Source: a virus
Reading direction: 5' to 3' (one strand)
DNA length: 52,846 nucleotides
IMG/VR virus record: IMGVR_UViG_3300025674_000058
Span: 1 to 52,846 of that record
Positions 1 through 52,846 of the stretch are shown here, in pieces (within the stretch, counting starts at the first letter, position 1; the number at the start of each line of letters is the position of its first letter). A model generated the notes under the pieces. It searched no databases and was not told the origin of the DNA. It saw only the letters and a list, made by a program, of their open reading frames with translations. The position numbers were made by a program, and so were the translations under genes.

Positions 1-92
1 CTTATTTCTCCGCCAACAATCTCGAAAAACTTTTCCTCGCAAATCCGACGAATCAAAGTCGCGTCATTCTTAAAGTTTAGTTTCTTAGCCAT
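1..92 (-). CDS. Hypothetical protein, 5' part, cut by the window edge
   Basis: The frame starts with ATG at 92 and runs off the left edge after about 30 residues (MAKKLNFKND...). Its first 8 bases overlap the end of the next gene (ATGGCTAA), the tight coupling seen throughout this minus operon. The encoded stretch is short, charged and not recognisable. The fragment at the right edge (52664-52846) has the same strand and the right polarity to be its 3' half if the molecule is circular. Joined exactly as given, the two halves differ by one base of frame. Confidence 0.6.
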   Translation of the reverse strand, partial: MAKKLNFKNDATLIRRICEEKFFEIVGGEI

Positions 93-489
93 ACTTCTCT
101 TGTTCTTTTTTAACAACGGATAATCTGCTTCTCATGGCTTCAAACTGCTTTTCACAGCTATCGTACAATCGTTGGTAGGTTCGGTAAGCGGCATCTGCCT
201 TTCTTACCTCGAAGTCTTTTTTGGTTACTAATATTTTCGCCCAAAAGTCGGCTTTAGAAATACTCTCCCCTTCGTTTATTTGCCCTTGCTTGTGTTGCAA
301 AAATTCCTCTTCTTTTTGGTGTTCTAACTGCAACTTATCGTAATACTTAACCGCATAAGACTCGTTCACAGTAGCTATGAGCGACGCTAAATCAGACACG
401 CAAATAGAAAGACTGTTAGGGTCTTCAAAGTTATCTCTTGCCCGCGCAACAATCTCGTCAAGCATTGATTTCAACTGCTTATATGTCAT
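85..489 (-). CDS. Hypothetical helical protein
   Basis: 134 aa, rich in Lys, Glu and Gln with long predicted helices, probably forming coiled coils in the middle and C-terminal thirds. It has no membrane segment, signal peptide or motif I recognise. The ATG overlaps the stop of the upstream gene (ATGA) and its own stop overlaps the following start, so it belongs to a three- or four-gene early operon read leftward from the promoter near 1070. Function unknown. Confidence 0.75.
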   Translation of the reverse strand: MTYKQLKSMLDEIVARARDNFEDPNSLSICVSDLASLIATVNESYAVKYYDKLQLEHQKEEEFLQHKQGQINEGESISKADFWAKILVTKKDFEVRKADAAYRTYQRLYDSCEKQFEAMRSRLSVVKKEQEKYG

Positions 490-842
490 ACTAAGTATTG
501 TTTGTAAATATCAATATCCCACATAAGCTTAACTCCGAACCGAACGCAATCGTCAATAAAATCTGACACGTCTTTTGGCGGAGAAAGGGTTACTCCCTTA
601 ATGCAATAAGCATCGTCTGAGATAATAACTTCGGTTTGGTCGGCTCTTAGTGACTCGAAAAATATGTGCGCAAAATCCCGCGAAAAAGGCTTTTGGTAAA
701 TCTGAACTGCGTTGCGAATCTTCACCGCATCTTTAGTCAACCTACTGTCGTAGATTAAATCTAAAAACCTTTTTGCTTGAAACGGTGATGTGTAAAACCC
801 GTCAAACCACTCTGAGTAATCTTGCTGTTGCTCCCTAGACAT
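486..842 (-). CDS. Hypothetical protein
   Basis: 118 aa from the ATG at 842 (MSREQQQDYS). A TTG nine bases upstream is in frame, but the ATG gives an 8-base overlap with the upstream stop (ATGTCTAG), the same arrangement as at the next junction, so I prefer it. The protein is soluble and mixed alpha/beta with no recognised domain. It is the second gene of the leftward operon. Function unknown. Confidence 0.7.
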   Translation of the reverse strand: MSREQQQDYSEWFDGFYTSPFQAKRFLDLIYDSRLTKDAVKIRNAVQIYQKPFSRDFAHIFFESLRADQTEVIISDDAYCIKGVTLSPPKDVSDFIDDCVRFGVKLMWDIDIYKQYLV

Positions 843-1059
843 TTTGGTCAATTATTTTGTTTTCTATCGCGTTAAAAAGCGTGTCTTTTTTTCCGTCTAT
901 CTCCACCTCAACATTCAAAAACGGGAACTCTTCATAGCCATTTATATCGTAAATTGCGTTTTGTTCAGAGTCGTAGAACAATTCAAATAGAACGTCCTTT
1001 TTTCCGTAAACAACTATCTTGTAATCGTTAAGCCTCGTTTTGGTAATGGTTAGTTTCAT
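835..1059 (-). CDS. Small hypothetical protein, first gene of the leftward operon
   Basis: 74 aa from the ATG at 1059 (MKLTITKTRL). The frame stays open further upstream, but a TATGTTTG promoter core lies inside that extension at 1075-1068, so the mRNA can only begin a few bases before 1059. That makes the message leaderless or nearly so. The sequence alternates short beta-like strands and charged turns. No family recognised. Confidence 0.7.
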   Translation of the reverse strand: MKLTITKTRLNDYKIVVYGKKDVLFELFYDSEQNAIYDINGYEEFPFLNVEVEIDGKKDTLFNAIENKIIDQNV

Positions 1060-1067
1060 AAACTTTG

Positions 1068-1075
1068 CAAACATA
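1068..1075 (-). promoter_or_regulatory. Bacteroidota promoter core TATGTTTG (leftward operon)
   Basis: TATGTTTG matches the Bacteroidota sigma-A -7 consensus TAnnTTTG. It lies in the wider context TTTTGCGTATnTTTGC, which recurs at 2761 and 7650. Only 8 bases separate the core from the ATG at 1059. Confidence 0.75.
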
Positions 1076-1122
1076 CGCAAAAAAAACTTCATAAAAAACT
1101 TTTTTGTTAAATATTTTTTACC

Positions 1123-1130
1123 TATCTTTG
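1123..1130 (+). promoter_or_regulatory. Promoter core TATCTTTG upstream of the recA leader
   Basis: TATCTTTG matches TAnnTTTG, with a TTTG-containing element about 19 bases upstream (TTTTTGTTAA at 1101-1110). Transcription would start near 1136, exactly where the folded segment begins. It is divergent from the promoter at 1068-1075. Confidence 0.7.
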
Positions 1131-1268
1131 CCGCGATGAGTTAAAGTTTCTCATCGGGCGAGTTGACGGCGTGCCCCAACAAAAAGGTACTGCGACGAGG
1201 ATACTTCATCGACGAGCAGAGAAAGTCAACAAGATAAAATGCGGGTTCTCCCGCGCGCGCTTGCGCGT
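1131..1268 (+). ncRNA. Candidate structured noncoding RNA or leader
   Basis: No reading frame of note is present, but complementary segments are dense: GATGAG 1135-1140 with CTCATC 1150-1155; GGGC 1156-1159 with GCCC 1173-1176; GTTGAC 1162-1167 with GTCAAC 1225-1230 (alternatively GTTG 1162-1165 with CAAC 1177-1180); GCGGG 1241-1245 with CCCGC 1250-1254 around a TTCT loop; and GCGC 1255-1258 with GCGC 1263-1266. The GC content is well above that of the flanks. It starts at the expected start site of the promoter at 1123. It could be a stand-alone RNA ending near 1270 or the 5' part of the recA leader. I recognise no known RNA family. Confidence 0.45.
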
Positions 1269-1272
1269 TCTT

Positions 1273-1280
1273 TATCTTTG
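1273..1280 (+). promoter_or_regulatory. Second promoter core TATCTTTG upstream of recA
   Basis: TATCTTTG immediately follows the GC-rich hairpins at 1241-1266. The -33 region is poor, so this promoter may be weak or regulated. It would give a leader of about 110 bases for the recA-like gene. Confidence 0.5.
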
Positions 1281-1297
1281 ACGGCTTTTTTCTGTTT

Positions 1298-1362
1298 ACT
1301 GCTCTAAGTTTCTTATCTCGGAGCAGTTATTACTTAGTACAGTGTTATCGTAGACTAAGTAA
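1298..1362 (+). promoter_or_regulatory. Two hairpins in the recA leader
   Basis: ACTGCTC (1298-1304) pairs with GAGCAGT (1321-1327). TTACTTAG (1330-1337) pairs with CTAAGTAA (1355-1362), extended inward by TAC/GTA. Neither is followed by a T-run, so they are not obvious terminators. They lie just before a GTG start codon and may control recA translation or mRNA stability. Confidence 0.4.
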
Positions 1363-1394
1363 GATTAGATAAAACTTAATACAAAAAAAAATAA

Positions 1395-2270
1395 GTGAAA
1401 TTAGTAAGTTTAGATAGTACAGTAACCGAGAAAGTAGATGTTATTTCTACTGGTAGTTTTTTAGTAGACATGGCTTCGGGTATTGGAGGGTTTCCCCGAG
1501 GAAGGATTGTAGAGTTGTTCGGTTTTGAGTCTACTTCCAAAACAACACTTGCTATTCACACAGTAGCACAAGCAAACAAAAAAAAACTGAGAGCAGCCTA
1601 CATAGATGCTGAACACGCTTTTGACAGAGAGTACGCACAGAATCTTGGTGTGGACTTTAGCTTAACTGACTTTGGGCAACCCGACAACGGGGAGGAAGGA
1701 CTGAACGCTGTTATTGAAGCTTGCGAAAGTGGTAAGTACGGAGTTGTTGTTGTGGACTCTGTTGCTGCACTAACCCCAAAAGCAGAAATAGAAGGTCAAG
1801 TTGGCGATTCGGTTATTGGACTTCACGCAAGACTTATGAGCCAAACTTTGCGCAAACTTGTAGGAGTAGCAAACCGAACAAAAACACTTGTTATTTTTAT
1901 TAATCAGTTTAGGTCAAAGATTGGTGTTAGCTTTGGAGACCCTAGAGTAACAACAGGTGGTAACGCACTTAGGTTTTACGCTTCTATGAGGCTAGAGTTT
2001 AACCGAACAAAAGAAGACGGAAACGACCTCATCAAAATCAAATTCGTAAAAAACAAACTAGCCCCGCCATTCACAAAAACTGAAACAAAAGTTTTCTACG
2101 GCAAAGGAATCTCGCAGAGCTATGAACTCTTGCAACTAGCCTTAGAGCAAGGGATAATCACAAAGGGCGGTAGTTGGTACAAGTACAACGAAGAAAAAGC
2201 ACAAGGAGAAACCGCAGCGCTAAACATTGTGGAGGATAACTTTGAAGAAATTAAAAAACAAGTCTTTTGA
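1395..2270 (+). CDS. recA: RecA-like recombinase with altered Walker A
   Basis: 291 aa with a GTG start preceded by an A-rich stretch rather than a Shine-Dalgarno. RecA landmarks occur in order: the ATP-binding loop GFESTSKTT (residues 43-51), the catalytic-type Glu in DAEHAFD (E73), Walker B VVVVDS (D121), the EIEGQVGDS helix region (131-139), and the L2/ssDNA loop around INQFRSKIGVSFGDP (169-183). The usual loop is GPESSGKTT; here the Gly before Lys is Ser48 and the Pro is Phe44. It is shorter than bacterial RecA (about 350 aa) because the C-terminal domain is reduced. Expected role is strand exchange or repair of phage DNA with the SSB encoded next. ATPase competence is uncertain because of the G-to-S change. 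Confidence 0.9.
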   Translation: MKLVSLDSTVTEKVDVISTGSFLVDMASGIGGFPRGRIVELFGFESTSKTTLAIHTVAQANKKKLRAAYIDAEHAFDREYAQNLGVDFSLTDFGQPDNGEEGLNAVIEACESGKYGVVVVDSVAALTPKAEIEGQVGDSVIGLHARLMSQTLRKLVGVANRTKTLVIFINQFRSKIGVSFGDPRVTTGGNALRFYASMRLEFNRTKEDGNDLIKIKFVKNKLAPPFTKTETKVFYGKGISQSYELLQLALEQGIITKGGSWYKYNEEKAQGETAALNIVEDNFEEIKKQVF

Positions 2271-2360
2271 AATACGTATTTAAAACAAACATTCTTGGAT
2301 AAGGTAAACGAGGCTTTAAACTACCACGAAATAAATTTGGACGAAATGTGCCTAGATTAA
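2271..2360 (+). other. In-frame open continuation after the recA TGA stop
   Basis: After the TGA at 2268-2270 the same frame stays open for 29 sense codons to a TAA at 2358. It encodes an acidic, coding-like tail that ends NLDEMCLD. There is no good start codon of its own. It may be a readthrough tail, a decayed former C-terminus, or chance. Confidence 0.25.
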
Positions 2361-2371
2361 AAGTTTTTACT

Positions 2372-2379
2372 TATATTTG
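2372..2379 (+). promoter_or_regulatory. Promoter core TATATTTG for the SSB-like gene
   Basis: TATATTTG lies 15 bases before the ATG at 2395. An in-frame TTG inside this box is therefore not the start codon. Confidence 0.75.
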
Positions 2380-2394
2380 CCAAAACTGAAAAAA

Positions 2395-2733
2395 ATGGAA
2401 TTAAAAGCAAAATTCGTGAAGCTACTAGACTTCGCATCAGGAGAAGGAAAAAACGGTGTTTGGAAAAAACAAGAGTTCTTGGTTGAAACAGGGGATAAGT
2501 ACCCGAAAAATGTAAAGATTGTAGCTTGGGGAGAAGATGTCATCGACTCGCTAAAAGGATTTACAGGGGGCGACGATATAACCGCACACATCGACATCGA
2601 ATCTCGTGAGTACAAAGAAAAGTACTACACAGACGTAAAGGCTTGGAAGATTGAAGGAGGCTCGCAAAAAGCACCTAAACCACAAGAGCCAAAAGAGTCA
2701 CTAGCCGAGGTTGAAGACGACCTACCGTTTTAA
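2395..2733 (+). CDS. Single-stranded DNA-binding protein, DUF3127-like OB fold
   Basis: 112 aa from the ATG at 2395. The layout matches the DUF3127 family of Bacteroidota: an N-terminal MELKAKFVKLL strand, WKKQEFLVET, a V..WG strand, and the signature DIESREYKEKYYTDVKAW near residues 72-89. A Pro/Glu-rich linker follows, and then an acidic tip ending EVEDDLPF. The tip matches the DDxPF tail that SSBs use to recruit partner proteins. It sits directly after recA, consistent with a recombination/replication role. Confidence 0.85.
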   Translation: MELKAKFVKLLDFASGEGKNGVWKKQEFLVETGDKYPKNVKIVAWGEDVIDSLKGFTGGDDITAHIDIESREYKEKYYTDVKAWKIEGGSQKAPKPQEPKESLAEVEDDLPF

Positions 2734-2760
2734 CAAGCAATGACTAAGGGTTCTTTTGCG

Positions 2761-2768
2761 TATATTTG
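2761..2768 (+). promoter_or_regulatory. Promoter core TATATTTG
   Basis: TTTTGCGTATATTTGC shares an extended context with the boxes at 1068 and 7650. The leader to the ATG at 2784 is 15 bases. Confidence 0.75.
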
Positions 2769-2783
2769 CAAAAATTTGTTATT

Positions 2784-3086
2784 ATGAAACCTTATTTACA
2801 GAAAAACGAAAAGGACGTGGACGCTGTTAGAATTAGCGACAGAGAACTAAAATCTTTGTACGAGAAAAGAGAATCCCTTCCTTTTGGTGGTGTTTACTTT
2901 GAGCCAATAGAGGTTAAGCCTAAAGGTGGCGCTCCTAGAAAGTACCGAGTGGTTTTAAAAAACTCAAAAGGTATTTTTATTGGTTACAACGGTGATTTTA
3001 TTGTTAAAGACCAAACAGGAGAACTTTCAATTTGGTCTAAGGACGCTTTTGAAGCCGCCTTTGCCTCAGTAAAAGATGCTAAGTAG
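2784..3086 (+). CDS. Hypothetical protein
   Basis: 100 aa from the ATG at 2784 (MKPYLQKNEK); the upstream in-frame TTG lies inside the promoter core and is rejected. The sequence predicts a beta-rich fold with several lysines (VKPKGGAPRKYRVVLKN near residues 46-62). It is the first gene of an overlapping run that continues to the terminase genes. No family recognised. Confidence 0.75.
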   Translation: MKPYLQKNEKDVDAVRISDRELKSLYEKRESLPFGGVYFEPIEVKPKGGAPRKYRVVLKNSKGIFIGYNGDFIVKDQTGELSIWSKDAFEAAFASVKDAK

Positions 3087-3336
3087 ATACAACGACGTTC
3101 GTAGCGTAACAATCATTTTCCCCTCGCAAAAACAAGAAATGCGATTTAATGTTGGCGGGGAGATTGGTCAAAGCGGAATAAAGGTAACTGCAATAATCGT
3201 AAACGAAATTTTCGTTATGGAAGGTGGAGAACCGAGAGTTGAAGTTGTGGCTATAAACACAAAAGAAGAATACCCAACAGAGAAGGTTTGGAAATCTTAC
3301 CCCTTTAGTTGGTGTGGTCTTGAACAGAATTTATGA
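3076..3336 (+). CDS. Hypothetical beta-rich protein
   Basis: 86 aa. It overlaps the preceding gene by 11 bases and the next by 4 (ATGA), so it is translationally coupled. It alternates hydrophobic strands (SVTIIFPS, IKVTAIIVNEIFVM, VEVVAIN) and resembles a small beta barrel. No motif recognised. Function unknown. Confidence 0.75.
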   Translation: MLSRYNDVRSVTIIFPSQKQEMRFNVGGEIGQSGIKVTAIIVNEIFVMEGGEPRVEVVAINTKEEYPTEKVWKSYPFSWCGLEQNL

Positions 3337-4112
3337 AAAGTATCGGGCGGTTTTTAATACAAGTACCTTCAAAAAAGCAATACGAAATAAATATTGCTGG
3401 CAAGGTGTTTCATCAAGCCGCTCAATTTGGCTCAGAGTTCGATAACGTCTTTCAGTTTGGTGAAATATTAGCTTGCCCAAAAGACGAACCAATAAAAGCG
3501 GGAGATGTAGTTTACTTCTCCCACATGGTTTACAAAGACGAAAACCACATCAAGCACGAAGGAAAGGATATATTCTCAATCCCCGACAGAAAGTTTAAAG
3601 CAGACGTTGAGGGGTTTATGCCCGTTGCGCTTTTTAAGTTGAACAAAACAAACATTGAACCGCTTTACCACGTTACCGTTTGTAAACCAATAACCGAAAA
3701 GAAAAGCAAGCTATCGCTTGAAAAAGAAGTGGAGCAAAAAGCAGAGGTTATTGTCTCAAATGTTTACAAAAAAGGCGACATCGTTGAGTTTACACAACAC
3801 GCAGACTACGAGGTTAGTTATCGGGGGCAAAAGCTAAAAGCAATACACAACCGATACATAACACATTGTAACGGAGAGATTATGGAAGGGTGGTGTGTTG
3901 TAGAACCGTTTGACCAAATGCAAGAAAAAGGAAACTTATTAGTTCCTATTCGCACACTTATGGGCACGGCTTCTGTGGGTATTGTAACCGAAGGTAAGCA
4001 CAAGGGAGAAAGAGTTGTTTTCAAAAAGAACTCTGTTTTTAGAGATAATTTTAATGTAATAAAAGAGGAGCAAATTTTGGCTCTGTGGAAAGAAGATGGA
4101 CTACAAGCTTGA
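3333..4112 (+). CDS. Tandem GroES-like co-chaperonin
   Basis: 259 aa. The N-terminal part (about 1-90) reads like a GroES barrel: an RFLIQVPS strand, a polar mobile-loop-like stretch around 20-40, FGEILACP, then IKAGDVVYFSHMVYK and a closing strand. The C-terminal part (about 180-259) repeats the pattern: GWCVVEP, a polar loop, ASVGIVTEG, ERVVFKKNS and NVIKEEQILAL, which mirrors the GroES ending in ...DILAI. Two barrels in one chain recall chloroplast Cpn20. A shorter GroES-like gene lies at 8534. The likely role is to cap host GroEL for folding phage capsid proteins, as T4 gp31 does. The fold call is by eye. Confidence 0.6.
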   Translation: MKSIGRFLIQVPSKKQYEINIAGKVFHQAAQFGSEFDNVFQFGEILACPKDEPIKAGDVVYFSHMVYKDENHIKHEGKDIFSIPDRKFKADVEGFMPVALFKLNKTNIEPLYHVTVCKPITEKKSKLSLEKEVEQKAEVIVSNVYKKGDIVEFTQHADYEVSYRGQKLKAIHNRYITHCNGEIMEGWCVVEPFDQMQEKGNLLVPIRTLMGTASVGIVTEGKHKGERVVFKKNSVFRDNFNVIKEEQILALWKEDGLQA

Positions 4113-4413
4113 GTATGAAAAACTAAAAAAGGAATACGATAAATTAGTGGAGGTTTTTTCAGATGAGATTGACGCTAATTTGTACGTAACCTTGCGCTAC
4201 AAACTAAAGCAAATGACAGAAGCTTTGGGCGATGTTCAGTACGACATCAATAGCGACAAAGACGACAAGCTTCAAGAGCGCGTAGATAGGTTTTATACCA
4301 ACATACCCAAAGTTTATCAAGCCATAGAACTCACAAAGTCAAAGGCAACTGTGGAATCTCGAAAGAAAGCGCAGTTAGGCTTCTCGCCTGAAAGTTATGC
4401 CAACAAAGGGTAG
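4096..4413 (+). CDS. Coiled-coil protein, candidate terminase small subunit
   Basis: 105 aa, strongly helical, with an N-terminal coiled coil (LEYEKLKKEYDKL) and a basic C-terminus. It overlaps the GroES-like gene and the large terminase gene by 17 bases each. Position and size fit a small terminase subunit, but no helix-turn-helix is obvious. The assignment rests on context alone. Confidence 0.5.
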   Translation: MDYKLEYEKLKKEYDKLVEVFSDEIDANLYVTLRYKLKQMTEALGDVQYDINSDKDDKLQERVDRFYTNIPKVYQAIELTKSKATVESRKKAQLGFSPESYANKG

Positions 4414-6460
4414 CGAAGAAAAAAAAGCGTACTTAGCATTTAAGCGAGAGAGAACTCTTCGCGGTGGGATTCAAATAACCTTACCTTCCCCACCAAACAT
4501 AACCGACATTGCCAACTACGGGGTAAAGGACGAAAACAAAAGAACATTTCCTTACGTCAACTTAAAAGAAGAGTTTGACACGCAACCCCCCGAAATAAAG
4601 AAAAAAATAGCAGACCGAGAACACACAAGGGTAAGGCGTGGTTTTTGGTTCTTTAACGGGAGCAACGACAACATAACCCTAGAGTACGTTACAGGCGACC
4701 ACTACTTTTTATTAAACTATTTTCCAATCACAATAAGCAAGGTTGACGGCTCTACGGGTGGGGTTGGAAACGCAAGCTTTATCGACGCGCAAAGAGATTT
4801 GTGGTACGTTTGGGAGTACGTTAAAACAAACCCAAACCTTCACGGGCTACTGCTTTTCTCAGGTCGTCGTTTTTCTAAAACCACCTTTGCTTGTGCTAAC
4901 GGCTACCTTTCTACAATAAGCCAATACGCGGCTAACTTCGCCATTCAGTCAAAGACACGAAACGATGCGAAAGACAAAGTTTTTGGGGATATTATTATTC
5001 GGGCTTGGAAAAAGATGCACCCACTTTGGAAACCAAAATCCACAGGAAACGCAAACCCAAAGACAGAACTTGTTTTCGATATGCCCTCATCCAAAAAGGA
5101 GGAGCTTGGCGGGGAAACGGGCGACTATTTAGGCTCTCGTATTTATTACGAATCAGCATCCAACGCAGCCCTCGACGGTTCGCGAAACACGTTTGTTTAT
5201 CACGATGAGATTGCAAAACCCGAAACGGGTGTTGACCCTGAGAAAAGGTGGTACATTTCAAGACCTACTTTAGAGGACGGCGCAAACATTATAGGTAAAG
5301 CAATACTGACAACAACAGTAGACGACGACCAAACCGAAAAGGCAGCGGCAGAAGCTACTAGAAGTTTGTTCGATAAATCAGACCCAAACGAATTAGACCC
5401 ATTTCTAAAAAGTACAAAGAGTGGTCTTATTCGGTATTTTAACCCAGCTTGGTACGGGTTTAGAGGCTCGCACGAAGGGCAAGCTTTTATTGATAAGTGG
5501 GGGTACTCACAAATTGAGTTTACCAAAAAGTATCACGAGGCTAAAATGTCTAGGTTAACGGGAAACGACTTAATATCTTATAGAAGGAAGTTTCCTCAAG
5601 ATGAGTCTGATATATTTTTAGCAGACACAAACTCTTCGCCACTTGACCTTAAAAACATTTACGACCAATACGAATTTAACGAAAACGGTGGGGCAGACCA
5701 CCTAAGACGCGGGGACTTTTACAGAGAGGGAGGTCACGACGAGGGTATCGTTAAGTTTAAATCACACGGAAACGGAAGGTGGCTTATTAGCGAGTTGTCG
5801 AGGTTAGAAGACCAAAACGCTTATGTGTTTAGAAACGGTCAGATGACCCCCGCAAGGGACGAGTTTAGAATTGGCGTTGACCCAATCGACACGGGAGAAA
5901 CGGTAGATAAAGACGGCTCTAACGCTGCTGCTTTAGTTAGCGGTGCAAACGGAACAGAGTGGTGCGCCTTGTACTTACACAGACCTCCAAAGCCTGAGAT
6001 ATTTTACGAAGATATGATTATGGCTGCTGAGTTTTATTCCGCGCCGATTCTAATTGAAAGAAACAAAGTAGGGTGTGTTAACCACTTCGTCGACAGGGGG
6101 CGTTCGGGCTACTTACTTCACGACCCATTAGAAACCGACATAAAAAGAAGACTCAAAGCTTTTGGTTTTTACATGAAGGACGAAACAAAACGAAGAGAGC
6201 TTGTGAACATACTCATAAGCCACGTTTACGACTTTATAGGAAGAAGGGCTGATGGTTTTGGGGTTTGTCCCTTTAATGAACTTTTGGACGATTGGACTAA
6301 GTTTGAACCTTCAAAGAAGTGGACAAAGAATGACTTGTCGGTTGCCTCGATGTTAAGCTTGGCTGCTTGGCGCAATCCTATAAACAAAGTTTCGCACAGG
6401 CACATAAAAAGGTTGTTGCCAAAGTTTGATAACTCAGGGAAAATAAGTAGAAGAATATGA
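4397..6460 (+). CDS. terL: Terminase large subunit
   Basis: 687 aa DNA-packaging motor. The ATPase domain carries a Walker A-like GRRFSKTT (residues 156-163, with Ser at the usual Gly before Lys) and Walker B FVYHDE (D270, E271). The C-terminal RNase H-like nuclease shows the expected acidic triad: D495 in FRIGVDPIDT, a Glu in LIERNK near 553, and D646 in NDLSVASML. Length and order are typical for tailed phages. It follows the candidate small subunit and overlaps the next gene by 4 bases. Confidence 0.93.
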   Translation: MPTKGSEEKKAYLAFKRERTLRGGIQITLPSPPNITDIANYGVKDENKRTFPYVNLKEEFDTQPPEIKKKIADREHTRVRRGFWFFNGSNDNITLEYVTGDHYFLLNYFPITISKVDGSTGGVGNASFIDAQRDLWYVWEYVKTNPNLHGLLLFSGRRFSKTTFACANGYLSTISQYAANFAIQSKTRNDAKDKVFGDIIIRAWKKMHPLWKPKSTGNANPKTELVFDMPSSKKEELGGETGDYLGSRIYYESASNAALDGSRNTFVYHDEIAKPETGVDPEKRWYISRPTLEDGANIIGKAILTTTVDDDQTEKAAAEATRSLFDKSDPNELDPFLKSTKSGLIRYFNPAWYGFRGSHEGQAFIDKWGYSQIEFTKKYHEAKMSRLTGNDLISYRRKFPQDESDIFLADTNSSPLDLKNIYDQYEFNENGGADHLRRGDFYREGGHDEGIVKFKSHGNGRWLISELSRLEDQNAYVFRNGQMTPARDEFRIGVDPIDTGETVDKDGSNAAALVSGANGTEWCALYLHRPPKPEIFYEDMIMAAEFYSAPILIERNKVGCVNHFVDRGRSGYLLHDPLETDIKRRLKAFGFYMKDETKRRELVNILISHVYDFIGRRADGFGVCPFNELLDDWTKFEPSKKWTKNDLSVASMLSLAAWRNPINKVSHRHIKRLLPKFDNSGKISRRI

Positions 6461-7140
6461 TTTGGGAAAACTTCAATAATTGGCAAAAAAGACTTTGGTA
6501 CGTCCCCGAAGATGTGGCGCAAAAGGTTGGTAGTGTAAAAACGGGAAAAAACGTAGCAATACTTGAACACAAGGGGGAAAAAATAGACTTAGGCTACGCG
6601 GTAGCTAAATCATCCGACTTAATGGCAAAGGTGCATCAAGGAAAGGGTGGCTTGGAATGTGAGTGGGCTTTTAATCGCGGCGTTTATAGTATAGATTGCA
6701 AAATACAAGAACCGATAATAAGCGGTCTTTGGCACGCACCACTATGGTTTATAAGTGAAAGCAAAAACGAAATAATGCCCGAAATAGACGTTTGCGAGGC
6801 TTACTATGGTGTAAAAAAGAACCACGCAGATATTTTCCGCGCACTAGGGATTCCGAGTAATTGGTGGATAAAAACAAGGCGAATGGAATCCAACCTACAC
6901 TTTGGAAAGGTTTACAAATCAAAGCACCACCACAAAGAGGGAAATATAAATCACGGCTCAAAGGACTTCACAGATTGGGTAACTTACAAAATGGTTTGGG
7001 ACAGGGACGTGGAGATTTTTTACAACGACAAAAGGGTGCGGGTTTTTAAAAACTTTCGCTCTCCCGCAAACCTCATCCCGATAATTTCAGCGTCGAACGG
7101 AAAAATAATTGCAACAAATTTTTCGTATTCAAGTTTTTAG
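6457..7140 (+). CDS. GH16-like glycoside hydrolase (candidate depolymerase)
   Basis: 227 aa. The centre contains LWHAPLWFIS followed by PEIDVCEAYYG, matching the ExDxxE catalytic signature of glycoside hydrolase family 16 (laminarinase, agarase and carrageenase group). Later, DWVTYKMVWDRDVEIFYND resembles the family's sheet in which the substrate is viewed from the concave face. There is no signal peptide. It overlaps terL by ATGA, so it is co-expressed with packaging genes. It could be a virion-borne depolymerase that opens host surface glycans, or a lysis aid. Substrate cannot be read from sequence. Confidence 0.65.
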   Translation: MIWENFNNWQKRLWYVPEDVAQKVGSVKTGKNVAILEHKGEKIDLGYAVAKSSDLMAKVHQGKGGLECEWAFNRGVYSIDCKIQEPIISGLWHAPLWFISESKNEIMPEIDVCEAYYGVKKNHADIFRALGIPSNWWIKTRRMESNLHFGKVYKSKHHHKEGNINHGSKDFTDWVTYKMVWDRDVEIFYNDKRVRVFKNFRSPANLIPIISASNGKIIATNFSYSSF

Positions 7141-7142
7141 TT

Positions 7143-7150
7143 TACTTTTG
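7143..7150 (+). promoter_or_regulatory. Promoter core TACTTTTG before the cassette gene
   Basis: TACTTTTG fits TAnnTTTG and begins just after the stop of the GH16-like gene. The 68-base leader holds an inverted repeat (CTCTCG 7169-7174 with CGAGAG 7190-7195). Confidence 0.5.
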
Positions 7151-7218
7151 TCAACCTTTTGCGGTAAACTCTCGTTGCCGTTTTAAATACGAGAGGTTAA
7201 TTTTCAAATTACAACAAA

Positions 7219-7563
7219 ATGAAAGACAAAGAACAAAACATCAAAAAACAACAAGGCAATGGAGTTTTACCGTGTGTTAGCGGTAGTATTAATGTGCATA
7301 AAAGAACAAGATTGAATCAGCGACAAGTACAGTCAAATTCTTGTTTTTTCAATGTTGACGAAGATATAATTGTAATAGTTGACCGTGAAAAAATAATATT
7401 TAAAAAGCCAACAATAGATTATATGGGCAAAACAATAAAACCAAAAGCCTTGTCAAGTGGGTGGGTTACATTTTCGATTGTAGCAGATTTACCAATTACA
7501 AAAGAATTAGAATTTGACGATGAAGAAAGCACGGAAGATAGATTGGTAGTATATTACCGCTAA
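7219..7563 (+). CDS. Host-like cassette protein
   Basis: 114 aa in markedly AT-richer sequence than its neighbours. The first 40 residues are low in coding character (NGVLPCVSGSINV), as if an intergenic repeat had been read into the frame. The remainder (FNVDEDIIVIVD... KPTIDYMGKT... GWVTFSIVADLP ... EFDDEESTEDRLVVYYR) looks like a small family I associate with Bacteroidota chromosomes. Its stop codon lies inside a repeat (7558-7603) shared with three other places in the window. It is likely an acquired gene cassette. Function unknown. Confidence 0.7.
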   Translation: MKDKEQNIKKQQGNGVLPCVSGSINVHKRTRLNQRQVQSNSCFFNVDEDIIVIVDREKIIFKKPTIDYMGKTIKPKALSSGWVTFSIVADLPITKELEFDDEESTEDRLVVYYR

Positions 7564-7603
7564 TGTCGGCTATGTGAACCAAAAGTATAGAATAACGGAG
7601 GTA
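7558..7603 (+). repeat. Dispersed 3'-end repeat, copy A
   Basis: The core is CGGCTATGTGAACC followed by AAAAGTATAGAATAACGG and AGGTA (7567-7603). It matches copy B at 16303-16339 at 36 of 37 positions, copy C (46416-46461, other strand) at about 33 of 37, and copy D (49093-49140, other strand) more loosely. The stop codon of the cassette gene lies in its CGCTAA prefix, as in copy C. Confidence 0.85.
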
Positions 7604-7649
7604 GGTAAATAATTACGCCACTTTTTACGTGTTGTTTAATTATTTTGCG

Positions 7650-7657
7650 TATGTTTG
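7650..7657 (+). promoter_or_regulatory. Promoter core TATGTTTG
   Basis: TTTTGCGTATGTTTGCC, the same extended context as 1068 and 2761. The leader to the ATG at 7676 is 18 A-rich bases. Confidence 0.75.
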
Positions 7658-7675
7658 CCAAACAAATAAAAACAA

Positions 7676-8098
7676 ATGAAAAAAGTATGGGATTTTTACC
7701 ACGATAGTAAGTTTGTTTACTCTTCGTTGGATTTGGTTGATATGAAAAGCTACGTTAAAGACTACTTGGGTAGTGAGTGGGAAAAGCGTGGCGAGCTTGC
7801 GGTTTGGGACAGAACGGTTGACGGTTTAAAAGAAACTTGCCGAATTAGCTTGCGCTCTTACAAGGGTTTAGCTCTTGTTGACCGAAAAAATTACTATTCA
7901 AACAAAAAAATTCGGCGAAAAGTTGACGCTGAATTAAAAAAGTTAGCATATTTGCAAGCACAAATAGGAACTAAACAAAAAGATGACGAACAAATAGTAC
8001 GTGAAATGGCGGAGATTACAGAAGTAATAAACACCATAGACCCTACTTTTCTAAATAATGAAAACGAATATGACGCAGAAACAGAAAGAAAGAGTTGA
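7676..8098 (+). CDS. Hypothetical protein
   Basis: 140 aa. The N-terminal half is aromatic-rich (MKKVWDFYHDSKFVYSSLDL); the C-terminal half is a long charged helix likely to form a coiled coil. It has its own promoter at 7650 and its end overlaps the DnaA-like gene. No family recognised. Confidence 0.75.
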   Translation: MKKVWDFYHDSKFVYSSLDLVDMKSYVKDYLGSEWEKRGELAVWDRTVDGLKETCRISLRSYKGLALVDRKNYYSNKKIRRKVDAELKKLAYLQAQIGTKQKDDEQIVREMAEITEVINTIDPTFLNNENEYDAETERKS

Positions 8099-8537
8099 TA
8101 AAATATTGGAAGTTGTATCAATGGTAAACAACATACCAATTAGTGAGATAAAGCAAAAAGGCTCAAGGAACAAGTACGTAGTTCTTTCCAAAAAGGTTTG
8201 TATGTACTTGATTAAAAACGACCCTTGGTTAAGGAGAATGACTTTAGAGTCCGTCGGGGCTATTTTCCAAACAGACCACTCCAACACCATACACCACCTT
8301 CGTAGGTGTGAGGAAGCTATGACCCCTGATAGGATGGGGCGGTTCACAAGCAACCCGAATTTAAGAAAGGTAATACTTGACTGCCAAAAATTACTTGAGG
8401 TAATTCACGGCATAAAGCCAAGTAAACCAAAAACTGAAAACCTTTGGGCTTTAGTAAAGGGATTAGAAGAACAAAGGGATTATATAGAAAACGAAATTCA
8501 ATTAGCTAAAAACAAAATTAACGCTTTATACCAATGA
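8058..8537 (+). CDS. DnaA domain IV-like DNA-binding protein
   Basis: 159 aa; an alternative ATG at 8070 gives 155 aa. Residues about 35-90 resemble the DnaA C-terminal duplex-binding domain: a basic KGSRNKYVVLSKK segment, a helix, LESVGAIFQTDHSNTIHHLRR, where TDHSNTIHHLRR matches the DnaA signature RDHTTVLHAVRK. The DnaA AAA+ domain is absent. A C-terminal coiled coil follows. It may mark the phage origin for the host replisome or interfere with host DnaA. Only the domain match is directly visible. Confidence 0.75.
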   Translation: MKTNMTQKQKERVDKILEVVSMVNNIPISEIKQKGSRNKYVVLSKKVCMYLIKNDPWLRRMTLESVGAIFQTDHSNTIHHLRRCEEAMTPDRMGRFTSNPNLRKVILDCQKLLEVIHGIKPSKPKTENLWALVKGLEEQRDYIENEIQLAKNKINALYQ

Positions 8538-8776
8538 TAGTACCAAAAGGAAACTTAGTCTTAGTAGAAAAGATTGAAACAAAGAGCAAGATAGAACTTT
8601 CTCCAAGCGCAAAAGAACACACCCAAGAGGCTGTTGTTGTTCGGGTGGGGGATGCGGTCACTCAAGTCAAAGAAGGGGAGAAAGTCCTTCTTTCAAAGTC
8701 AAACAACATAGAGGTCAAAGAGGGGGGTAAAACCTATCAACTCGTTTACGAAAGCTCTATATTAGCGGCGTTATGA
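8534..8776 (+). CDS. GroES-like co-chaperonin, single domain
   Basis: 80 aa. The strand order matches GroES: PKGNLVLVEKIE, a polar mobile-loop-like segment (TKSKIELSPSAKEHTQ), EAVVVRVGD, VKEGEKVLLSK, and YQLVYESSILAAL as the closing strand. It overlaps both neighbours by 4 bases (ATGA). It is the second GroES-like gene of the window, presumably for use with host GroEL. Confidence 0.75.
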   Translation: MIVPKGNLVLVEKIETKSKIELSPSAKEHTQEAVVVRVGDAVTQVKEGEKVLLSKSNNIEVKEGGKTYQLVYESSILAAL

Positions 8777-8889
8777 TAGAACTTATTCATTTTGTGGCGG
8801 AGGAGCTAGGGCATCCCATAATCCAAGAGGACGCAGAAAGCATTTTGGATGACTTTTTGAGTGGAGATAATCGGGAATTATCCGATTAA
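8773..8889 (+). CDS. Small acidic protein
   Basis: 38 aa (MIELIHFVAE...). The ATG overlaps the preceding stop as ATGA. Acidic and helical (QEDAESILDDFLSGD). Supported by the coupling and by sitting in an otherwise fully packed operon. Function unknown. Confidence 0.55.
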   Translation: MIELIHFVAEELGHPIIQEDAESILDDFLSGDNRELSD

Positions 8890-8909
8890 CAATGTAGATA
8901 ATAACAGAA

Positions 8910-9617
8910 GTGAACAACCAAGAAACATACTCTTTTAGTAGATTAAGTACCATAGAAACTTGTCCTAAAAGTTTTGAATACAAGTATGTTTTAGGAGAGT
9001 CAGAAGAGGGTAATTGGTTTTCTGATTTGGGTAGTTTTGGGCATTTGCTTTTGGAGCTTTACGACAGGGGTAAAATAAAAAACTTAGGTTCTGTTTACCG
9101 AAAGTATTTAAGAAAAAGGGTTCAGTTACCCACGTTTACTTGGGCGCACAAATGGGAACAACAGTGCCAAGACTTTTTCGACACCTTCGATGGTTGGTCA
9201 ACCGATGCCGTTTGGATAGAGAAGTACCTAAACTTTCCAATAGACGACTTCAACCTTCAAGGGTTCGTGGATAGGGCGAGTTACACCAAGAGGGGCTTTA
9301 CAATAGTTGATTACAAGGTGGCTAACATTTTTAAGGGCGAAAAGCTCCGCCAAAAGGCACGACAACTTTACCTTTACGCTTACGGAACAAAACAAGAAAT
9401 TGGAGAGTACCCAAGAGATTTAATCTTTTATCATTTCCGCCAAAAGACCCCCGTAATAATACCTTTTAAAGAAAAAGATATGATAGAGGCAGTTGATTGG
9501 GCAAAGAGAATGGTGGAGAAGATAAGAACCGAAAAAGAGTACAAACATAATTTTGATAAGTTTTTTTGCGAAAATATTTGTAGTTTCAGAAAAATTTGTA
9601 CCTTTGGTGAACTATGA
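8910..9617 (+). CDS. Cas4/RecB-like PD-(D/E)XK nuclease with Fe-S cysteines
   Basis: 235 aa with a GTG start. Motifs of the RecB/Cas4 exonuclease family occur in order: SFSRLSTIETCPKSF (C18), GSFGHLLLE (H45), GFVDR (D121), TIVDYKVAN (D134, K136) and ARQLYLYAYG (Q152, Y154). Three C-terminal cysteines (C220, C224, C230) with C18 form the usual 4Fe-4S set. Likely a single-strand exonuclease that processes DNA ends for the RecA/SSB pathway. No CRISPR array or other cas gene is present, so it is a phage nuclease, not part of a CRISPR system. Confidence 0.85.
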   Translation: MNNQETYSFSRLSTIETCPKSFEYKYVLGESEEGNWFSDLGSFGHLLLELYDRGKIKNLGSVYRKYLRKRVQLPTFTWAHKWEQQCQDFFDTFDGWSTDAVWIEKYLNFPIDDFNLQGFVDRASYTKRGFTIVDYKVANIFKGEKLRQKARQLYLYAYGTKQEIGEYPRDLIFYHFRQKTPVIIPFKEKDMIEAVDWAKRMVEKIRTEKEYKHNFDKFFCENICSFRKICTFGEL

Positions 9618-9763
9618 TAAAAGATTTAATAGAAGAACTAATTGAACAAAAGGCAAACCCGTATCAAGCACTCGTTGTTTTATCGGTTATGCAAAATGAC
9701 ATTAGCGCGGCAAAAAACTTTTTGGAGTGTTACGAAGAATACTTAAATGACTTACCTCGATGA
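9614..9763 (+). CDS. Small helical protein
   Basis: 49 aa (MIKDLIEELI...NDLPR). It overlaps the nuclease stop and the next start (ATGA at both ends). Predicted to be two amphipathic helices. No family recognised. Confidence 0.6.
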   Translation: MIKDLIEELIEQKANPYQALVVLSVMQNDISAAKNFLECYEEYLNDLPR

Positions 9764-9972
9764 AAAATATAATCGCCCACATGAAGGCTGATAAATCTTT
9801 TTTTGTATTCGTTTTGTGTGTATTCATAGTGATTCCTCTTCTGCTTGTTTGGTTAGAACAATCGCAGGAGGGGGATGACTATATCCCACAATTATTAACC
9901 ACAGGGTTGTTTGTCATATTGGCAATAGCAGCAATAATAAACCACATAAAATGGCTTTTTCGTCGGCGCTAA
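9760..9972 (+). CDS. Two-helix membrane protein
   Basis: 70 aa with two hydrophobic segments (about 13-32 and 44-62) joined by an acidic loop, and a basic C-terminus (WLFRRR). The shape is holin-like, but it lies in the early half, far from the likely lysis genes, so this could equally be a membrane-targeted early protein. Confidence 0.65.
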   Translation: MKNIIAHMKADKSFFVFVLCVFIVIPLLLVWLEQSQEGDDYIPQLLTTGLFVILAIAAIINHIKWLFRRR

Positions 9973-10361
9973 TATTGTTTTTAATAGCGGGTGCTATGAA
10001 CGGGTTAATGGATGTGTTAGCCCATCATTGGTACGGCTCTGTGTTTTTTAACATGAAAGGTTTTTGGTACAGGTTTTTTCACGAAGATAGTTGGAGAAAC
10101 AAGTACGTAAACGGTTGGGATTTTGCGGCGAACAAGTACGTAAGAAACAATACACCAATAGCTTTCACGGACGGTTGGCACTTGGCTAAAAGCGTTATGC
10201 TTTGGTGCTTGAGTTTGGGTGCTGGGCTTAGTTTAATTTCGGGCTTTCCTTTTAACGACATTTGGACTCTTATTATTTGCGTCGTATTGTTTAGGGCATC
10301 TTTCGGCGCAGGGTTCGCGATTGTATATTACACTTTAAAAAATGGTAGGGGACAGTTTTAA
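9951..10361 (+). CDS. Membrane protein of a Bacteroidota phage family
   Basis: 136 aa with about three hydrophobic segments (5-25, 75-95 and 103-128). Between them lies an aromatic loop (FFNMKGFWYRFFHEDSWRNK) and a GWHLAK motif. I recall the same arrangement in unassigned Bacteroidota phage proteins. It overlaps both neighbours by about 20 bases. Role unknown. Confidence 0.65.
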   Translation: MAFSSALILFLIAGAMNGLMDVLAHHWYGSVFFNMKGFWYRFFHEDSWRNKYVNGWDFAANKYVRNNTPIAFTDGWHLAKSVMLWCLSLGAGLSLISGFPFNDIWTLIICVVLFRASFGAGFAIVYYTLKNGRGQF

Positions 10362-10560
10362 AATATGTTGGGGTGGAGAAACCTATGATGTGGTAGTTTG
10401 GTACACAAGAACCGAAGAAAGGGGTGATTATTGGAATCCTAGCTTTAGTAGCATAGACTTGGAAATTGAAAGCATAAACGACGACACCGACCACCCACTA
10501 AAAAACGAGGGCGACTTCATAACTTTAGTTGAGGAAGAAATTGATTGGAGAGGACATTGA
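10342..10560 (+). CDS. Small acidic protein
   Basis: 72 aa, acidic, with beta-like N-terminal strands (FKICWGGETYDVVVWYTRT) and a very acidic middle. Its ATG lies 20 bases inside the preceding gene. Function unknown. Confidence 0.65.
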   Translation: MVGDSFKICWGGETYDVVVWYTRTEERGDYWNPSFSSIDLEIESINDDTDHPLKNEGDFITLVEEEIDWRGH

Positions 10561-10720
10561 GAGCGCAAAAGGCTTGGAACGCGGTTGCAAACGCACAAGT
10601 AAGAGTCCATTAGATTGTTCGGAACATAACGACTGCGCTCTTTTAGAGTCTAACATTTATCGGATATGTGTAAAGAAAGCAGACAATAACGGAGTGCTTC
10701 TTAACCAAAACAACACTTAG
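10529..10720 (+). CDS. Small Cys-containing protein, start uncertain
   Basis: Up to 63 aa from a TTG at 10529; a TTG at the LERGCKR position would give about 48 aa. Four or five cysteines are spread along it (ERGCKR, LDCSEHNDC, YRICVKK). It is the last frame before the portal promoter. There is no ATG start, so confidence is moderate. Confidence 0.4.
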   Translation: MRKKLIGEDIESAKGLERGCKRTSKSPLDCSEHNDCALLESNIYRICVKKADNNGVLLNQNNT

Positions 10721-10733
10721 CTATTTCTTTGTT

Positions 10734-10741
10734 TATCTTTG
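10734..10741 (+). promoter_or_regulatory. Promoter core TATCTTTG for the portal gene
   Basis: TATCTTTG is followed directly by a perfect palindrome covering the expected start site. The leader to the ATG at 10760 is 18 bases. Confidence 0.75.
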
Positions 10742-10755
10742 CACTAAATTAGTGC
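10741..10755 (+). promoter_or_regulatory. Operator-like palindrome GCACTAA-A-TTAGTGC
   Basis: A perfect 7-bp inverted repeat with one central base begins on the last base of the promoter core and spans the start site. Its position is ideal for repression of the late (virion) operon. No regulator can be matched to it from sequence alone; the HTH protein at 13108 is a candidate. Confidence 0.55.
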
Positions 10756-10759
10756 TTAA

Positions 10760-13123
10760 ATGTCAGACAGGCTATTAGGTTTTCCTTCTCCCTTTAAAAC
10801 CGCAAAAGAAAAAAAATCACCCAAGTACGGGTTAGAGTACGCTAAGGCTATTTGGAGTCGCGCACAACACGGGCGGTTCGACGCTTTCTATTCCCGCCAA
10901 AAGCGAATAATTGAAAACCGAGAGTGGGCTAGGGGTACACAATCAATAGACCACTTAAAAGACCTAGTTTCCACAGGGGGCGACCTATCGTACCTTTCTA
11001 TGAATTGGAACGTAGCAAACCCAATCCCCAACTTAGTAAACACCTTTGTAAACAAAACCGTAGAAAGAGATTACGATGTGGTTGTGTCAGCCCTTGACAA
11101 AACAAGCAAGGGAGAGCTTGACAAAATTCGATTAGAAACCTACAATAAGGTTTTTATGAAAAAGAACAAGGCTCGATTGGAAGAGTTGGGTTTAAAGATT
11201 TCCGATTTGGAAGCCGTTGAGTCAGCGCCTGATAGTTTCGCGGATGCTGATTTTGATTTAGAGCTAAACGCCAAAACCGAGCTAGAAGAGTTTCTTGAAA
11301 CGGGTATAAACTTCGTATTTAACAACAACGGAATAGAAGAAATAAAGGAAACGGTTGCGAGGGATATTTTTGAAAACGGTTACGGCTTTGTTCGCACTGG
11401 ATTCGACCACAACCGAGACCCTTACATTCGGGCGGTTGACATAAAAAACTTCGGGTTCTCATATTGTAAGAAAAGAGATTTCAGCGATTGGGCTTATTTT
11501 TACGAAATTCTTGAAATGCCCCTTAGCCAACTTAGAATGCGTTTGGGGGATAAAGCGTTCACAGAGGATGAATGGTTCAACATCGCTAAGTCAAGCGCGG
11601 GTCAGTACGGAAACCAATCGTGGACTTACGGTTCTTATTACGGAGAAAGAAATTATGATTTTAGCGACTACGCTGATTTTAATATTTTGGCGATGGATTT
11701 TGTCTTTAAGACTGTCGACCAAAAAAGGTTCATAAAGAAGCAAACAAAGAAAGGTAACGGATATTACTACGAGGAAAGGGATTTAAAACAAGACCTTAAA
11801 AAGGAGCGCGGAATTGAGCGCATAGATGATAAGAACATCGAAGTAATGTACGAAGGGCTTTGGATTGTCGGCACGCAGCACATTAGAGATTACAAGCTTT
11901 GCGAAAATATGCTTCGCCCGCGAGAGGACGGTATTTACTCAACAAGGGTAGTTAGCCCGTTTGTTGGTTTTGCCACAGACCTTTTAGATATGGAAACTAA
12001 GTCTAAGGTGGAGCAAATGACTCCAATAGCGGAACAAATGATGTTGCTTGACCTAAAGACCCAACAGATTATCGCGCAATCAAGACCGTCGGGTTTGGCG
12101 ATAGACGCTTACTCAATAGCTTCGGTTCAAGATGCTTTAGGAATAGATTACGACACAGAAGAGGCTATCGCGATGTACGACCAAAAGGGGTCTGTGTTCT
12201 ATTCGTCTAAAGGAGAGGACGGCTCGCACCAAAACAACCGCCCAATAACCGAGTTAGCAAACGGCATACCAAACAACATTATAACGGTAATAGAATTGTA
12301 CAACGCTGCTTTAGCAAAGCTTTATCAAGTGTCAGGGTTTAACCCAAGCGTTGATGGGACTAGCTCTGACAAGGATGCTTTGGTGGGTGTTGAAAGGATG
12401 CGAGAGGCTGCTCACAACAACGCGGTGCGCCACCTAACAAGTGCTTACGCGAAAATCATAAGTTCTGCCGCTAGAAACTGCGGGTTGTTGGTTCAAGATG
12501 CTTTAGAGTTCTACGGTAAGCAAAAGGGTTGGGATTTTGCTATTGGAAACCTTCGGGTGGAGGGCTTGAAAGATTCGGCTAAGTACAACTACGCTGAAAT
12601 GGGAATTACCATAAGGTTTAGACCCACCCACCAAGAGATGCAAGACTTCATTGATTCGTTGGCTATATCTTTACAAAACCAACAGATAGATGTAACAATA
12701 ATGACTCGCGCCAAAAGGATTGCAAGCACAAGTATAAAGGCTGCTGAAAGATACCTAGAGGGTGCGAGCAAGAAGTTCCAAGAGGCTAAGTTTAAAGAAA
12801 GCTTACAACTTCAAGAAGCCAACGGGAAGGTTCAAATGGAGTCTAACGTGGTATCTGAGCAACAAAAAAGAGAAACCTTACAGCTCGAATACGACCTTAA
12901 ACTACGCAACGAGATTGAGGTTTATAGGTTGGGTAGAATACCTCAAGAGGAGGTTCGCGGAGATAAGGATATTGAGCGAGCTATTGTAGAGGGAGACATT
13001 AAGAAAGAACTTGTGGAGTTGGCAACAGACCAAACCCCACAAAGCTCCGATTTAAGACAAACATCTATTCCAAAAGGTTCGGGTGTAAGAGAGCCGAAGG
13101 TGTTTCCTCAACAAGCGACGTAA
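10760..13123 (+). CDS. Portal protein
   Basis: 787 aa. Position (first gene of the virion block, ahead of scaffold and capsid), length and the N-terminal pattern (YAKAIWSRAQHGRFDAFYSR, then a core of mixed alpha/beta) fit a podovirus-type portal. A long helical C-terminal half (about 640-787) is rich in Gln and Glu, as in portal wing and barrel regions. The call is contextual with no motif that would prove it. It overlaps the convergent minus gene by 16 bases at its 3' end. Confidence 0.75.
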   Translation: MSDRLLGFPSPFKTAKEKKSPKYGLEYAKAIWSRAQHGRFDAFYSRQKRIIENREWARGTQSIDHLKDLVSTGGDLSYLSMNWNVANPIPNLVNTFVNKTVERDYDVVVSALDKTSKGELDKIRLETYNKVFMKKNKARLEELGLKISDLEAVESAPDSFADADFDLELNAKTELEEFLETGINFVFNNNGIEEIKETVARDIFENGYGFVRTGFDHNRDPYIRAVDIKNFGFSYCKKRDFSDWAYFYEILEMPLSQLRMRLGDKAFTEDEWFNIAKSSAGQYGNQSWTYGSYYGERNYDFSDYADFNILAMDFVFKTVDQKRFIKKQTKKGNGYYYEERDLKQDLKKERGIERIDDKNIEVMYEGLWIVGTQHIRDYKLCENMLRPREDGIYSTRVVSPFVGFATDLLDMETKSKVEQMTPIAEQMMLLDLKTQQIIAQSRPSGLAIDAYSIASVQDALGIDYDTEEAIAMYDQKGSVFYSSKGEDGSHQNNRPITELANGIPNNIITVIELYNAALAKLYQVSGFNPSVDGTSSDKDALVGVERMREAAHNNAVRHLTSAYAKIISSAARNCGLLVQDALEFYGKQKGWDFAIGNLRVEGLKDSAKYNYAEMGITIRFRPTHQEMQDFIDSLAISLQNQQIDVTIMTRAKRIASTSIKAAERYLEGASKKFQEAKFKESLQLQEANGKVQMESNVVSEQQKRETLQLEYDLKLRNEIEVYRLGRIPQEEVRGDKDIERAIVEGDIKKELVELATDQTPQSSDLRQTSIPKGSGVREPKVFPQQAT

Positions 13124-13389
13124 ATCTCTTTACATCGGTTAAGAAACTGAAACACGCCTAAGTTAAAAACAAAGGCTATCTTCTCTAAAGAAAGAAGTGG
13201 TGGTGTGTGGTTTCCTTTTTCTATTTTAAGAATTAAGCTTCGACCAACCCCCGCTAATTGCGCGAGTTCGTTTTGCGACAACCCCGCTTGCTCTCTTAGT
13301 TTTAGCACGCCATAGGCGATACATTTATTTGTTTGCTTATTATAAGCCTCAAACCTTTTGCTTTCCAAAATTACATTAGATACTTCCAT
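13108..13389 (-). CDS. XRE-family HTH regulator
   Basis: 93 aa from the ATG at 13389. The longer frame is rejected because the promoter core TATCTTTG (13404-13397) lies inside it, which makes the message leaderless. An XRE/Cro helix-turn-helix spans about 34-75: LREQAGLSQNELAQLAGVGR, then SLILKIEKG and a PPLLSLEKIAFVFNL helix. Encoded against the direction of the virion operon and tail-to-tail with the portal gene. Likely a repressor or late-gene modulator. Confidence 0.85.
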   Translation of the reverse strand: MEVSNVILESKRFEAYNKQTNKCIAYGVLKLREQAGLSQNELAQLAGVGRSLILKIEKGNHTPPLLSLEKIAFVFNLGVFQFLNRCKEIYVAC

Positions 13390-13396
13390 ACGGCTG

Positions 13397-13404
13397 CAAA
13401 GATA
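13397..13404 (-). promoter_or_regulatory. Promoter core TATCTTTG for the HTH gene
   Basis: On the minus strand, 7 bases before the ATG at 13389. Back-to-back with the plus promoter at 13450. Confidence 0.75.
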
Positions 13405-13449
13405 CAAAAATGTTTTTAAAAGCAAACAAGAGGCAGTTTTTTTTCGGGG

Positions 13450-13457
13450 TATTTTTG
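13450..13457 (+). promoter_or_regulatory. Promoter core TATTTTTG for the scaffold/capsid genes
   Basis: TATTTTTG followed by a 22-base A/T-rich leader to the ATG at 13480. A T-run precedes it. Confidence 0.7.
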
Positions 13458-13479
13458 CAATAATTAAAAATTAGTTGAT

Positions 13480-14610
13480 ATGAACGAAGCTTTATCTAAG
13501 GCAGTAAACGAGAGTTTGGGGTTTTCAAAACCCAAAGAAGAAGAAACTAAAGCGGTAACGGAAGAAGCCGTAAGTCAGGAGCAAGCCCCTCAAACTGAGC
13601 AAACTCCTGAAACTAAAGAAGCTCAACAAGAGTCGGTTCAAACCGACGAAAGTTCTTTGAATAGCAAACCTAATTCGTCAACCGAAACGGGATATGATTG
13701 GAAGGCGGAAGCCGAAAAAAACGGTTATATTCCTAAAGACTCGTATGTTCCCGAAGACCCTTTCATTGCTAAAATGATTGAGTTCAGAAAGAACAACGTA
13801 AACATCGAAGACCCTAAATTTTGGGCGACGGTGCAAAAAGATTACACTGCGTACGATTTAAATGACGCGGAGCAAGCTTTGAACATTGTTAAAGAGGGTT
13901 TACGTTTAAGCGAGCCTGACATCACTGATAAGGAAATCAACGCGGAGTTAAGCGAATTTAAAGTCCTTGGGGAGAGACCTCCTTTAAGGGAAGACTTTGA
14001 AGACAGCGAAGACCCTGAGCGTGCTTACAACAAAGCCATGAAGTCTTACAATGACCGAATGGAAGTTGCGGAAGGTAAATTAATAAGACAAGCGAGAGAG
14101 CATCAGAAGAATCTTTTGGAGCATCAGAAGTCTTTGCAATTACCGTCTGTACAAAGTAAGGAGCAAGAGCAACTTTTAGCCCAACAGCAAGAGCAAGCAC
14201 AGCGAGCTTTTGAATCGGCTACGAGTAAGTTTCTTGAAGATTTCTCAAAGGTGAGTGTAAAGATTGGTGATTGGGATTTTGAACTTGAAGTTCCTAACGA
14301 GGAAAAGACTGTTATTAAGGAAGGCATCCTTAAAAGCGACCAATTCTTTAACCGTTACATTACAGGAGACAAAGACAATCCCATTGACTACTCAAGCCTA
14401 TCAGAAGACATCTCTTGGGCGAACAAAGAAATACGCAATCGTCGTTTAGAGGCGATTATTAACCAAGCTAAGTCAGTAGGTGGCGAGGAGAAAATTGTTG
14501 GGCTTAAAAACCAAAAAGCCCCGACTATTGAGAATCCGCAAGCTAAAAAAGCATCTAGTTTACTAGACCAAATTGGCGAGCAGTTAATCAGTAAGGGGGT
14601 TAAATTTTAA
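13480..14610 (+). CDS. Scaffolding protein
   Basis: 376 aa, very rich in Glu, Gln and Lys. There is an unstructured acidic N-terminus (residues 18-70, many EE, QE and TE pairs), a long coiled-coil region (about 195-245, KLIRQAREHQKNLLEHQ and onward) and a basic C-terminus. This composition and its place immediately before the capsid gene are typical of scaffolds. It has its own promoter at 13450. Confidence 0.75.
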   Translation: MNEALSKAVNESLGFSKPKEEETKAVTEEAVSQEQAPQTEQTPETKEAQQESVQTDESSLNSKPNSSTETGYDWKAEAEKNGYIPKDSYVPEDPFIAKMIEFRKNNVNIEDPKFWATVQKDYTAYDLNDAEQALNIVKEGLRLSEPDITDKEINAELSEFKVLGERPPLREDFEDSEDPERAYNKAMKSYNDRMEVAEGKLIRQAREHQKNLLEHQKSLQLPSVQSKEQEQLLAQQQEQAQRAFESATSKFLEDFSKVSVKIGDWDFELEVPNEEKTVIKEGILKSDQFFNRYITGDKDNPIDYSSLSEDISWANKEIRNRRLEAIINQAKSVGGEEKIVGLKNQKAPTIENPQAKKASSLLDQIGEQLISKGVKF

Positions 14611-14627
14611 CCTTTTAACAAACAAAA

Positions 14628-16067
14628 ATGGGATATAACGTAACGCCGAGTGCGACAACTTCGGCAACAAACAGAAATTACATCAACTCACAAGTGTTAA
14701 GCACTGCTTATAGCTCTGTGACTATTGAGAAACCAAACGTGTACGACGAACTTGTTCGCGGCTTTGGTTCGGGCAACATCTCTACCTTCTTAAAAATGAT
14801 GGACAGAGAGGCTTTGACCGACAACCCTGTATTCATTCACGGAGAGAAAGATTGGATTCGTGACGTAATTAAGGTTACTGCGAGTTCAGGACACGGAGCG
14901 GGTGCTGCGGTTACTTTGACAGTAGCTACTGCTTACCGCGATTCAGTTTCTAACTCTGCTGCTCCTGAGTATTTAGCTTCGGGAACTACTACTAACATTA
15001 TGCCTATTGCGCAAGATGTTATCCAAGTTCCTAACGGCTCAGGTGGATTTGTTGAGTGCTTGGTTACTGCTGTTAGCGGAAACGACTTCACTATTTACCC
15101 TGTGGTAACTGGCGAAACTGTTCCCAATGTAACAACTTCAACTGAGATTATCAGAACTGGTACTGCTGTTAAAGAAGGTTCTTCTGCGACAAGCTCACGT
15201 TCAACTCAAATCTCAAACTACACCAACAACGTACAGAGAATGCGCGATTACCATGAGGTAACGGGTACTGCTCTTAGCTCTATCACTTGGTTGAATAACT
15301 TGGGTGAAGACGGAAACGGTTCTGCTTGGTATTTGGAGGGTATTCGCGATGTTTACATCAACCACCAAAACGACTGCGAGTTCCAAATGTTGACTTCTCA
15401 GAAGATTACAAACGCTACTTTGACAGCCGTCAGTGGTCAAGGTACGACAATCAAAACTGAGGGTTACATTCCTTTCGTAGAGTCTAACGGTCAGCGCGAG
15501 CAATACACAGAGGGTTCTTGGTCTTTAACAGACTTGGAAAACATGGTAAAGAAACTTTACAAGTATAAAGGTTCTACCGAAAACGCCCTTTGGGTTGGAC
15601 ACAATTTGTCTATCGAAATCGACAACGTAATGCGTAACTCAGAAGGCTTGAAAGCTGGGGGTATTCAATACGCTGGTGTAGGTGGAGAAGAGCGTTCTGT
15701 TAAGTTCGGGTTCAACTCGTTCACTTACGGAGACATCAGCTTCCACAAGAAAACCCTTGAGGCTTTCACTTCACCTGTTGTTTTTGGCGCAGACGGCTTC
15801 AAATACGCAAACATGGGATTGGTTATTCCAATGGACAACACGATTGTAGCAAAAGACGGGACAAACTCCGCAAGCACAACCGTACCAAGTTTACGTATGG
15901 AGTGTCTTAACCGACCTGACATGACTAACGGCTACCGCGAATGGGTAACTGGTGGTGCAGGTTTGGATGACCCAACAGACGGAGATGACGTTATGAAAGT
16001 TCACTTGTTGTCTGAAAAAGGGCTTCACGCCTTTGCAGGACACCGACACGGACAGTTCTACGTTTAA
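14628..16067 (+). CDS. Major capsid protein
   Basis: 479 aa. It follows the scaffold by 17 bases and is followed by a strong terminator, as expected for the most abundant virion protein. Ala-, Thr- and Ser-rich with Gly-rich loops; the region from about 230 (LNNLGEDGNGSAWYLEGIRD...) to the C-terminus (AGHRHGQFYV) appears to be the folded core. I do not see a diagnostic HK97 motif; the call rests on position, size and composition. Confidence 0.8.
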   Translation: MGYNVTPSATTSATNRNYINSQVLSTAYSSVTIEKPNVYDELVRGFGSGNISTFLKMMDREALTDNPVFIHGEKDWIRDVIKVTASSGHGAGAAVTLTVATAYRDSVSNSAAPEYLASGTTTNIMPIAQDVIQVPNGSGGFVECLVTAVSGNDFTIYPVVTGETVPNVTTSTEIIRTGTAVKEGSSATSSRSTQISNYTNNVQRMRDYHEVTGTALSSITWLNNLGEDGNGSAWYLEGIRDVYINHQNDCEFQMLTSQKITNATLTAVSGQGTTIKTEGYIPFVESNGQREQYTEGSWSLTDLENMVKKLYKYKGSTENALWVGHNLSIEIDNVMRNSEGLKAGGIQYAGVGGEERSVKFGFNSFTYGDISFHKKTLEAFTSPVVFGADGFKYANMGLVIPMDNTIVAKDGTNSASTTVPSLRMECLNRPDMTNGYREWVTGGAGLDDPTDGDDVMKVHLLSEKGLHAFAGHRHGQFYV

Positions 16068-16088
16068 TCTTTTTAAACACAAGAAAGA

Positions 16089-16118
16089 AGCCTCGGAAAT
16101 TTTTTCGGGGCTTTTTTT
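16089..16118 (+). terminator. Intrinsic terminator after the capsid gene
   Basis: AGCCTCG (16089-16095) pairs with CGGGGCT (16106-16112), 7 bp with one G-U, followed by a T7 run at 16112-16118. Confidence 0.85.
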
Positions 16119-16139
16119 GTGCCTTAAAGTTTTTTGTTG

Positions 16140-16147
16140 TAAGTTTG
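16140..16147 (+). promoter_or_regulatory. Promoter core TAAGTTTG with no gene directly downstream
   Basis: TAAGTTTG with a T-rich -33 region. The next gene start is 240 bases on and has its own promoter, so this one would transcribe the noncoding stretch 16150-16374. Confidence 0.5.
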
Positions 16148-16374
16148 CATTAAAGGTAAACTATTGGTTTGTGAATAAGGATTTGTTTGTAAGGGGCTAT
16201 CGTATTTTAAGGCACGCAGCGCAGTTTGTGTTTACATTTGATGTAAGACACCGATACGAGATAGACCATTACCGATACACGAAACGGTTTTCTAACGTAT
16301 CACGGCTATGTGAACTAAAAGTATAGAATAACGGAGGTATCATACCTAGAACATCACTATTGGGTTTTTATTCG
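16148..16374 (+). other. Noncoding remnant of a cassette-like element
   Basis: No convincing reading frame. Contains ACCGATAC twice (near 16249 and 16271), GATACG pairing with CGTATC at a distance, and ends in repeat copy B. It looks like a cassette end whose gene has been lost, or a noncoding transcript driven by the box at 16140. Confidence 0.4.
16291..16339 (+). repeat. Dispersed 3'-end repeat, copy B
   Basis: The core at 16303-16339 is identical to copy A (7567-7603) at 36 of 37 bases. It is preceded by TCTAACG, the same TAACG prefix as the other copies, but here no gene ends in it. Confidence 0.85.
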
Positions 16375-16382
16375 TAATTTTG
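16375..16382 (+). promoter_or_regulatory. Promoter core TAATTTTG
   Basis: Four bases before a GTG start at 16387, so the message would be leaderless. Confidence 0.6.
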
Positions 16383-16386
16383 TAGT

Positions 16387-16587
16387 GTGTTAATAAAGCT
16401 ATACGACCCCAAGACAAACACGGTTTCATCTCACGAGGTTGACCAACTTGTGGCTAACATTATTATCACAAATCAAAACCTTGTTTTAGACTTAGAGGAC
16501 GAGGTTGAGTATTTACGAACACTTATACAAACCCCAATTTATGAACGAGAAGAATCAGGAGGAGTCAAATTTAGATGCGTTAATTGA
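16387..16587 (+). CDS. Small hypothetical protein
   Basis: 66 aa with a GTG start (MLIKLYDPKT) immediately after the promoter core at 16375. Acidic helix near the centre (LDLEDEVEYLRTLI). The 3' end overlaps the next gene by 47 bases in another frame. Possibly a minor virion or head-joining protein by position only. Confidence 0.6.
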   Translation: MLIKLYDPKTNTVSSHEVDQLVANIIITNQNLVLDLEDEVEYLRTLIQTPIYEREESGGVKFRCVN

Positions 16588-16672
16588 GCGCATGGCAAAG
16601 TTGCAAGAAGAAAACAATGTAAAGGCTTGCGATTTGGACGCGCCTGAATCTTGCGAAACTTGCTCGGGATGA
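16541..16672 (+). CDS. Small Cys-ended acidic protein
   Basis: 43 aa (MNEKNQEESN...), helical and acidic, ending with CETCSG preceded by another Cys in KACDLD. Its stop overlaps the next start as ATGA, supporting real translation. Function unknown. Confidence 0.6.
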   Translation: MNEKNQEESNLDALIERMAKLQEENNVKACDLDAPESCETCSG

Positions 16673-16857
16673 AAGGTTGCAAACCAAGAAAAGGAAAAGC
16701 CTCTTGTAAGGTCGTTGACGGAAAGAAAGTATCTTACGGACAAAAGGGAGTTCGAGTAGGGAAGGTGGGTTCAAAGCGACAAAAGGCTTTTTGCAAAAGG
16801 CACGCTAAGAATAATGGTACAGCAGGAAAATTAGCAAAAAGAAGGTGGAAGTGTTGA
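16669..16857 (+). CDS. Small very basic Cys protein
   Basis: 62 aa from the ATG at 16669 (MKGCKPRKGK), coupled by ATGA to the preceding gene. About a third of the residues are Lys or Arg, with four Cys (GCKPR, SCKVV, FCKRH, WKC), so a small metal-stabilised, nucleic-acid-binding protein is plausible. It lies among head genes and may be packaged with the DNA. Confidence 0.7.
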   Translation: MKGCKPRKGKASCKVVDGKKVSYGQKGVRVGKVGSKRQKAFCKRHAKNNGTAGKLAKRRWKC

Positions 16858-16861
16858 TATT

Positions 16862-17158
16862 ATGAAATCACGTTCAGCAAGATACTACAAAACAGGCTCA
16901 ACAGTAAAGGGTAAAAGTAACCCTAAGGCAGCAAAAGCGGCTCGCGCAAAAAAAGCGGCAACTGACAAAAAGATAAACGCCCGCCCTGAGCAAAAAGCAA
17001 AGCGAAGGGAGTTAGCAAGGGAGCGAAGAAAGCGCGGAATAATGGGTAAGGGTGGAAAAGACCTATCTCACACTAAAAACGGACTGCGCTTAAAGTCGGT
17101 AAAGGCTAATCGAGGAAGTCGCTCAGATAGTTCGGGCGATAAAAGGGCTAGGGGCTAA
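16862..17158 (+). CDS. Basic phage protein of a widespread family
   Basis: 98 aa, extremely basic, with the pattern KKINARPEQKAKRREL ... RKRGIMGKGGKDLSHTKNG ... KSVKANRGSRSD. I recognise this arrangement (a K/R-rich helix, a G-rich turn, DLSHTKNG, then N-R-G) from small proteins in many marine tailed phages. Probably a DNA- or RNA-binding virion component. Its end overlaps the convergent minus gene by 4 bases. Confidence 0.75.
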   Translation: MKSRSARYYKTGSTVKGKSNPKAAKAARAKKAATDKKINARPEQKAKRRELARERRKRGIMGKGGKDLSHTKNGLRLKSVKANRGSRSDSSGDKRARG

Positions 17159-17535
17159 CCGTTCCAAAGCCTTCTTTTGATATTCTTTTTGTGCTTTGTC
17201 AAGAACAACTTAATCTCTTGTGGGTTTAGTTCCTCTATTTTATTTTTCGATTGTATCTTATCTAGCGCGTCAAAGCAATCCCCAACGGGTTTATCGCAAA
17301 GTTCGGCTATTTGTTGGAGTTGACTTAACAAAAGCCTGTCCATACCCCCACGCTCGAATATAAGGTTCATTTGCGACCTTGTGAGTTTTAGGGTTCGGTA
17401 GAACTGCTCGTGTGTTACGCCGTTTTCTAAAAACCAAACCTCAATATCGTTTAATGTTCTTCGGCAAAGTTTAGAGCCTCTGTAATAGTTTACCTTACCT
17501 ATTCCTTTATCTATGTAATAATATTTTGCTGCCAT
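17155..17535 (-). CDS. Putative small DNA-binding regulator
   Basis: 126 aa from the ATG at 17535 (MAAKYYYIDKG); the longer frame includes the promoter core TATATTTG (17548-17541) and is rejected. Helices around LNDIEVWFLENGVTHEQFYR and TLKLTRSQMNLIFERGG look like a helix-turn-helix with a following helical segment. Like the gene at 13108 it is leaderless, opposes the virion operon and sits opposite a plus promoter. Regulator by context and weak motif. Confidence 0.6.
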   Translation of the reverse strand: MAAKYYYIDKGIGKVNYYRGSKLCRRTLNDIEVWFLENGVTHEQFYRTLKLTRSQMNLIFERGGMDRLLLSQLQQIAELCDKPVGDCFDALDKIQSKNKIEELNPQEIKLFLTKHKKNIKRRLWNG

Positions 17536-17540
17536 AGTTG

Positions 17541-17548
17541 CAAATATA
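17541..17548 (-). promoter_or_regulatory. Promoter core TATATTTG (leaderless minus gene)
   Basis: Five bases before the ATG at 17535. It forms a divergent pair with the plus promoter at 17562; only 13 bases separate the cores. Confidence 0.75.
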
Positions 17549-17561
17549 ACAAAAAAATACA

Positions 17562-17569
17562 TATCTTTG
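17562..17569 (+). promoter_or_regulatory. Promoter core TATCTTTG
   Basis: Divergent from the core at 17541-17548; leader of 21 bases to the ATG at 17591. Confidence 0.75.
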
Positions 17570-17590
17570 TCGGGGAAAGTAAAAAAATAA

Positions 17591-17899
17591 ATGACAAAAG
17601 AGCTTTTTATAGAAAGTATTGAAAAATTAGAGGCTCAATTTCGCCACGACCAAAAGTGTTCGGAAGCGTTCTCTTTTATTTTGAAGAACGACTACGTTTC
17701 GGGGTACGATAACGGTATTTTGATAGGGCAAATATTGAAGGTGATTAAAGATGCCGTGAACGATAAGGACGATTGGATTGACTACTATGTTTACGAGCTT
17801 GACTTTGGGAAGGAGTATAGGGATGGGTGCGTTACTTTTGATGGCAAGAATGCAAGGTTGAAAACTACCAACGACCTATGGAACATAATAGCTACATAA
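17591..17899 (+). CDS. Hypothetical protein
   Basis: 102 aa, acidic, soluble, mixed alpha/beta (QILKVIKDAVNDKDDWIDYY). Single-gene unit between the promoter at 17562 and the one at 17928. No family recognised. Confidence 0.7.
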   Translation: MTKELFIESIEKLEAQFRHDQKCSEAFSFILKNDYVSGYDNGILIGQILKVIKDAVNDKDDWIDYYVYELDFGKEYRDGCVTFDGKNARLKTTNDLWNIIAT

Positions 17900-17927
17900 A
17901 GAAACAATATTGAAGTTTTAAAAGTCG

Positions 17928-17935
17928 TATATTTG
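17928..17935 (+). promoter_or_regulatory. Promoter core TATATTTG flanked by an inverted repeat
   Basis: CGTAT (17926-17930) and ATACG (17939-17943) flank the box, a possible operator. Leader of 22 bases to the ATG at 17958. Confidence 0.7.
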
Positions 17936-17957
17936 CACATACGATTAAACCTCAATC

Positions 17958-19388
17958 ATGGCTTTCTCTTCTGAACTAAGAATTTTACCTTACCCCTCGC
18001 ACAACGCGAAGACAATTACCATTCAAGATGCAACAACCTACACTAGCTTGGCTATTGACGCTGGTGACGAAAGGGGTATTATTAAGATTGTTGACCCCGA
18101 TGGTCTAACGTCTTACAACAATACAAGCGTTGGTTCTCCCGACATAACTGCACTATCTAAAACTGTTAGCTCGGTTAGCGCGGCTACTGATATTATAACA
18201 ATGAGTGCGCCACACGGGTTGGTTACGGGCGACCCTGTTCGTTACAACGCGGCTACTTCTGCGGATTCAGGGCTTACAAACAACGCGAATTACTTTGTTA
18301 TTTACGTTTCGGCAACCACCTTAAAGTTAGCCACCACCTTAGAAAACGCAAAGGCGGAAACCGCAATTAGTCTTTCTGCGGATGCCGTTGGCGCGGAAAA
18401 GTTGATTTACAAAGCGGCTACTATTGCATTACCCTTAGATGGGGATGGAAACATAAAGCGAGGGGGTTACACCGTAACGCTTACCTTGTTTGATAAGGAC
18501 GTAACGGGAACAACCTTTGAGAGAAGTATTTATTTTGATTACGATTATTCTCGCCCAAGTATTGCGCTATCAATTAGCCATTCGGTAATTAACCCAATTT
18601 TCTTTAAATCGGTTGATGAAACTTCGTATGATTACAACGGGGTAACGCCAACGATAACAAGAACCCACACGTTGTTCTTTCCAAAAGACAAAGGCAGTTA
18701 CAGTGTTACAACAAAGACACTAAACACAAACTCTTATTACACGGGGGCAAGTACGGTTTATTTGCTTTCTGTGACCGATTACGTTTTTGCCACGGCTTAT
18801 TACACAGACGACACGGCAAACCTTGTTAATTGGAGGTTGTCTGATTCCTTCTCTAAAAATGAGGCGTACACAGTAAGCGACTCTACGAGCGTTTGCGATT
18901 ACTACTCTTGCATTGAAAACTTGTTTGACAAGGTTCAAGAAAAAAGATTAAAGAACGCAAACGATTACGAGTCTTTGAAGGCTGATTTGGATTGGGCTAC
19001 GTTAAATTGGCAGATGTTACAAAACGCAATTAACTGCAATAAATCTGAGGATTTCCAAAAGTACATTACGCAAATCGAAGATGCAACAGGATGTACAGGG
19101 ATTTGTGATAGTGGACAAGTAACCCTAGTTACAGGGATTGGGGTTGTTGATGTTCTTGATAAGAGATACGATGTAACAGCGCCTACGAACTTAGCTTCTT
19201 ACACGTTCCTTAATTCAAGTGGAAACGCTGCCCTTATAGGGTTTAACTCAAATAACGGAGATGTTTTAGTTTACGTTGACGGGTTGTTAGACACGGGTGG
19301 AAGTTTAGATTCAAGCACGGGTACTTATACTTTCGGTGCAGTAGTAACAAACGGGGCTGTTATGACGGCTGTAATAAATCAATTATGA
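17958..19388 (+). CDS. Structural tail/appendage protein
   Basis: 476 aa, Thr-, Ser- and Asn-rich and beta-dominated. Residues about 85-140 contain a module (HGLVTGDPVRY ... NYFVIYVSATTLKLATT ... AISLS) that occurs twice more in the 1318-aa protein at 22297. The middle has a Cys-containing helical segment (about 315-395, VCDYYSCIENLFDKV onward), and the C-terminal 70 residues form a repeated-strand domain ending TAVINQL. First gene of the tail block; overlaps the next by 4 bases. Confidence 0.65.
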   Translation: MAFSSELRILPYPSHNAKTITIQDATTYTSLAIDAGDERGIIKIVDPDGLTSYNNTSVGSPDITALSKTVSSVSAATDIITMSAPHGLVTGDPVRYNAATSADSGLTNNANYFVIYVSATTLKLATTLENAKAETAISLSADAVGAEKLIYKAATIALPLDGDGNIKRGGYTVTLTLFDKDVTGTTFERSIYFDYDYSRPSIALSISHSVINPIFFKSVDETSYDYNGVTPTITRTHTLFFPKDKGSYSVTTKTLNTNSYYTGASTVYLLSVTDYVFATAYYTDDTANLVNWRLSDSFSKNEAYTVSDSTSVCDYYSCIENLFDKVQEKRLKNANDYESLKADLDWATLNWQMLQNAINCNKSEDFQKYITQIEDATGCTGICDSGQVTLVTGIGVVDVLDKRYDVTAPTNLASYTFLNSSGNAALIGFNSNNGDVLVYVDGLLDTGGSLDSSTGTYTFGAVVTNGAVMTAVINQL

Positions 19389-20344
19389 TGAAAAAGTTAT
19401 TAGTTTTAGTTTTTGCATTTGTATCTTTTGGGGCTTACTCGCAAGCCTTTAAAGAGGTAAACCAAAAGTTGTACTTTAAGAACGCAACTAAGTTTGGAGA
19501 CACCCTGTTTGTGGATTCGGCAAGTGTTTTAGGTAGCGGTCAGTTTTTGAAGATTGTCGATACTACGGCTTCTGTTTGGAGGCTTGGACGTTCTGATTTC
19601 GATGCTACGGACACAAGCTTCTTTAGCAAAGTTGGGTTTAAGTTAGAGCCTAAGAATGTTGAGGACACTATTGCTGCTGCGGGGTTGGATTTGTATGGAA
19701 TATCTGGTTCGGGTAATGAATTGCGGATAGGTTCTGACAACAGGGTTTTTCGCGCACCAATAGACTCGAGCTTTTTTAATAAGGTAGGATTTAAGTTAGA
19801 GCCTAAACATACGGGAGACACCATTGCGGCTGCGGGGCTAGACTTGTACGGCATATCGGGTTCGGGTAATGAGTTGAGAATTGGTTCTGATAATAGAGTT
19901 TACCGCGCACCAATAGACACGAGCTTTTTTAATAGGGGAGGCTCTCTTGTTGTCTTAAAAACATTATCCGACACTTTGCAGGCTAGTTATGCTCGTATAA
20001 ATACGATTCAGACTTGCGTTGACAGTACGTCTGTTTTTAACGCGATAGGAGGCTTTACGGGGCTTTCGTTCACTAATAACTGCTCTGTAAACGTAATAAC
20101 ATATTCTGACACTACCTCAAGTGGTTTACAGCCAAAAGTAATTACGTTCGGAGGTCTTATTGCGGGGTCGACCGTAACCTTAGTTGGCGGTTTTAGAAGT
20201 GCTAGTGCAGACTCTTCTGTTGTTATTTTGGACACGCCTCCGTTTTTCTTAAATGGAAATGACACGTTAAAACATAGAGAGTCTATAACCTTATTTATAA
20301 AGAGCGCAACCGAAGCTATTGAGGTTTCAAGAAGTGATAATTAA
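19385..20344 (+). CDS. Secreted-type repeat protein
   Basis: 319 aa. The N-terminus is a classical signal peptide (MMKKLLVLVFAFVSFGAYSQ, Bacteroidota-style cleavage after AYSQ). Residues 76-126 and 127-177 are near-identical 51-residue repeats (DxSFFxKVGFKLEPK ... GSDNRVxRAPI), with a third start (DTSFFN) at 178. The rest is Thr/Ser-rich beta. A Sec signal on a protein in a tail operon is unusual: it may be exported to the cell surface, or the N-terminus may be a membrane anchor. Overlaps both neighbours. Confidence 0.7.
   Translation: MMKKLLVLVFAFVSFGAYSQAFKEVNQKLYFKNATKFGDTLFVDSASVLGSGQFLKIVDTTASVWRLGRSDFDATDTSFFSKVGFKLEPKNVEDTIAAAGLDLYGISGSGNELRIGSDNRVFRAPIDSSFFNKVGFKLEPKHTGDTIAAAGLDLYGISGSGNELRIGSDNRVYRAPIDTSFFNRGGSLVVLKTLSDTLQASYARINTIQTCVDSTSVFNAIGGFTGLSFTNNCSVNVITYSDTTSSGLQPKVITFGGLIAGSTVTLVGGFRSASADSSVVILDTPPFFLNGNDTLKHRESITLFIKSATEAIEVSRSDN
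19610..19915 (+). repeat. Two tandem 153-base coding repeats
   Basis: Units 19610-19762 and 19763-19915 encode nearly the same 51 residues, while many third codon positions differ. The duplication is therefore not recent and the protein sequence appears to be under selection. Confidence 0.8.
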
Positions 20345-20985
20345 TGTTAAACGTAAATACGGTATATAAGCAAGTTTTAGACTTACTCAACAAAAATCAA
20401 ATTGGTGGGTACTTGGATGAAACTGTGTTTAACTCTTACGCTGAGTCCAGTCAGATTGATTGGTTTAACGATGCTTATGCTCGTTACGAGTCCAACCAAA
20501 AGAACGTGGACGATATTCGTGTACTCCGCGCAAAACCGAAGATACTAACTTTGGACGCGAACGGAGAGGCAAGTTATCCGAGTGACTATTATCACGCTTC
20601 TAATATTTGGCGACCCGAAGTTGTGAACGGAAGGCGTTCAAGCGTGGACATTATCACAGACGCAGAATTAGTGCAAAGGTTGGGTTCGGCTTTAGAGGAG
20701 GTAAACGAGGATTACCCCATAGCCGTACTTTACGACACGTACATTCAGGTTTACCCAACGACAATACGTAGGGTAGAGTTGTCTTACTTGCGCGTACCCA
20801 CAGCTCCTAATTGGGCTTACACGGTAACAAACGGGCGGAAGGTTTACGATTCGGGCAACAGCACCGACTTTGAAGTGCCTGATTATGCTATAAACGATAT
20901 AGTCAACAGAATACTTACAATGGCTTCTGTTGAGATACGCGACCAATTCACAACACAATACGGAGCGGCAAACAATGACAACTAA
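20344..20985 (+). CDS. Tail/head-tail connector protein
   Basis: 213 aa. Begins with a helix (VYKQVLDLLNKNQIGGYL) and continues with beta strands and a pattern (YPSDYYHASNIW..., IQVYPTTIRRVELSYLRVP) typical of podovirus adaptor or tail-tube proteins that convert sequence-matched strands into a ring. Followed by two further proteins of about 210-240 aa in the same style. Context-based call. Confidence 0.6.
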   Translation: MLNVNTVYKQVLDLLNKNQIGGYLDETVFNSYAESSQIDWFNDAYARYESNQKNVDDIRVLRAKPKILTLDANGEASYPSDYYHASNIWRPEVVNGRRSSVDIITDAELVQRLGSALEEVNEDYPIAVLYDTYIQVYPTTIRRVELSYLRVPTAPNWAYTVTNGRKVYDSGNSTDFEVPDYAINDIVNRILTMASVEIRDQFTTQYGAANNDN

Positions 20986-21580
20986 AAGAAGGTTAGCGGA
21001 ACAGGTGCAAAAGATACTTTACCCAAGATTGGGAAAGGATGTGAAGTTCTCTTTGAGAGAGGCTATGTTAGCCGTTTCTCAAGTTAGGGATAATATTGCT
21101 TATTCTCTTTTAACGTCTGCTGCCTTTGACGGGGATTACGATTTGTTCGGTGGTTTTGTAAGCGAGTACGAGTTTGTGGCGGAGAAAAACAGCAAGGGTG
21201 TGTTTGTTCAGTTACCCGTTGCGCCATTGGATTTACCAAAGGGTATGGGGGTTTATAGGGTGTCTTTAACCGAAAGCCCCGACAAGGTTTTTATACCGTT
21301 ACCCATAAACTTTCTGTCTATGTACGCTGAGGACGAGATGTTAAGTTTGGAAGGAAACAGGGGGTACATATTTCAAGGCAACAGATTGTTGTTTCCAAAG
21401 GGCGACGAGGGGATGTGTTTGTCAGCCCTTATGATAGTTTCGGGGGACAGTATTGACCCTGACGCTTATTTTCCAATGCCGCCCTCTTACGAGCGCCAAG
21501 TGATAATGGGTGCTGTGGAGATGTACACATTGCAAAAGCAAGTAGGCGAGGATTTGTTGAACGATAATATTTCGGAATAG
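20975..21580 (+). CDS. Tail/head completion protein
   Basis: 201 aa from the ATG at 20975 (MTTKRRLAEQVQ), overlapping the preceding stop by 11 bases; an upstream in-frame TTG at 20930 is less likely. A helix-rich N-terminus (EQVQKILYPRLGKDVKFSLR) precedes beta strands ending in a conserved-looking PPSYERQVIMGAVEM helix. Adaptor-type structural protein by context. Confidence 0.6.
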   Translation: MTTKRRLAEQVQKILYPRLGKDVKFSLREAMLAVSQVRDNIAYSLLTSAAFDGDYDLFGGFVSEYEFVAEKNSKGVFVQLPVAPLDLPKGMGVYRVSLTESPDKVFIPLPINFLSMYAEDEMLSLEGNRGYIFQGNRLLFPKGDEGMCLSALMIVSGDSIDPDAYFPMPPSYERQVIMGAVEMYTLQKQVGEDLLNDNISE

Positions 21581-22300
21581 ATGAGAAGTTTGTATCAAAT
21601 AGCAAAAGACTACGCGGTAAGCATAGGTCGGGATTCAGAGCATGACGTGTTACGGTACATGAAGTTTGCTATTTCGGGATTGAAAGATTTACACTTTGAC
21701 GTAAACGGTTATCCAAAAGAAGTTAAGTTGGAGATTGAGTCAAACGGAACTGCGGATTTACCAAGTGATTATGTTAAGTGGTTGCAAGTAGATACTATTC
21801 GTCACGGGCGAAGATACCCATTAAACAACTCAAAGTCTATTGCTCCAAGAACGAGTGACGATTGCGGAGATACAGAACCGCAAGAGGTAACTCCCGTTGG
21901 TATGATAGACAGCACAACAACTTACACGAACCGACACGGGGAGGCAATAGGAAGGATGTACGGGTTGAGCGGCACGTTTAATGGCGATTTTGTAATAAAC
22001 AACGATTTGCACCGAATAGAGTTTGACCAAACGCCCTCAAACGATGTTTACTTAAAGTACCTATCAAAGCCCACGCAAGTAGATGGGCGGTACATGGTGC
22101 ATGAGTTTTTGGTTGACCCCTTGATGTATTGGATTGATTATTGCGCCAAGCGGTTTCAAAAGATTGCGGTAAGCCAAAAGCAGTACGCGCACATTCAATA
22201 CGTAAACGCGAAGATAAAGGCTAAGAAAAGGTTTAATTCAATGACTAAACGCACGGCGGAGCAAGTGTTACGTCGAGGTCAAAAATCAATGAAGTTTTGA
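21581..22300 (+). CDS. Tail tubular/adaptor-like protein
   Basis: 239 aa. Pattern of an adaptor: N-terminal helical part (YQIAKDYAVSIG ... FAISGLKDLHFDV), then ADLPSDYVKWLQVDTI, beta strands, DVYLKYLSKP, and a long basic C-terminal helix (QKQYAHIQYVNAKIKAKKRF). It directly abuts the preceding stop. T7 gp11-like role inferred from order ahead of the large tail protein. Confidence 0.6.
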   Translation: MRSLYQIAKDYAVSIGRDSEHDVLRYMKFAISGLKDLHFDVNGYPKEVKLEIESNGTADLPSDYVKWLQVDTIRHGRRYPLNNSKSIAPRTSDDCGDTEPQEVTPVGMIDSTTTYTNRHGEAIGRMYGLSGTFNGDFVINNDLHRIEFDQTPSNDVYLKYLSKPTQVDGRYMVHEFLVDPLMYWIDYCAKRFQKIAVSQKQYAHIQYVNAKIKAKKRFNSMTKRTAEQVLRRGQKSMKF

Positions 22301-25300
22301 GGGAAAAGCGGTTTTTCTTTGGCGGCATGAATAAGGACGACGACCCTCGTTTTGTAGAGAACGGGGATTGGATTGATGCTTTAAATTGCGCGACCTATAA
22401 TGACGATGGCATTGGTGGAGATATAGTTACAGAGATAGGTAACAGAGAGATTGTGTCTTATAGCTTAGGAACTGCTCAGTACACGCTACCTAGCGGAACA
22501 AACACTTGCATAGGTTCTGTGGATGACCCGATAAGAAGCTTTACTTATTACTTCGTTCACAATTCAAACGGAAACCACGTTATATTGCGTTACGATTATG
22601 ATGAAAACGTGGCGAGATTGGTTTTTGAAAACAATGACTTCTCGCTGCTTTCTGCGTTTTCCACCACCACAACTTACACGATAAATAGTGAGGTTACTAG
22701 CGGAGGTGAGTCGTATAAGCTTTTTAGAGAAGATTATTTATCTCGAAAAACAGTAACGTCTTACAACAACTCTACAAATGTAATTACGGTTGGCACTCAC
22801 TATTACAAGACGGGCGATATGGTTACATTCTCCGAAAATAGCGGGTCTATTGGTGGTTTGACCGACGGGGATGTGTATTACATTATAAGAACATCGGCAA
22901 CCGAGATACAAGTTGCGCTTAGTTTTTCTGATGCAATAAATGGCACGGAGATTAGTTTAAGTAGTACGCTAAGTGGCTCGCCCTATTTTGAGTACACTAA
23001 CGGGGTTTTAGATAAGAGCGCTTGGTTTAAAACATCCGACAAGATAAACTTTTCTTTATCTAATAAAATACATAGCGCTGCGGTTATAGAGCAAAGCTCA
23101 AAGGTGTATTTAATTTGGACTGACAACGGCGAACAGCCTTCGGTATTAGACGTTACAACCGCTCCCGCAACCCCAAGGTCAAGGGCTATGGTTGACCTTT
23201 ACGCCACTCAACCTCAGCACCCAATGACCGCAGAGTACGGTAGCGACTCTATTACCGATAATAACAATACCGCTAAAAAAGCCTTACAATTTAGGTATTC
23301 TTATAAATTAAACGACAACAGAACCACTGTAATGTCGCCAATATCAAGAATACCGATACCAACGGTTGCTAATTACTCAAGCGTTCGGTCAGATAACAAA
23401 GTTCAGTTACAAGTTCCTATTGACGAAAGGTTAAGTATATCTGAGGTAAATATTTATGTCAAGGTAAATGGTAGTGGAAATTCGGGCGATTGGTATTTAG
23501 CCGATGTTATTAAAGTTTCCGACTCAACCGTAGTAGAAAACTCATCACCATTTTCGGATAGATATTTAAGGTATATTGCCTACGACTTTTTTAACGAATC
23601 GGTTTTAGCCCCCGTTCAACAAGAGATACAACAACAGCTACAAGATAGAATACCTAGAGCTAGTAAAGCCCTTTGCGTTGCCTCTGATAGATTACTATTG
23701 GCTAACAACTTAGACGGGTACAACTTTAACCTATCTAGTTTAGACGTTAGCGTCGAGCCGATTACAACGGTAGAGGATTTAGCTTCGGGCGCAGCACCAT
23801 TGCCAACATTTAAAAAGGCTTGTAAATACCCAATAGGTATTGTTTATGGCGATAGGAGTGGAAGGGTAAGCACTGTTTACACAAACAAAGATATGTTCTT
23901 AGAAGTTCCCTATTGGGCTTATTGGAACAGGGGGCAAGTTAAGTGTAAAATATCAATAGGGCACGCGCCCCCAAGTTGGGCAGAGTTTTGGTATCCTGTT
24001 TTTTCGGGAAACCAAACAATGTCAAGTTGGACTCAATCCGCTGTTGATTCTGTTGCCACGAACAGGGTTGGTTTAGCTGATGTTGATTCTTATAACGCGG
24101 AAAACGATGATGCGGGTTATGACATATCTTTTTTAAAGGGGCAGCAAACTAGGGTTATTTATGATGCAAGCGCGGTGAATTTCATAGCAGCAACAAACGG
24201 AGATGTTCGCGTTGCTGGAATATCAACAAGCTACCTAGTTAGGGCTAGTTTCAATCAGTTTACAACAAACCCAGCGAACAATGATTTAATGGAGGTTTAC
24301 CGCCCCAAAACGCCCGATGAAATAGACACGGCTATTTGGTATGAAATGGGGTGGTCTTTTAAAATAGAGATTGACAAAAACGGCAACAGGGTACACGGTG
24401 GTAACTCAAGCTTTTATTCTTTGTCTGATAGCTACTCTGCCGCTGAATATACCGTAACCGCAGTAAACACCACGTCTGACCATATAACAATAGGCTCTCA
24501 TAACTACACAACGGGCGACCCGATTCTTTATCGCGACGGTGGTACGGCAATAACGCCTTTGGTTGATAATACTGTTTACTATGTAATTGTTGTATCCCCA
24601 ACGGTAATTCAGTTAGCCACAACTCGCGCAAACGCTTTAGCGGGTACAGACATAAACCTAACAGCAACCACAACATTTGGTCAGGTTATACAAGGAGATA
24701 ACACGCCTGTAAAAACGCAATCACAAATTATAGGGGCTGATTCTCAAGATTGTATTGTGGTGGTTGACCAAGCTGATTGTTATCTAAGAAATATATTAGA
24801 CTTAGATAGCGGGTCGCCGTCTGTGTATAAAACATACGAGTTTCAAGACATTTTTCCCTTTGAGGACTCTAAGGTTAGGGGTATAGGTAGGTCAAATATT
24901 TACAACGAGAGTTACAAAGAAACAAGAATAGAGGAAGACATATCGTTTTCTGAGAGAATAGTAAACGACACAGACCTCATTGGTTTTAACCGATTCTTAG
25001 ACGCTAACTTTAGCTCGTCGGTAAGTAATAGTTTTGGTGGTATAAACTTCATGTTTGCGGAAGGAGATTCAGTTCTTTGCTTACAAGAAACAAGAACATC
25101 GAGGTTGCTAACAAACCGAAACTACGTTTACACTACACAAGGCTCTTTAGAAATACAAGCAAACACATTCCTTTCAGAACCTCAGTATTTCGCACAAGAG
25201 TTTGGTTGTCAAAACCCCGAAAGTTTTGCGCAATATAGTGGCGTTAAATTTTGGGTTGATGGGTTTAGAGGTGCGGTTATAAGGTGTGTTGGAAACTCTT

Positions 25301-26253
25301 TAGAAAATATTGGGCAGATAAAAATGTCTTCTTATTTTGAAAGAAACCTACCTGATACATACCCCGAAAGTCAGAGTATAGGAAACAATGGCTTTGTGTA
25401 CGGCGGTTATTCTTTTAGAGATAATTCTTATTACATAAACATAGACACTCACAGGGATATAATAAGAAGTGGCTCTACAAGTGGCGCTAATTATGTTGTT
25501 CAAATGACCGACCTCGACATAGAGGACGGTACTTTTGATGATATAGTAAACAACGGCACTATGTACATTTTTATTGAACCTTATCTTTCACTTTCTTTAA
25601 CCGAAAGATACGTTGGGTTGAGTGTTGTTGCAAGTAGTTCGGAAAACAAAACAATAACAATTAACAGGGGTCTTTTAAGCCCAAACGCAAGCATTTTAAT
25701 TTATGTGCCAAAGGTAGAAACACTTTCTTTTTCAAACGAAAGAAACAGGTGGATTAGTAGGCACTCTTTTAACCCCGAGTGGATTGGCGGCTCGGGCAAT
25801 TCTTTGATTAGCTTTAAGTCGGGGAAAATGTACAGGCATTACCTATCATCATACGAAACAGACTTTTTTACAACGCAATTAAACTACGCTAGGTTTTACA
25901 ACGTAAATTATAATATGTCTATTGAAGTCCCGTTCAACCAAGATAACAATGTTGTAAAGACCCCTCTGAACATAATGACCGACTCAAACCAAGTCTTTTA
26001 TGTTGATTATGCTCATAATGAAAGGGGGCAAATAACAGAAAATGTATTAGCTGATTTTGTGAGCAAGGAGGGAGGATATTGGTCTGTTATGTTTAGGGAT
26101 AAAACAACGCCTAATTTAACATACCCATTATTGGAGGGTGATTTAATGAAGGGCAGGGCTTTGAGGTGTATATTAGAAACAATAGTGGACGGAAACCAAC
26201 AGTCGGTTCTTTCGGCTACGGAATTAGTGTACAATCAAAGCAAAGCCATTTAG
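22297..26253 (+). CDS. Large tail protein (stabilization/nozzle type)
   Basis: 1318 aa with a TTG start overlapping the previous stop (TTGA). The N-terminus (KRFFFGGMNKDDDPRFVENG, then WIDALN) matches the start of large tail proteins of Bacteroidota podoviruses and crAss-like phages that are called stabilization protein, and in layout T7 gp12. Two copies of the module shared with the protein at 17958 lie at about 165-225 and 733-790 (TGDxVxx ... YYxI ... SxTxIQxA). The rest is beta-rich. It probably forms the tail nozzle or hub. Confidence 0.7.
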   Translation: MREKRFFFGGMNKDDDPRFVENGDWIDALNCATYNDDGIGGDIVTEIGNREIVSYSLGTAQYTLPSGTNTCIGSVDDPIRSFTYYFVHNSNGNHVILRYDYDENVARLVFENNDFSLLSAFSTTTTYTINSEVTSGGESYKLFREDYLSRKTVTSYNNSTNVITVGTHYYKTGDMVTFSENSGSIGGLTDGDVYYIIRTSATEIQVALSFSDAINGTEISLSSTLSGSPYFEYTNGVLDKSAWFKTSDKINFSLSNKIHSAAVIEQSSKVYLIWTDNGEQPSVLDVTTAPATPRSRAMVDLYATQPQHPMTAEYGSDSITDNNNTAKKALQFRYSYKLNDNRTTVMSPISRIPIPTVANYSSVRSDNKVQLQVPIDERLSISEVNIYVKVNGSGNSGDWYLADVIKVSDSTVVENSSPFSDRYLRYIAYDFFNESVLAPVQQEIQQQLQDRIPRASKALCVASDRLLLANNLDGYNFNLSSLDVSVEPITTVEDLASGAAPLPTFKKACKYPIGIVYGDRSGRVSTVYTNKDMFLEVPYWAYWNRGQVKCKISIGHAPPSWAEFWYPVFSGNQTMSSWTQSAVDSVATNRVGLADVDSYNAENDDAGYDISFLKGQQTRVIYDASAVNFIAATNGDVRVAGISTSYLVRASFNQFTTNPANNDLMEVYRPKTPDEIDTAIWYEMGWSFKIEIDKNGNRVHGGNSSFYSLSDSYSAAEYTVTAVNTTSDHITIGSHNYTTGDPILYRDGGTAITPLVDNTVYYVIVVSPTVIQLATTRANALAGTDINLTATTTFGQVIQGDNTPVKTQSQIIGADSQDCIVVVDQADCYLRNILDLDSGSPSVYKTYEFQDIFPFEDSKVRGIGRSNIYNESYKETRIEEDISFSERIVNDTDLIGFNRFLDANFSSSVSNSFGGINFMFAEGDSVLCLQETRTSRLLTNRNYVYTTQGSLEIQANTFLSEPQYFAQEFGCQNPESFAQYSGVKFWVDGFRGAVIRCVGNSLENIGQIKMSSYFERNLPDTYPESQSIGNNGFVYGGYSFRDNSYYINIDTHRDIIRSGSTSGANYVVQMTDLDIEDGTFDDIVNNGTMYIFIEPYLSLSLTERYVGLSVVASSSENKTITINRGLLSPNASILIYVPKVETLSFSNERNRWISRHSFNPEWIGGSGNSLISFKSGKMYRHYLSSYETDFFTTQLNYARFYNVNYNMSIEVPFNQDNNVVKTPLNIMTDSNQVFYVDYAHNERGQITENVLADFVSKEGGYWSVMFRDKTTPNLTYPLLEGDLMKGRALRCILETIVDGNQQSVLSATELVYNQSKAI

Positions 26254-26263
26254 AATAAAAACG

Positions 26264-26271
26264 TATATTTG
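26264..26271 (+). promoter_or_regulatory. Promoter core TATATTTG (internal virion proteins)
   Basis: Eight bases before the ATG at 26280; leaderless or nearly so. Confidence 0.75.
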
Positions 26272-26279
26272 CAAGAGAT

Positions 26280-26975
26280 ATGGAGCCACTTACATTAGCC
26301 GCAATAGCGGGGGGGAAATTGCTTTTAGATAAGGCGGGGATAAAGCTATCTAATCCATTTAACACAAAGCAAGCCGAAAACGCTTTGGCGGCTCAATCAA
26401 AAGCACAGCAAATGACCGCTACGGCGATGCGTAATGTGTTATCTCAGCAAGAGCGCCCACAGATGAACGCTCAAGTAAACACGCTTTCGCAACTTTACAA
26501 CGACGTTACGAACACCCTTCCCGAGCAGCAGTTCCAACAGCAAGTTGAATTAGCAGACAGGGCGGCAATGACGGGGGTTCGTCAACTTCAACAAGGGCGC
26601 ACTGGCAATAGGTTTGTCGGCGGTCTTACTTCTAATTTAGCAGACGCTTACAGACAAGCTAACTTAGACCGTATGCAAATGCAAACACAAAACAGATTAG
26701 CCACAGCGCCTATGTTAGCTCAAGCGCAAGGGCAACAAGAGTATTACAACGTACTTAGACCACGAGAGCAACAAGAGGCGGAGTATATGGCTATGTTAGG
26801 CGGGGGGCAACAGAACTATCTGCAATCTGCTTATATGCAGTCTATGAGAGGGGCAAGAAACCAACAAACGGCGTTGGACGCAGGGGCTTTGGCGGTTGAA
26901 GCTCTTCCCACGATTGTTAGTTTAGCTTCGAGTGGCGCAGCGGGCGGTGGCGCGGGTGGTGGCGCGGGTGGTTAA
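26280..26975 (+). CDS. Internal virion protein A-like
   Basis: 231 aa. Hydrophobic N-terminus (LTLAAIAGGKLLLDKAG), then Gln/Ala-rich helices with little else, and a Gly/Ala tail (GAAGGGAGGGAGG). This composition is typical of the small ejection proteins (T7 gp14-like) that form a channel during DNA entry. First of three genes ordered small, medium, very large, as in T7 gp14-15-16. Confidence 0.65.
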   Translation: MEPLTLAAIAGGKLLLDKAGIKLSNPFNTKQAENALAAQSKAQQMTATAMRNVLSQQERPQMNAQVNTLSQLYNDVTNTLPEQQFQQQVELADRAAMTGVRQLQQGRTGNRFVGGLTSNLADAYRQANLDRMQMQTQNRLATAPMLAQAQGQQEYYNVLRPREQQEAEYMAMLGGGQQNYLQSAYMQSMRGARNQQTALDAGALAVEALPTIVSLASSGAAGGGAGGGAGG

Positions 26976-26991
26976 TTAGTATAAATAAAGT

Positions 26992-28689
26992 ATGAGTTAC
27001 GTACCAACAACACAACAACAGGGACAGGGTGGCGCTCAAGTAGGGCAAGCCCAAGCATTACCTCAGTTAGATTTTACGGGGGCTAGAATTGCCGTCGACT
27101 CAATGAAAGAGGCAAAGGAAGCGGCGCGTCTTGCGGAGCAAAAACAAAATGAGGCTCAGTCTAAACTAAACGAAAGGTTTGGGGTTCTTAGAGCCGTCAT
27201 GTATCCACCAGCACTACAAGGTGGTTATGATAACTTTATAGAGTCAACCCTAGAACAAATAGAAAAAGACCCTAGAAACGCTATAGCATATATTTCTGAG
27301 GCGGAAGAGACAAAAAAGATTTATGACGAAAGGGCTAAGTTATTATCTAAAGACGCGTTTGATTTAACGCAAAAAGATGTTTACTTCAAAGACCCTGCGC
27401 TTGCGGCTTTTAACGACTACGATTCGGTTAGAGCCTCGGGGGAAACAGACCCTTTTAAAATATCAGAAGTTGTTTATAGCGCATTGGGTCAGGCTGTACC
27501 CGTAAATGAGAACTTAGGAAAAGATATTTACGATTTTTCAGGGCGATTAGCGGCTGAACTATCAAACACCGAGGGGGCTGAAAATCTTTTTGATGGTGGT
27601 TTAAATGTAGTTAGAGAGGGCGGTTTTGTTGGCGCTCAATTGGTTCAAAAACTAAGCCCCGAAGGTCGAGAATATGTTATCGACCAAATTTACGGTACGC
27701 CCGAAGTTCAAAAACAGTTAGTAGGCAAGTTCTTTAGCCCCGACCCAACCGAAACCGAGCGATTAGCTAAGGATTACATTCGTAAAAACATAGGCTTTGA
27801 AAAGGTAATGGGGCTAAGTCAAGCATCGTCTGGCGGTAGAGGTAGAGATAATGTTGGTATTTCTATTTCAGATGGGGTTGGCGAGGTTAAGAACAGTTTT
27901 GCGGACGCTAAGAGGCTTGGGGTTGCTAGTGTTAGACCTAAAGAGATTTTTATGTCGCCCTATCTTCAAGAAGAAATAAAAGTAACCGCTGACGTAAATC
28001 AAGACGGGCAAGGTGAGAGCTTAACGGGTAAGGTTGTTCGACTTACGGCTAATGCAAGCGGAGAGCCTGTTGTTGTAGTAGAGGTTAAAAAACCCTATGA
28101 CCCTTCAAACCCAAGCTCAGCAAGCGAAAGAATAAATATAGAAGTCCCTTACGAGGGTGTAAAAGACGACATTCTTCAAAACATTCGCGAGCAATATGGA
28201 GAGAAAAGAGGAAAGGTTATATTTGACACTATATCTGAATGGGAGGGGATGATAGGCGATATGGAGAAAACGCCTTTCCCTGAAAAGGAATTGGAGAGTA
28301 CGTACAACCAACTTCATAAAATAGCCACATCGTCAGAGAGTGACGAGAAAAAGACATCGCAAATACAACAGTTATTGGGTAGAAGTGATGTTAGTTACGT
28401 TGGCGGGTTTAGTACCACAGACCTTAATGTTGGTGGAAAAGAAGTTAAGTTATTTAAGTTTGGTAGTAAAGCTAAATTATCGGGCGAAGACCTTGAAGAA
28501 ACATTATCCACCCTATATGATGCCGATGCTATAATAAGTGGTCAAGAGTCGCCCACCGAACCAACAAATGAGAATAAGAATTATACGGAAGCGGAAGAAT
28601 CTGGCATAAAGGCGGTAATGGAAAGTAACGGAGTTACAAGGGAAGAGGCAATAGAGGCGTTGATTGAGGCGGGGAAAATAAGTAGATAA
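26992..28689 (+). CDS. Internal virion protein B-like
   Basis: 565 aa, mostly helical, with an N-terminal Gln-rich tail and coiled-coil segment (SMKEAKEAARLAEQKQNEAQ), and an acidic C-terminus that overlaps the next start by one base. No enzymatic motif. Second ejection protein by position and composition. Confidence 0.6.
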   Translation: MSYVPTTQQQGQGGAQVGQAQALPQLDFTGARIAVDSMKEAKEAARLAEQKQNEAQSKLNERFGVLRAVMYPPALQGGYDNFIESTLEQIEKDPRNAIAYISEAEETKKIYDERAKLLSKDAFDLTQKDVYFKDPALAAFNDYDSVRASGETDPFKISEVVYSALGQAVPVNENLGKDIYDFSGRLAAELSNTEGAENLFDGGLNVVREGGFVGAQLVQKLSPEGREYVIDQIYGTPEVQKQLVGKFFSPDPTETERLAKDYIRKNIGFEKVMGLSQASSGGRGRDNVGISISDGVGEVKNSFADAKRLGVASVRPKEIFMSPYLQEEIKVTADVNQDGQGESLTGKVVRLTANASGEPVVVVEVKKPYDPSNPSSASERINIEVPYEGVKDDILQNIREQYGEKRGKVIFDTISEWEGMIGDMEKTPFPEKELESTYNQLHKIATSSESDEKKTSQIQQLLGRSDVSYVGGFSTTDLNVGGKEVKLFKFGSKAKLSGEDLEETLSTLYDADAIISGQESPTEPTNENKNYTEAEESGIKAVMESNGVTREEAIEALIEAGKISR

Positions 28690-31600
28690 TGGGGAAGCAA
28701 AAAATAGATATATCTGTATTTGACGAGGCGGTAAAAAAGGTAGATGTTAGTGCCTTTGATGAAGCTGTAAAAAAAAAAGAACCTTCCGCGTCTTCGGTAG
28801 AACCTTCACGTACACAACCGACCCAACAGGAACAACGATTCGAGTTACCAAGTAGTTCGGGGAAAGATACTACGGAAAGACAGGGTAGGTTAGACGTACC
28901 CGATTTTGGTCAAATAGAAGAACCCTCTCAGTCGGCTGCTGCAATAGCTGATGACTTGGGTGTAACAACTCAAGATTTAAAAATAACAGAAGTATTACAA
29001 GACCCGAAGGCGAAACAAAGCAATTTGGGCAGACCACTTCCGACATCGGAGCAATATAAAATAAACGGAAAGCCCGTGTATAGGGATGAGATGATTGATG
29101 TAATATACAATCAAGTCAATAAAATACAAGCGGGTACTGTGGATATTGAAATATCGGACGACCCCGAGTTACAATCTCGGTTACAAAGGCAGATTCAATC
29201 TGGTTCTCGGGGCGGAGATATATTAGAGTCTTTGGGCGCAGGGCTTGTTTCTACGGCACAATCACTAGAGGGATTGCCTAGTTTAGTAGCGGCAACCATT
29301 GAGGAAATAACGGGCTTACCAACGACAGAAACCTCGATAGCTATTCAATCAAGGCTAAACGCTATGGACTTGGGGCGAAAAGCCGAGGAAATACGTGAAA
29401 AAACAAGGGCTTACGAGGGTAACTTTTTAGAGTCTTTATTGAACGGTAATTTTGTGGACGCAGCCGCGCAGGGTATGAACCTAACTATGGAGAGTTTGCC
29501 TATTACAGCCATATCTGCTGTTACGGGTGGTGGCGGTAGTATTGGTTCTTACCTACTGCGAAGCGCTGCTACTTTAACGCCTATTATGGCTTCTAGGGAG
29601 TTTTCTGAATCGCAGGTATCACAAGACCCCGACATACAGAATTTAGAGCAATCGCAAAAGGTTTTGCGGTCTTGGTTGTACGGTGGTGCGGAAGCGTTGG
29701 GGGAGTCGGTAACAGGTAGAATAGCCTCGAAAAACTTTGATATTTTAAAGGGGTCTTTAAAGTCTACCGTTGGGCGTGCCGCAGCAGAAGTCGGGGAAGA
29801 TGGCGCAAGGCAAACAGCGAAACAAATAGCAAAAAACACAGCCATTGACATTGCAAAAAACATGGGGGTTGACATGAATCAAGAGGGTATTAGCGAGGCT
29901 GTAACCGAAATGACTCAAATGTTGACCGATGACTTAATGGGGGTTAAGTCTTATAGTTTTGGGGACTATGCCGAGCAAATGTCAAACGCTTACGCTTCTG
30001 GCGCTTTTATGGGTGCTGTAATGGGGTTGGGCGGAGCTGTTGGGGTTTCTGCCGATGCGGTAAAAAAATACAGAAGTACAACGTATCAAAATATAGCAAA
30101 GGGGTTAGAGCGTTCCGTGGCTAATGGGGAGATAACCGAGGTAGAGGCAAACGCAGTAAAAGCGGATGCTGCCGCCATATCACAAACAAACCCCACGTTA
30201 AGCGATAAAGCTCAAGCGGCTCAAGCGTCCTTAATAAAAGAGCGCAACGGATTAGAGCAGTTTTTAGAGGGGGTTGACAAAGCAGCTGCGCCAAAAGAAT
30301 ACGAAAGGATTAACCAAATAAACCAAGAATTAACCAAAATAGCAGAAAATGATGAAACAAGCAAAGAAGACCAAGAGTTGCTCGAAGCCGAAATCAGGGA
30401 AGAAATCGAGCAAGAGAAGTTACGGGAAGAAGTCAAAACTAGGGATGTAGCAGATGAGAAAGCCGTGTTGGAAGAACTATCAGATGATAGGATTCAAGAA
30501 GAAGGGGAACAAGAGAGTCCCGAACTGCGTACCGAAACCCAAGAAGAATTAGATGTTCAAGAGCAAGAAAAAATAGCCGAAAGTATAGGTAGGTTTAGGC
30601 GCGTTAAACCCAAAAACATTAGAGGGTTGCTCGATGTAATGGGCGGTATATTTGGCTTAAACAAACCACAAGCAGAGAGCGCAGCGGTAGTGGGCGATGT
30701 TATGGTGGAGGCTATGGCTAAACGTGCGGGTGTTTCTAAGGATGAGATGTACCAAAGGATTGCTTTTCAAAAGGCAGAAAAAGCACCCGATGGCAGCTTA
30801 AGACAAGAACAGCCTACATTTAAGTCTACGGCTAAAGAGGGTTTAGCTAACATACAACAAGCCGCTGCGACACCTGAACAATGGGTTAAGCAAATAGGGG
30901 AGAAGGGCGGTAAGGGGACAACCCAAGAGCTTGAGTGGATAGGACTACAAGACTATCTTAACGAGTGGAAGAAGGAAAATAACGCAAAGTCTGTACCTAA
31001 AGAAGTTGTTGAGCAATACATCAACGATAATCAAATAGAAATTGTTGAGGTTAGTAAAGGAAGGGTAACTAAGTCGGATAAGTTTGATATTCAATATAAT
31101 AATGGAGTTTTTACTGTAACCAGAAATGGTATAGAAGAAAAAAGTTTTACTGATGAGTTTTTAGCTAATAACTACATAGCCAATCAACAATTAGAAAAAG
31201 AAAAGAAAGAACCAAAATACTCCCAATACACCTTAGAAGGCGGGGAAAACTACCAAGAGGTGTTGTTGACGCTGCCACAATCAAAACAAGATAAAGCTAG
31301 AATAGTTGAATTAAATAGTGAAAAAAACGAGTTAGATTTAGAATACAACAAGATATATGATAAAGATATACGAGATGTTGAAAATCAAATAATTGCTATT
31401 TTAGAAGAATATAAAGCAAAAGAAGGTGTAACCCCTAGCATACCATCACTAGAAAGCAGAGGGGATAGTAGGGCAAGAAAATTAGATAATAAAAAAAGAG
31501 AATTACAGAATAAAGCCGATGCAATTCTAAGGAAACAAAATGAGATAACAGCAGAGGTAAACAGAATAAAAACTAATGACTCATACAAATCCTCACATTG

Positions 31601-34600
31601 GGACGAGGCTAACATCCTTGCCCACCTAAGAATAAACGAGCGTACCTTACCAAACGGAGAGCGTGTAATGTTTATCGAAGAGGTACAATCTGATTGGGCG
31701 CAAGAGGGGAAGAAGAAAGGGTTTAATATACCAAACAAAGAAAGGGTAAAAACAAAAGAAGAGGTAAAAGCAGAAGAGTTGAAGATTGATGAGGATGCAA
31801 AAAGACTTAATCTGCCAACAAATGTGCCAGAATTAGAAAGGATAGGAACTCCAGAAGCATTAAATTTAATAGACAGAATAAACCAAAACATAGACGATTT
31901 TCTAAGATTGGACAATGCAAATTGGAGAAACGAAGGTAAAATACCAAATATGCCATACAAAAAAACCGACCAATGGGTAGGTATGGCTATGCGTAGAGCA
32001 TTAAAGATGGCTGCTGACGAGGGCTTTGATAGGGTGGCTTGGGTAACGGGAGAACAAAGTGCTGATAGGTATGATTTGAGTAAGCAAATAAGCCAAGCAT
32101 CAGCAATAAAAAATGATGACGGAACATATAACCTTGTTTTAGAAGACACGAGAGGGAATGAATTACCAGAATATAGAGCTTCTGGTAAAAAGATGACACC
32201 TTCTGAAATGGAGGATACAATAGGTAAAGAACTTGCTCAAAAACTTATAGAAGGAGCAGATAGAAACAAGGGAAGAGAGTGGAAAAATCAACCTACAAAT
32301 CCTGAGTTTTTTACACTAAGAGGCGATGGGTTGAAAGTTGGTGGCGAAGGAATGAAAGCCTTCTACAACTCCATCCTACCTAAAGTGGCGGGGAAAGAAG
32401 CTAAGAGGTTTGACAAAAGGGCTAAGGTTGAGGTTGTTGATTTTGGTGACAACACAAGAAAGGTCGTTGTGGATGTTCAAAGGGACGGTTCAATACGACT
32501 TATTAACGAAGGTGGCGGTTTTATAGCTGAATACAATAAAAATCAATTTGAGGAGGCTTACAGAGAAGCCGATAGATTAAACGAGAGAATAGATAATTCA
32601 CAAGTTGTTGGTGAGCAGCTATCAATCCCCATCACACCCGAAATGAGAATGAATCTCAATAGAGCTGTTCCGCTATTCCAAGGAGAGCAAGGTGCTATGT
32701 TGGCTCAAGACGGCAATTATATTATATACGCCTTAACAGACCCTAACGTATCAACCCCCCTCCATGAGTTAGCTCACGTTTATGAACACTACCTGTCTGA
32801 TGCAGAGCGTTCAGAGATACTTGCGTGGGCGCAGACAGATACTTGGACAACTGAAACAAGCGAGAAGTTTGCTAGAGGCTTTGAAAAGTATTTATCAGAA
32901 GGTAAAGCCCCCGTGAGTACACTTCAAAAATACTTTGATAATTTCAAGAATTGGTTGTTAGAGATATACAACGGAATAGTAGGAAGTGATATTGACATAG
33001 AGTTAAACGCGCCAATGCGTAAAATCTATGACAATATGTTTAGTCAAGTACGGGGCGAAAAAATCGTCGCGGGCGACAAAGTAACCGTAACTTATGAGGA
33101 CTACGTTAGGGGTAAAAAAACAAAAAAACAGCGAAGGGGTGTTATCGACTCGGTAAACCCTGACGGTAGTTTTAACATACGTGCAAGGGAGGGTGTTTAC
33201 AAAAACATTTCACCAGAGGGCGTTAGTAAGGTAAAAAGTACCCCTACCGTAGAATCCGAAACACAGGGCTTAACAGAAAAGGAGCGTTTTGTTCAAGGAT
33301 TCAAGGAGATAATGTCTGCGAAGGACGAGAAGATTCGTCAAGCTAAGGAGGCGGTAAAAGAAAAGCTATCGCAAGCTAGGGCTAAGTTTGGAGAGCGTAT
33401 GAGCGCTCAAAGAAAAAAGGTGAGTGAGGCTAAAACAGCCCGCGCTGAATTAAGTCGGTTGATTGCCCTTGAGATGAAAGAGTTGGGCTTATCTGACGTG
33501 AGGGCATCTAGGGTTAAGTCTATGTTGTCGAGCATGAAGAACATAACACCAAACAATATAGACAGCGTTATTGAGCGTGCTTATGGGTTGGTTGTTGCGG
33601 AGGCTAAAGCGCAAAGGCTAAATACTTACAAAAAGAAATCTAAAGAAGCCAAAAGGAGAATACAGCGAGGGGATTTTGATACCGTTTCTGTTGGTATGAT
33701 TCCTTTAATGGAATTAGATGTTCGGGCTATTTTGGACGAGGACATAAAACGCTACACAGAGTTGGTGGATGACTTTTCGCGTCGCGGTAAATTCGCGGTT
33801 GAAGACGTTGCGGCTAAAATACAAGAAGCAAACGAGATAGTGAACAGAGCCGCAGAGCAACTTGGGTTGCGAGAGGTTGAGGCTAGTAATATAGCGCAAG
33901 GTTTAACCGAAGAAAACTACAACGAAACCATTAGTAATTTGGTTGCAAGTGGGGATATAACCCAAGACATGGCTGACTTTATGCGTGCGAACAAAAAACG
34001 ACTATTGGAGCTAGAGAAAAAGCCTGTAAATAAAGAGCAAGTATTTTTCGAGATTCAGGATAAGGTTGGGTTTGTAAAAAACAACCAACAAGACCTATCG
34101 GGTAGACCCGTAAAACAAAAGGCTCAAGACGTAATATCTAGTGTAAAGCGCGAAGACTTGGAGAATATGAGCGACGCGGACTTGTCTTTATTGAACAGGG
34201 TTCTTGACGCAATGGAGGTTGGTCTTATGCCAAGCCAAGCATCCAAGTTGGCGCAAACCATTGAAGCTCAAAGAACAGCTAACTCAATAAACGAACAAAC
34301 CAAACAAGAGAGAGGTCTTATCGGTAAGTTGTTTGACGCAATAGACACGCCAATCAGGGAACTTGCTTCGGGCAAAGCTAAAAGGGTCAGAAGACAAATG
34401 ATAAAGAGTCAAAGTACAACGCCCGATTCCTCGTTTGGGTTTAAGGGAAAGGCTATATCAAAGGCTTTAGAGCCGTTTAACATCGCTTACGGAGAGTTAG
34501 AAGCTCAAGCTAACAAGTACAAGGGGATGTTAGCTAGGGCTATAAAGAACATTAAAAAGTCACAAGCCTCTGACATACGTGGGTTTCTTTACATGGCGGA

Positions 34601-36707
34601 GATGCACCGAAATGCCAACCCTCAATCAAATAAAGCTTATACGGTAAAGCAGCTTATAGATGTTTTAACGGGAACTACGGAGGCGAGAGAAACGTACATA
34701 AGCAATTACGGCAAGAAGCGATACAAAGAAATACTAAAGACTTACGACAAGTTTAAGGACGAGAACGGGGAACTTGACGCTAAGAAGCTGTACGAATCTA
34801 TGAGTAAAGCTGAAAGGGATTACGTGAGTACAGCCGAGATTATATTTAGTGAGAACACAGAATTTGCCCGCGATGCTCGTTGGGTTCGCGGAGAGAGTTT
34901 TGAGGAACTGAACTACTATATGCACTACCCTGTTGTTATGCAAACATCAAAGAGTGATGTGAACGCTTCGGTGGATAACATGATGAATAGCGGTATTGTC
35001 CGCCCTTCAACAAAAGCGGGTAACTTAGAGGAAAGAACAGAGGGTGTGAAGTTGGTTTCTTTTAGTTTAGCGGAGTCGGTTCAAAACTCCTACCAACAGA
35101 CACTAGAGGACTACTATCTAACCCAGCCGCTAAGAACGGAGCGAAAGGCTTTCAATATGTTTGAAAAGATGAACTCCAATAACGACAAGATGTTTTCTTT
35201 TGCTTCGGGGGTTAATAAGGGCGCGGAAGATTTTAGAAGATACTTATTAGCGAGTAAACAGGTAAGTAACTTCAACAACCCTATTACAAACGCTATAAAG
35301 GCGGGCGCTTATAGGTATATGTTAGGTTCTACGGCTCGCGCGGTAAAGGAGGTTTTAAGTAACCAGTCTTACGTGGCTATGAGCGATTTAGTGAACTTTG
35401 AAACGGCTTCGTTCAAATCTTTTGAGATTGCTAAAAAGACGCTTGCCGAGCCTGATTGGTTGTTTAAGGCTGTTGCTAACTTGCCTATATCTGACAAGCA
35501 AAGGATTTTGGGTAACGCTGTTTTCGCGGGGCAAGCGGACGCAGCAACCATGCTTGGGGAGGATGTGGGTTTTACTGCAAGAACGCAATCTTTAGAAGCT
35601 AGGGTTGGAAAGGGCATTGAGGCTATGCAAGACCTTGGTTTTACTGTAAACATAAAAGGAAACCGAATAAGAATATCCAACAAGGCTTACATGGAGGCGC
35701 TGTTAAAAACGCCCGATATGTTTTATTCTCGTGGGGTGTTCTTTGATAAGTTACAACGCGCTTACAAAAAGGAAACGGGCGAAAGCTTAGACCTCGACAA
35801 ACTTACCGATAAGAAGTTCATAAACGACAACAGGGTTTTGTTTGACAAGATAACCAAAGAGGCTAGTGCTGCGGTTAGAAAGGCGTTTTCTACAACAAAC
35901 CTAGCCGAGCGTTCGGGGGTTCAGCTAAAGGCTTCTGCGGAGGGTGGAATGTTCAACGCTGTTAAGTATTTCATGTTACCGTTTGTGATTAACGAGTACG
36001 AGCAACTGCGAATGGCTGCGGTGGAAGACGGGTTGTTCGGTGGTTTGAAAACGGCAATTCCTATCCTTTCTCGTTTTGCGGTTTACGGTGCGCTAACGGG
36101 GGCTTTAACCCGCGCAATCGCAGCAGCCCTTTCGGACGAAGACGAGCCTATTGAGGATATTCTACCCTCCATGGATGAGTTTATGAAGTCGCTTATTTCT
36201 TCTGTTGTTACTTTAACACTTCAAAGAAACTGGACTTTTGCGCCAAGAGCCGCGTCAAACTATGTTATTGAGTACTTAAACAAAGAGTTTGGGGAAGGTA
36301 TAACAAGAGAGTCTAAAGAGTACGACAAGTTCAAGGATAACATAATGTTCAACCGAATGAATTTGGATGACGTTATGGGGATGAGGTGGACTGAAATGGC
36401 GCAAATTATAGCACCTCAATACTCACCACTTCTTAGTTCTTATGAGGCGGCAATGAAGTCTACGGATGAGCGAAACAAACAAAGAAAAGAGTATTTAGGG
36501 TGGAAAGCTTTGGTAACTGCTTTGGCGGGGTTAGGGTTTTTATTACCAAGAGACGTTAGAGATATTTACATATATTCTAACGAAGATGTGCGCGACTTAA
36601 TTTTCGAGGATAAAAAGAAGGGGGTTTCGGGGACTATAAAGGGCGGTTCTTCATCGAGGGCTTTGTCGGGTGGTAGCGGAACGACCATAAAGGGGTCTGC
36701 TCGTTAA
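28689..36707 (+). CDS. Giant internal virion (ejection) protein with zincin motif
   Basis: 2672 aa, the largest gene. The N-terminus has a 12-residue tandem repeat (about 6-17 and 18-29, DxSxFDEAVKK). Hydrophobic segments lie near 265-300 and 435-455, long coiled coils at 540-640. FIEEVQSDWAQEGKK (995-1009) followed by MAMRRALKMAADEGFDRVAW marks a domain common in large polyvalent phage proteins. HELAH (1359-1363) is a zinc-metalloprotease-type HExxH motif. A small SH3-like segment is near 1460-1515, then long helices, and a hydrophobic/amphipathic part near 2425-2520. Likely the T7 gp16-like protein injected with DNA, possibly with protease activity. Confidence 0.75.
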   Translation: MGKQKIDISVFDEAVKKVDVSAFDEAVKKKEPSASSVEPSRTQPTQQEQRFELPSSSGKDTTERQGRLDVPDFGQIEEPSQSAAAIADDLGVTTQDLKITEVLQDPKAKQSNLGRPLPTSEQYKINGKPVYRDEMIDVIYNQVNKIQAGTVDIEISDDPELQSRLQRQIQSGSRGGDILESLGAGLVSTAQSLEGLPSLVAATIEEITGLPTTETSIAIQSRLNAMDLGRKAEEIREKTRAYEGNFLESLLNGNFVDAAAQGMNLTMESLPITAISAVTGGGGSIGSYLLRSAATLTPIMASREFSESQVSQDPDIQNLEQSQKVLRSWLYGGAEALGESVTGRIASKNFDILKGSLKSTVGRAAAEVGEDGARQTAKQIAKNTAIDIAKNMGVDMNQEGISEAVTEMTQMLTDDLMGVKSYSFGDYAEQMSNAYASGAFMGAVMGLGGAVGVSADAVKKYRSTTYQNIAKGLERSVANGEITEVEANAVKADAAAISQTNPTLSDKAQAAQASLIKERNGLEQFLEGVDKAAAPKEYERINQINQELTKIAENDETSKEDQELLEAEIREEIEQEKLREEVKTRDVADEKAVLEELSDDRIQEEGEQESPELRTETQEELDVQEQEKIAESIGRFRRVKPKNIRGLLDVMGGIFGLNKPQAESAAVVGDVMVEAMAKRAGVSKDEMYQRIAFQKAEKAPDGSLRQEQPTFKSTAKEGLANIQQAAATPEQWVKQIGEKGGKGTTQELEWIGLQDYLNEWKKENNAKSVPKEVVEQYINDNQIEIVEVSKGRVTKSDKFDIQYNNGVFTVTRNGIEEKSFTDEFLANNYIANQQLEKEKKEPKYSQYTLEGGENYQEVLLTLPQSKQDKARIVELNSEKNELDLEYNKIYDKDIRDVENQIIAILEEYKAKEGVTPSIPSLESRGDSRARKLDNKKRELQNKADAILRKQNEITAEVNRIKTNDSYKSSHWDEANILAHLRINERTLPNGERVMFIEEVQSDWAQEGKKKGFNIPNKERVKTKEEVKAEELKIDEDAKRLNLPTNVPELERIGTPEALNLIDRINQNIDDFLRLDNANWRNEGKIPNMPYKKTDQWVGMAMRRALKMAADEGFDRVAWVTGEQSADRYDLSKQISQASAIKNDDGTYNLVLEDTRGNELPEYRASGKKMTPSEMEDTIGKELAQKLIEGADRNKGREWKNQPTNPEFFTLRGDGLKVGGEGMKAFYNSILPKVAGKEAKRFDKRAKVEVVDFGDNTRKVVVDVQRDGSIRLINEGGGFIAEYNKNQFEEAYREADRLNERIDNSQVVGEQLSIPITPEMRMNLNRAVPLFQGEQGAMLAQDGNYIIYALTDPNVSTPLHELAHVYEHYLSDAERSEILAWAQTDTWTTETSEKFARGFEKYLSEGKAPVSTLQKYFDNFKNWLLEIYNGIVGSDIDIELNAPMRKIYDNMFSQVRGEKIVAGDKVTVTYEDYVRGKKTKKQRRGVIDSVNPDGSFNIRAREGVYKNISPEGVSKVKSTPTVESETQGLTEKERFVQGFKEIMSAKDEKIRQAKEAVKEKLSQARAKFGERMSAQRKKVSEAKTARAELSRLIALEMKELGLSDVRASRVKSMLSSMKNITPNNIDSVIERAYGLVVAEAKAQRLNTYKKKSKEAKRRIQRGDFDTVSVGMIPLMELDVRAILDEDIKRYTELVDDFSRRGKFAVEDVAAKIQEANEIVNRAAEQLGLREVEASNIAQGLTEENYNETISNLVASGDITQDMADFMRANKKRLLELEKKPVNKEQVFFEIQDKVGFVKNNQQDLSGRPVKQKAQDVISSVKREDLENMSDADLSLLNRVLDAMEVGLMPSQASKLAQTIEAQRTANSINEQTKQERGLIGKLFDAIDTPIRELASGKAKRVRRQMIKSQSTTPDSSFGFKGKAISKALEPFNIAYGELEAQANKYKGMLARAIKNIKKSQASDIRGFLYMAEMHRNANPQSNKAYTVKQLIDVLTGTTEARETYISNYGKKRYKEILKTYDKFKDENGELDAKKLYESMSKAERDYVSTAEIIFSENTEFARDARWVRGESFEELNYYMHYPVVMQTSKSDVNASVDNMMNSGIVRPSTKAGNLEERTEGVKLVSFSLAESVQNSYQQTLEDYYLTQPLRTERKAFNMFEKMNSNNDKMFSFASGVNKGAEDFRRYLLASKQVSNFNNPITNAIKAGAYRYMLGSTARAVKEVLSNQSYVAMSDLVNFETASFKSFEIAKKTLAEPDWLFKAVANLPISDKQRILGNAVFAGQADAATMLGEDVGFTARTQSLEARVGKGIEAMQDLGFTVNIKGNRIRISNKAYMEALLKTPDMFYSRGVFFDKLQRAYKKETGESLDLDKLTDKKFINDNRVLFDKITKEASAAVRKAFSTTNLAERSGVQLKASAEGGMFNAVKYFMLPFVINEYEQLRMAAVEDGLFGGLKTAIPILSRFAVYGALTGALTRAIAAALSDEDEPIEDILPSMDEFMKSLISSVVTLTLQRNWTFAPRAASNYVIEYLNKEFGEGITRESKEYDKFKDNIMFNRMNLDDVMGMRWTEMAQIIAPQYSPLLSSYEAAMKSTDERNKQRKEYLGWKALVTALAGLGFLLPRDVRDIYIYSNEDVRDLIFEDKKKGVSGTIKGGSSSRALSGGSGTTIKGSAR

Positions 36708-36736
36708 AGTAAACAAAGGCAATAGTTTTTTATGCG

Positions 36737-36744
36737 TATTTTTG
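36737..36744 (+). promoter_or_regulatory. Promoter core TATTTTTG
   Basis: ATGCGTATTTTTG context; leader of 21 bases to the ATG at 36766. An in-frame TTG inside the box is not the start codon. Confidence 0.7.
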
Positions 36745-36765
36745 TACTCATCAATTATCAAAGCT

Positions 36766-37233
36766 ATGCCTCTAAAGATTTACACCACTAAAGACACTGT
36801 TCCTGCAAGCACTGCGGGTACGGGAAACGTGTCAACCATAGGAACACAATACACAACAGTAAGCGATAACCAACTACAAGTAGGGGATTGGATTTACGAT
36901 GCGGCTCAAGACGAAGCTCGAAAAGTGGTTGTGGTTACTGACGCTAACAACGGAAACATTAACAAAGCCTTCTCTGCTGACCTTTCAGCAGTGTCTTTGG
37001 TTATAATTAAAAAGAACGACGCTAAGATTTCGTCTATTTCGGTTTCTTCTCCTTCGGGGGGTGCGAGTACCATTTATGAATTAGACGGTGGAACTAGCGC
37101 TGCTTTGCCCGCTTCGACTTCTGTAAACTACACAGCTTCTGATTTGGGGCAAGAGTTTTTGAATCCAATTTCGGTTGACGGCACAACAAACAACGCAACC
37201 GTATTTTACAAACAAAAAGGCGTAGATTACTAA
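36766..37233 (+). CDS. Small virion-type protein
   Basis: 155 aa from the ATG at 36766 (MPLKIYTTKDTVPAST). Thr-, Ser-, Ala- and Val-rich, beta-type with alternating strands and no helices of note. It follows its own promoter and may be an abundant decoration or appendage protein. Unrecognised. Confidence 0.65.
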   Translation: MPLKIYTTKDTVPASTAGTGNVSTIGTQYTTVSDNQLQVGDWIYDAAQDEARKVVVVTDANNGNINKAFSADLSAVSLVIIKKNDAKISSISVSSPSGGASTIYELDGGTSAALPASTSVNYTASDLGQEFLNPISVDGTTNNATVFYKQKGVDY

Positions 37234-37234
37234 G

Positions 37235-37549
37235 ATGCACCTAACGGTTGGCGAGGCTTTAGTATGGATAGTAGGGATAGGAATACCCGTTGCTGCTGCT
37301 ATATATGCTATTTACAAGCAAATAAAGATTAGTGGCAAAAAAGAGGCTTACAACGAGAAGCACGAGGAAAACCAAGACAACAGGATAACTGCTGTGGAGG
37401 ATGACATTCGTGAAATCCGCGAAACTTTCAAGGATATTTTCAACTCTTTGGACGATAAGTTTAGTGCGGAGGAAGGTCGTAGGTTAATGAACCAAGTAGA
37501 TACAATACTCAATATTTTCTTAAAAAAAGTCGGAAGTGATAACTCCTGA
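37235..37549 (+). CDS. Membrane-anchored coiled-coil protein
   Basis: 104 aa. One transmembrane helix near the N-terminus (about 7-26, LVWIVGIGIPVAAAIYAIY), then a basic stretch and an acidic coiled coil (EDDIREIRETFKDIFNSLDD). Shape and location fit a lysis accessory protein (spanin- or pinholin-like). Confidence 0.6.
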   Translation: MHLTVGEALVWIVGIGIPVAAAIYAIYKQIKISGKKEAYNEKHEENQDNRITAVEDDIREIRETFKDIFNSLDDKFSAEEGRRLMNQVDTILNIFLKKVGSDNS

Positions 37550-37979
37550 TAGTTTAGATAAGAAAATAGCGAGGTTGGCAAAGGTAATGGACAACATAAA
37601 GCCGTTGGATATAACGGTGGGTATGTTGGACGATGTTTTCCCTCACGGTTATCATTTAATAGAGGTTAAGTGGGATGGTGATGAAACGTACTCTGTTGTT
37701 CAGAAGAACTCTAAGGGCTACTTAAAAAGCTACGGTTACAATGATGAAGAGTTGCCAATGACAATGGCTTCTAAGTACATGGTTGCGCGAAAAGAAGAGG
37801 TTGATGAGTCGAACGTAAACTTCGACCATACGATATTAACAAAAGAACCGACAAGTGGGTACATTGTAATTACGCACAAGTCGGGCAAAGACGTAAAATA
37901 TTTTTACCGAAACGTGGTAACTGACTGTTACAATGACGGTAGAGCAAAAACAATTTTAGGATACCAAGTAAAATGCTAG
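37536..37979 (+). CDS. Hypothetical protein
   Basis: 147 aa with a GTG start 14 bases inside the preceding gene. Helical N-terminus, then beta strands (YHLIEVKWDGDETYSVVQ, GYIVITHKSG). Overlaps the next gene by 7 bases. No family recognised. Confidence 0.65.
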   Translation: MITPDSLDKKIARLAKVMDNIKPLDITVGMLDDVFPHGYHLIEVKWDGDETYSVVQKNSKGYLKSYGYNDEELPMTMASKYMVARKEEVDESNVNFDHTILTKEPTSGYIVITHKSGKDVKYFYRNVVTDCYNDGRAKTILGYQVKC

Positions 37980-38572
37980 GGGAAATAGATGGAGAGATAG
38001 CGATTAAGTTTTTAACCAAGCATTGGAAGAGTGTGTTGTCTTTGGGGCTTATTGTGGCGTTGTTCTTTTCGGTTCAATCTTGCAAGAAATACCAAGACGA
38101 GTATTTCATAGCCCAAAACAACTACGAGTCTGCGTTAGATGAAACCCGCGAAACGGTACGAAAAGAAATACTGACAAGAAAACAACTTACTGCGCTTTAC
38201 AAGACTGAGTTGGACTTGTTGCGTGACTCTTTAGCAATAAAACCAAAGACAGTAGAGCGTCTGCAAATCATACGCACAGTGGAACACGACACGGTTATAT
38301 CCGTAATTCGAGAATCGCAAACAGACCTTCACATAGCTGAGTTTAAGAAGGGTTGCACCGAAGGAAGTTTTGTTTGGGTTGACGGGGATTCTTTAGGCAC
38401 TTTCACTATCAAGAATAATAATTCTTTTTTAATAGTTGACCATTGGCAAAGGTCGAGGTTGTTTGGTTGGGGGTGGACTCCAAAGTGGGGGCGTAAATTC
38501 GGAAACGTCTCGGTTATTAACGAGTGTAACAAAGACACCCTTATTCAGAACAAAGTAATAGAAGTACGATGA
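37973..38572 (+). CDS. Membrane/lipoprotein-like spanin candidate
   Basis: 199 aa. A hydrophobic segment (about 22-36, VLSLGLIVALFFSVQ) ends in SCKK, resembling a lipobox-like Cys at position 37, but a 20-residue N-terminal extension precedes it. A coiled coil follows (about 45-95) and then a beta C-terminus with an aromatic strip (RLFGWGWTPKWGRKFG). Periplasmic bridging, as by spanins, is possible. Contextual call. Confidence 0.5.
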   Translation: MLGEIDGEIAIKFLTKHWKSVLSLGLIVALFFSVQSCKKYQDEYFIAQNNYESALDETRETVRKEILTRKQLTALYKTELDLLRDSLAIKPKTVERLQIIRTVEHDTVISVIRESQTDLHIAEFKKGCTEGSFVWVDGDSLGTFTIKNNNSFLIVDHWQRSRLFGWGWTPKWGRKFGNVSVINECNKDTLIQNKVIEVR

Positions 38573-40101
38573 GTAACTTAATAGGGTGCGATGCTATGCT
38601 TGTTGGTGGAGGAGGCGGTGGTACTCCTGGTGCGGATGCAACGGTAAAGAATAGCGATGAGAGCTACACAAACACGGTTGCAAGCGGTGATACTTTAGTG
38701 CTGCCCGACATTACAGTAACTGATAGCGACGGCAGTACGTTTACTCAACCTTCTGTTGTGAATGTAGTTTGTAGTTTAGCGGCAGATGGTACGGTGAATG
38801 TAAATAGTGTATTTTTTGACAACGTAGCTTCAGGAGGAACCTTAAACATCGAGGTAAGACAATCGACTGGAATGACATTAATAGGTTCAAAACAAGGTTC
38901 ACATTTTAGAATACCTGACAGCGTAATCACTTTAGACAACACAGATGGCACGACATTATCGACTACAAATGTACTAGCCACAGACTCATTAACTCTAACA
39001 GCACCCGATGCTACTGCTGTGATAAAAAACACGTTAAATGCAGTTTTGAGGTCGGAGTTAATTGCTAGTAATGTTAGCGAGGATATTATTATTGGCGATG
39101 CGACTATAAACATTAACAAAAGCGATGGTACTTTAATAGCAAGCGCAACTATAACAGCAGAGGGTTCAGGAGTTTACAATGTCGCTGATTCAACTGTCAA
39201 TGTGGTTAATACTCTTGGCACAGTTTTATCAAGTAACTTAGTAAAAGCCACAGAGACTGACAATGTTTTAGCACCTGATGCAAATGTAGAGAACAGCGAC
39301 GGCAGCTACTTAAACACGGTTGCAAGTGGAAGCACGTTGGTACTGCCCGACATTACAGTAACTGATAGTGACGGCACTACGAGTAGTTTTCCTTCGGTCA
39401 AAAATGTAGTTTGCACTCCTGCTGCGCCTACTCCCCCTTTAATTACTTTGTATCAAAGGCCTAATAAACCAAACCAACTTATATCTTATGATACTTATGA
39501 TGCGGGTTGGCAATTAGCAAATGGAGTTTTTAATAACTTCAATCAAACTACAGCTTCAGGCGTACAAGTAAGAACCCAAATATTAGATTTTGCAACTGAC
39601 TCTACAGGTAATACCCTTTTTTACAATAATCCATTCGGAAACAAAGACAGGTGGACTGATGAAAACGGACTTCAAGTTTATGGTAATAATGTCGCTATCG
39701 ATAATTTAACTGGTATTAGGTGGCCTCACGTTATCGATGACCCAAACTTCAGTAACAACACCAAACTTTATAGTACCTTATTGAGCGATGCAGTAGCATA
39801 CACAGACCCTTTAGGGAACTCAGATTATTATGTACCTCCGTTTGAAATTATTATGACTTTGCCTATAATAGACTTTAATCAATCAACCATTCAATATGCA
39901 GCAGGTTTAACACCTAACGGCGTTTCTGGCAATCATTATTTTATTTCATCTACAAGTGGGCCAAATTTTACAACTTGGTTTTATAGAGTAGCTCTTAGAA
40001 ATAGAGCGCAAGTTGCATTTGACCAAAAATCTTTTACCGAGTTTAGAAACTTTGCCGTTGTTTGCGCTATATTACCACAACCAATAATACCAAACCCATG
40101 A
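38569..40101 (+). CDS. Tail fibre / receptor-binding candidate
   Basis: 510 aa. Starts with a Gly-rich stretch (LVGGGGGG). Residues 23-68 and 237-282 are near-identical 46-residue segments (DAxVxNSDxSYxNTVASG, LVLPDITVTDSDG), separated by Ser/Thr/Asn-rich strands with further DATxxI repeats. The last 200 residues are a non-repetitive aromatic domain (LYQRPNKPNQLISYD onward), likely the distal receptor-binding tip. Fibre architecture by eye. Confidence 0.7.
   Translation: MSNLIGCDAMLVGGGGGGTPGADATVKNSDESYTNTVASGDTLVLPDITVTDSDGSTFTQPSVVNVVCSLAADGTVNVNSVFFDNVASGGTLNIEVRQSTGMTLIGSKQGSHFRIPDSVITLDNTDGTTLSTTNVLATDSLTLTAPDATAVIKNTLNAVLRSELIASNVSEDIIIGDATININKSDGTLIASATITAEGSGVYNVADSTVNVVNTLGTVLSSNLVKATETDNVLAPDANVENSDGSYLNTVASGSTLVLPDITVTDSDGTTSSFPSVKNVVCTPAAPTPPLITLYQRPNKPNQLISYDTYDAGWQLANGVFNNFNQTTASGVQVRTQILDFATDSTGNTLFYNNPFGNKDRWTDENGLQVYGNNVAIDNLTGIRWPHVIDDPNFSNNTKLYSTLLSDAVAYTDPLGNSDYYVPPFEIIMTLPIIDFNQSTIQYAAGLTPNGVSGNHYFISSTSGPNFTTWFYRVALRNRAQVAFDQKSFTEFRNFAVVCAILPQPIIPNP
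38635..38772 (+). repeat. 138-base coding repeat, copy 1
   Basis: Corresponds to 39277-39414. The centre (ACGGTTGCAAG ... CCCGACATTACAGTAACTG) is almost identical in DNA as well as protein. Confidence 0.75.
39277..39414 (+). repeat. 138-base coding repeat, copy 2
   Basis: Second copy of 38635-38772, 46 codons in the same frame. The DNA-level identity suggests recent duplication or continuing gene conversion. Confidence 0.75.
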
Positions 40102-40388
40102 GAATAGAACTAGACAAAAAAGGCAATTTTGTAGATGCCACAAATATTCGCTTTCACAAAAAAGTAGCGGATGTAACGCTAGGTATTCAACGTGGCGTGG
40201 ACGTTTATTTTAGGTTTGAAACGCAAATGAATAAGCTTCTAACAAATGAACGATGCTTACACTTCACTAGTTTAACAACACCTTGGAGCGACGAAAAGTG
40301 TTTACAAGAGGTTGTTAAACGAATAGAAAGCGGTGAGCTTATAAAGACACAAATCAATTATCCACCAAAAACAGAAGAACCAATATGA
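40098..40388 (+). CDS. Hypothetical protein
   Basis: 96 aa from the ATG at 40098 (MRIELDKKGN), coupled by ATGA to the preceding gene. Soluble, alpha/beta, two Cys (RCLHF, KCLQE). Follows the fibre gene as tail-fibre chaperones often do, but no similarity is visible. Confidence 0.65.
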   Translation: MRIELDKKGNFVDATNIRFHKKVADVTLGIQRGVDVYFRFETQMNKLLTNERCLHFTSLTTPWSDEKCLQEVVKRIESGELIKTQINYPPKTEEPI

Positions 40389-40699
40389 TTTACGTAACAG
40401 CTTTATTGGGTACTTTGATAGCGGAATTATCAAGGTACAACGCAAACCAAAAAAAATACCCTAACTTGGGCGTGTGGGTAAAAGACCGTTGGGATAATGT
40501 GGCAATAGCTTTTATGGGTTCTGCTGCTCTTTGTTTAGCTTACGAAGAGGTGGCTGCGCCTATTAGCAACTTAATAAACTTTGATATAACCAACAGCCCA
40601 AACATTTCGGGGCTTATTATCGGTTTAGGTTCTACTCCAATTATTAACTTCATCTATAAAAAAATAAGACGTGAAACCACCGAAAAGAAAAGTGTATAA
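40385..40699 (+). CDS. Membrane protein, holin candidate
   Basis: 104 aa. Hydrophobic segments at about 2-15, 41-55 and 73-90, a basic C-terminal tail (YKKIRRETTEKK). ATGA overlap with the previous gene. Size, topology and nearness to the DUF5675 gene make it the best holin candidate. Confidence 0.5.
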   Translation: MIYVTALLGTLIAELSRYNANQKKYPNLGVWVKDRWDNVAIAFMGSAALCLAYEEVAAPISNLINFDITNSPNISGLIIGLGSTPIINFIYKKIRRETTEKKSV

Positions 40700-40814
40700 G
40701 ACCAAGCACGCAGGGGGGATGTCCATTAAGCGAGTCGAAACCCCAAAGAAGCGTAAGGTAGTTGTTAAAATGCCAAACGGCAAAAAGACAAAGGTTGTCA
40801 AGAAAAAAGGTTAA
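40671..40814 (+). CDS. Small very basic protein
   Basis: 47 aa from a GTG (MKPPKRKVYKTKHAGG); an internal ATG at 40719 would give 31 aa. About 20 of the residues are Lys or Arg. It overlaps both neighbours in other frames. Possibly nucleic-acid binding; could also be a side effect of Lys-rich overlap. Confidence 0.45.
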   Translation: MKPPKRKVYKTKHAGGMSIKRVETPKKRKVVVKMPNGKKTKVVKKKG

Positions 40815-41202
40815 CACACGCAAACGTTCCAAAAAGAAGGGTAAGTACCGAAGTAATTTTGAGGGTGACTTCGCGGCAACATTAAGCGTGCCTTTTGAGT
40901 ATGAGTCGCAAAAGATAACCTACGTTGTTCCGCGTACTTATACGCCTGATTTTGTTTTTGAAAAAAAAGACGGTTCGTTTATGTACGTGGAAACAAAGGG
41001 TGTGTTGGATGTTCGCTCAAGGACAACGCTACTCCACGCCAAGAAGTGCAACCCTGAAATAGATATACGCATAGTATTTCAAAGAGGTTCAAACACGATT
41101 AGTAAAATATCTGCAACAACATATTTAGAGTGGGCAAGGAAGAACGGTTTTCCTTGCGCGGAAAAAAGAATGCCGAGCGAATGGAAAAAAGAGTTGAAAT
41201 AA
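40795..41202 (+). CDS. T7 endonuclease I-like Holliday junction resolvase
   Basis: 135 aa from a TTG at 40795; a TTG at 40762 would add 11 residues. After a basic N-terminus (TRKRSKKKGKYRS) comes the T7 gp3 layout: YRSNFEGDF (first Glu), VPRTYTPDFVF (Asp), FMYVETKGVLD (Glu and Lys), then NPEIDIRIVFQRG and a C-terminal YLEWARKNGFPCA. All four catalytic residues of the PD-(D/E)XK centre are present. It cleaves branched DNA before packaging. The 19 residues before the first motif match T7 better than the longer start. Confidence 0.88.
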   Translation: MSRKKVNTRKRSKKKGKYRSNFEGDFAATLSVPFEYESQKITYVVPRTYTPDFVFEKKDGSFMYVETKGVLDVRSRTTLLHAKKCNPEIDIRIVFQRGSNTISKISATTYLEWARKNGFPCAEKRMPSEWKKELK

Positions 41203-41627
41203 AGAGAGAGTACAAAGATGCTCAAACGGAGGGAAGGTTGTACGCCTTTAACGAACGTAACGGTGTGGACTATTCTTGCGACACTTTAGAGTTGGCTTGG
41301 AAAGAAAACAAGGTTCGCGTTAGTTGCATACCCGAAGGTTGGTACAATGTTATCCCTCACGTTTCGCCAAAATTCGGCAAGTGCTTTTGGGTTAAAGACG
41401 TGGAAGGAAGAACTGAAATACTTTTCCACGACAAAGTAAACTTCGTAGGTTCAATAAACCCTCGCACAAAGCGCAGCGATATTCTCGGTTGCATTATCCC
41501 TTACGAGCAATCTATGGATATAGACGGAGATGGGGTAAAAGACATCGCCCCTAAAAGTAGCACCGTAGCTATGGATAAGTTACTAGAACTTTACCCCGAC
41601 GGGTTCACGCTACACATTTACTCTTGA
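41181..41627 (+). CDS. DUF5675 family protein, possible lysis enzyme
   Basis: 148 aa from the ATG at 41181 (MEKRVEIKRE). The family pattern is visible: TEGRLYAFN, SCDTLELAWKEN, SCIPEGWYNV, SPKFGKCFWVKDVEGR, then ILFHD and the final GC motif (DILGCIIPYEQ). A DIDGDGVKD loop near the C-terminus looks like an EF-hand/dockerin-type calcium site. DUF5675 proteins often lie with phage lysis genes; the reaction is not established to my knowledge. It is the last plus gene before a terminator. Confidence 0.75.
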   Translation: MEKRVEIKREYKDAQTEGRLYAFNERNGVDYSCDTLELAWKENKVRVSCIPEGWYNVIPHVSPKFGKCFWVKDVEGRTEILFHDKVNFVGSINPRTKRSDILGCIIPYEQSMDIDGDGVKDIAPKSSTVAMDKLLELYPDGFTLHIYS

Positions 41628-41812
41628 CCCTCGGCTAAGGTAATTAACTTCTCTATGTAAAGGGTTGCGTCTTGTAGCTCTTCTTGAAGGTGTTTAAGCC
41701 ACTCTACGGTTGTTAAATCGTCTCTATCGAGTGTTACCCCGTATTTATCTATTCCCGCCTTAGAACGGCTTAAAAACTTCTCTACTACTTGTTGTACTAT
41801 TTGGTCTTGCAT
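41618..41812 (-). CDS. Small phage protein of a MazG-like/DUF550-like type
   Basis: 64 aa. LSRSKAGIDKYGVTLDRDDL followed by WLKHLQEELQDATLYIEKLI is a common phage pattern with an acidic metal-binding-like helix, resembling all-alpha nucleotide pyrophosphohydrolases. It converges on the plus operon (10-base overlap) and has its own promoter. Confidence 0.65.
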   Translation of the reverse strand: MQDQIVQQVVEKFLSRSKAGIDKYGVTLDRDDLTTVEWLKHLQEELQDATLYIEKLITLAEGQE

Positions 41813-41820
41813 AATGTCGG

Positions 41821-41828
41821 CAAATATA
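41821..41828 (-). promoter_or_regulatory. Promoter core TATATTTG
   Basis: Minus strand, 8 bases before the ATG at 41812. Confidence 0.75.
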
Positions 41829-41836
41829 AATAAAAA

Positions 41837-41870
41837 ACCCCTGCCGAGAAAATTGGCAAGGGTCTTTTTT
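41837..41870. terminator. Bidirectional intrinsic terminator
   Basis: ACCCCTGCC (41837-41845) pairs with GGCAAGGGT (41855-41863) with one mismatch. T-runs follow in both directions (41865-41870 on plus; the A-run 41832-41837 read on minus). It ends the rightward virion/lysis transcript and the leftward transcript. Confidence 0.75.
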
Positions 41871-41890
41871 GAAAGGAACTGTAAAAAAAA

Positions 41891-42007
41891 TTACAGGGCG
41901 TTGATTCGCGTTTGGATGGTTGTGCGATTTTCTGTTACGGGGGCGGTGTAATTAACCGCGCCTTTGTAATACAAAACTGTGTTAAGTTGAAAAGATAAAT
42001 AAACCAT
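41891..42007 (-). CDS. Small hypothetical protein
   Basis: 38 aa (MVYLSFQLNTVLYYKGAVNY ...) in the gap between the terminator and the next gene. Hydrophobic start, Thr-rich end. Possible but unproven; no promoter core directly upstream. Confidence 0.4.
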   Translation of the reverse strand: MVYLSFQLNTVLYYKGAVNYTAPVTENRTTIQTRINAL

Positions 42008-42094
42008 TGCAAGGTTGCTGTTTGGTAAAGAAAGCACTATTTCTCGCCATTACCTCTACGTTTTGATAATTTTGGCGGTTTTTTATACACTCGT

Positions 42095-42199
42095 TTAAAA
42101 TCCGTCACGCATTTTACGTGATGAGTGATTGTCATTTATTCTACCAACCCCAAACGCCACATCTTCGGGCAGCTTCTCGACAAATATCTTATCAAGAAT
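42095..42199 (-). CDS. Possible small protein with a non-ATG start
   Basis: Open frame of 34 residues (ILDKIFVEKLPEDVAFGVGR...) that looks protein-like. Its only possible long start is an ATT that overlaps the preceding stop (TAATT); a GTG at 42160 would give 21 residues. Uncertain. Confidence 0.25.
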   Translation of the reverse strand: MLDKIFVEKLPEDVAFGVGRINDNHSSRKMRDGF

Positions 42200-42330
42200 T
42201 AGTCTAACAATTCGGGTTGTTCTGAAGCGTATTCGTATTCGGCGCATCTTTCGCATTGATTTTTACAACTACCAACCCCCAACTCTTTATTGGAGCAGTA
42301 GAATCTTTTAGTTTCCAACAATGTATTCAT
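42199..42330 (-). CDS. Small Cys-rich zinc-ribbon-like protein
   Basis: 43 aa (MNTLLETKRFYC...). Four cysteines in a C-x9-C-x3-C-x2-C pattern (YCSN, SCKNQCERC) suggest one bound zinc. The start lies 23 bases inside the upstream gene's 3' end. Likely real because of the pattern; function unknown. Confidence 0.6.
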   Translation of the reverse strand: MNTLLETKRFYCSNKELGVGSCKNQCERCAEYEYASEQPELLD

Positions 42331-42793
42331 AATGTTCTTTAGCTTTTGTTAAAACATCTTTTTCTCCCGACTCGCAAGCAGACAAAAGCGCATCCCTTCG
42401 GTTGTCAAGGTTTCGGTGTTCTTCTCCCCACATAGGAATAGAACTGCGAACAGAGCCTAAGATAAACTTAGCGTACTCGCTTCTGTTTTCTTGCTTACTC
42501 AAAGCACAAGCCCTAAGAGCGTTTTTGCGGCAATATTGCAGCACCTCTGTATAAGACATCTCCTTTGTTTGGGTAAAGTCTTTCTTTGGTCTTCTAATGC
42601 GGTTGTAGTCGCCTTTCTTTCCTTGCTTAACTTCTATTTCGTACTCGCCTTCTTGCCCAACGGTAAACGCGGGTTTTTCGGGGTTGCCCAAATATAAGCC
42701 CTCTGTTCCGTCCTCGAACTTTATGCTGTGCATTTTGTTGCCGTACTTATCTAAGTCGCCAAATGCTTTTAATTCTGTTACTTTACTTTTCAT
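42308..42793 (-). CDS. Hypothetical protein, OB-fold-like N-terminus
   Basis: 161 aa. Residues about 1-70 alternate strands (VTELKAFGDLDKYGNKMHSI, LYLGN, EYEIEVKQGKKGDYNRIRR), resembling a small OB or SH3-like barrel with a basic tail. A helical C-terminal domain has two Cys (YCRKNALRACAL). Promoter TACCTTTG at 42826-42819. Located next to the primase-helicase, so a replication accessory role is possible. Confidence 0.6.
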   Translation of the reverse strand: MKSKVTELKAFGDLDKYGNKMHSIKFEDGTEGLYLGNPEKPAFTVGQEGEYEIEVKQGKKGDYNRIRRPKKDFTQTKEMSYTEVLQYCRKNALRACALSKQENRSEYAKFILGSVRSSIPMWGEEHRNLDNRRDALLSACESGEKDVLTKAKEHYEYIVGN

Positions 42794-42818
42794 CTTTTTT
42801 GAATAAATCGTTCAACTC

Positions 42819-42826
42819 CAAAGGTA
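42819..42826 (-). promoter_or_regulatory. Promoter core TACCTTTG
   Basis: Minus strand, 25 bases upstream of the ATG at 42793 and within the gap after the primase-helicase stop. Confidence 0.65.
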
Positions 42827-42833
42827 CAAAAAA

Positions 42834-44621
42834 TTATAGTTCTAAGCTACTTTGTAGAATCTTTTTGCTCCAATATTTTCTTATAGGGTCTATACCACCG
42901 CACTCAAAACCGCACAAGTCGGGGTTGGAGCGCAACATTACGGGTTCTTCGTTAGGGGTTGGTTTGCCCCCCGTTTCTGTGTCTTTTACCTTGTCTATGT
43001 GTATTTGGTTGTACATCCAATTTTCGGGGTCTTTAGTATCTCTGTGTATGATAATAAAGTCGTCCACCTTGTTTGCTTTGATTTGCCCTCCTTCTATTTG
43101 GCTTTTGTAGGGTCTGTTTATCTTTCCACCCTCCCCCTTGTCACGAGCGGCAGATGACGTTACGTGGTCGGCAACCCATACACTTGAATAGTTTTCTTTA
43201 AACACCCGAAGTTTGTTGAGGTTCGATATGTTTTCTATGTATTGGTTATCTTTTATCTCAAAAGAGTTGTAGGGGTCTGCCATAAGGCAATCGTACTCCC
43301 AACCCTCATCAAACACAATCTCTGCGCGAAGTAAAAAGTCCTCCAACGAATAAAACTTTCGGTTTGTCATTATCTTGTAATGTTCCGAGAACCACTTTTT
43401 TCCCGACTCAACCTCTTGCTTTGAGCATTCTTTTATTGGTTTGTTTAGATACAGTTCTATTATCTTTTTTCGGGCTTGCCCGTCGTTGTTTTCCGCAGAG
43501 TACACTAAGAACTTCCAATCGTTAAAGATAGCAGCAAGAACTGACAAGTACCACATAACCGTAGTTTTACCTGAGTTGTCCACCCCTCCAAACCAAACCA
43601 TTGTGTTTCGCTTTAACCTAAAGAAGTAGTCAAGGTTTTGCAACCCCGTTGAGCTTCCCATTTCAAGCGTGCCGTTTATCACAGCGTTAATGTAATCGTC
43701 CATTTCGCTATCGGAAGCTAAGAAGTCGTAATTACCCTCTTCGTTAATAGTAAACTCTACACTCTTTTCAATCTTTTTTGTTTCTTGAACGGGCTGGGCT
43801 TTACCGTAAGCTATTCCGTCGTCAATGGTCTTTAACGCGCCGTTCATGTCTTTAGGGTTCTTTGCCCTTATTTCATCTTCTAAAACTTGTCGGGCGTGGG
43901 CTTCGTCAATCTTTCCAATCGCAATGTAACCGCCCAATAGTTTTGCTGCCTTTAAAAGGTTTCCGTGCTTTTCTCCGTCCACACTTGCGCGAACCATTGA
44001 AACAGCAATAGATATTATTCGGTTGTTTCGCCTCTCTTGCGTTCCCCTTTTTATTTCACGAACCTCTTTTTTTGTCGCCATCATTTCCCAAACCCTAGAG
44101 TTCGGGTTAATGTAAATATCAGGGTCGTAAGACTCGTAGCAAAGCCTAGCAATGTTTTGTGAGGTTGTATCAAGTTCGGGGTATCTGTCCACAAAAGCAA
44201 GGTACATATCTTTGTGACGTTCTATATCGGGGCGGCATTTAACAAGAGCCTTTAGCCCGTTACCCGAAGGGGAAACCCAACAAGCGTAGATGTAGTCGTC
44301 CAACATCAAAACCTTCTTTTTAGCCGCAACGTCTTTTACCTTATCAAAGTCCAACACAAAAAACCCTGAGTGCGCAGTAATAGAGTTGTCATCCCGAAAA
44401 GAGGTGTACGTTGCTCCGTTAGACTTTACTTTTTCAATGGCTTTTCGGCACTCCCCGCCAAAAACAACCGAGGGCAAGTTCTTCTTTTGTCCACTATCAC
44501 CTTTTCTTATAGCCTCAACTATGTGCTTTGACTTACCGTCACGTATTCTTTGCAGCGCGGTTTTAATAGATATGTACTTCGGGTTGTTTGTGTCGAAAGA
44601 GTCCTTGAATATTGTAATCAT
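42834..44621 (-). CDS. Primase-helicase (BT4734/VirE-N plus RecA-like helicase)
   Basis: 595 aa. The N-terminal half resembles the BT4734/VirE-N primase-associated domain: SGFFVLDFDKV, CWVSPSGNGLKALVKC and YPELDTTSQNIARLCYES. The C-terminal half has a RecA-type ATPase with Walker A GGVDNSGKTT (about 345-354), a CLMADPYNSF stretch as Walker B and WVADHVTSSA as motif III-like. Expected to prime and unwind phage DNA. No polymerase is encoded, so the host enzyme probably extends. Confidence 0.8.
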   Translation of the reverse strand: MITIFKDSFDTNNPKYISIKTALQRIRDGKSKHIVEAIRKGDSGQKKNLPSVVFGGECRKAIEKVKSNGATYTSFRDDNSITAHSGFFVLDFDKVKDVAAKKKVLMLDDYIYACWVSPSGNGLKALVKCRPDIERHKDMYLAFVDRYPELDTTSQNIARLCYESYDPDIYINPNSRVWEMMATKKEVREIKRGTQERRNNRIISIAVSMVRASVDGEKHGNLLKAAKLLGGYIAIGKIDEAHARQVLEDEIRAKNPKDMNGALKTIDDGIAYGKAQPVQETKKIEKSVEFTINEEGNYDFLASDSEMDDYINAVINGTLEMGSSTGLQNLDYFFRLKRNTMVWFGGVDNSGKTTVMWYLSVLAAIFNDWKFLVYSAENNDGQARKKIIELYLNKPIKECSKQEVESGKKWFSEHYKIMTNRKFYSLEDFLLRAEIVFDEGWEYDCLMADPYNSFEIKDNQYIENISNLNKLRVFKENYSSVWVADHVTSSAARDKGEGGKINRPYKSQIEGGQIKANKVDDFIIIHRDTKDPENWMYNQIHIDKVKDTETGGKPTPNEEPVMLRSNPDLCGFECGGIDPIRKYWSKKILQSSLEL

Positions 44622-44652
44622 ATATTTTAAAGTAATATGTAAGCCGTTGAGT

Positions 44653-44796
44653 TTACTTTATTCCTATTTTGTAAAGGTAATCGTTTACAGCCTCTAAGAT
44701 AATTCCCGTAACTGTGTTCTCGGTATCGCGCCAAGACGTTATTTCTTTTAGCGTGTTGTGAACATCATCGGGTAGGTCTAACAGTAGCTTTGACAT
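44653..44796 (-). CDS. Ribbon-helix-helix-like small protein
   Basis: 47 aa from the ATG at 44796 (MSKLLLDLPDDVHNTLKEIT); the longer frame is less likely. A short strand followed by two helices (DDVHNTLKEITSWRD, TVTGIILEAVNDYL) resembles CopG/RHH DNA-binding proteins. It overlaps the upstream gene by 32 bases and precedes the primase-helicase by 31 bases. Possibly a regulator. Confidence 0.55.
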   Translation of the reverse strand: MSKLLLDLPDDVHNTLKEITSWRDTENTVTGIILEAVNDYLYKIGIK

Positions 44797-45175
44797 ATTC
44801 AGTTGTTTTGATTGTTGGTGGTAATATTTGCTCTCCGTTTTCGTCATATATCTCGCCCTTCTCGGCGGCTTTCGACAAATCTTTTAGTCTTTTAATCTCT
44901 TGCTCTAATCTTTTAATTTGAGCCACGTCTGAGAAGTCGTGAGTTTTGCGCGAACAAAGGGTTAGCGTGTGTTCTCCAACCGTAACCTCGCCTCCGTAAG
45001 ATTCCAAATCCTCAATAAGAAGTGGGTCGAGTTGCTTTAATTTAGCTAAAGCTTTCTCTATTGTTTTCCTGACCACAAACTGAATCTTCGGGTCTTTCTC
45101 TCCGTTCATCACAGCCTCAACCTCTTGGTCTATCATCTCACTAAGGCTGTTTGTTTTTTTAATTAGTTCGTTCAT
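44765..45175 (-). CDS. Hypothetical coiled-coil protein
   Basis: 136 aa. The C-terminal half contains a coiled coil (AQIKRLEQEIKRLKDLSKAA). A GGEVTVGEHTLTLCSRKTHDF segment may be a small strand-rich part. First gene of the operon leading into the primase-helicase, from the promoter at 45229. Confidence 0.7.
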   Translation of the reverse strand: MNELIKKTNSLSEMIDQEVEAVMNGEKDPKIQFVVRKTIEKALAKLKQLDPLLIEDLESYGGEVTVGEHTLTLCSRKTHDFSDVAQIKRLEQEIKRLKDLSKAAEKGEIYDENGEQILPPTIKTTEYVKATVRPTR

Positions 45176-45228
45176 TATAATGTTTGTTTAAAGGCGCAAA
45201 AGCACCGTTGTTTGTTGCTTTAATTACG

Positions 45229-45236
45229 CAAAGATA
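45229..45236 (-). promoter_or_regulatory. Promoter core TATCTTTG
   Basis: Minus strand; a 53-base leader to the ATG at 45175. Confidence 0.7.
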
Positions 45237-45241
45237 AAAAA

Positions 45242-45269
45242 AAAGCCCAACTAATTACAGAAGGGCTTT
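45242..45269 (-). terminator. Intrinsic terminator
   Basis: On the minus strand AAAGCCC pairs with GGGCTTT, followed by a long T-run. It ends the transcript of the gene at 45291-46355 just upstream of the promoter at 45229. Confidence 0.8.
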
Positions 45270-45290
45270 AAAAAAAATGTTGGGTTGAGA

Positions 45291-46355
45291 TTATTCTTTC
45301 TCTCCGATAGCCTCGATGAGTGCTTTTCTAAAGTCCTCGTTGCCCTCAATCTCTTGGAATAGAGGCTTCTTTTGTTTAGAAATAAACTGGTCTTGGAAGT
45401 GGAAGCCCATGTCTTCTGCGTTCCAAAAAATCACGCCCACTGCTTTTGCTCTTTCAAACAACTCTTCGGCTGTGGCGCGCTTTAGTTCGGTTTTGGTTAT
45501 GTCTTGCTTTACGCTTTTGAAACCACCGTACTCGTTGCCTGACCTTGCGCAAATTTCCATGAACGCAGCTAAGTCCTCTTCACTTGAGTCGCAAGTTTCC
45601 GCGAAGTGAGAGATAACACTAACCCCCGTTGGAGATGTTTTAATTGTCGAACCGTCCGCCCAATAGAGTGCGTTGGCGCGAATGTCTGTCTTAACAACGC
45701 CTTTATCTTTAGCGTCAAGTAAGATGTACTCACGTTTTGTTATCTCTGAGTTGAATCGGCGCAAGAAAGCTTCGGGTTCTCTTTGTGCGTGAGATACTAA
45801 GTCCCAACGAATCTCTTCCGAGTCTTTGTTCACACCGTACACATCAGTAATTGGCACGCCGATAACTTTTGCGTAAGCTACTAGTTCTTTAATTGGTGCT
45901 TCGTAAACAACTGACTTAGCTTTAGTGATTTTAATATCATCAGTCAAGCTTTTCTTGGCACTGTCCTCGCGGTTTACCGCCTCGTAAGTCGGCGTTGAAC
46001 CGAGTGTGTCACTAGAGATAGAGTTCTTACAATACGAAGAAGCGTCAAGGTAATCTTGAAGGTTTTCCTCGTACTCTCTTGCTACTAGCACGCCTGTTTT
46101 ATTGAAGTTAATCTTGGGTTGGTTCTCGCGAAGGTAATCTTTTACCGAACCTTGAATACCCCAATCTTCTACAAAAATAGAGGGCATATTTGGGTCGAAA
46201 GCTATGAATCTTTTTCGCGGGGTTTGTTCGTCGGGCTTGGCTATTACAACTTGACACCAACTAGGTATAGAAACCTCGCTTGTGTTAATTGACTTATCGC
46301 CCATTGTGTTGTTGCGTTTTCTAATAACGCGGTAGAGTTTTGCTTTTCTTTTCAT
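45291..46355 (-). CDS. Hypothetical phage protein
   Basis: 354 aa. Basic N-terminus (MKRKAKLYRVIRKRNN), then a mixed fold with IFVEDWGIQGSVKDYL and PKINFNKTGVLVAREY, a pattern I have seen in unassigned Bacteroidota phage proteins. C-terminal half is helical. A single-gene unit between a promoter (46373) and a terminator (45242). Confidence 0.75.
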   Translation of the reverse strand: MKRKAKLYRVIRKRNNTMGDKSINTSEVSIPSWCQVVIAKPDEQTPRKRFIAFDPNMPSIFVEDWGIQGSVKDYLRENQPKINFNKTGVLVAREYEENLQDYLDASSYCKNSISSDTLGSTPTYEAVNREDSAKKSLTDDIKITKAKSVVYEAPIKELVAYAKVIGVPITDVYGVNKDSEEIRWDLVSHAQREPEAFLRRFNSEITKREYILLDAKDKGVVKTDIRANALYWADGSTIKTSPTGVSVISHFAETCDSSEEDLAAFMEICARSGNEYGGFKSVKQDITKTELKRATAEELFERAKAVGVIFWNAEDMGFHFQDQFISKQKKPLFQEIEGNEDFRKALIEAIGEKE

Positions 46356-46372
46356 TTTAATTTAAGTTTGGG

Positions 46373-46380
46373 CAAAAATA
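46373..46380 (-). promoter_or_regulatory. Promoter core TATTTTTG
   Basis: Minus strand, 17 bases before the ATG at 46355. It follows repeat copy C. Confidence 0.7.
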
Positions 46381-46415
46381 CAAACGAAAAACAAAAGGTT
46401 GTGTTTGTTTTGAAA

Positions 46416-46461
46416 CACCTCTGTTATTGTCTACTTTTGGTTCACATAGCCGACGTTAGCG
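46416..46461 (-). repeat. Dispersed 3'-end repeat, copy C
   Basis: On the minus strand: CGCTAACGTCGGCTATGTG then AACCAAAAGTAGACAATAAC and AGAGGTG. It contains the stop codon of the gene at 46456, as copy A does for its gene. Confidence 0.85.
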
Positions 46462-46797
46462 TTCATTGCCAACAAAGTCCAGTATTAGTTTTCCCGCCAA
46501 AAGAATCATTGTGTTTTTATTTTCGATTGGTAAGTCCTCAAATTCAACTTTGCAATTTTCTTGAGTGTTCCAGTTAGTTCTTTTGGCTATCTGTTCGTAG
46601 TTATCGTGAAGGTATTTAGCTAAAACCATCGGGTCTGATGGCAACGAAACGCTAACACCGTATAACCGTAATTGCTCGGTTACGTGTTCCTCAATTAGCT
46701 TGTTCGCTTTATTTAGTTTTTCAAAACCTTCAGCATCATCTTTATAGCCGTCTTTACCCATATTTAGGATTTTAAGTGCAATTTCATTCTGTGTCAT
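46456..46797 (-). CDS. Cassette-type hypothetical protein
   Basis: 113 aa, helical and acidic. The C-terminal part (TQENCKVEFEDLPIENKNTM) looks like a small conserved family in Bacteroidota. The gene ends in repeat copy C and an attC-like site lies upstream. AT-rich compared with phage genes. Likely acquired. Confidence 0.65.
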   Translation of the reverse strand: MTQNEIALKILNMGKDGYKDDAEGFEKLNKANKLIEEHVTEQLRLYGVSVSLPSDPMVLAKYLHDNYEQIAKRTNWNTQENCKVEFEDLPIENKNTMILLAGKLILDFVGNER

Positions 46798-46799
46798 CT

Positions 46800-46969
46800 T
46801 ACAATATTTAAGTTAATAATTCCGCAACTACGGTTATACGTGGCACGTTGTACACAATATGGCTTAGTTCCGTTCTCGTATCAAAGTTGGTGCTAATCAT
46901 ACCGTATTTATTTTCCCTTTCCCTCGCTTTTTTAGTTACTATATTTTGCCACTAATTAGCGTTTAGTGG
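46800..46969 (-). repeat. attC-like intergenic site (site 0)
   Basis: Read in gene direction it starts after a stop with hairpin CCACTAA/TTAGTGG. Near its end, TACGGTAT pairs with ATAACCGTA across about 75 bases, and GTATAACCG sits near the end. Same general build as the other intergenic sites, but more divergent. Confidence 0.4.
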
Positions 46970-47218
46970 CTATTTATAGGATTTCTCATTTTTGCCTAAT
47001 GGGTTAATAAAAGTATAATAATATTCTTCGGCAGGCTCATAATAATATTTTCTTGGCATAGGGTTTAAATAATCTTTCGTCATAGCTCTAATATAACAAC
47101 TTATAAACTGTTGTTTCTCTTTCTCAATAAGTTCATTATACTTAGCTAATAAATCATTTCCTATGAAATATTGGTTTTGCTCCATATATTCCATTAATTC
47201 TTGTAGTGGTGTTTTCAT
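46970..47218 (-). CDS. Small hypothetical protein
   Basis: 82 aa, MKTPLQELMEYMEQN start, then LLAKYNELIEKEKQQFISCY and a Tyr-rich C-terminus (RKYYYEPAEEYYYTF). I know this arrangement from Bacteroidota phage and chromosomal proteins. Coupled by ATGA to the upstream gene at 47215. Function unknown. Confidence 0.7.
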   Translation of the reverse strand: MKTPLQELMEYMEQNQYFIGNDLLAKYNELIEKEKQQFISCYIRAMTKDYLNPMPRKYYYEPAEEYYYTFINPLGKNEKSYK

Positions 47219-47451
47219 AATTTTTCTATTTCTTTTTGTACTTCATTCCAAAATTCTTTTTGATAATCTGTTAAGTTTATTACAAAACTTGTAAGTATTT
47301 CTATTACCATTTCATTGCAAGCTTTTTTTGCATTATCATAAATCAATGTGTTTTGCCACACAATAGCGTTCCATTCCGAATCTCCAAATTTACCTCCAAG
47401 TTTTATAAACATCCTGTTTACAATCGCTTCTGCTTTTTCTTTTGGTGTCAT
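47215..47451 (-). CDS. Small hypothetical protein
   Basis: 78 aa, starting MTPKEKAEAIVNRMFIKLGG and ending WNEVQKEIEKL, a pattern shared with small proteins often paired with the MKTPLQEL type. Helical. The two genes form one coupled cassette. Confidence 0.7.
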   Translation of the reverse strand: MTPKEKAEAIVNRMFIKLGGKFGDSEWNAIVWQNTLIYDNAKKACNEMVIEILTSFVINLTDYQKEFWNEVQKEIEKL

Positions 47452-47548
47452 AGTTTTGATACTCTTTTAATTTTTCAAATTAATATTTGCCACCGCACAA
47501 AAAATAAATACTAAGTTTTGTGCTTCGGTCATAATTTCGTTTTTAAAA

Positions 47549-47695
47549 TCCGCCACATCATATAACAACGTCTATAAATAATGCTAAAAGTGCAGGATAA
47601 TTCACTATTCATATCAATTAAGTCAGTTTCATCCTTACTTTTATGATACGGTGCATCATATCGCACTATTCATATACCTAGCCGTTAGCCACCAT
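47549..47695 (-). repeat. attC-like intergenic site 1
   Basis: Read in gene direction from the stop at 47696: GGCTAACGGCTAGGTATATG at the start, CGTTGTTATATGATG at the end, and pairing between TATGAATAGTGC and GCATTATTTATA (with wobble pairs). ATATGAATAGTG also recurs as a direct repeat inside. About 140 bases in all. Confidence 0.55.
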
Positions 47696-47917
47696 TTAAG
47701 GCGCTATTCCTTTAGTGTGTAGTTCCATATACAGTTTGCAATCTTGCAAAAAACCAGTGAATAAAAGTATTTCATCTTTTATTTCGTAAACGGTTTCAGT
47801 GCAGTTGCCCTCTGTCTTAATACTAATTGGTTTTGATTCCTTTACGTATAAATGAAATACTGTTTTATAGTTAAAAATTTCGTTTGTTTCTTGCAGCCTA
47901 TAAGTGAATCTTTCCAT
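47696..47917 (-). CDS. Cassette-type hypothetical protein
   Basis: 73 aa, beta-rich (RFTYRLQETNEIFNYKTVFH, ISIKTEGNCTETVYEI) with two Cys. AT-rich. Followed directly by attC-like site 1. No family recognised. Confidence 0.6.
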   Translation of the reverse strand: MERFTYRLQETNEIFNYKTVFHLYVKESKPISIKTEGNCTETVYEIKDEILLFTGFLQDCKLYMELHTKGIAP

Positions 47918-47921
47918 AATT

Positions 47922-48062
47922 CTAAAGTTTTAGTTTTATTGCGTTGTACTTTCTTTTAAGTCGGTTAAATTCTTCCATGTTTTCGGCGGCTTCGATGAGG
48001 TGCAGTAAACCGATAAGTTGCGCCAATGTATCGAAGCTACCTTCTATCCAATCCTTGTTCAT
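47922..48062 (-). CDS. Small helical protein
   Basis: 46 aa (MNKDWIEGSF...AIKLKL). Its ATG overlaps the upstream stop (ATGA). Base composition is like the phage genes, not the cassette genes. Function unknown. Confidence 0.6.
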   Translation of the reverse strand: MNKDWIEGSFDTLAQLIGLLHLIEAAENMEEFNRLKRKYNAIKLKL

Positions 48063-48262
48063 CTTATGTTTATTGCGTTGCCGTCTATGAGAAGCTTTCC
48101 TCTTTCTTTGATGAGTCTAAGCACCCAAGTTGGTTCATATTGTTCAATGAGAGTGCCACGAATTTTGTTTTTCCGCGCAAAGTCAAATATCTTTTGCTTG
48201 TCGTAAGCGCAAACAATAAGTCTATTGTCGTGAATCAGTTGAAATGTTCTGTGTTTTTCCAT
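48059..48262 (-). CDS. Small basic protein
   Basis: 67 aa (MEKHRTFQLIHDNRL...). Alpha/beta with FDFARKNKIRGTLIEQYEPT in the middle. ATGA coupled to the next gene. Phage-like composition. Function unknown. Confidence 0.65.
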   Translation of the reverse strand: MEKHRTFQLIHDNRLIVCAYDKQKIFDFARKNKIRGTLIEQYEPTWVLRLIKERGKLLIDGNAINIR

Positions 48263-48264
48263 GA

Positions 48265-48468
48265 TTATCTTTGCGCAGCTTCGCGCCCTTTTTTAAATCC
48301 AAAATTGTAACCGCACCGATAAGACCTACAATCTAAAGGTGATAGCGGACAAGGTGGGGTAAGAGGGCAAAGTGCTGTTTGTCCTTTCACATCTCGCCAT
48401 CCCTCGCAGTAACCGTCGTTAAACCCATCGCAATAAGTGAGGGTAAGTAATAGTATTAGTGTTTTCAT
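48265..48468 (-). CDS. Small secreted Cys-rich protein
   Basis: 67 aa. N-terminal signal-like segment (MKTLILLLTLTYC), then a DGFNDGYCEGW motif, a Pro/Cys-rich part (LCPLTPPCPLSPLDC) and YRCGYNFGFKKG. I associate the GF-x2-GY ... PP-CP ... GYN-x-GF pattern with small Bacteroidota phage proteins. Six Cys suggest an exported, disulfide-stabilised product. Confidence 0.65.
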   Translation of the reverse strand: MKTLILLLTLTYCDGFNDGYCEGWRDVKGQTALCPLTPPCPLSPLDCRSYRCGYNFGFKKGREAAQR

Positions 48469-48472
48469 ACCC

Positions 48473-48658
48473 CTACAAAAGTAAACAATTTATTTTGTAC
48501 TCGTCGAAAAGATTTTGTAATTCTCTTTCGGTTAGTAGTTCTCCGCCCACGATTTTGTAGCTAACTTTATCTAAGTTGTCAAATATCATAAGCTTTTCGG
48601 GTAGGTTGCGCAGTTTCGCGGCGACTACCGTTTTCCCATCTGTTGCTATTACTTGCAT
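48473..48658 (-). CDS. Small hypothetical protein
   Basis: 61 aa (MQVIATDGKTVVAAKLRNLP...), alpha/beta. Overlaps the upstream gene by 10 bases. Unrecognised. Confidence 0.6.
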   Translation of the reverse strand: MQVIATDGKTVVAAKLRNLPEKLMIFDNLDKVSYKIVGGELLTERELQNLFDEYKINCLLL

Positions 48659-48873
48659 ATTACTTCTCCTTTGTTGTTTATAACTATGTAATGCCCCGAA
48701 ATGGGGTGAACCGAAGTTTCAATATCTACTTCTTTTGGAAAACCTAAGTGCCAACCCTCCTCAATAAAAGAGCGTGGTACTTTAGGGTATCTGTTGTCAA
48801 AATTTGTGGCGATTGTTTCGTCGCCCCTAACAAGGCTTATTCGCCCGTCTTGTACTTCTACTGTTGTTGTCAT
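48649..48873 (-). CDS. Small hypothetical protein
   Basis: 74 aa from the ATG at 48873 (MTTTVEVQDG). The leader TTGCGCACAAAAACAA before this start also precedes the start at 49067, so an upstream in-frame TTG inside it is rejected. Thr-rich start, GWHLGFPKEVDIETSVHP middle, VINNKGEVICK end. Overlaps the upstream stop as ATGA. Confidence 0.65.
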   Translation of the reverse strand: MTTTVEVQDGRISLVRGDETIATNFDNRYPKVPRSFIEEGWHLGFPKEVDIETSVHPISGHYIVINNKGEVICK

Positions 48874-49067
48874 CGTTGTTGTTTTTGTGCGCAATTAACA
48901 AACCCTTGCTTTAATAGCTCATTTATAAAAGCATTTAGTTTTATCCTATTCTTGAAGCAAGCAATATCAAAGAAGTCGCTCCCATCCTTGTGTTTCTTTT
49001 CTCCGTCATAGTAAGAAACTAAATACTTTACCTTTCCCACGCTGTGTTTTAAATTAAATCTCTTCAT
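48870..49067 (-). CDS. Small conserved phage protein
   Basis: 65 aa. KVKYLVSYYDGEKKHKDGS followed by FFDIACFKNRIKLNAFI is a pattern I know from Bacteroidota phage genomes. Basic, single domain. Leader TTGCGCACAAAAACAA shared with the gene at 48873. Coupled by ATGA. Confidence 0.7.
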   Translation of the reverse strand: MKRFNLKHSVGKVKYLVSYYDGEKKHKDGSDFFDIACFKNRIKLNAFINELLKQGFVNCAQKQQR

Positions 49068-49092
49068 TTCATTTTTGTTTTTGTGCGCAAAC

Positions 49093-49140
49093 GCGCTGTT
49101 ATTGGCTGCTTTTAGTTAACATAGCTGCCGTTAGCAAACA
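49093..49140 (-). repeat. Dispersed 3'-end repeat, copy D
   Basis: On the minus strand: GCTAACGGCAGCTATGTTAA then CTAAAAGCAGCCAATAACAG. It follows the stop of the gene at 49141 by 6 bases. A divergent member of the A-C family. Confidence 0.7.
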
Positions 49141-49317
49141 TTATAGTTGCTTAACGTCATATACCATTCCATCCAATCCGTAATCACAAGTCCATCCTTT
49201 TTGCTCTAATTCTTTTTGTATTCTATTGCACTCTGCATATAAATCTTTGTTATCATCCCAACTATCCACTATGTTTTTTACGTCTTGTGGTAAGTTTTCA
49301 TATTCTTCTGCTGTCAT
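49141..49317 (-). CDS. Paralogue 1 of a 60-aa family (cassette-borne)
   Basis: 58 aa from the ATG at 49317 (MTAEEYENLP); the upstream in-frame TTG lies in the attC-like end. Shares EYxxLPxxIxxIxDS, KxxYxECxRI and TCxYGLDGxxYxV with the genes at 50401 and 50616. Acidic, helical, one Cys pair. Flanked by an attC-like site upstream and repeat copy D downstream. Confidence 0.7.
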   Translation of the reverse strand: MTAEEYENLPQDVKNIVDSWDDNKDLYAECNRIQKELEQKGWTCDYGLDGMVYDVKQL

Positions 49318-49330
49318 AATTAAACGATTT

Positions 49331-49424
49331 GCTAACAAGGTATATAAGCCATACCCTATTAAGGTTATTGTTTAATTTTAAAGTTTGTGATTAGGTACGG
49401 CTTATATACCCAACCGTTATGGGC
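49331..49424 (-). repeat. attC-like intergenic site 2 (17-bp inverted repeat)
   Basis: GGTATATAAGCCATACC (49339-49355) pairs with GGTACGGCTTATATACC (49394-49410) at 16 of 17 positions around a 38-base loop. In gene direction the site runs from CCCATAACGG to TTGTTAGC. The best-formed of the set and very similar in layout to an attC hairpin. Confidence 0.65.
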
Positions 49425-49456
49425 AAGTGTGCCGAAGCACACCCACCCGATAACAA

Positions 49457-49696
49457 TTACTTCTTTTTGGGTCTTTTTTCGGGTACTTTCTCAACAGGGT
49501 AGTAAATACCGCTTCTCTCATCTTTTTCCCATTTCCAATCAGAAGGTTTTGAAACTCCACTTGCATCGTGTTGTTTCTTTTTAGCAAAATTCCATGTTCT
49601 TAACATAAAAATTAGTATTAAACACCAGCCCATAACATCAAATATAAAACAGCAGGGATGTGGTGCTGAATCATACTGTGTACTACTATTCATCAT
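49457..49696 (-). CDS. Small membrane protein (cassette-borne)
   Basis: 79 aa from the ATG at 49696; the longer frame runs into the attC-like end. A hydrophobic segment (PCCFIFDVMGWCLILIFML) near residues 14-32 and a basic C-terminus (EKVPEKRPKKK) suggest a single-pass protein. AT-rich. Unrecognised. Confidence 0.6.
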   Translation of the reverse strand: MMNSSTQYDSAPHPCCFIFDVMGWCLILIFMLRTWNFAKKKQHDASGVSKPSDWKWEKDERSGIYYPVEKVPEKRPKKK

Positions 49697-49766
49697 TTGT
49701 GGTCGGCTAATAGGGTTTCGCACTTAATCCCTGCCGATTTTATATTTGTAGCCGTTATATGCAATT
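49697..49766 (-). repeat. attC-like intergenic site 3
   Basis: CGGCTA (49704-49709) pairs with TAGCCG (49749-49754), and AGGG (49712-49715) with CCCT (49729-49732). In gene direction it starts with ATATAACGGCTA, overlapping the stop of the upstream gene, and ends CTATTAGCCG. Short (about 60 bases), with a second alternative pairing CGGC/GCCG. Confidence 0.5.
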
Positions 49767-49952
49767 ATCTTTAACTACATCAAGAATAACCCAATCGTGA
49801 ACACCCTCTTTTTTAAACTCTTCCAACTCTCTTTCAGAGTCTAAGTAAAAGAAAATGTCATCATCATCTTCTTCTATATCTCCAATTTTTAGAATCATAT
49901 CGTCTTGTATGTTTCCGTTATCTAACCATTTTATTGTTGCTATAAATCTCAT
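49755..49952 (-). CDS. Small acidic protein (cassette-borne)
   Basis: 65 aa. A run of acidic residues (IGDIEEDDDDIFFYLDSERE) in the middle. Flanked by attC-like sites on both sides. Unrecognised. Confidence 0.6.
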   Translation of the reverse strand: MRFIATIKWLDNGNIQDDMILKIGDIEEDDDDIFFYLDSERELEEFKKEGVHDWVILDVVKDNCI

Positions 49953-49982
49953 TTTAACTAATTTTTAATCTATTAATAAAAA

Positions 49983-50050
49983 GCATATAACAATAGCTAT
50001 ATGCAAAACTCCGTTGCACTACGTTCAGCACATATCCCAACCGTTCGTTA
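49983..50050 (-). repeat. attC-like intergenic site 4
   Basis: GCATATA pairs with TATATGC near one end. In gene direction it starts TTTAACGAACGGTTGGGATA and ends TTGTTATATGC. Includes the ACGGTTGGG segment seen in site 2. Confidence 0.5.
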
Positions 50051-50404
50051 AACAAAGTTAAAAATGATTTGCGGAATTACAAGTAAAAGTAAAAACGCGG
50101 CGGCGGCTAGTCCAATAGCCAAACCAAATTCTTTTCTTATTTCGTTGTTCATATTAGTTTGTTTTTCTTCGGCGAGCCATTCGTTTACCTCATCTTCAAT
50201 AGCCCAATAGAACCGACTTTTATACAATCGTTGCGCATACTCCCAAGAAGAACAGCATTTTGCATCCCGTATTTCGTTAATGATTTCCGCGTCTGTCGTT
50301 CGATGCGTAAAAGTTTTGGTAGTTCCGTTTGTTTCTACCTCACAAGTAACAGTCCACGAGCCCTTGCCCGTGAAACTGTGTGAAAAATAAAGTTGTTTTT
50401 TCAT
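50048..50404 (-). CDS. Membrane-anchored hypothetical protein
   Basis: 118 aa. Beta-rich N-terminal two thirds (LYFSHSFTGKGSWTVTCEVE), a helical middle (WAIEDEVNEWLAEEKQ) and a C-terminal transmembrane helix (LAIGLAAAAFLLLLVIPQII). Probably a tail-anchored inner-membrane protein. Coupled by ATGA to paralogue 2. Unrecognised. Confidence 0.65.
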   Translation of the reverse strand: MKKQLYFSHSFTGKGSWTVTCEVETNGTTKTFTHRTTDAEIINEIRDAKCCSSWEYAQRLYKSRFYWAIEDEVNEWLAEEKQTNMNNEIRKEFGLAIGLAAAAFLLLLVIPQIIFNFV

Positions 50405-50589
50405 TGTTGTTTGTTTAAAGGTTCAACGTCATAGACTTCTCCATCAAGTCCATAGTCGCAAGTATATCCGTTTTGCTCTAATTCTAATTTAATTCTTGCA
50501 CACTCTTGGTACAAGTTTTTATTGTCATCCCAACTATCTACTATGTCTTTGATGTGTTGAGGTAGGCTTTCGTATTCGTTTTCTGTCAT
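50401..50589 (-). CDS. Paralogue 2 of the 60-aa family
   Basis: 62 aa (MTENEYESLP...). IVDSWDDNK is shared exactly with paralogue 1 and YGLDG with both others. Lies in phage-like context, unlike paralogue 1. Coupled to the next gene. Confidence 0.7.
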   Translation of the reverse strand: MTENEYESLPQHIKDIVDSWDDNKNLYQECARIKLELEQNGYTCDYGLDGEVYDVEPLNKQQ

Positions 50590-50615
50590 CTTGTTTATTT
50601 TTTGTTATTCAAATT

Positions 50616-50798
50616 TTAAGTTGTTAAAATGTTCGGGCGCACGTTGTAAATAACCCCGTCAAGCCCATAATTACAAGTAAAGCCAACTGAATTTAATTCT
50701 TTGGCTATTCGCGCACACTCTTTGTATGCGTCTTTCCCTTCGTTGAAACTATCAAGAATTACTTGTATGTTTCGCGGCAAATTATCGTATTCGTTCAT
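50616..50798 (-). CDS. Paralogue 3 of the 60-aa family
   Basis: 60 aa (MNEYDNLPRN...), the most divergent copy but with YKECARI and YGLDGVIYNV. The TATATTTG at 50808-50801 is only 2 bases from the ATG, so either the transcript is fully leaderless or the box is coincidental. Confidence 0.65.
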   Translation of the reverse strand: MNEYDNLPRNIQVILDSFNEGKDAYKECARIAKELNSVGFTCNYGLDGVIYNVRPNILTT

Positions 50799-50800
50799 AT

Positions 50801-50808
50801 CAAATATA
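50801..50808 (-). promoter_or_regulatory. Possible promoter core TATATTTG
   Basis: Minus strand, 2 bases before the ATG at 50798. A perfect core, but closer to the start than any other in the window. Confidence 0.35.
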
Positions 50809-50809
50809 C

Positions 50810-51049
50810 TTACTCTGACTTAAATTCACAATTCCAATCACTCATTAACTTTTCAAGCCTTTTTTTAGCTGAACCGAAAGTTTTTGAAGTGTGAATACAA
50901 GCACCATTAAAGTAAATTGAGAACCAATTAAATCTATCATTCCAAGTTATCCAACCAACCCTTAAGTCGTCAGATAAATTCCGCTCACACCATTGCTCAT
51001 TGTCAAAGTGAAAGTCTTGTCCGTTTTTTAATTCTGTTTCCCGCATCAT
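50810..51049 (-). CDS. Small hypothetical protein
   Basis: 79 aa (MMRETELKNG...). Two Met at the start; either may be used. Aromatic-rich (WCERNLS, VGWITWNDRFNWFSIYF). Unrecognised. Confidence 0.65.
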   Translation of the reverse strand: MMRETELKNGQDFHFDNEQWCERNLSDDLRVGWITWNDRFNWFSIYFNGACIHTSKTFGSAKKRLEKLMSDWNCEFKSE

Positions 51050-51068
51050 CTTATTGTTTGGTTTTTAA

Positions 51069-51347
51069 CTACACTGAATCAATATCAAAGCACCCAAAAT
51101 AGTTAACCACCTCGTCTGACTCTTCGATTATTTGCCTTAATTCGTTGATGGATACAACTTTAATGGGTGTCAAGCCGAATTTAATGTCGCTATCCATAGC
51201 TGTTATTTGTCGCAATTTATTAATTGCTGCTATCTTGGTGTCAAACCCATCGACTACCACATCCCACTTTCGATTAATTCCAACATGGTTGCCATTGTTA
51301 CCTACTAAAACATAAAAAGGCTTTTTGAATAATAATTTTGTTTTCAT
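51069..51347 (-). CDS. Small hypothetical protein
   Basis: 92 aa from the ATG at 51347 (MKTKLLFKKPFYVLVGNNGN). The longer frame overlaps the terminator hairpin upstream and is rejected. Alpha/beta. Unrecognised. Confidence 0.65.
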   Translation of the reverse strand: MKTKLLFKKPFYVLVGNNGNHVGINRKWDVVVDGFDTKIAAINKLRQITAMDSDIKFGLTPIKVVSINELRQIIEESDEVVNYFGCFDIDSV

Positions 51348-51355
51348 AGTCTCTC

Positions 51356-51392
51356 TTTTTAAAAAGCGGGGTAGCCTTAGCCGCGCTCCGCT
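51356..51392 (-). terminator. Probable intrinsic terminator
   Basis: On the minus strand AGCGG pairs with CCGCT (51392-51388 with 51369-51365), with a GC-rich loop and five T following. It would end the DUF932 transcript ahead of the small-gene region. Moderate strength. Confidence 0.4.
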
Positions 51393-51397
51393 CAAAC

Positions 51398-52312
51398 CTA
51401 AACTAACTCTTTATCTAACCAACCAAGCATTGTTCTGTAGGCTCTCTCATTAATCTTAGCCTCAGTCCCAAACATCAACCCGTAGTCAACATCTCTTGAT
51501 GACGTGCTGTGATTGGTGTACCTAGTTACCCCGTTAAACAAAGCCCAAAGCGTTGAGCCTTGCTCGGCAATAGACGTTTCAATGTCTTGAGATAAAGCCA
51601 TTACTTGATTCTTGCGTCTAGTACTAAGTTTGTCATTTGGTATGTCAAAGATATTACGCCCAAAGACAGTTTGCACAATCTCTCGAATGTTTTGGTTCTG
51701 TATTGATTTTGTTGATGCTTCTTCAAAGACTTGCATCTGCTTATCATCCTCTCGAATCATTCGACTAATAACTTGCACCGCCTCGTCAATACGTTGCTGC
51801 ATAGAGGAGGTGTGTCTGAACTTTGACAGTTCTTTTTGCGCCATTTGGAACGTGTTTTTACAGCAAACAACTTGGTTACCCGTACCAAAGCCAACACTAC
51901 CGCTACCGTCGTGAAAGTTGGTTACAGTTATGTATCGCTTAATGTCTGAGCGACCAATGTGTTCATCAGGTAGTTCAATCTGCATAAACACTGCCTTGCC
52001 ATCCTTTAAAGAACCGCCTCCAATGTTACCAAAAGAACCCAACGTTTCACTGTTGTCCCAAGGGTGTTTGAACTTTGCCCCCTTATCAAACAACTCACCA
52101 CCCGCGTCATATATAACGTGCGCCATGTCTTGGTTTTGCAGGAACTCATACTTGTTTCCTACAACCCCAAGTGCTTTGTTGTTGTCACTTCTTATCACCC
52201 CGTACTTGTCAGGAACTTCTATTCCGTCTACGGTTACCAATGGAGATTTTTTTACTGTCCAATTTAGACCAGTGTTCTCCAACACTTCAAATATTACTTC
52301 GTTTGTACTCAT
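51398..52312 (-). CDS. DUF932 / phage-plasmid-like protein
   Basis: 304 aa from the ATG at 52312 (MSTNEVIFEVLENTG). LVTVDGIEVPDKYGVIRSDN, LGVVGNKYEFLQNQD, an FMQIELPDE strand, NFHDGSGSVGFGTGNQVVCCKNTF and a C-terminal helical part are the family layout. These proteins occur widely on phages and plasmids; their role is unresolved. Promoter core at 52342-52335. Confidence 0.8.
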   Translation of the reverse strand: MSTNEVIFEVLENTGLNWTVKKSPLVTVDGIEVPDKYGVIRSDNNKALGVVGNKYEFLQNQDMAHVIYDAGGELFDKGAKFKHPWDNSETLGSFGNIGGGSLKDGKAVFMQIELPDEHIGRSDIKRYITVTNFHDGSGSVGFGTGNQVVCCKNTFQMAQKELSKFRHTSSMQQRIDEAVQVISRMIREDDKQMQVFEEASTKSIQNQNIREIVQTVFGRNIFDIPNDKLSTRRKNQVMALSQDIETSIAEQGSTLWALFNGVTRYTNHSTSSRDVDYGLMFGTEAKINERAYRTMLGWLDKELV

Positions 52313-52334
52313 TTTGTTTAAATTTAAGTTTTGC

Positions 52335-52342
52335 CAAACATA
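52335..52342 (-). promoter_or_regulatory. Promoter core TATGTTTG for the DUF932 gene
   Basis: Minus strand, 22 bases before the ATG at 52312. Confidence 0.75.
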
Positions 52343-52374
52343 CAAAGCCCGTTTGACTTGGGCAAATTTTCTTT

Positions 52375-52641
52375 CTAGTTTTCGACAAACTGCACGTTGC
52401 CTATTCGTGTTACTGTGTCAAAGTTAAAGGAACGATAAGCTTTTTTGTGTACGTCGTACACCTTTTGCACTAACTCAGACTTTTTCATTGGTCGTGGGTT
52501 AGGCACTAAGTACTTCTTGACGCCAGTTCTGCAAAGCATTAACCGCGTAGTGCCGTCTTTTTTTGTGAACTCTACGCTGAAGAACTTGCCTTTTTTATCT
52601 TTTATTATTTCCTTTATCATGTGTTTTTTTACTGTGTTCAT
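52375..52641 (-). CDS. Small SH3-like phage protein
   Basis: 88 aa (MNTVKKHMIKEIIKDKKGKF). KGKFFSVEFTKKDGTTRLML, then TGVKKYL and FDTVTRIGNVQF, a pattern of short strands common in small phage proteins. Basic. No proven role. The intergenic region to the next gene lacks a clear TAnnTTTG. Confidence 0.7.
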   Translation of the reverse strand: MNTVKKHMIKEIIKDKKGKFFSVEFTKKDGTTRLMLCRTGVKKYLVPNPRPMKKSELVQKVYDVHKKAYRSFNFDTVTRIGNVQFVEN

Positions 52642-52663
52642 TTTGCGTATAAATTATGTTGGT

Positions 52664-52846
52664 TTAATTGATTTTCATTTTAGTTATCATTCCCGTTTCA
52701 ATATTCACGTATTGGTTGCCGCCTCCCGTAAAATCTTTTTCGTCTTTGGCTGTTCGATATAGCATTTGCCCAAAGTTAAAGTGCCTTACGTCGGATATGC
52801 TGAAGTAATAGCACTCGTTGTCCTTTGTTCTAAAGAACCCACTTAA
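52664..52846 (-). CDS. Hypothetical protein, 3' part, cut by the window edge
   Basis: 60 residues and stop; the frame is already open at the first base of the right edge and reads ...FFRTKDNECYYFSI ... GNQYVNIETGMITKMKIN. It lacks a start inside the window. Its strand and position make it the likely continuation of the gene whose 5' part is at 1-92. Confidence 0.6.
   Translation of the reverse strand, partial: LSGFFRTKDNECYYFSISDVRHFNFGQMLYRTAKDEKDFTGGGNQYVNIETGMITKMKIN

Follow-up and report, generated by a model that had tools for sequence, protein, structure and literature searches.

A strongly folded, non-coding candidate 5' leader upstream of recA in a probable Bacteroidota phage

Structured 5' cis-regulatory leaders are known from the Flavobacteriaceae, where some are attenuators; 64 are listed in Flavobacterium psychrophilum, in which the median 5' UTR is 24 nt (PMC9723704). 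The segment described here, upstream of recA in an uncultured virus, shares with these leaders and attenuators the promoter type, the position of a long, folded 5' leader in front of a gene and a possible internal terminator. It differs in being carried by a phage, in preceding recA, in having neither a leader peptide coding signal nor a sequence relative, and in being a prediction from sequence. Bacteroides intergenic small RNAs such as GibS (PMC7366714) are similar in their promoter box, length of about 150 nt, folding and possible intrinsic terminator. Unlike GibS, the phage segment immediately precedes recA and shares its strand, has a non-canonical terminator and is known from sequence alone. 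A third resemblance is to transcript-primed (R-loop) phage origins such as those of T4 (PMC3016281), in that the phage locus combines a promoter and an AT-rich stretch near recombination genes and lies at a skew minimum. Set against the T4 origins, replication initiation at the phage locus is putative, and the skew is confounded with gene strand.

The window, that is, the whole stretch of DNA analysed (52,846 nucleotides), is the 52.8-kb record IMGVR_UViG_3300025674_000058 of an uncultured virus, most likely a tailed phage with a Bacteroidota host. Its terminase is about 28% identical to Flavobacterium elemo phage terminases and is also related to those of Cellulophaga phages, and Bacteroidota-type TAnnTTTG boxes are present at its gene starts. 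The minus strand carries the genes to the left of ~1.1 kb and the main ones to the right of ~42.3 kb; nearly all genes between these positions are on the plus strand. The folded segment sits where the gene arms chiefly diverge, with a leftward promoter (box 1068-1075) on one side and recA on the other. A near-identical contig continues ~5.6 kb further left than window position 1, so the record lacks sequence at that end; the extension, which is not in the window, carries mostly leftward genes. By eye, one product encoded in the extension is GroEL-like.

The recA gene (1395..2270, plus strand; 291 aa; PF00154, 7e-89) has a GTG start with a TAA in frame immediately 5' of it, and is preceded by an A-rich stretch of 12.5% GC (1363..1394, plus strand). 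The match of its product to E. coli RecA begins at query residue 12 and E. coli residue 36, so approximately the first 24 residues of the N-terminal part are missing from the phage protein. Most RecA relatives in other phages begin about 25-45 residues further upstream.

To place promoters, a matrix was built from 15 gene-proximal boxes of the record, and all 95 scorable TAnnTTTG occurrences were scored by leave-one-out. The -7 box of promoter P1, TATCTTTG (1123..1130, plus strand), ranks 4 of 95 although it is outside the training set, bearing out the promoter core that the first-pass annotation had placed just before the folded part. If the box is taken to span -12 to -5 relative to the transcription start (PMC9723704), the implied start is 1135, the first base of GATGAG at the foot of the 5' hairpin (h1). 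The distance from P1 to recA, and thus the implied leader, is 260 nt, compared with 4-21 nt for most other well-scored promoters of the phage. A second core, proposed to lie after the folded part, did not hold up: TATCTTTG recurs at 1273..1280 (plus strand), but ranks 92 of 95, and the box forms part of the 3' arm of the long stem described below. A divergent, leftward promoter does exist, though on the other side, with the -7 box TATGTTTG at 1068..1075 on the minus strand (rank 7 of 95 by leave-one-out), an implied start at ~1063 and an ATG at 1059.

The leader from 1134 to 1400 folds at -78.4 kcal/mol (z -3.3, with none of 200 shuffles as strong). Because the windows for individual parts were picked after the sequence had been seen, all 160-nt windows of both strands were also ranked record-wide by regression on composition. 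In this composition-corrected ranking of ~1,320 windows, 1201-1360 on the plus strand is first for over-folding. The GC content of 1134-1290 is 50.3%, a value reached by 1.6% of same-size windows in the record, against 24% before and 28% after the segment. The strong folding and the GC content well above the flanks, both claimed in the first-pass annotation, are thus confirmed, as are its individual hairpins, including two in front of the recA GTG that turn out to be 8 and 9 bp long.

The hairpin h1 (CGATGAG/CTCATCG, 1134-1140/1150-1156, plus strand), placed where the predicted transcript would begin, has 7 bp, a 9-nt loop, z -3.4 and a pair probability of 0.92. It is followed by a weakly determined middle part (1156..1218, plus strand) that consists of a GGGCG/TGCCC stem (1156-1160/1172-1176, pair probability 0.85) and then the A-rich CAACAAAAAGG; folding of 1154-1218 is no stronger than that of shuffles (z +0.4). 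The large hairpin (1214..1297, plus strand) is a long stem with two GC-rich hairpin caps, forming a three-way junction, and when tested as 1216-1300 it has z -4.3, a strength reached by 0 of 200 shuffles. Within it, the stem AAGATAAA/TTTATCTT (1231-1238/1271-1278) encloses both GC-rich hairpins (1240-1255 and 1253-1268), and GGC-TTTTTT lies in its 3' side (1283-1291, plus strand). The two hairpins nearest recA are hc (1298-1305/1320-1327, plus strand; 8 bp, 14-nt loop) and hd (1330-1338/1354-1362, plus strand; 9 bp, 15-nt loop), which jointly have z -3.1 against shuffles. In the full-leader ensemble, pair probabilities range from 0.90 to 0.999 for the long stem, hc and hd, and at equilibrium the main hairpins prevail.

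Other structured or repeated parts of the record were seen at a distance from this locus. The second most over-folded window is at 49601 (plus strand). A region of ~3 kb with few long frames (46800-50050) contains several palindromes bounded by GTTA/TAAC (for example, arms 49339-49355 and 49394-49410, 94% complementary), which by eye only resemble integron attC sites between small cassettes. A repeat of 36-45 nt (GGCTATGTGAACCAAAAGTATAGAATAACGGAGG and its complement) is found in four places on both strands with 85-97% identity (7558-7603, 16303-16339, 46417-46461 and 49096-49135).

The claim that the segment has no reading frame stands in the sense of no coding signature, though a stop-free frame spans 1111 to 1280. 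Scored for codon usage from 1135, that frame reaches 0.00, well short of the 0.34 +/- 0.13 of coding segments and within the spread of off-frame values (-0.08 +/- 0.16). Three short frames (at 1164, 1171 and 1239) have codon scores clearly below those of phage coding segments and overlapping or below the off-frame values, and a frame at 1136 has two codons only. Searches of the leader frames against Pfam and PHROG gave no match. A leader-peptide attenuator was therefore rejected, the short frames being without coding signal and without Pfam match.

In RNA, the long stem is followed by GGC-UUUUUU-CUG. When 1225-1285 is folded alone, the stem closes by GUC/GAC pairs and GGC is left between stem and U-run; when the upstream A-tract AGAGAAAG is included in the fold, the U-run becomes paired. 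The clear terminators of the phage (16112, 41837 and 45244) are compact short-stem hairpins with T6-T9 directly after the stem. Due to the GGC spacer or the paired U-run, which set it apart from these, the large hairpin is called terminator-like and atypical rather than a terminator. An automatic terminator scan flags only the inner GCGC hairpin of the long stem.

An alternative partner exists for each of the main hairpins; CTGCTC (1299), for instance, can pair with GAGCAG at 1214 or at 1321. GUUGAC at 1162 is complementary to GUCAAC at 1225, making it a candidate antiterminator with a pairing probability of approximately 0 at equilibrium. Mutually exclusive pairings are only marginally in excess: their count is reached by 4.5% of shuffled sequences and by 5.2% of windows across the genome. 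This count merges overlapping words; the unmerged count gave P 0.002 and is not relied on. An attenuator, raised earlier as one explanation, is still a candidate on account of the U6 after the hairpin and the alternative partners, with P1 (rank 4 of 95) supplying a promoter upstream of the leader, but the exclusive pairings exceed chance only marginally. It is plausible that the segment is an attenuator or gives an RNA of ~155 nt, from the large hairpin that ends in GGC-U6.

Searches for relatives found the region in one other place, the contig IMGVR_UViG_3300010297_000080, which is the same virus and near-identical: the leader is identical, and the 7 differences in 8,267 bases all fall between 127 and 492. 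Two IUPAC patterns run against IMG/VR found nothing beyond this contig. No match reached the gathering score in Rfam release 15, relaxed thresholds giving only chance matches far below threshold, and DNA similarity searches of phages and plasmids gave only chance matches of ~20-30 nt. Among about 90 loci of RecA relatives (~32-56% identity), no alignable leader was seen, and recA is mostly close behind another gene with a short gap. Of the strongly folded regions upstream of recA, the few inspected (L005 and L008) were set aside as terminators of the preceding gene. No RecA match is encoded in 39 records of terminase relatives searched whole. With a covariance model built from this one sequence, nothing convincing emerged from six genomes reached through loci or from three partly overlapping draws of ~395 Bacteroidota genomes each; the matches obtained in the first draw (~22 bits, 90 nt) all fall where the coding regions of two adjacent genes, a toxin-antitoxin-like pair, overlap, and were rejected as chance resemblance. 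In the Bacteroidota genomes L120-L124, that overlap has GGTGACGCCGTGCCCCAAATAAAATGG, ~26 nt of which are similar to GTTGACGGCGTGCCCCAACAAAAAGG of the leader, and this was judged to be chance. The leader thus appears to be without a known relative, yet of a known kind, given the structured leaders and ~150-nt small RNAs that have this type of promoter in Bacteroidota.

We tentatively favour a cis-acting structured 5' leader of recA, in which the large hairpin would partly stop transcription and release an RNA of ~155 nt. P1 would start a transcript at ~1135 that opens with a hairpin and continues into recA as a strongly folded, non-coding 5' leader of ~260 nt, restraining recA expression in cis or setting its timing. 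At the large hairpin with GGC-U6, part of the polymerases would stop, giving the ~155-nt RNA, and read-through would yield recA mRNA, in which hc, hd and the A-rich stretch precede the GTG. Counting for a cis-acting leader are computed features, namely the similarity of P1 to the other promoters of the phage, the start position, the excess folding, the non-coding character and the outlying leader length, together with the U6 and the leaders known in the phylum. Termination, its regulation and any signal involved are inferred. Counting against an attenuating leader are the hairpin unlike the phage's own terminators, the marginal exclusive pairings, a non-significant pseudoknot and the lack of homologues. 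The earlier suggestion of a recA leader and/or small RNA from a promoter near ~1136 is supported by the promoter score, the start at 1135 and the folding statistics; the part of it in which a small RNA is separate from a recA leader with its own start lost its support with the second promoter (rank 92 of 95).

It is rather unlikely that the segment from 1135 to ~1290 is an independent small RNA of ~155 nt acting in trans on phage or host mRNAs; transcription of recA would then depend on read-through or on a promoter that escaped recognition. The promoter directly at the 5' end, the terminator-like 3' end, the high GC amid AT-rich surroundings and a size resembling Bacteroides GibS (~145 nt, PMC7366714) would all fit such an RNA. 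However, the terminator is not canonical, no relative was found in other phages or in the draws of ~1,200 Bacteroidota genomes (partly overlapping), and antisense pairing of the leader with the phage's own gene starts is not significant, the best energies being reached by 10-37% of shuffles.

The hairpins could instead form a passive 5' UTR that stabilises recA mRNA or provides an RNase III-type processing site, with no switch, which is unlikely. In agreement with this, the hairpins are stable, local and separate rather than one integrated fold, and the middle part is unremarkable (z +0.4). A pseudoknot joining the hc loop to the sequence just in front of recA was rejected, since the two are complementary but ~20% of shuffles match them, and this too is compatible with a passive UTR. 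The U-run after the long stem and the unusual leader length would be left unexplained.

An element of a replication origin, working at the DNA level or primed by a P1 transcript that crosses the AT-rich stretch where the genome arms diverge, is quite improbable. The cumulative GC skew has a suggestive minimum at ~1132 and a maximum at ~41.5 kb, the gene arms diverge mainly at this locus, beside recA and an ssb-like gene and with stretches of 24% and 12.5% GC, and transcript-primed phage origins occur in T4 (PMC3016281). The skew follows gene strand, though, and is therefore confounded, and sequence is missing from the left end of the record. It is very improbable that the leader, as an RNA with no known relatives, has two roles, controlling recA in cis and also acting, as a ~155-nt product or primer transcript, at the divergence point and possible replication origin; if true, such a dual-role phage RNA would couple recombination to the start of replication.

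That the folding is due to chance or is a decaying remnant without function is scarcely credible, since the segment holds the top window of the record, several parts are matched by 0 of 200 shuffles and the structure begins exactly at an independently predicted promoter, even though nothing searched contains a homologue and the identical copy in the second contig is uninformative.

As it stands, the leader is an orphan candidate. There are few good descriptions of regulatory RNAs from Bacteroidota phages, and a long structured leader on a phage recA, as tentatively proposed here, would be a place to study the timing of recombination in hosts without Shine-Dalgarno-based initiation.
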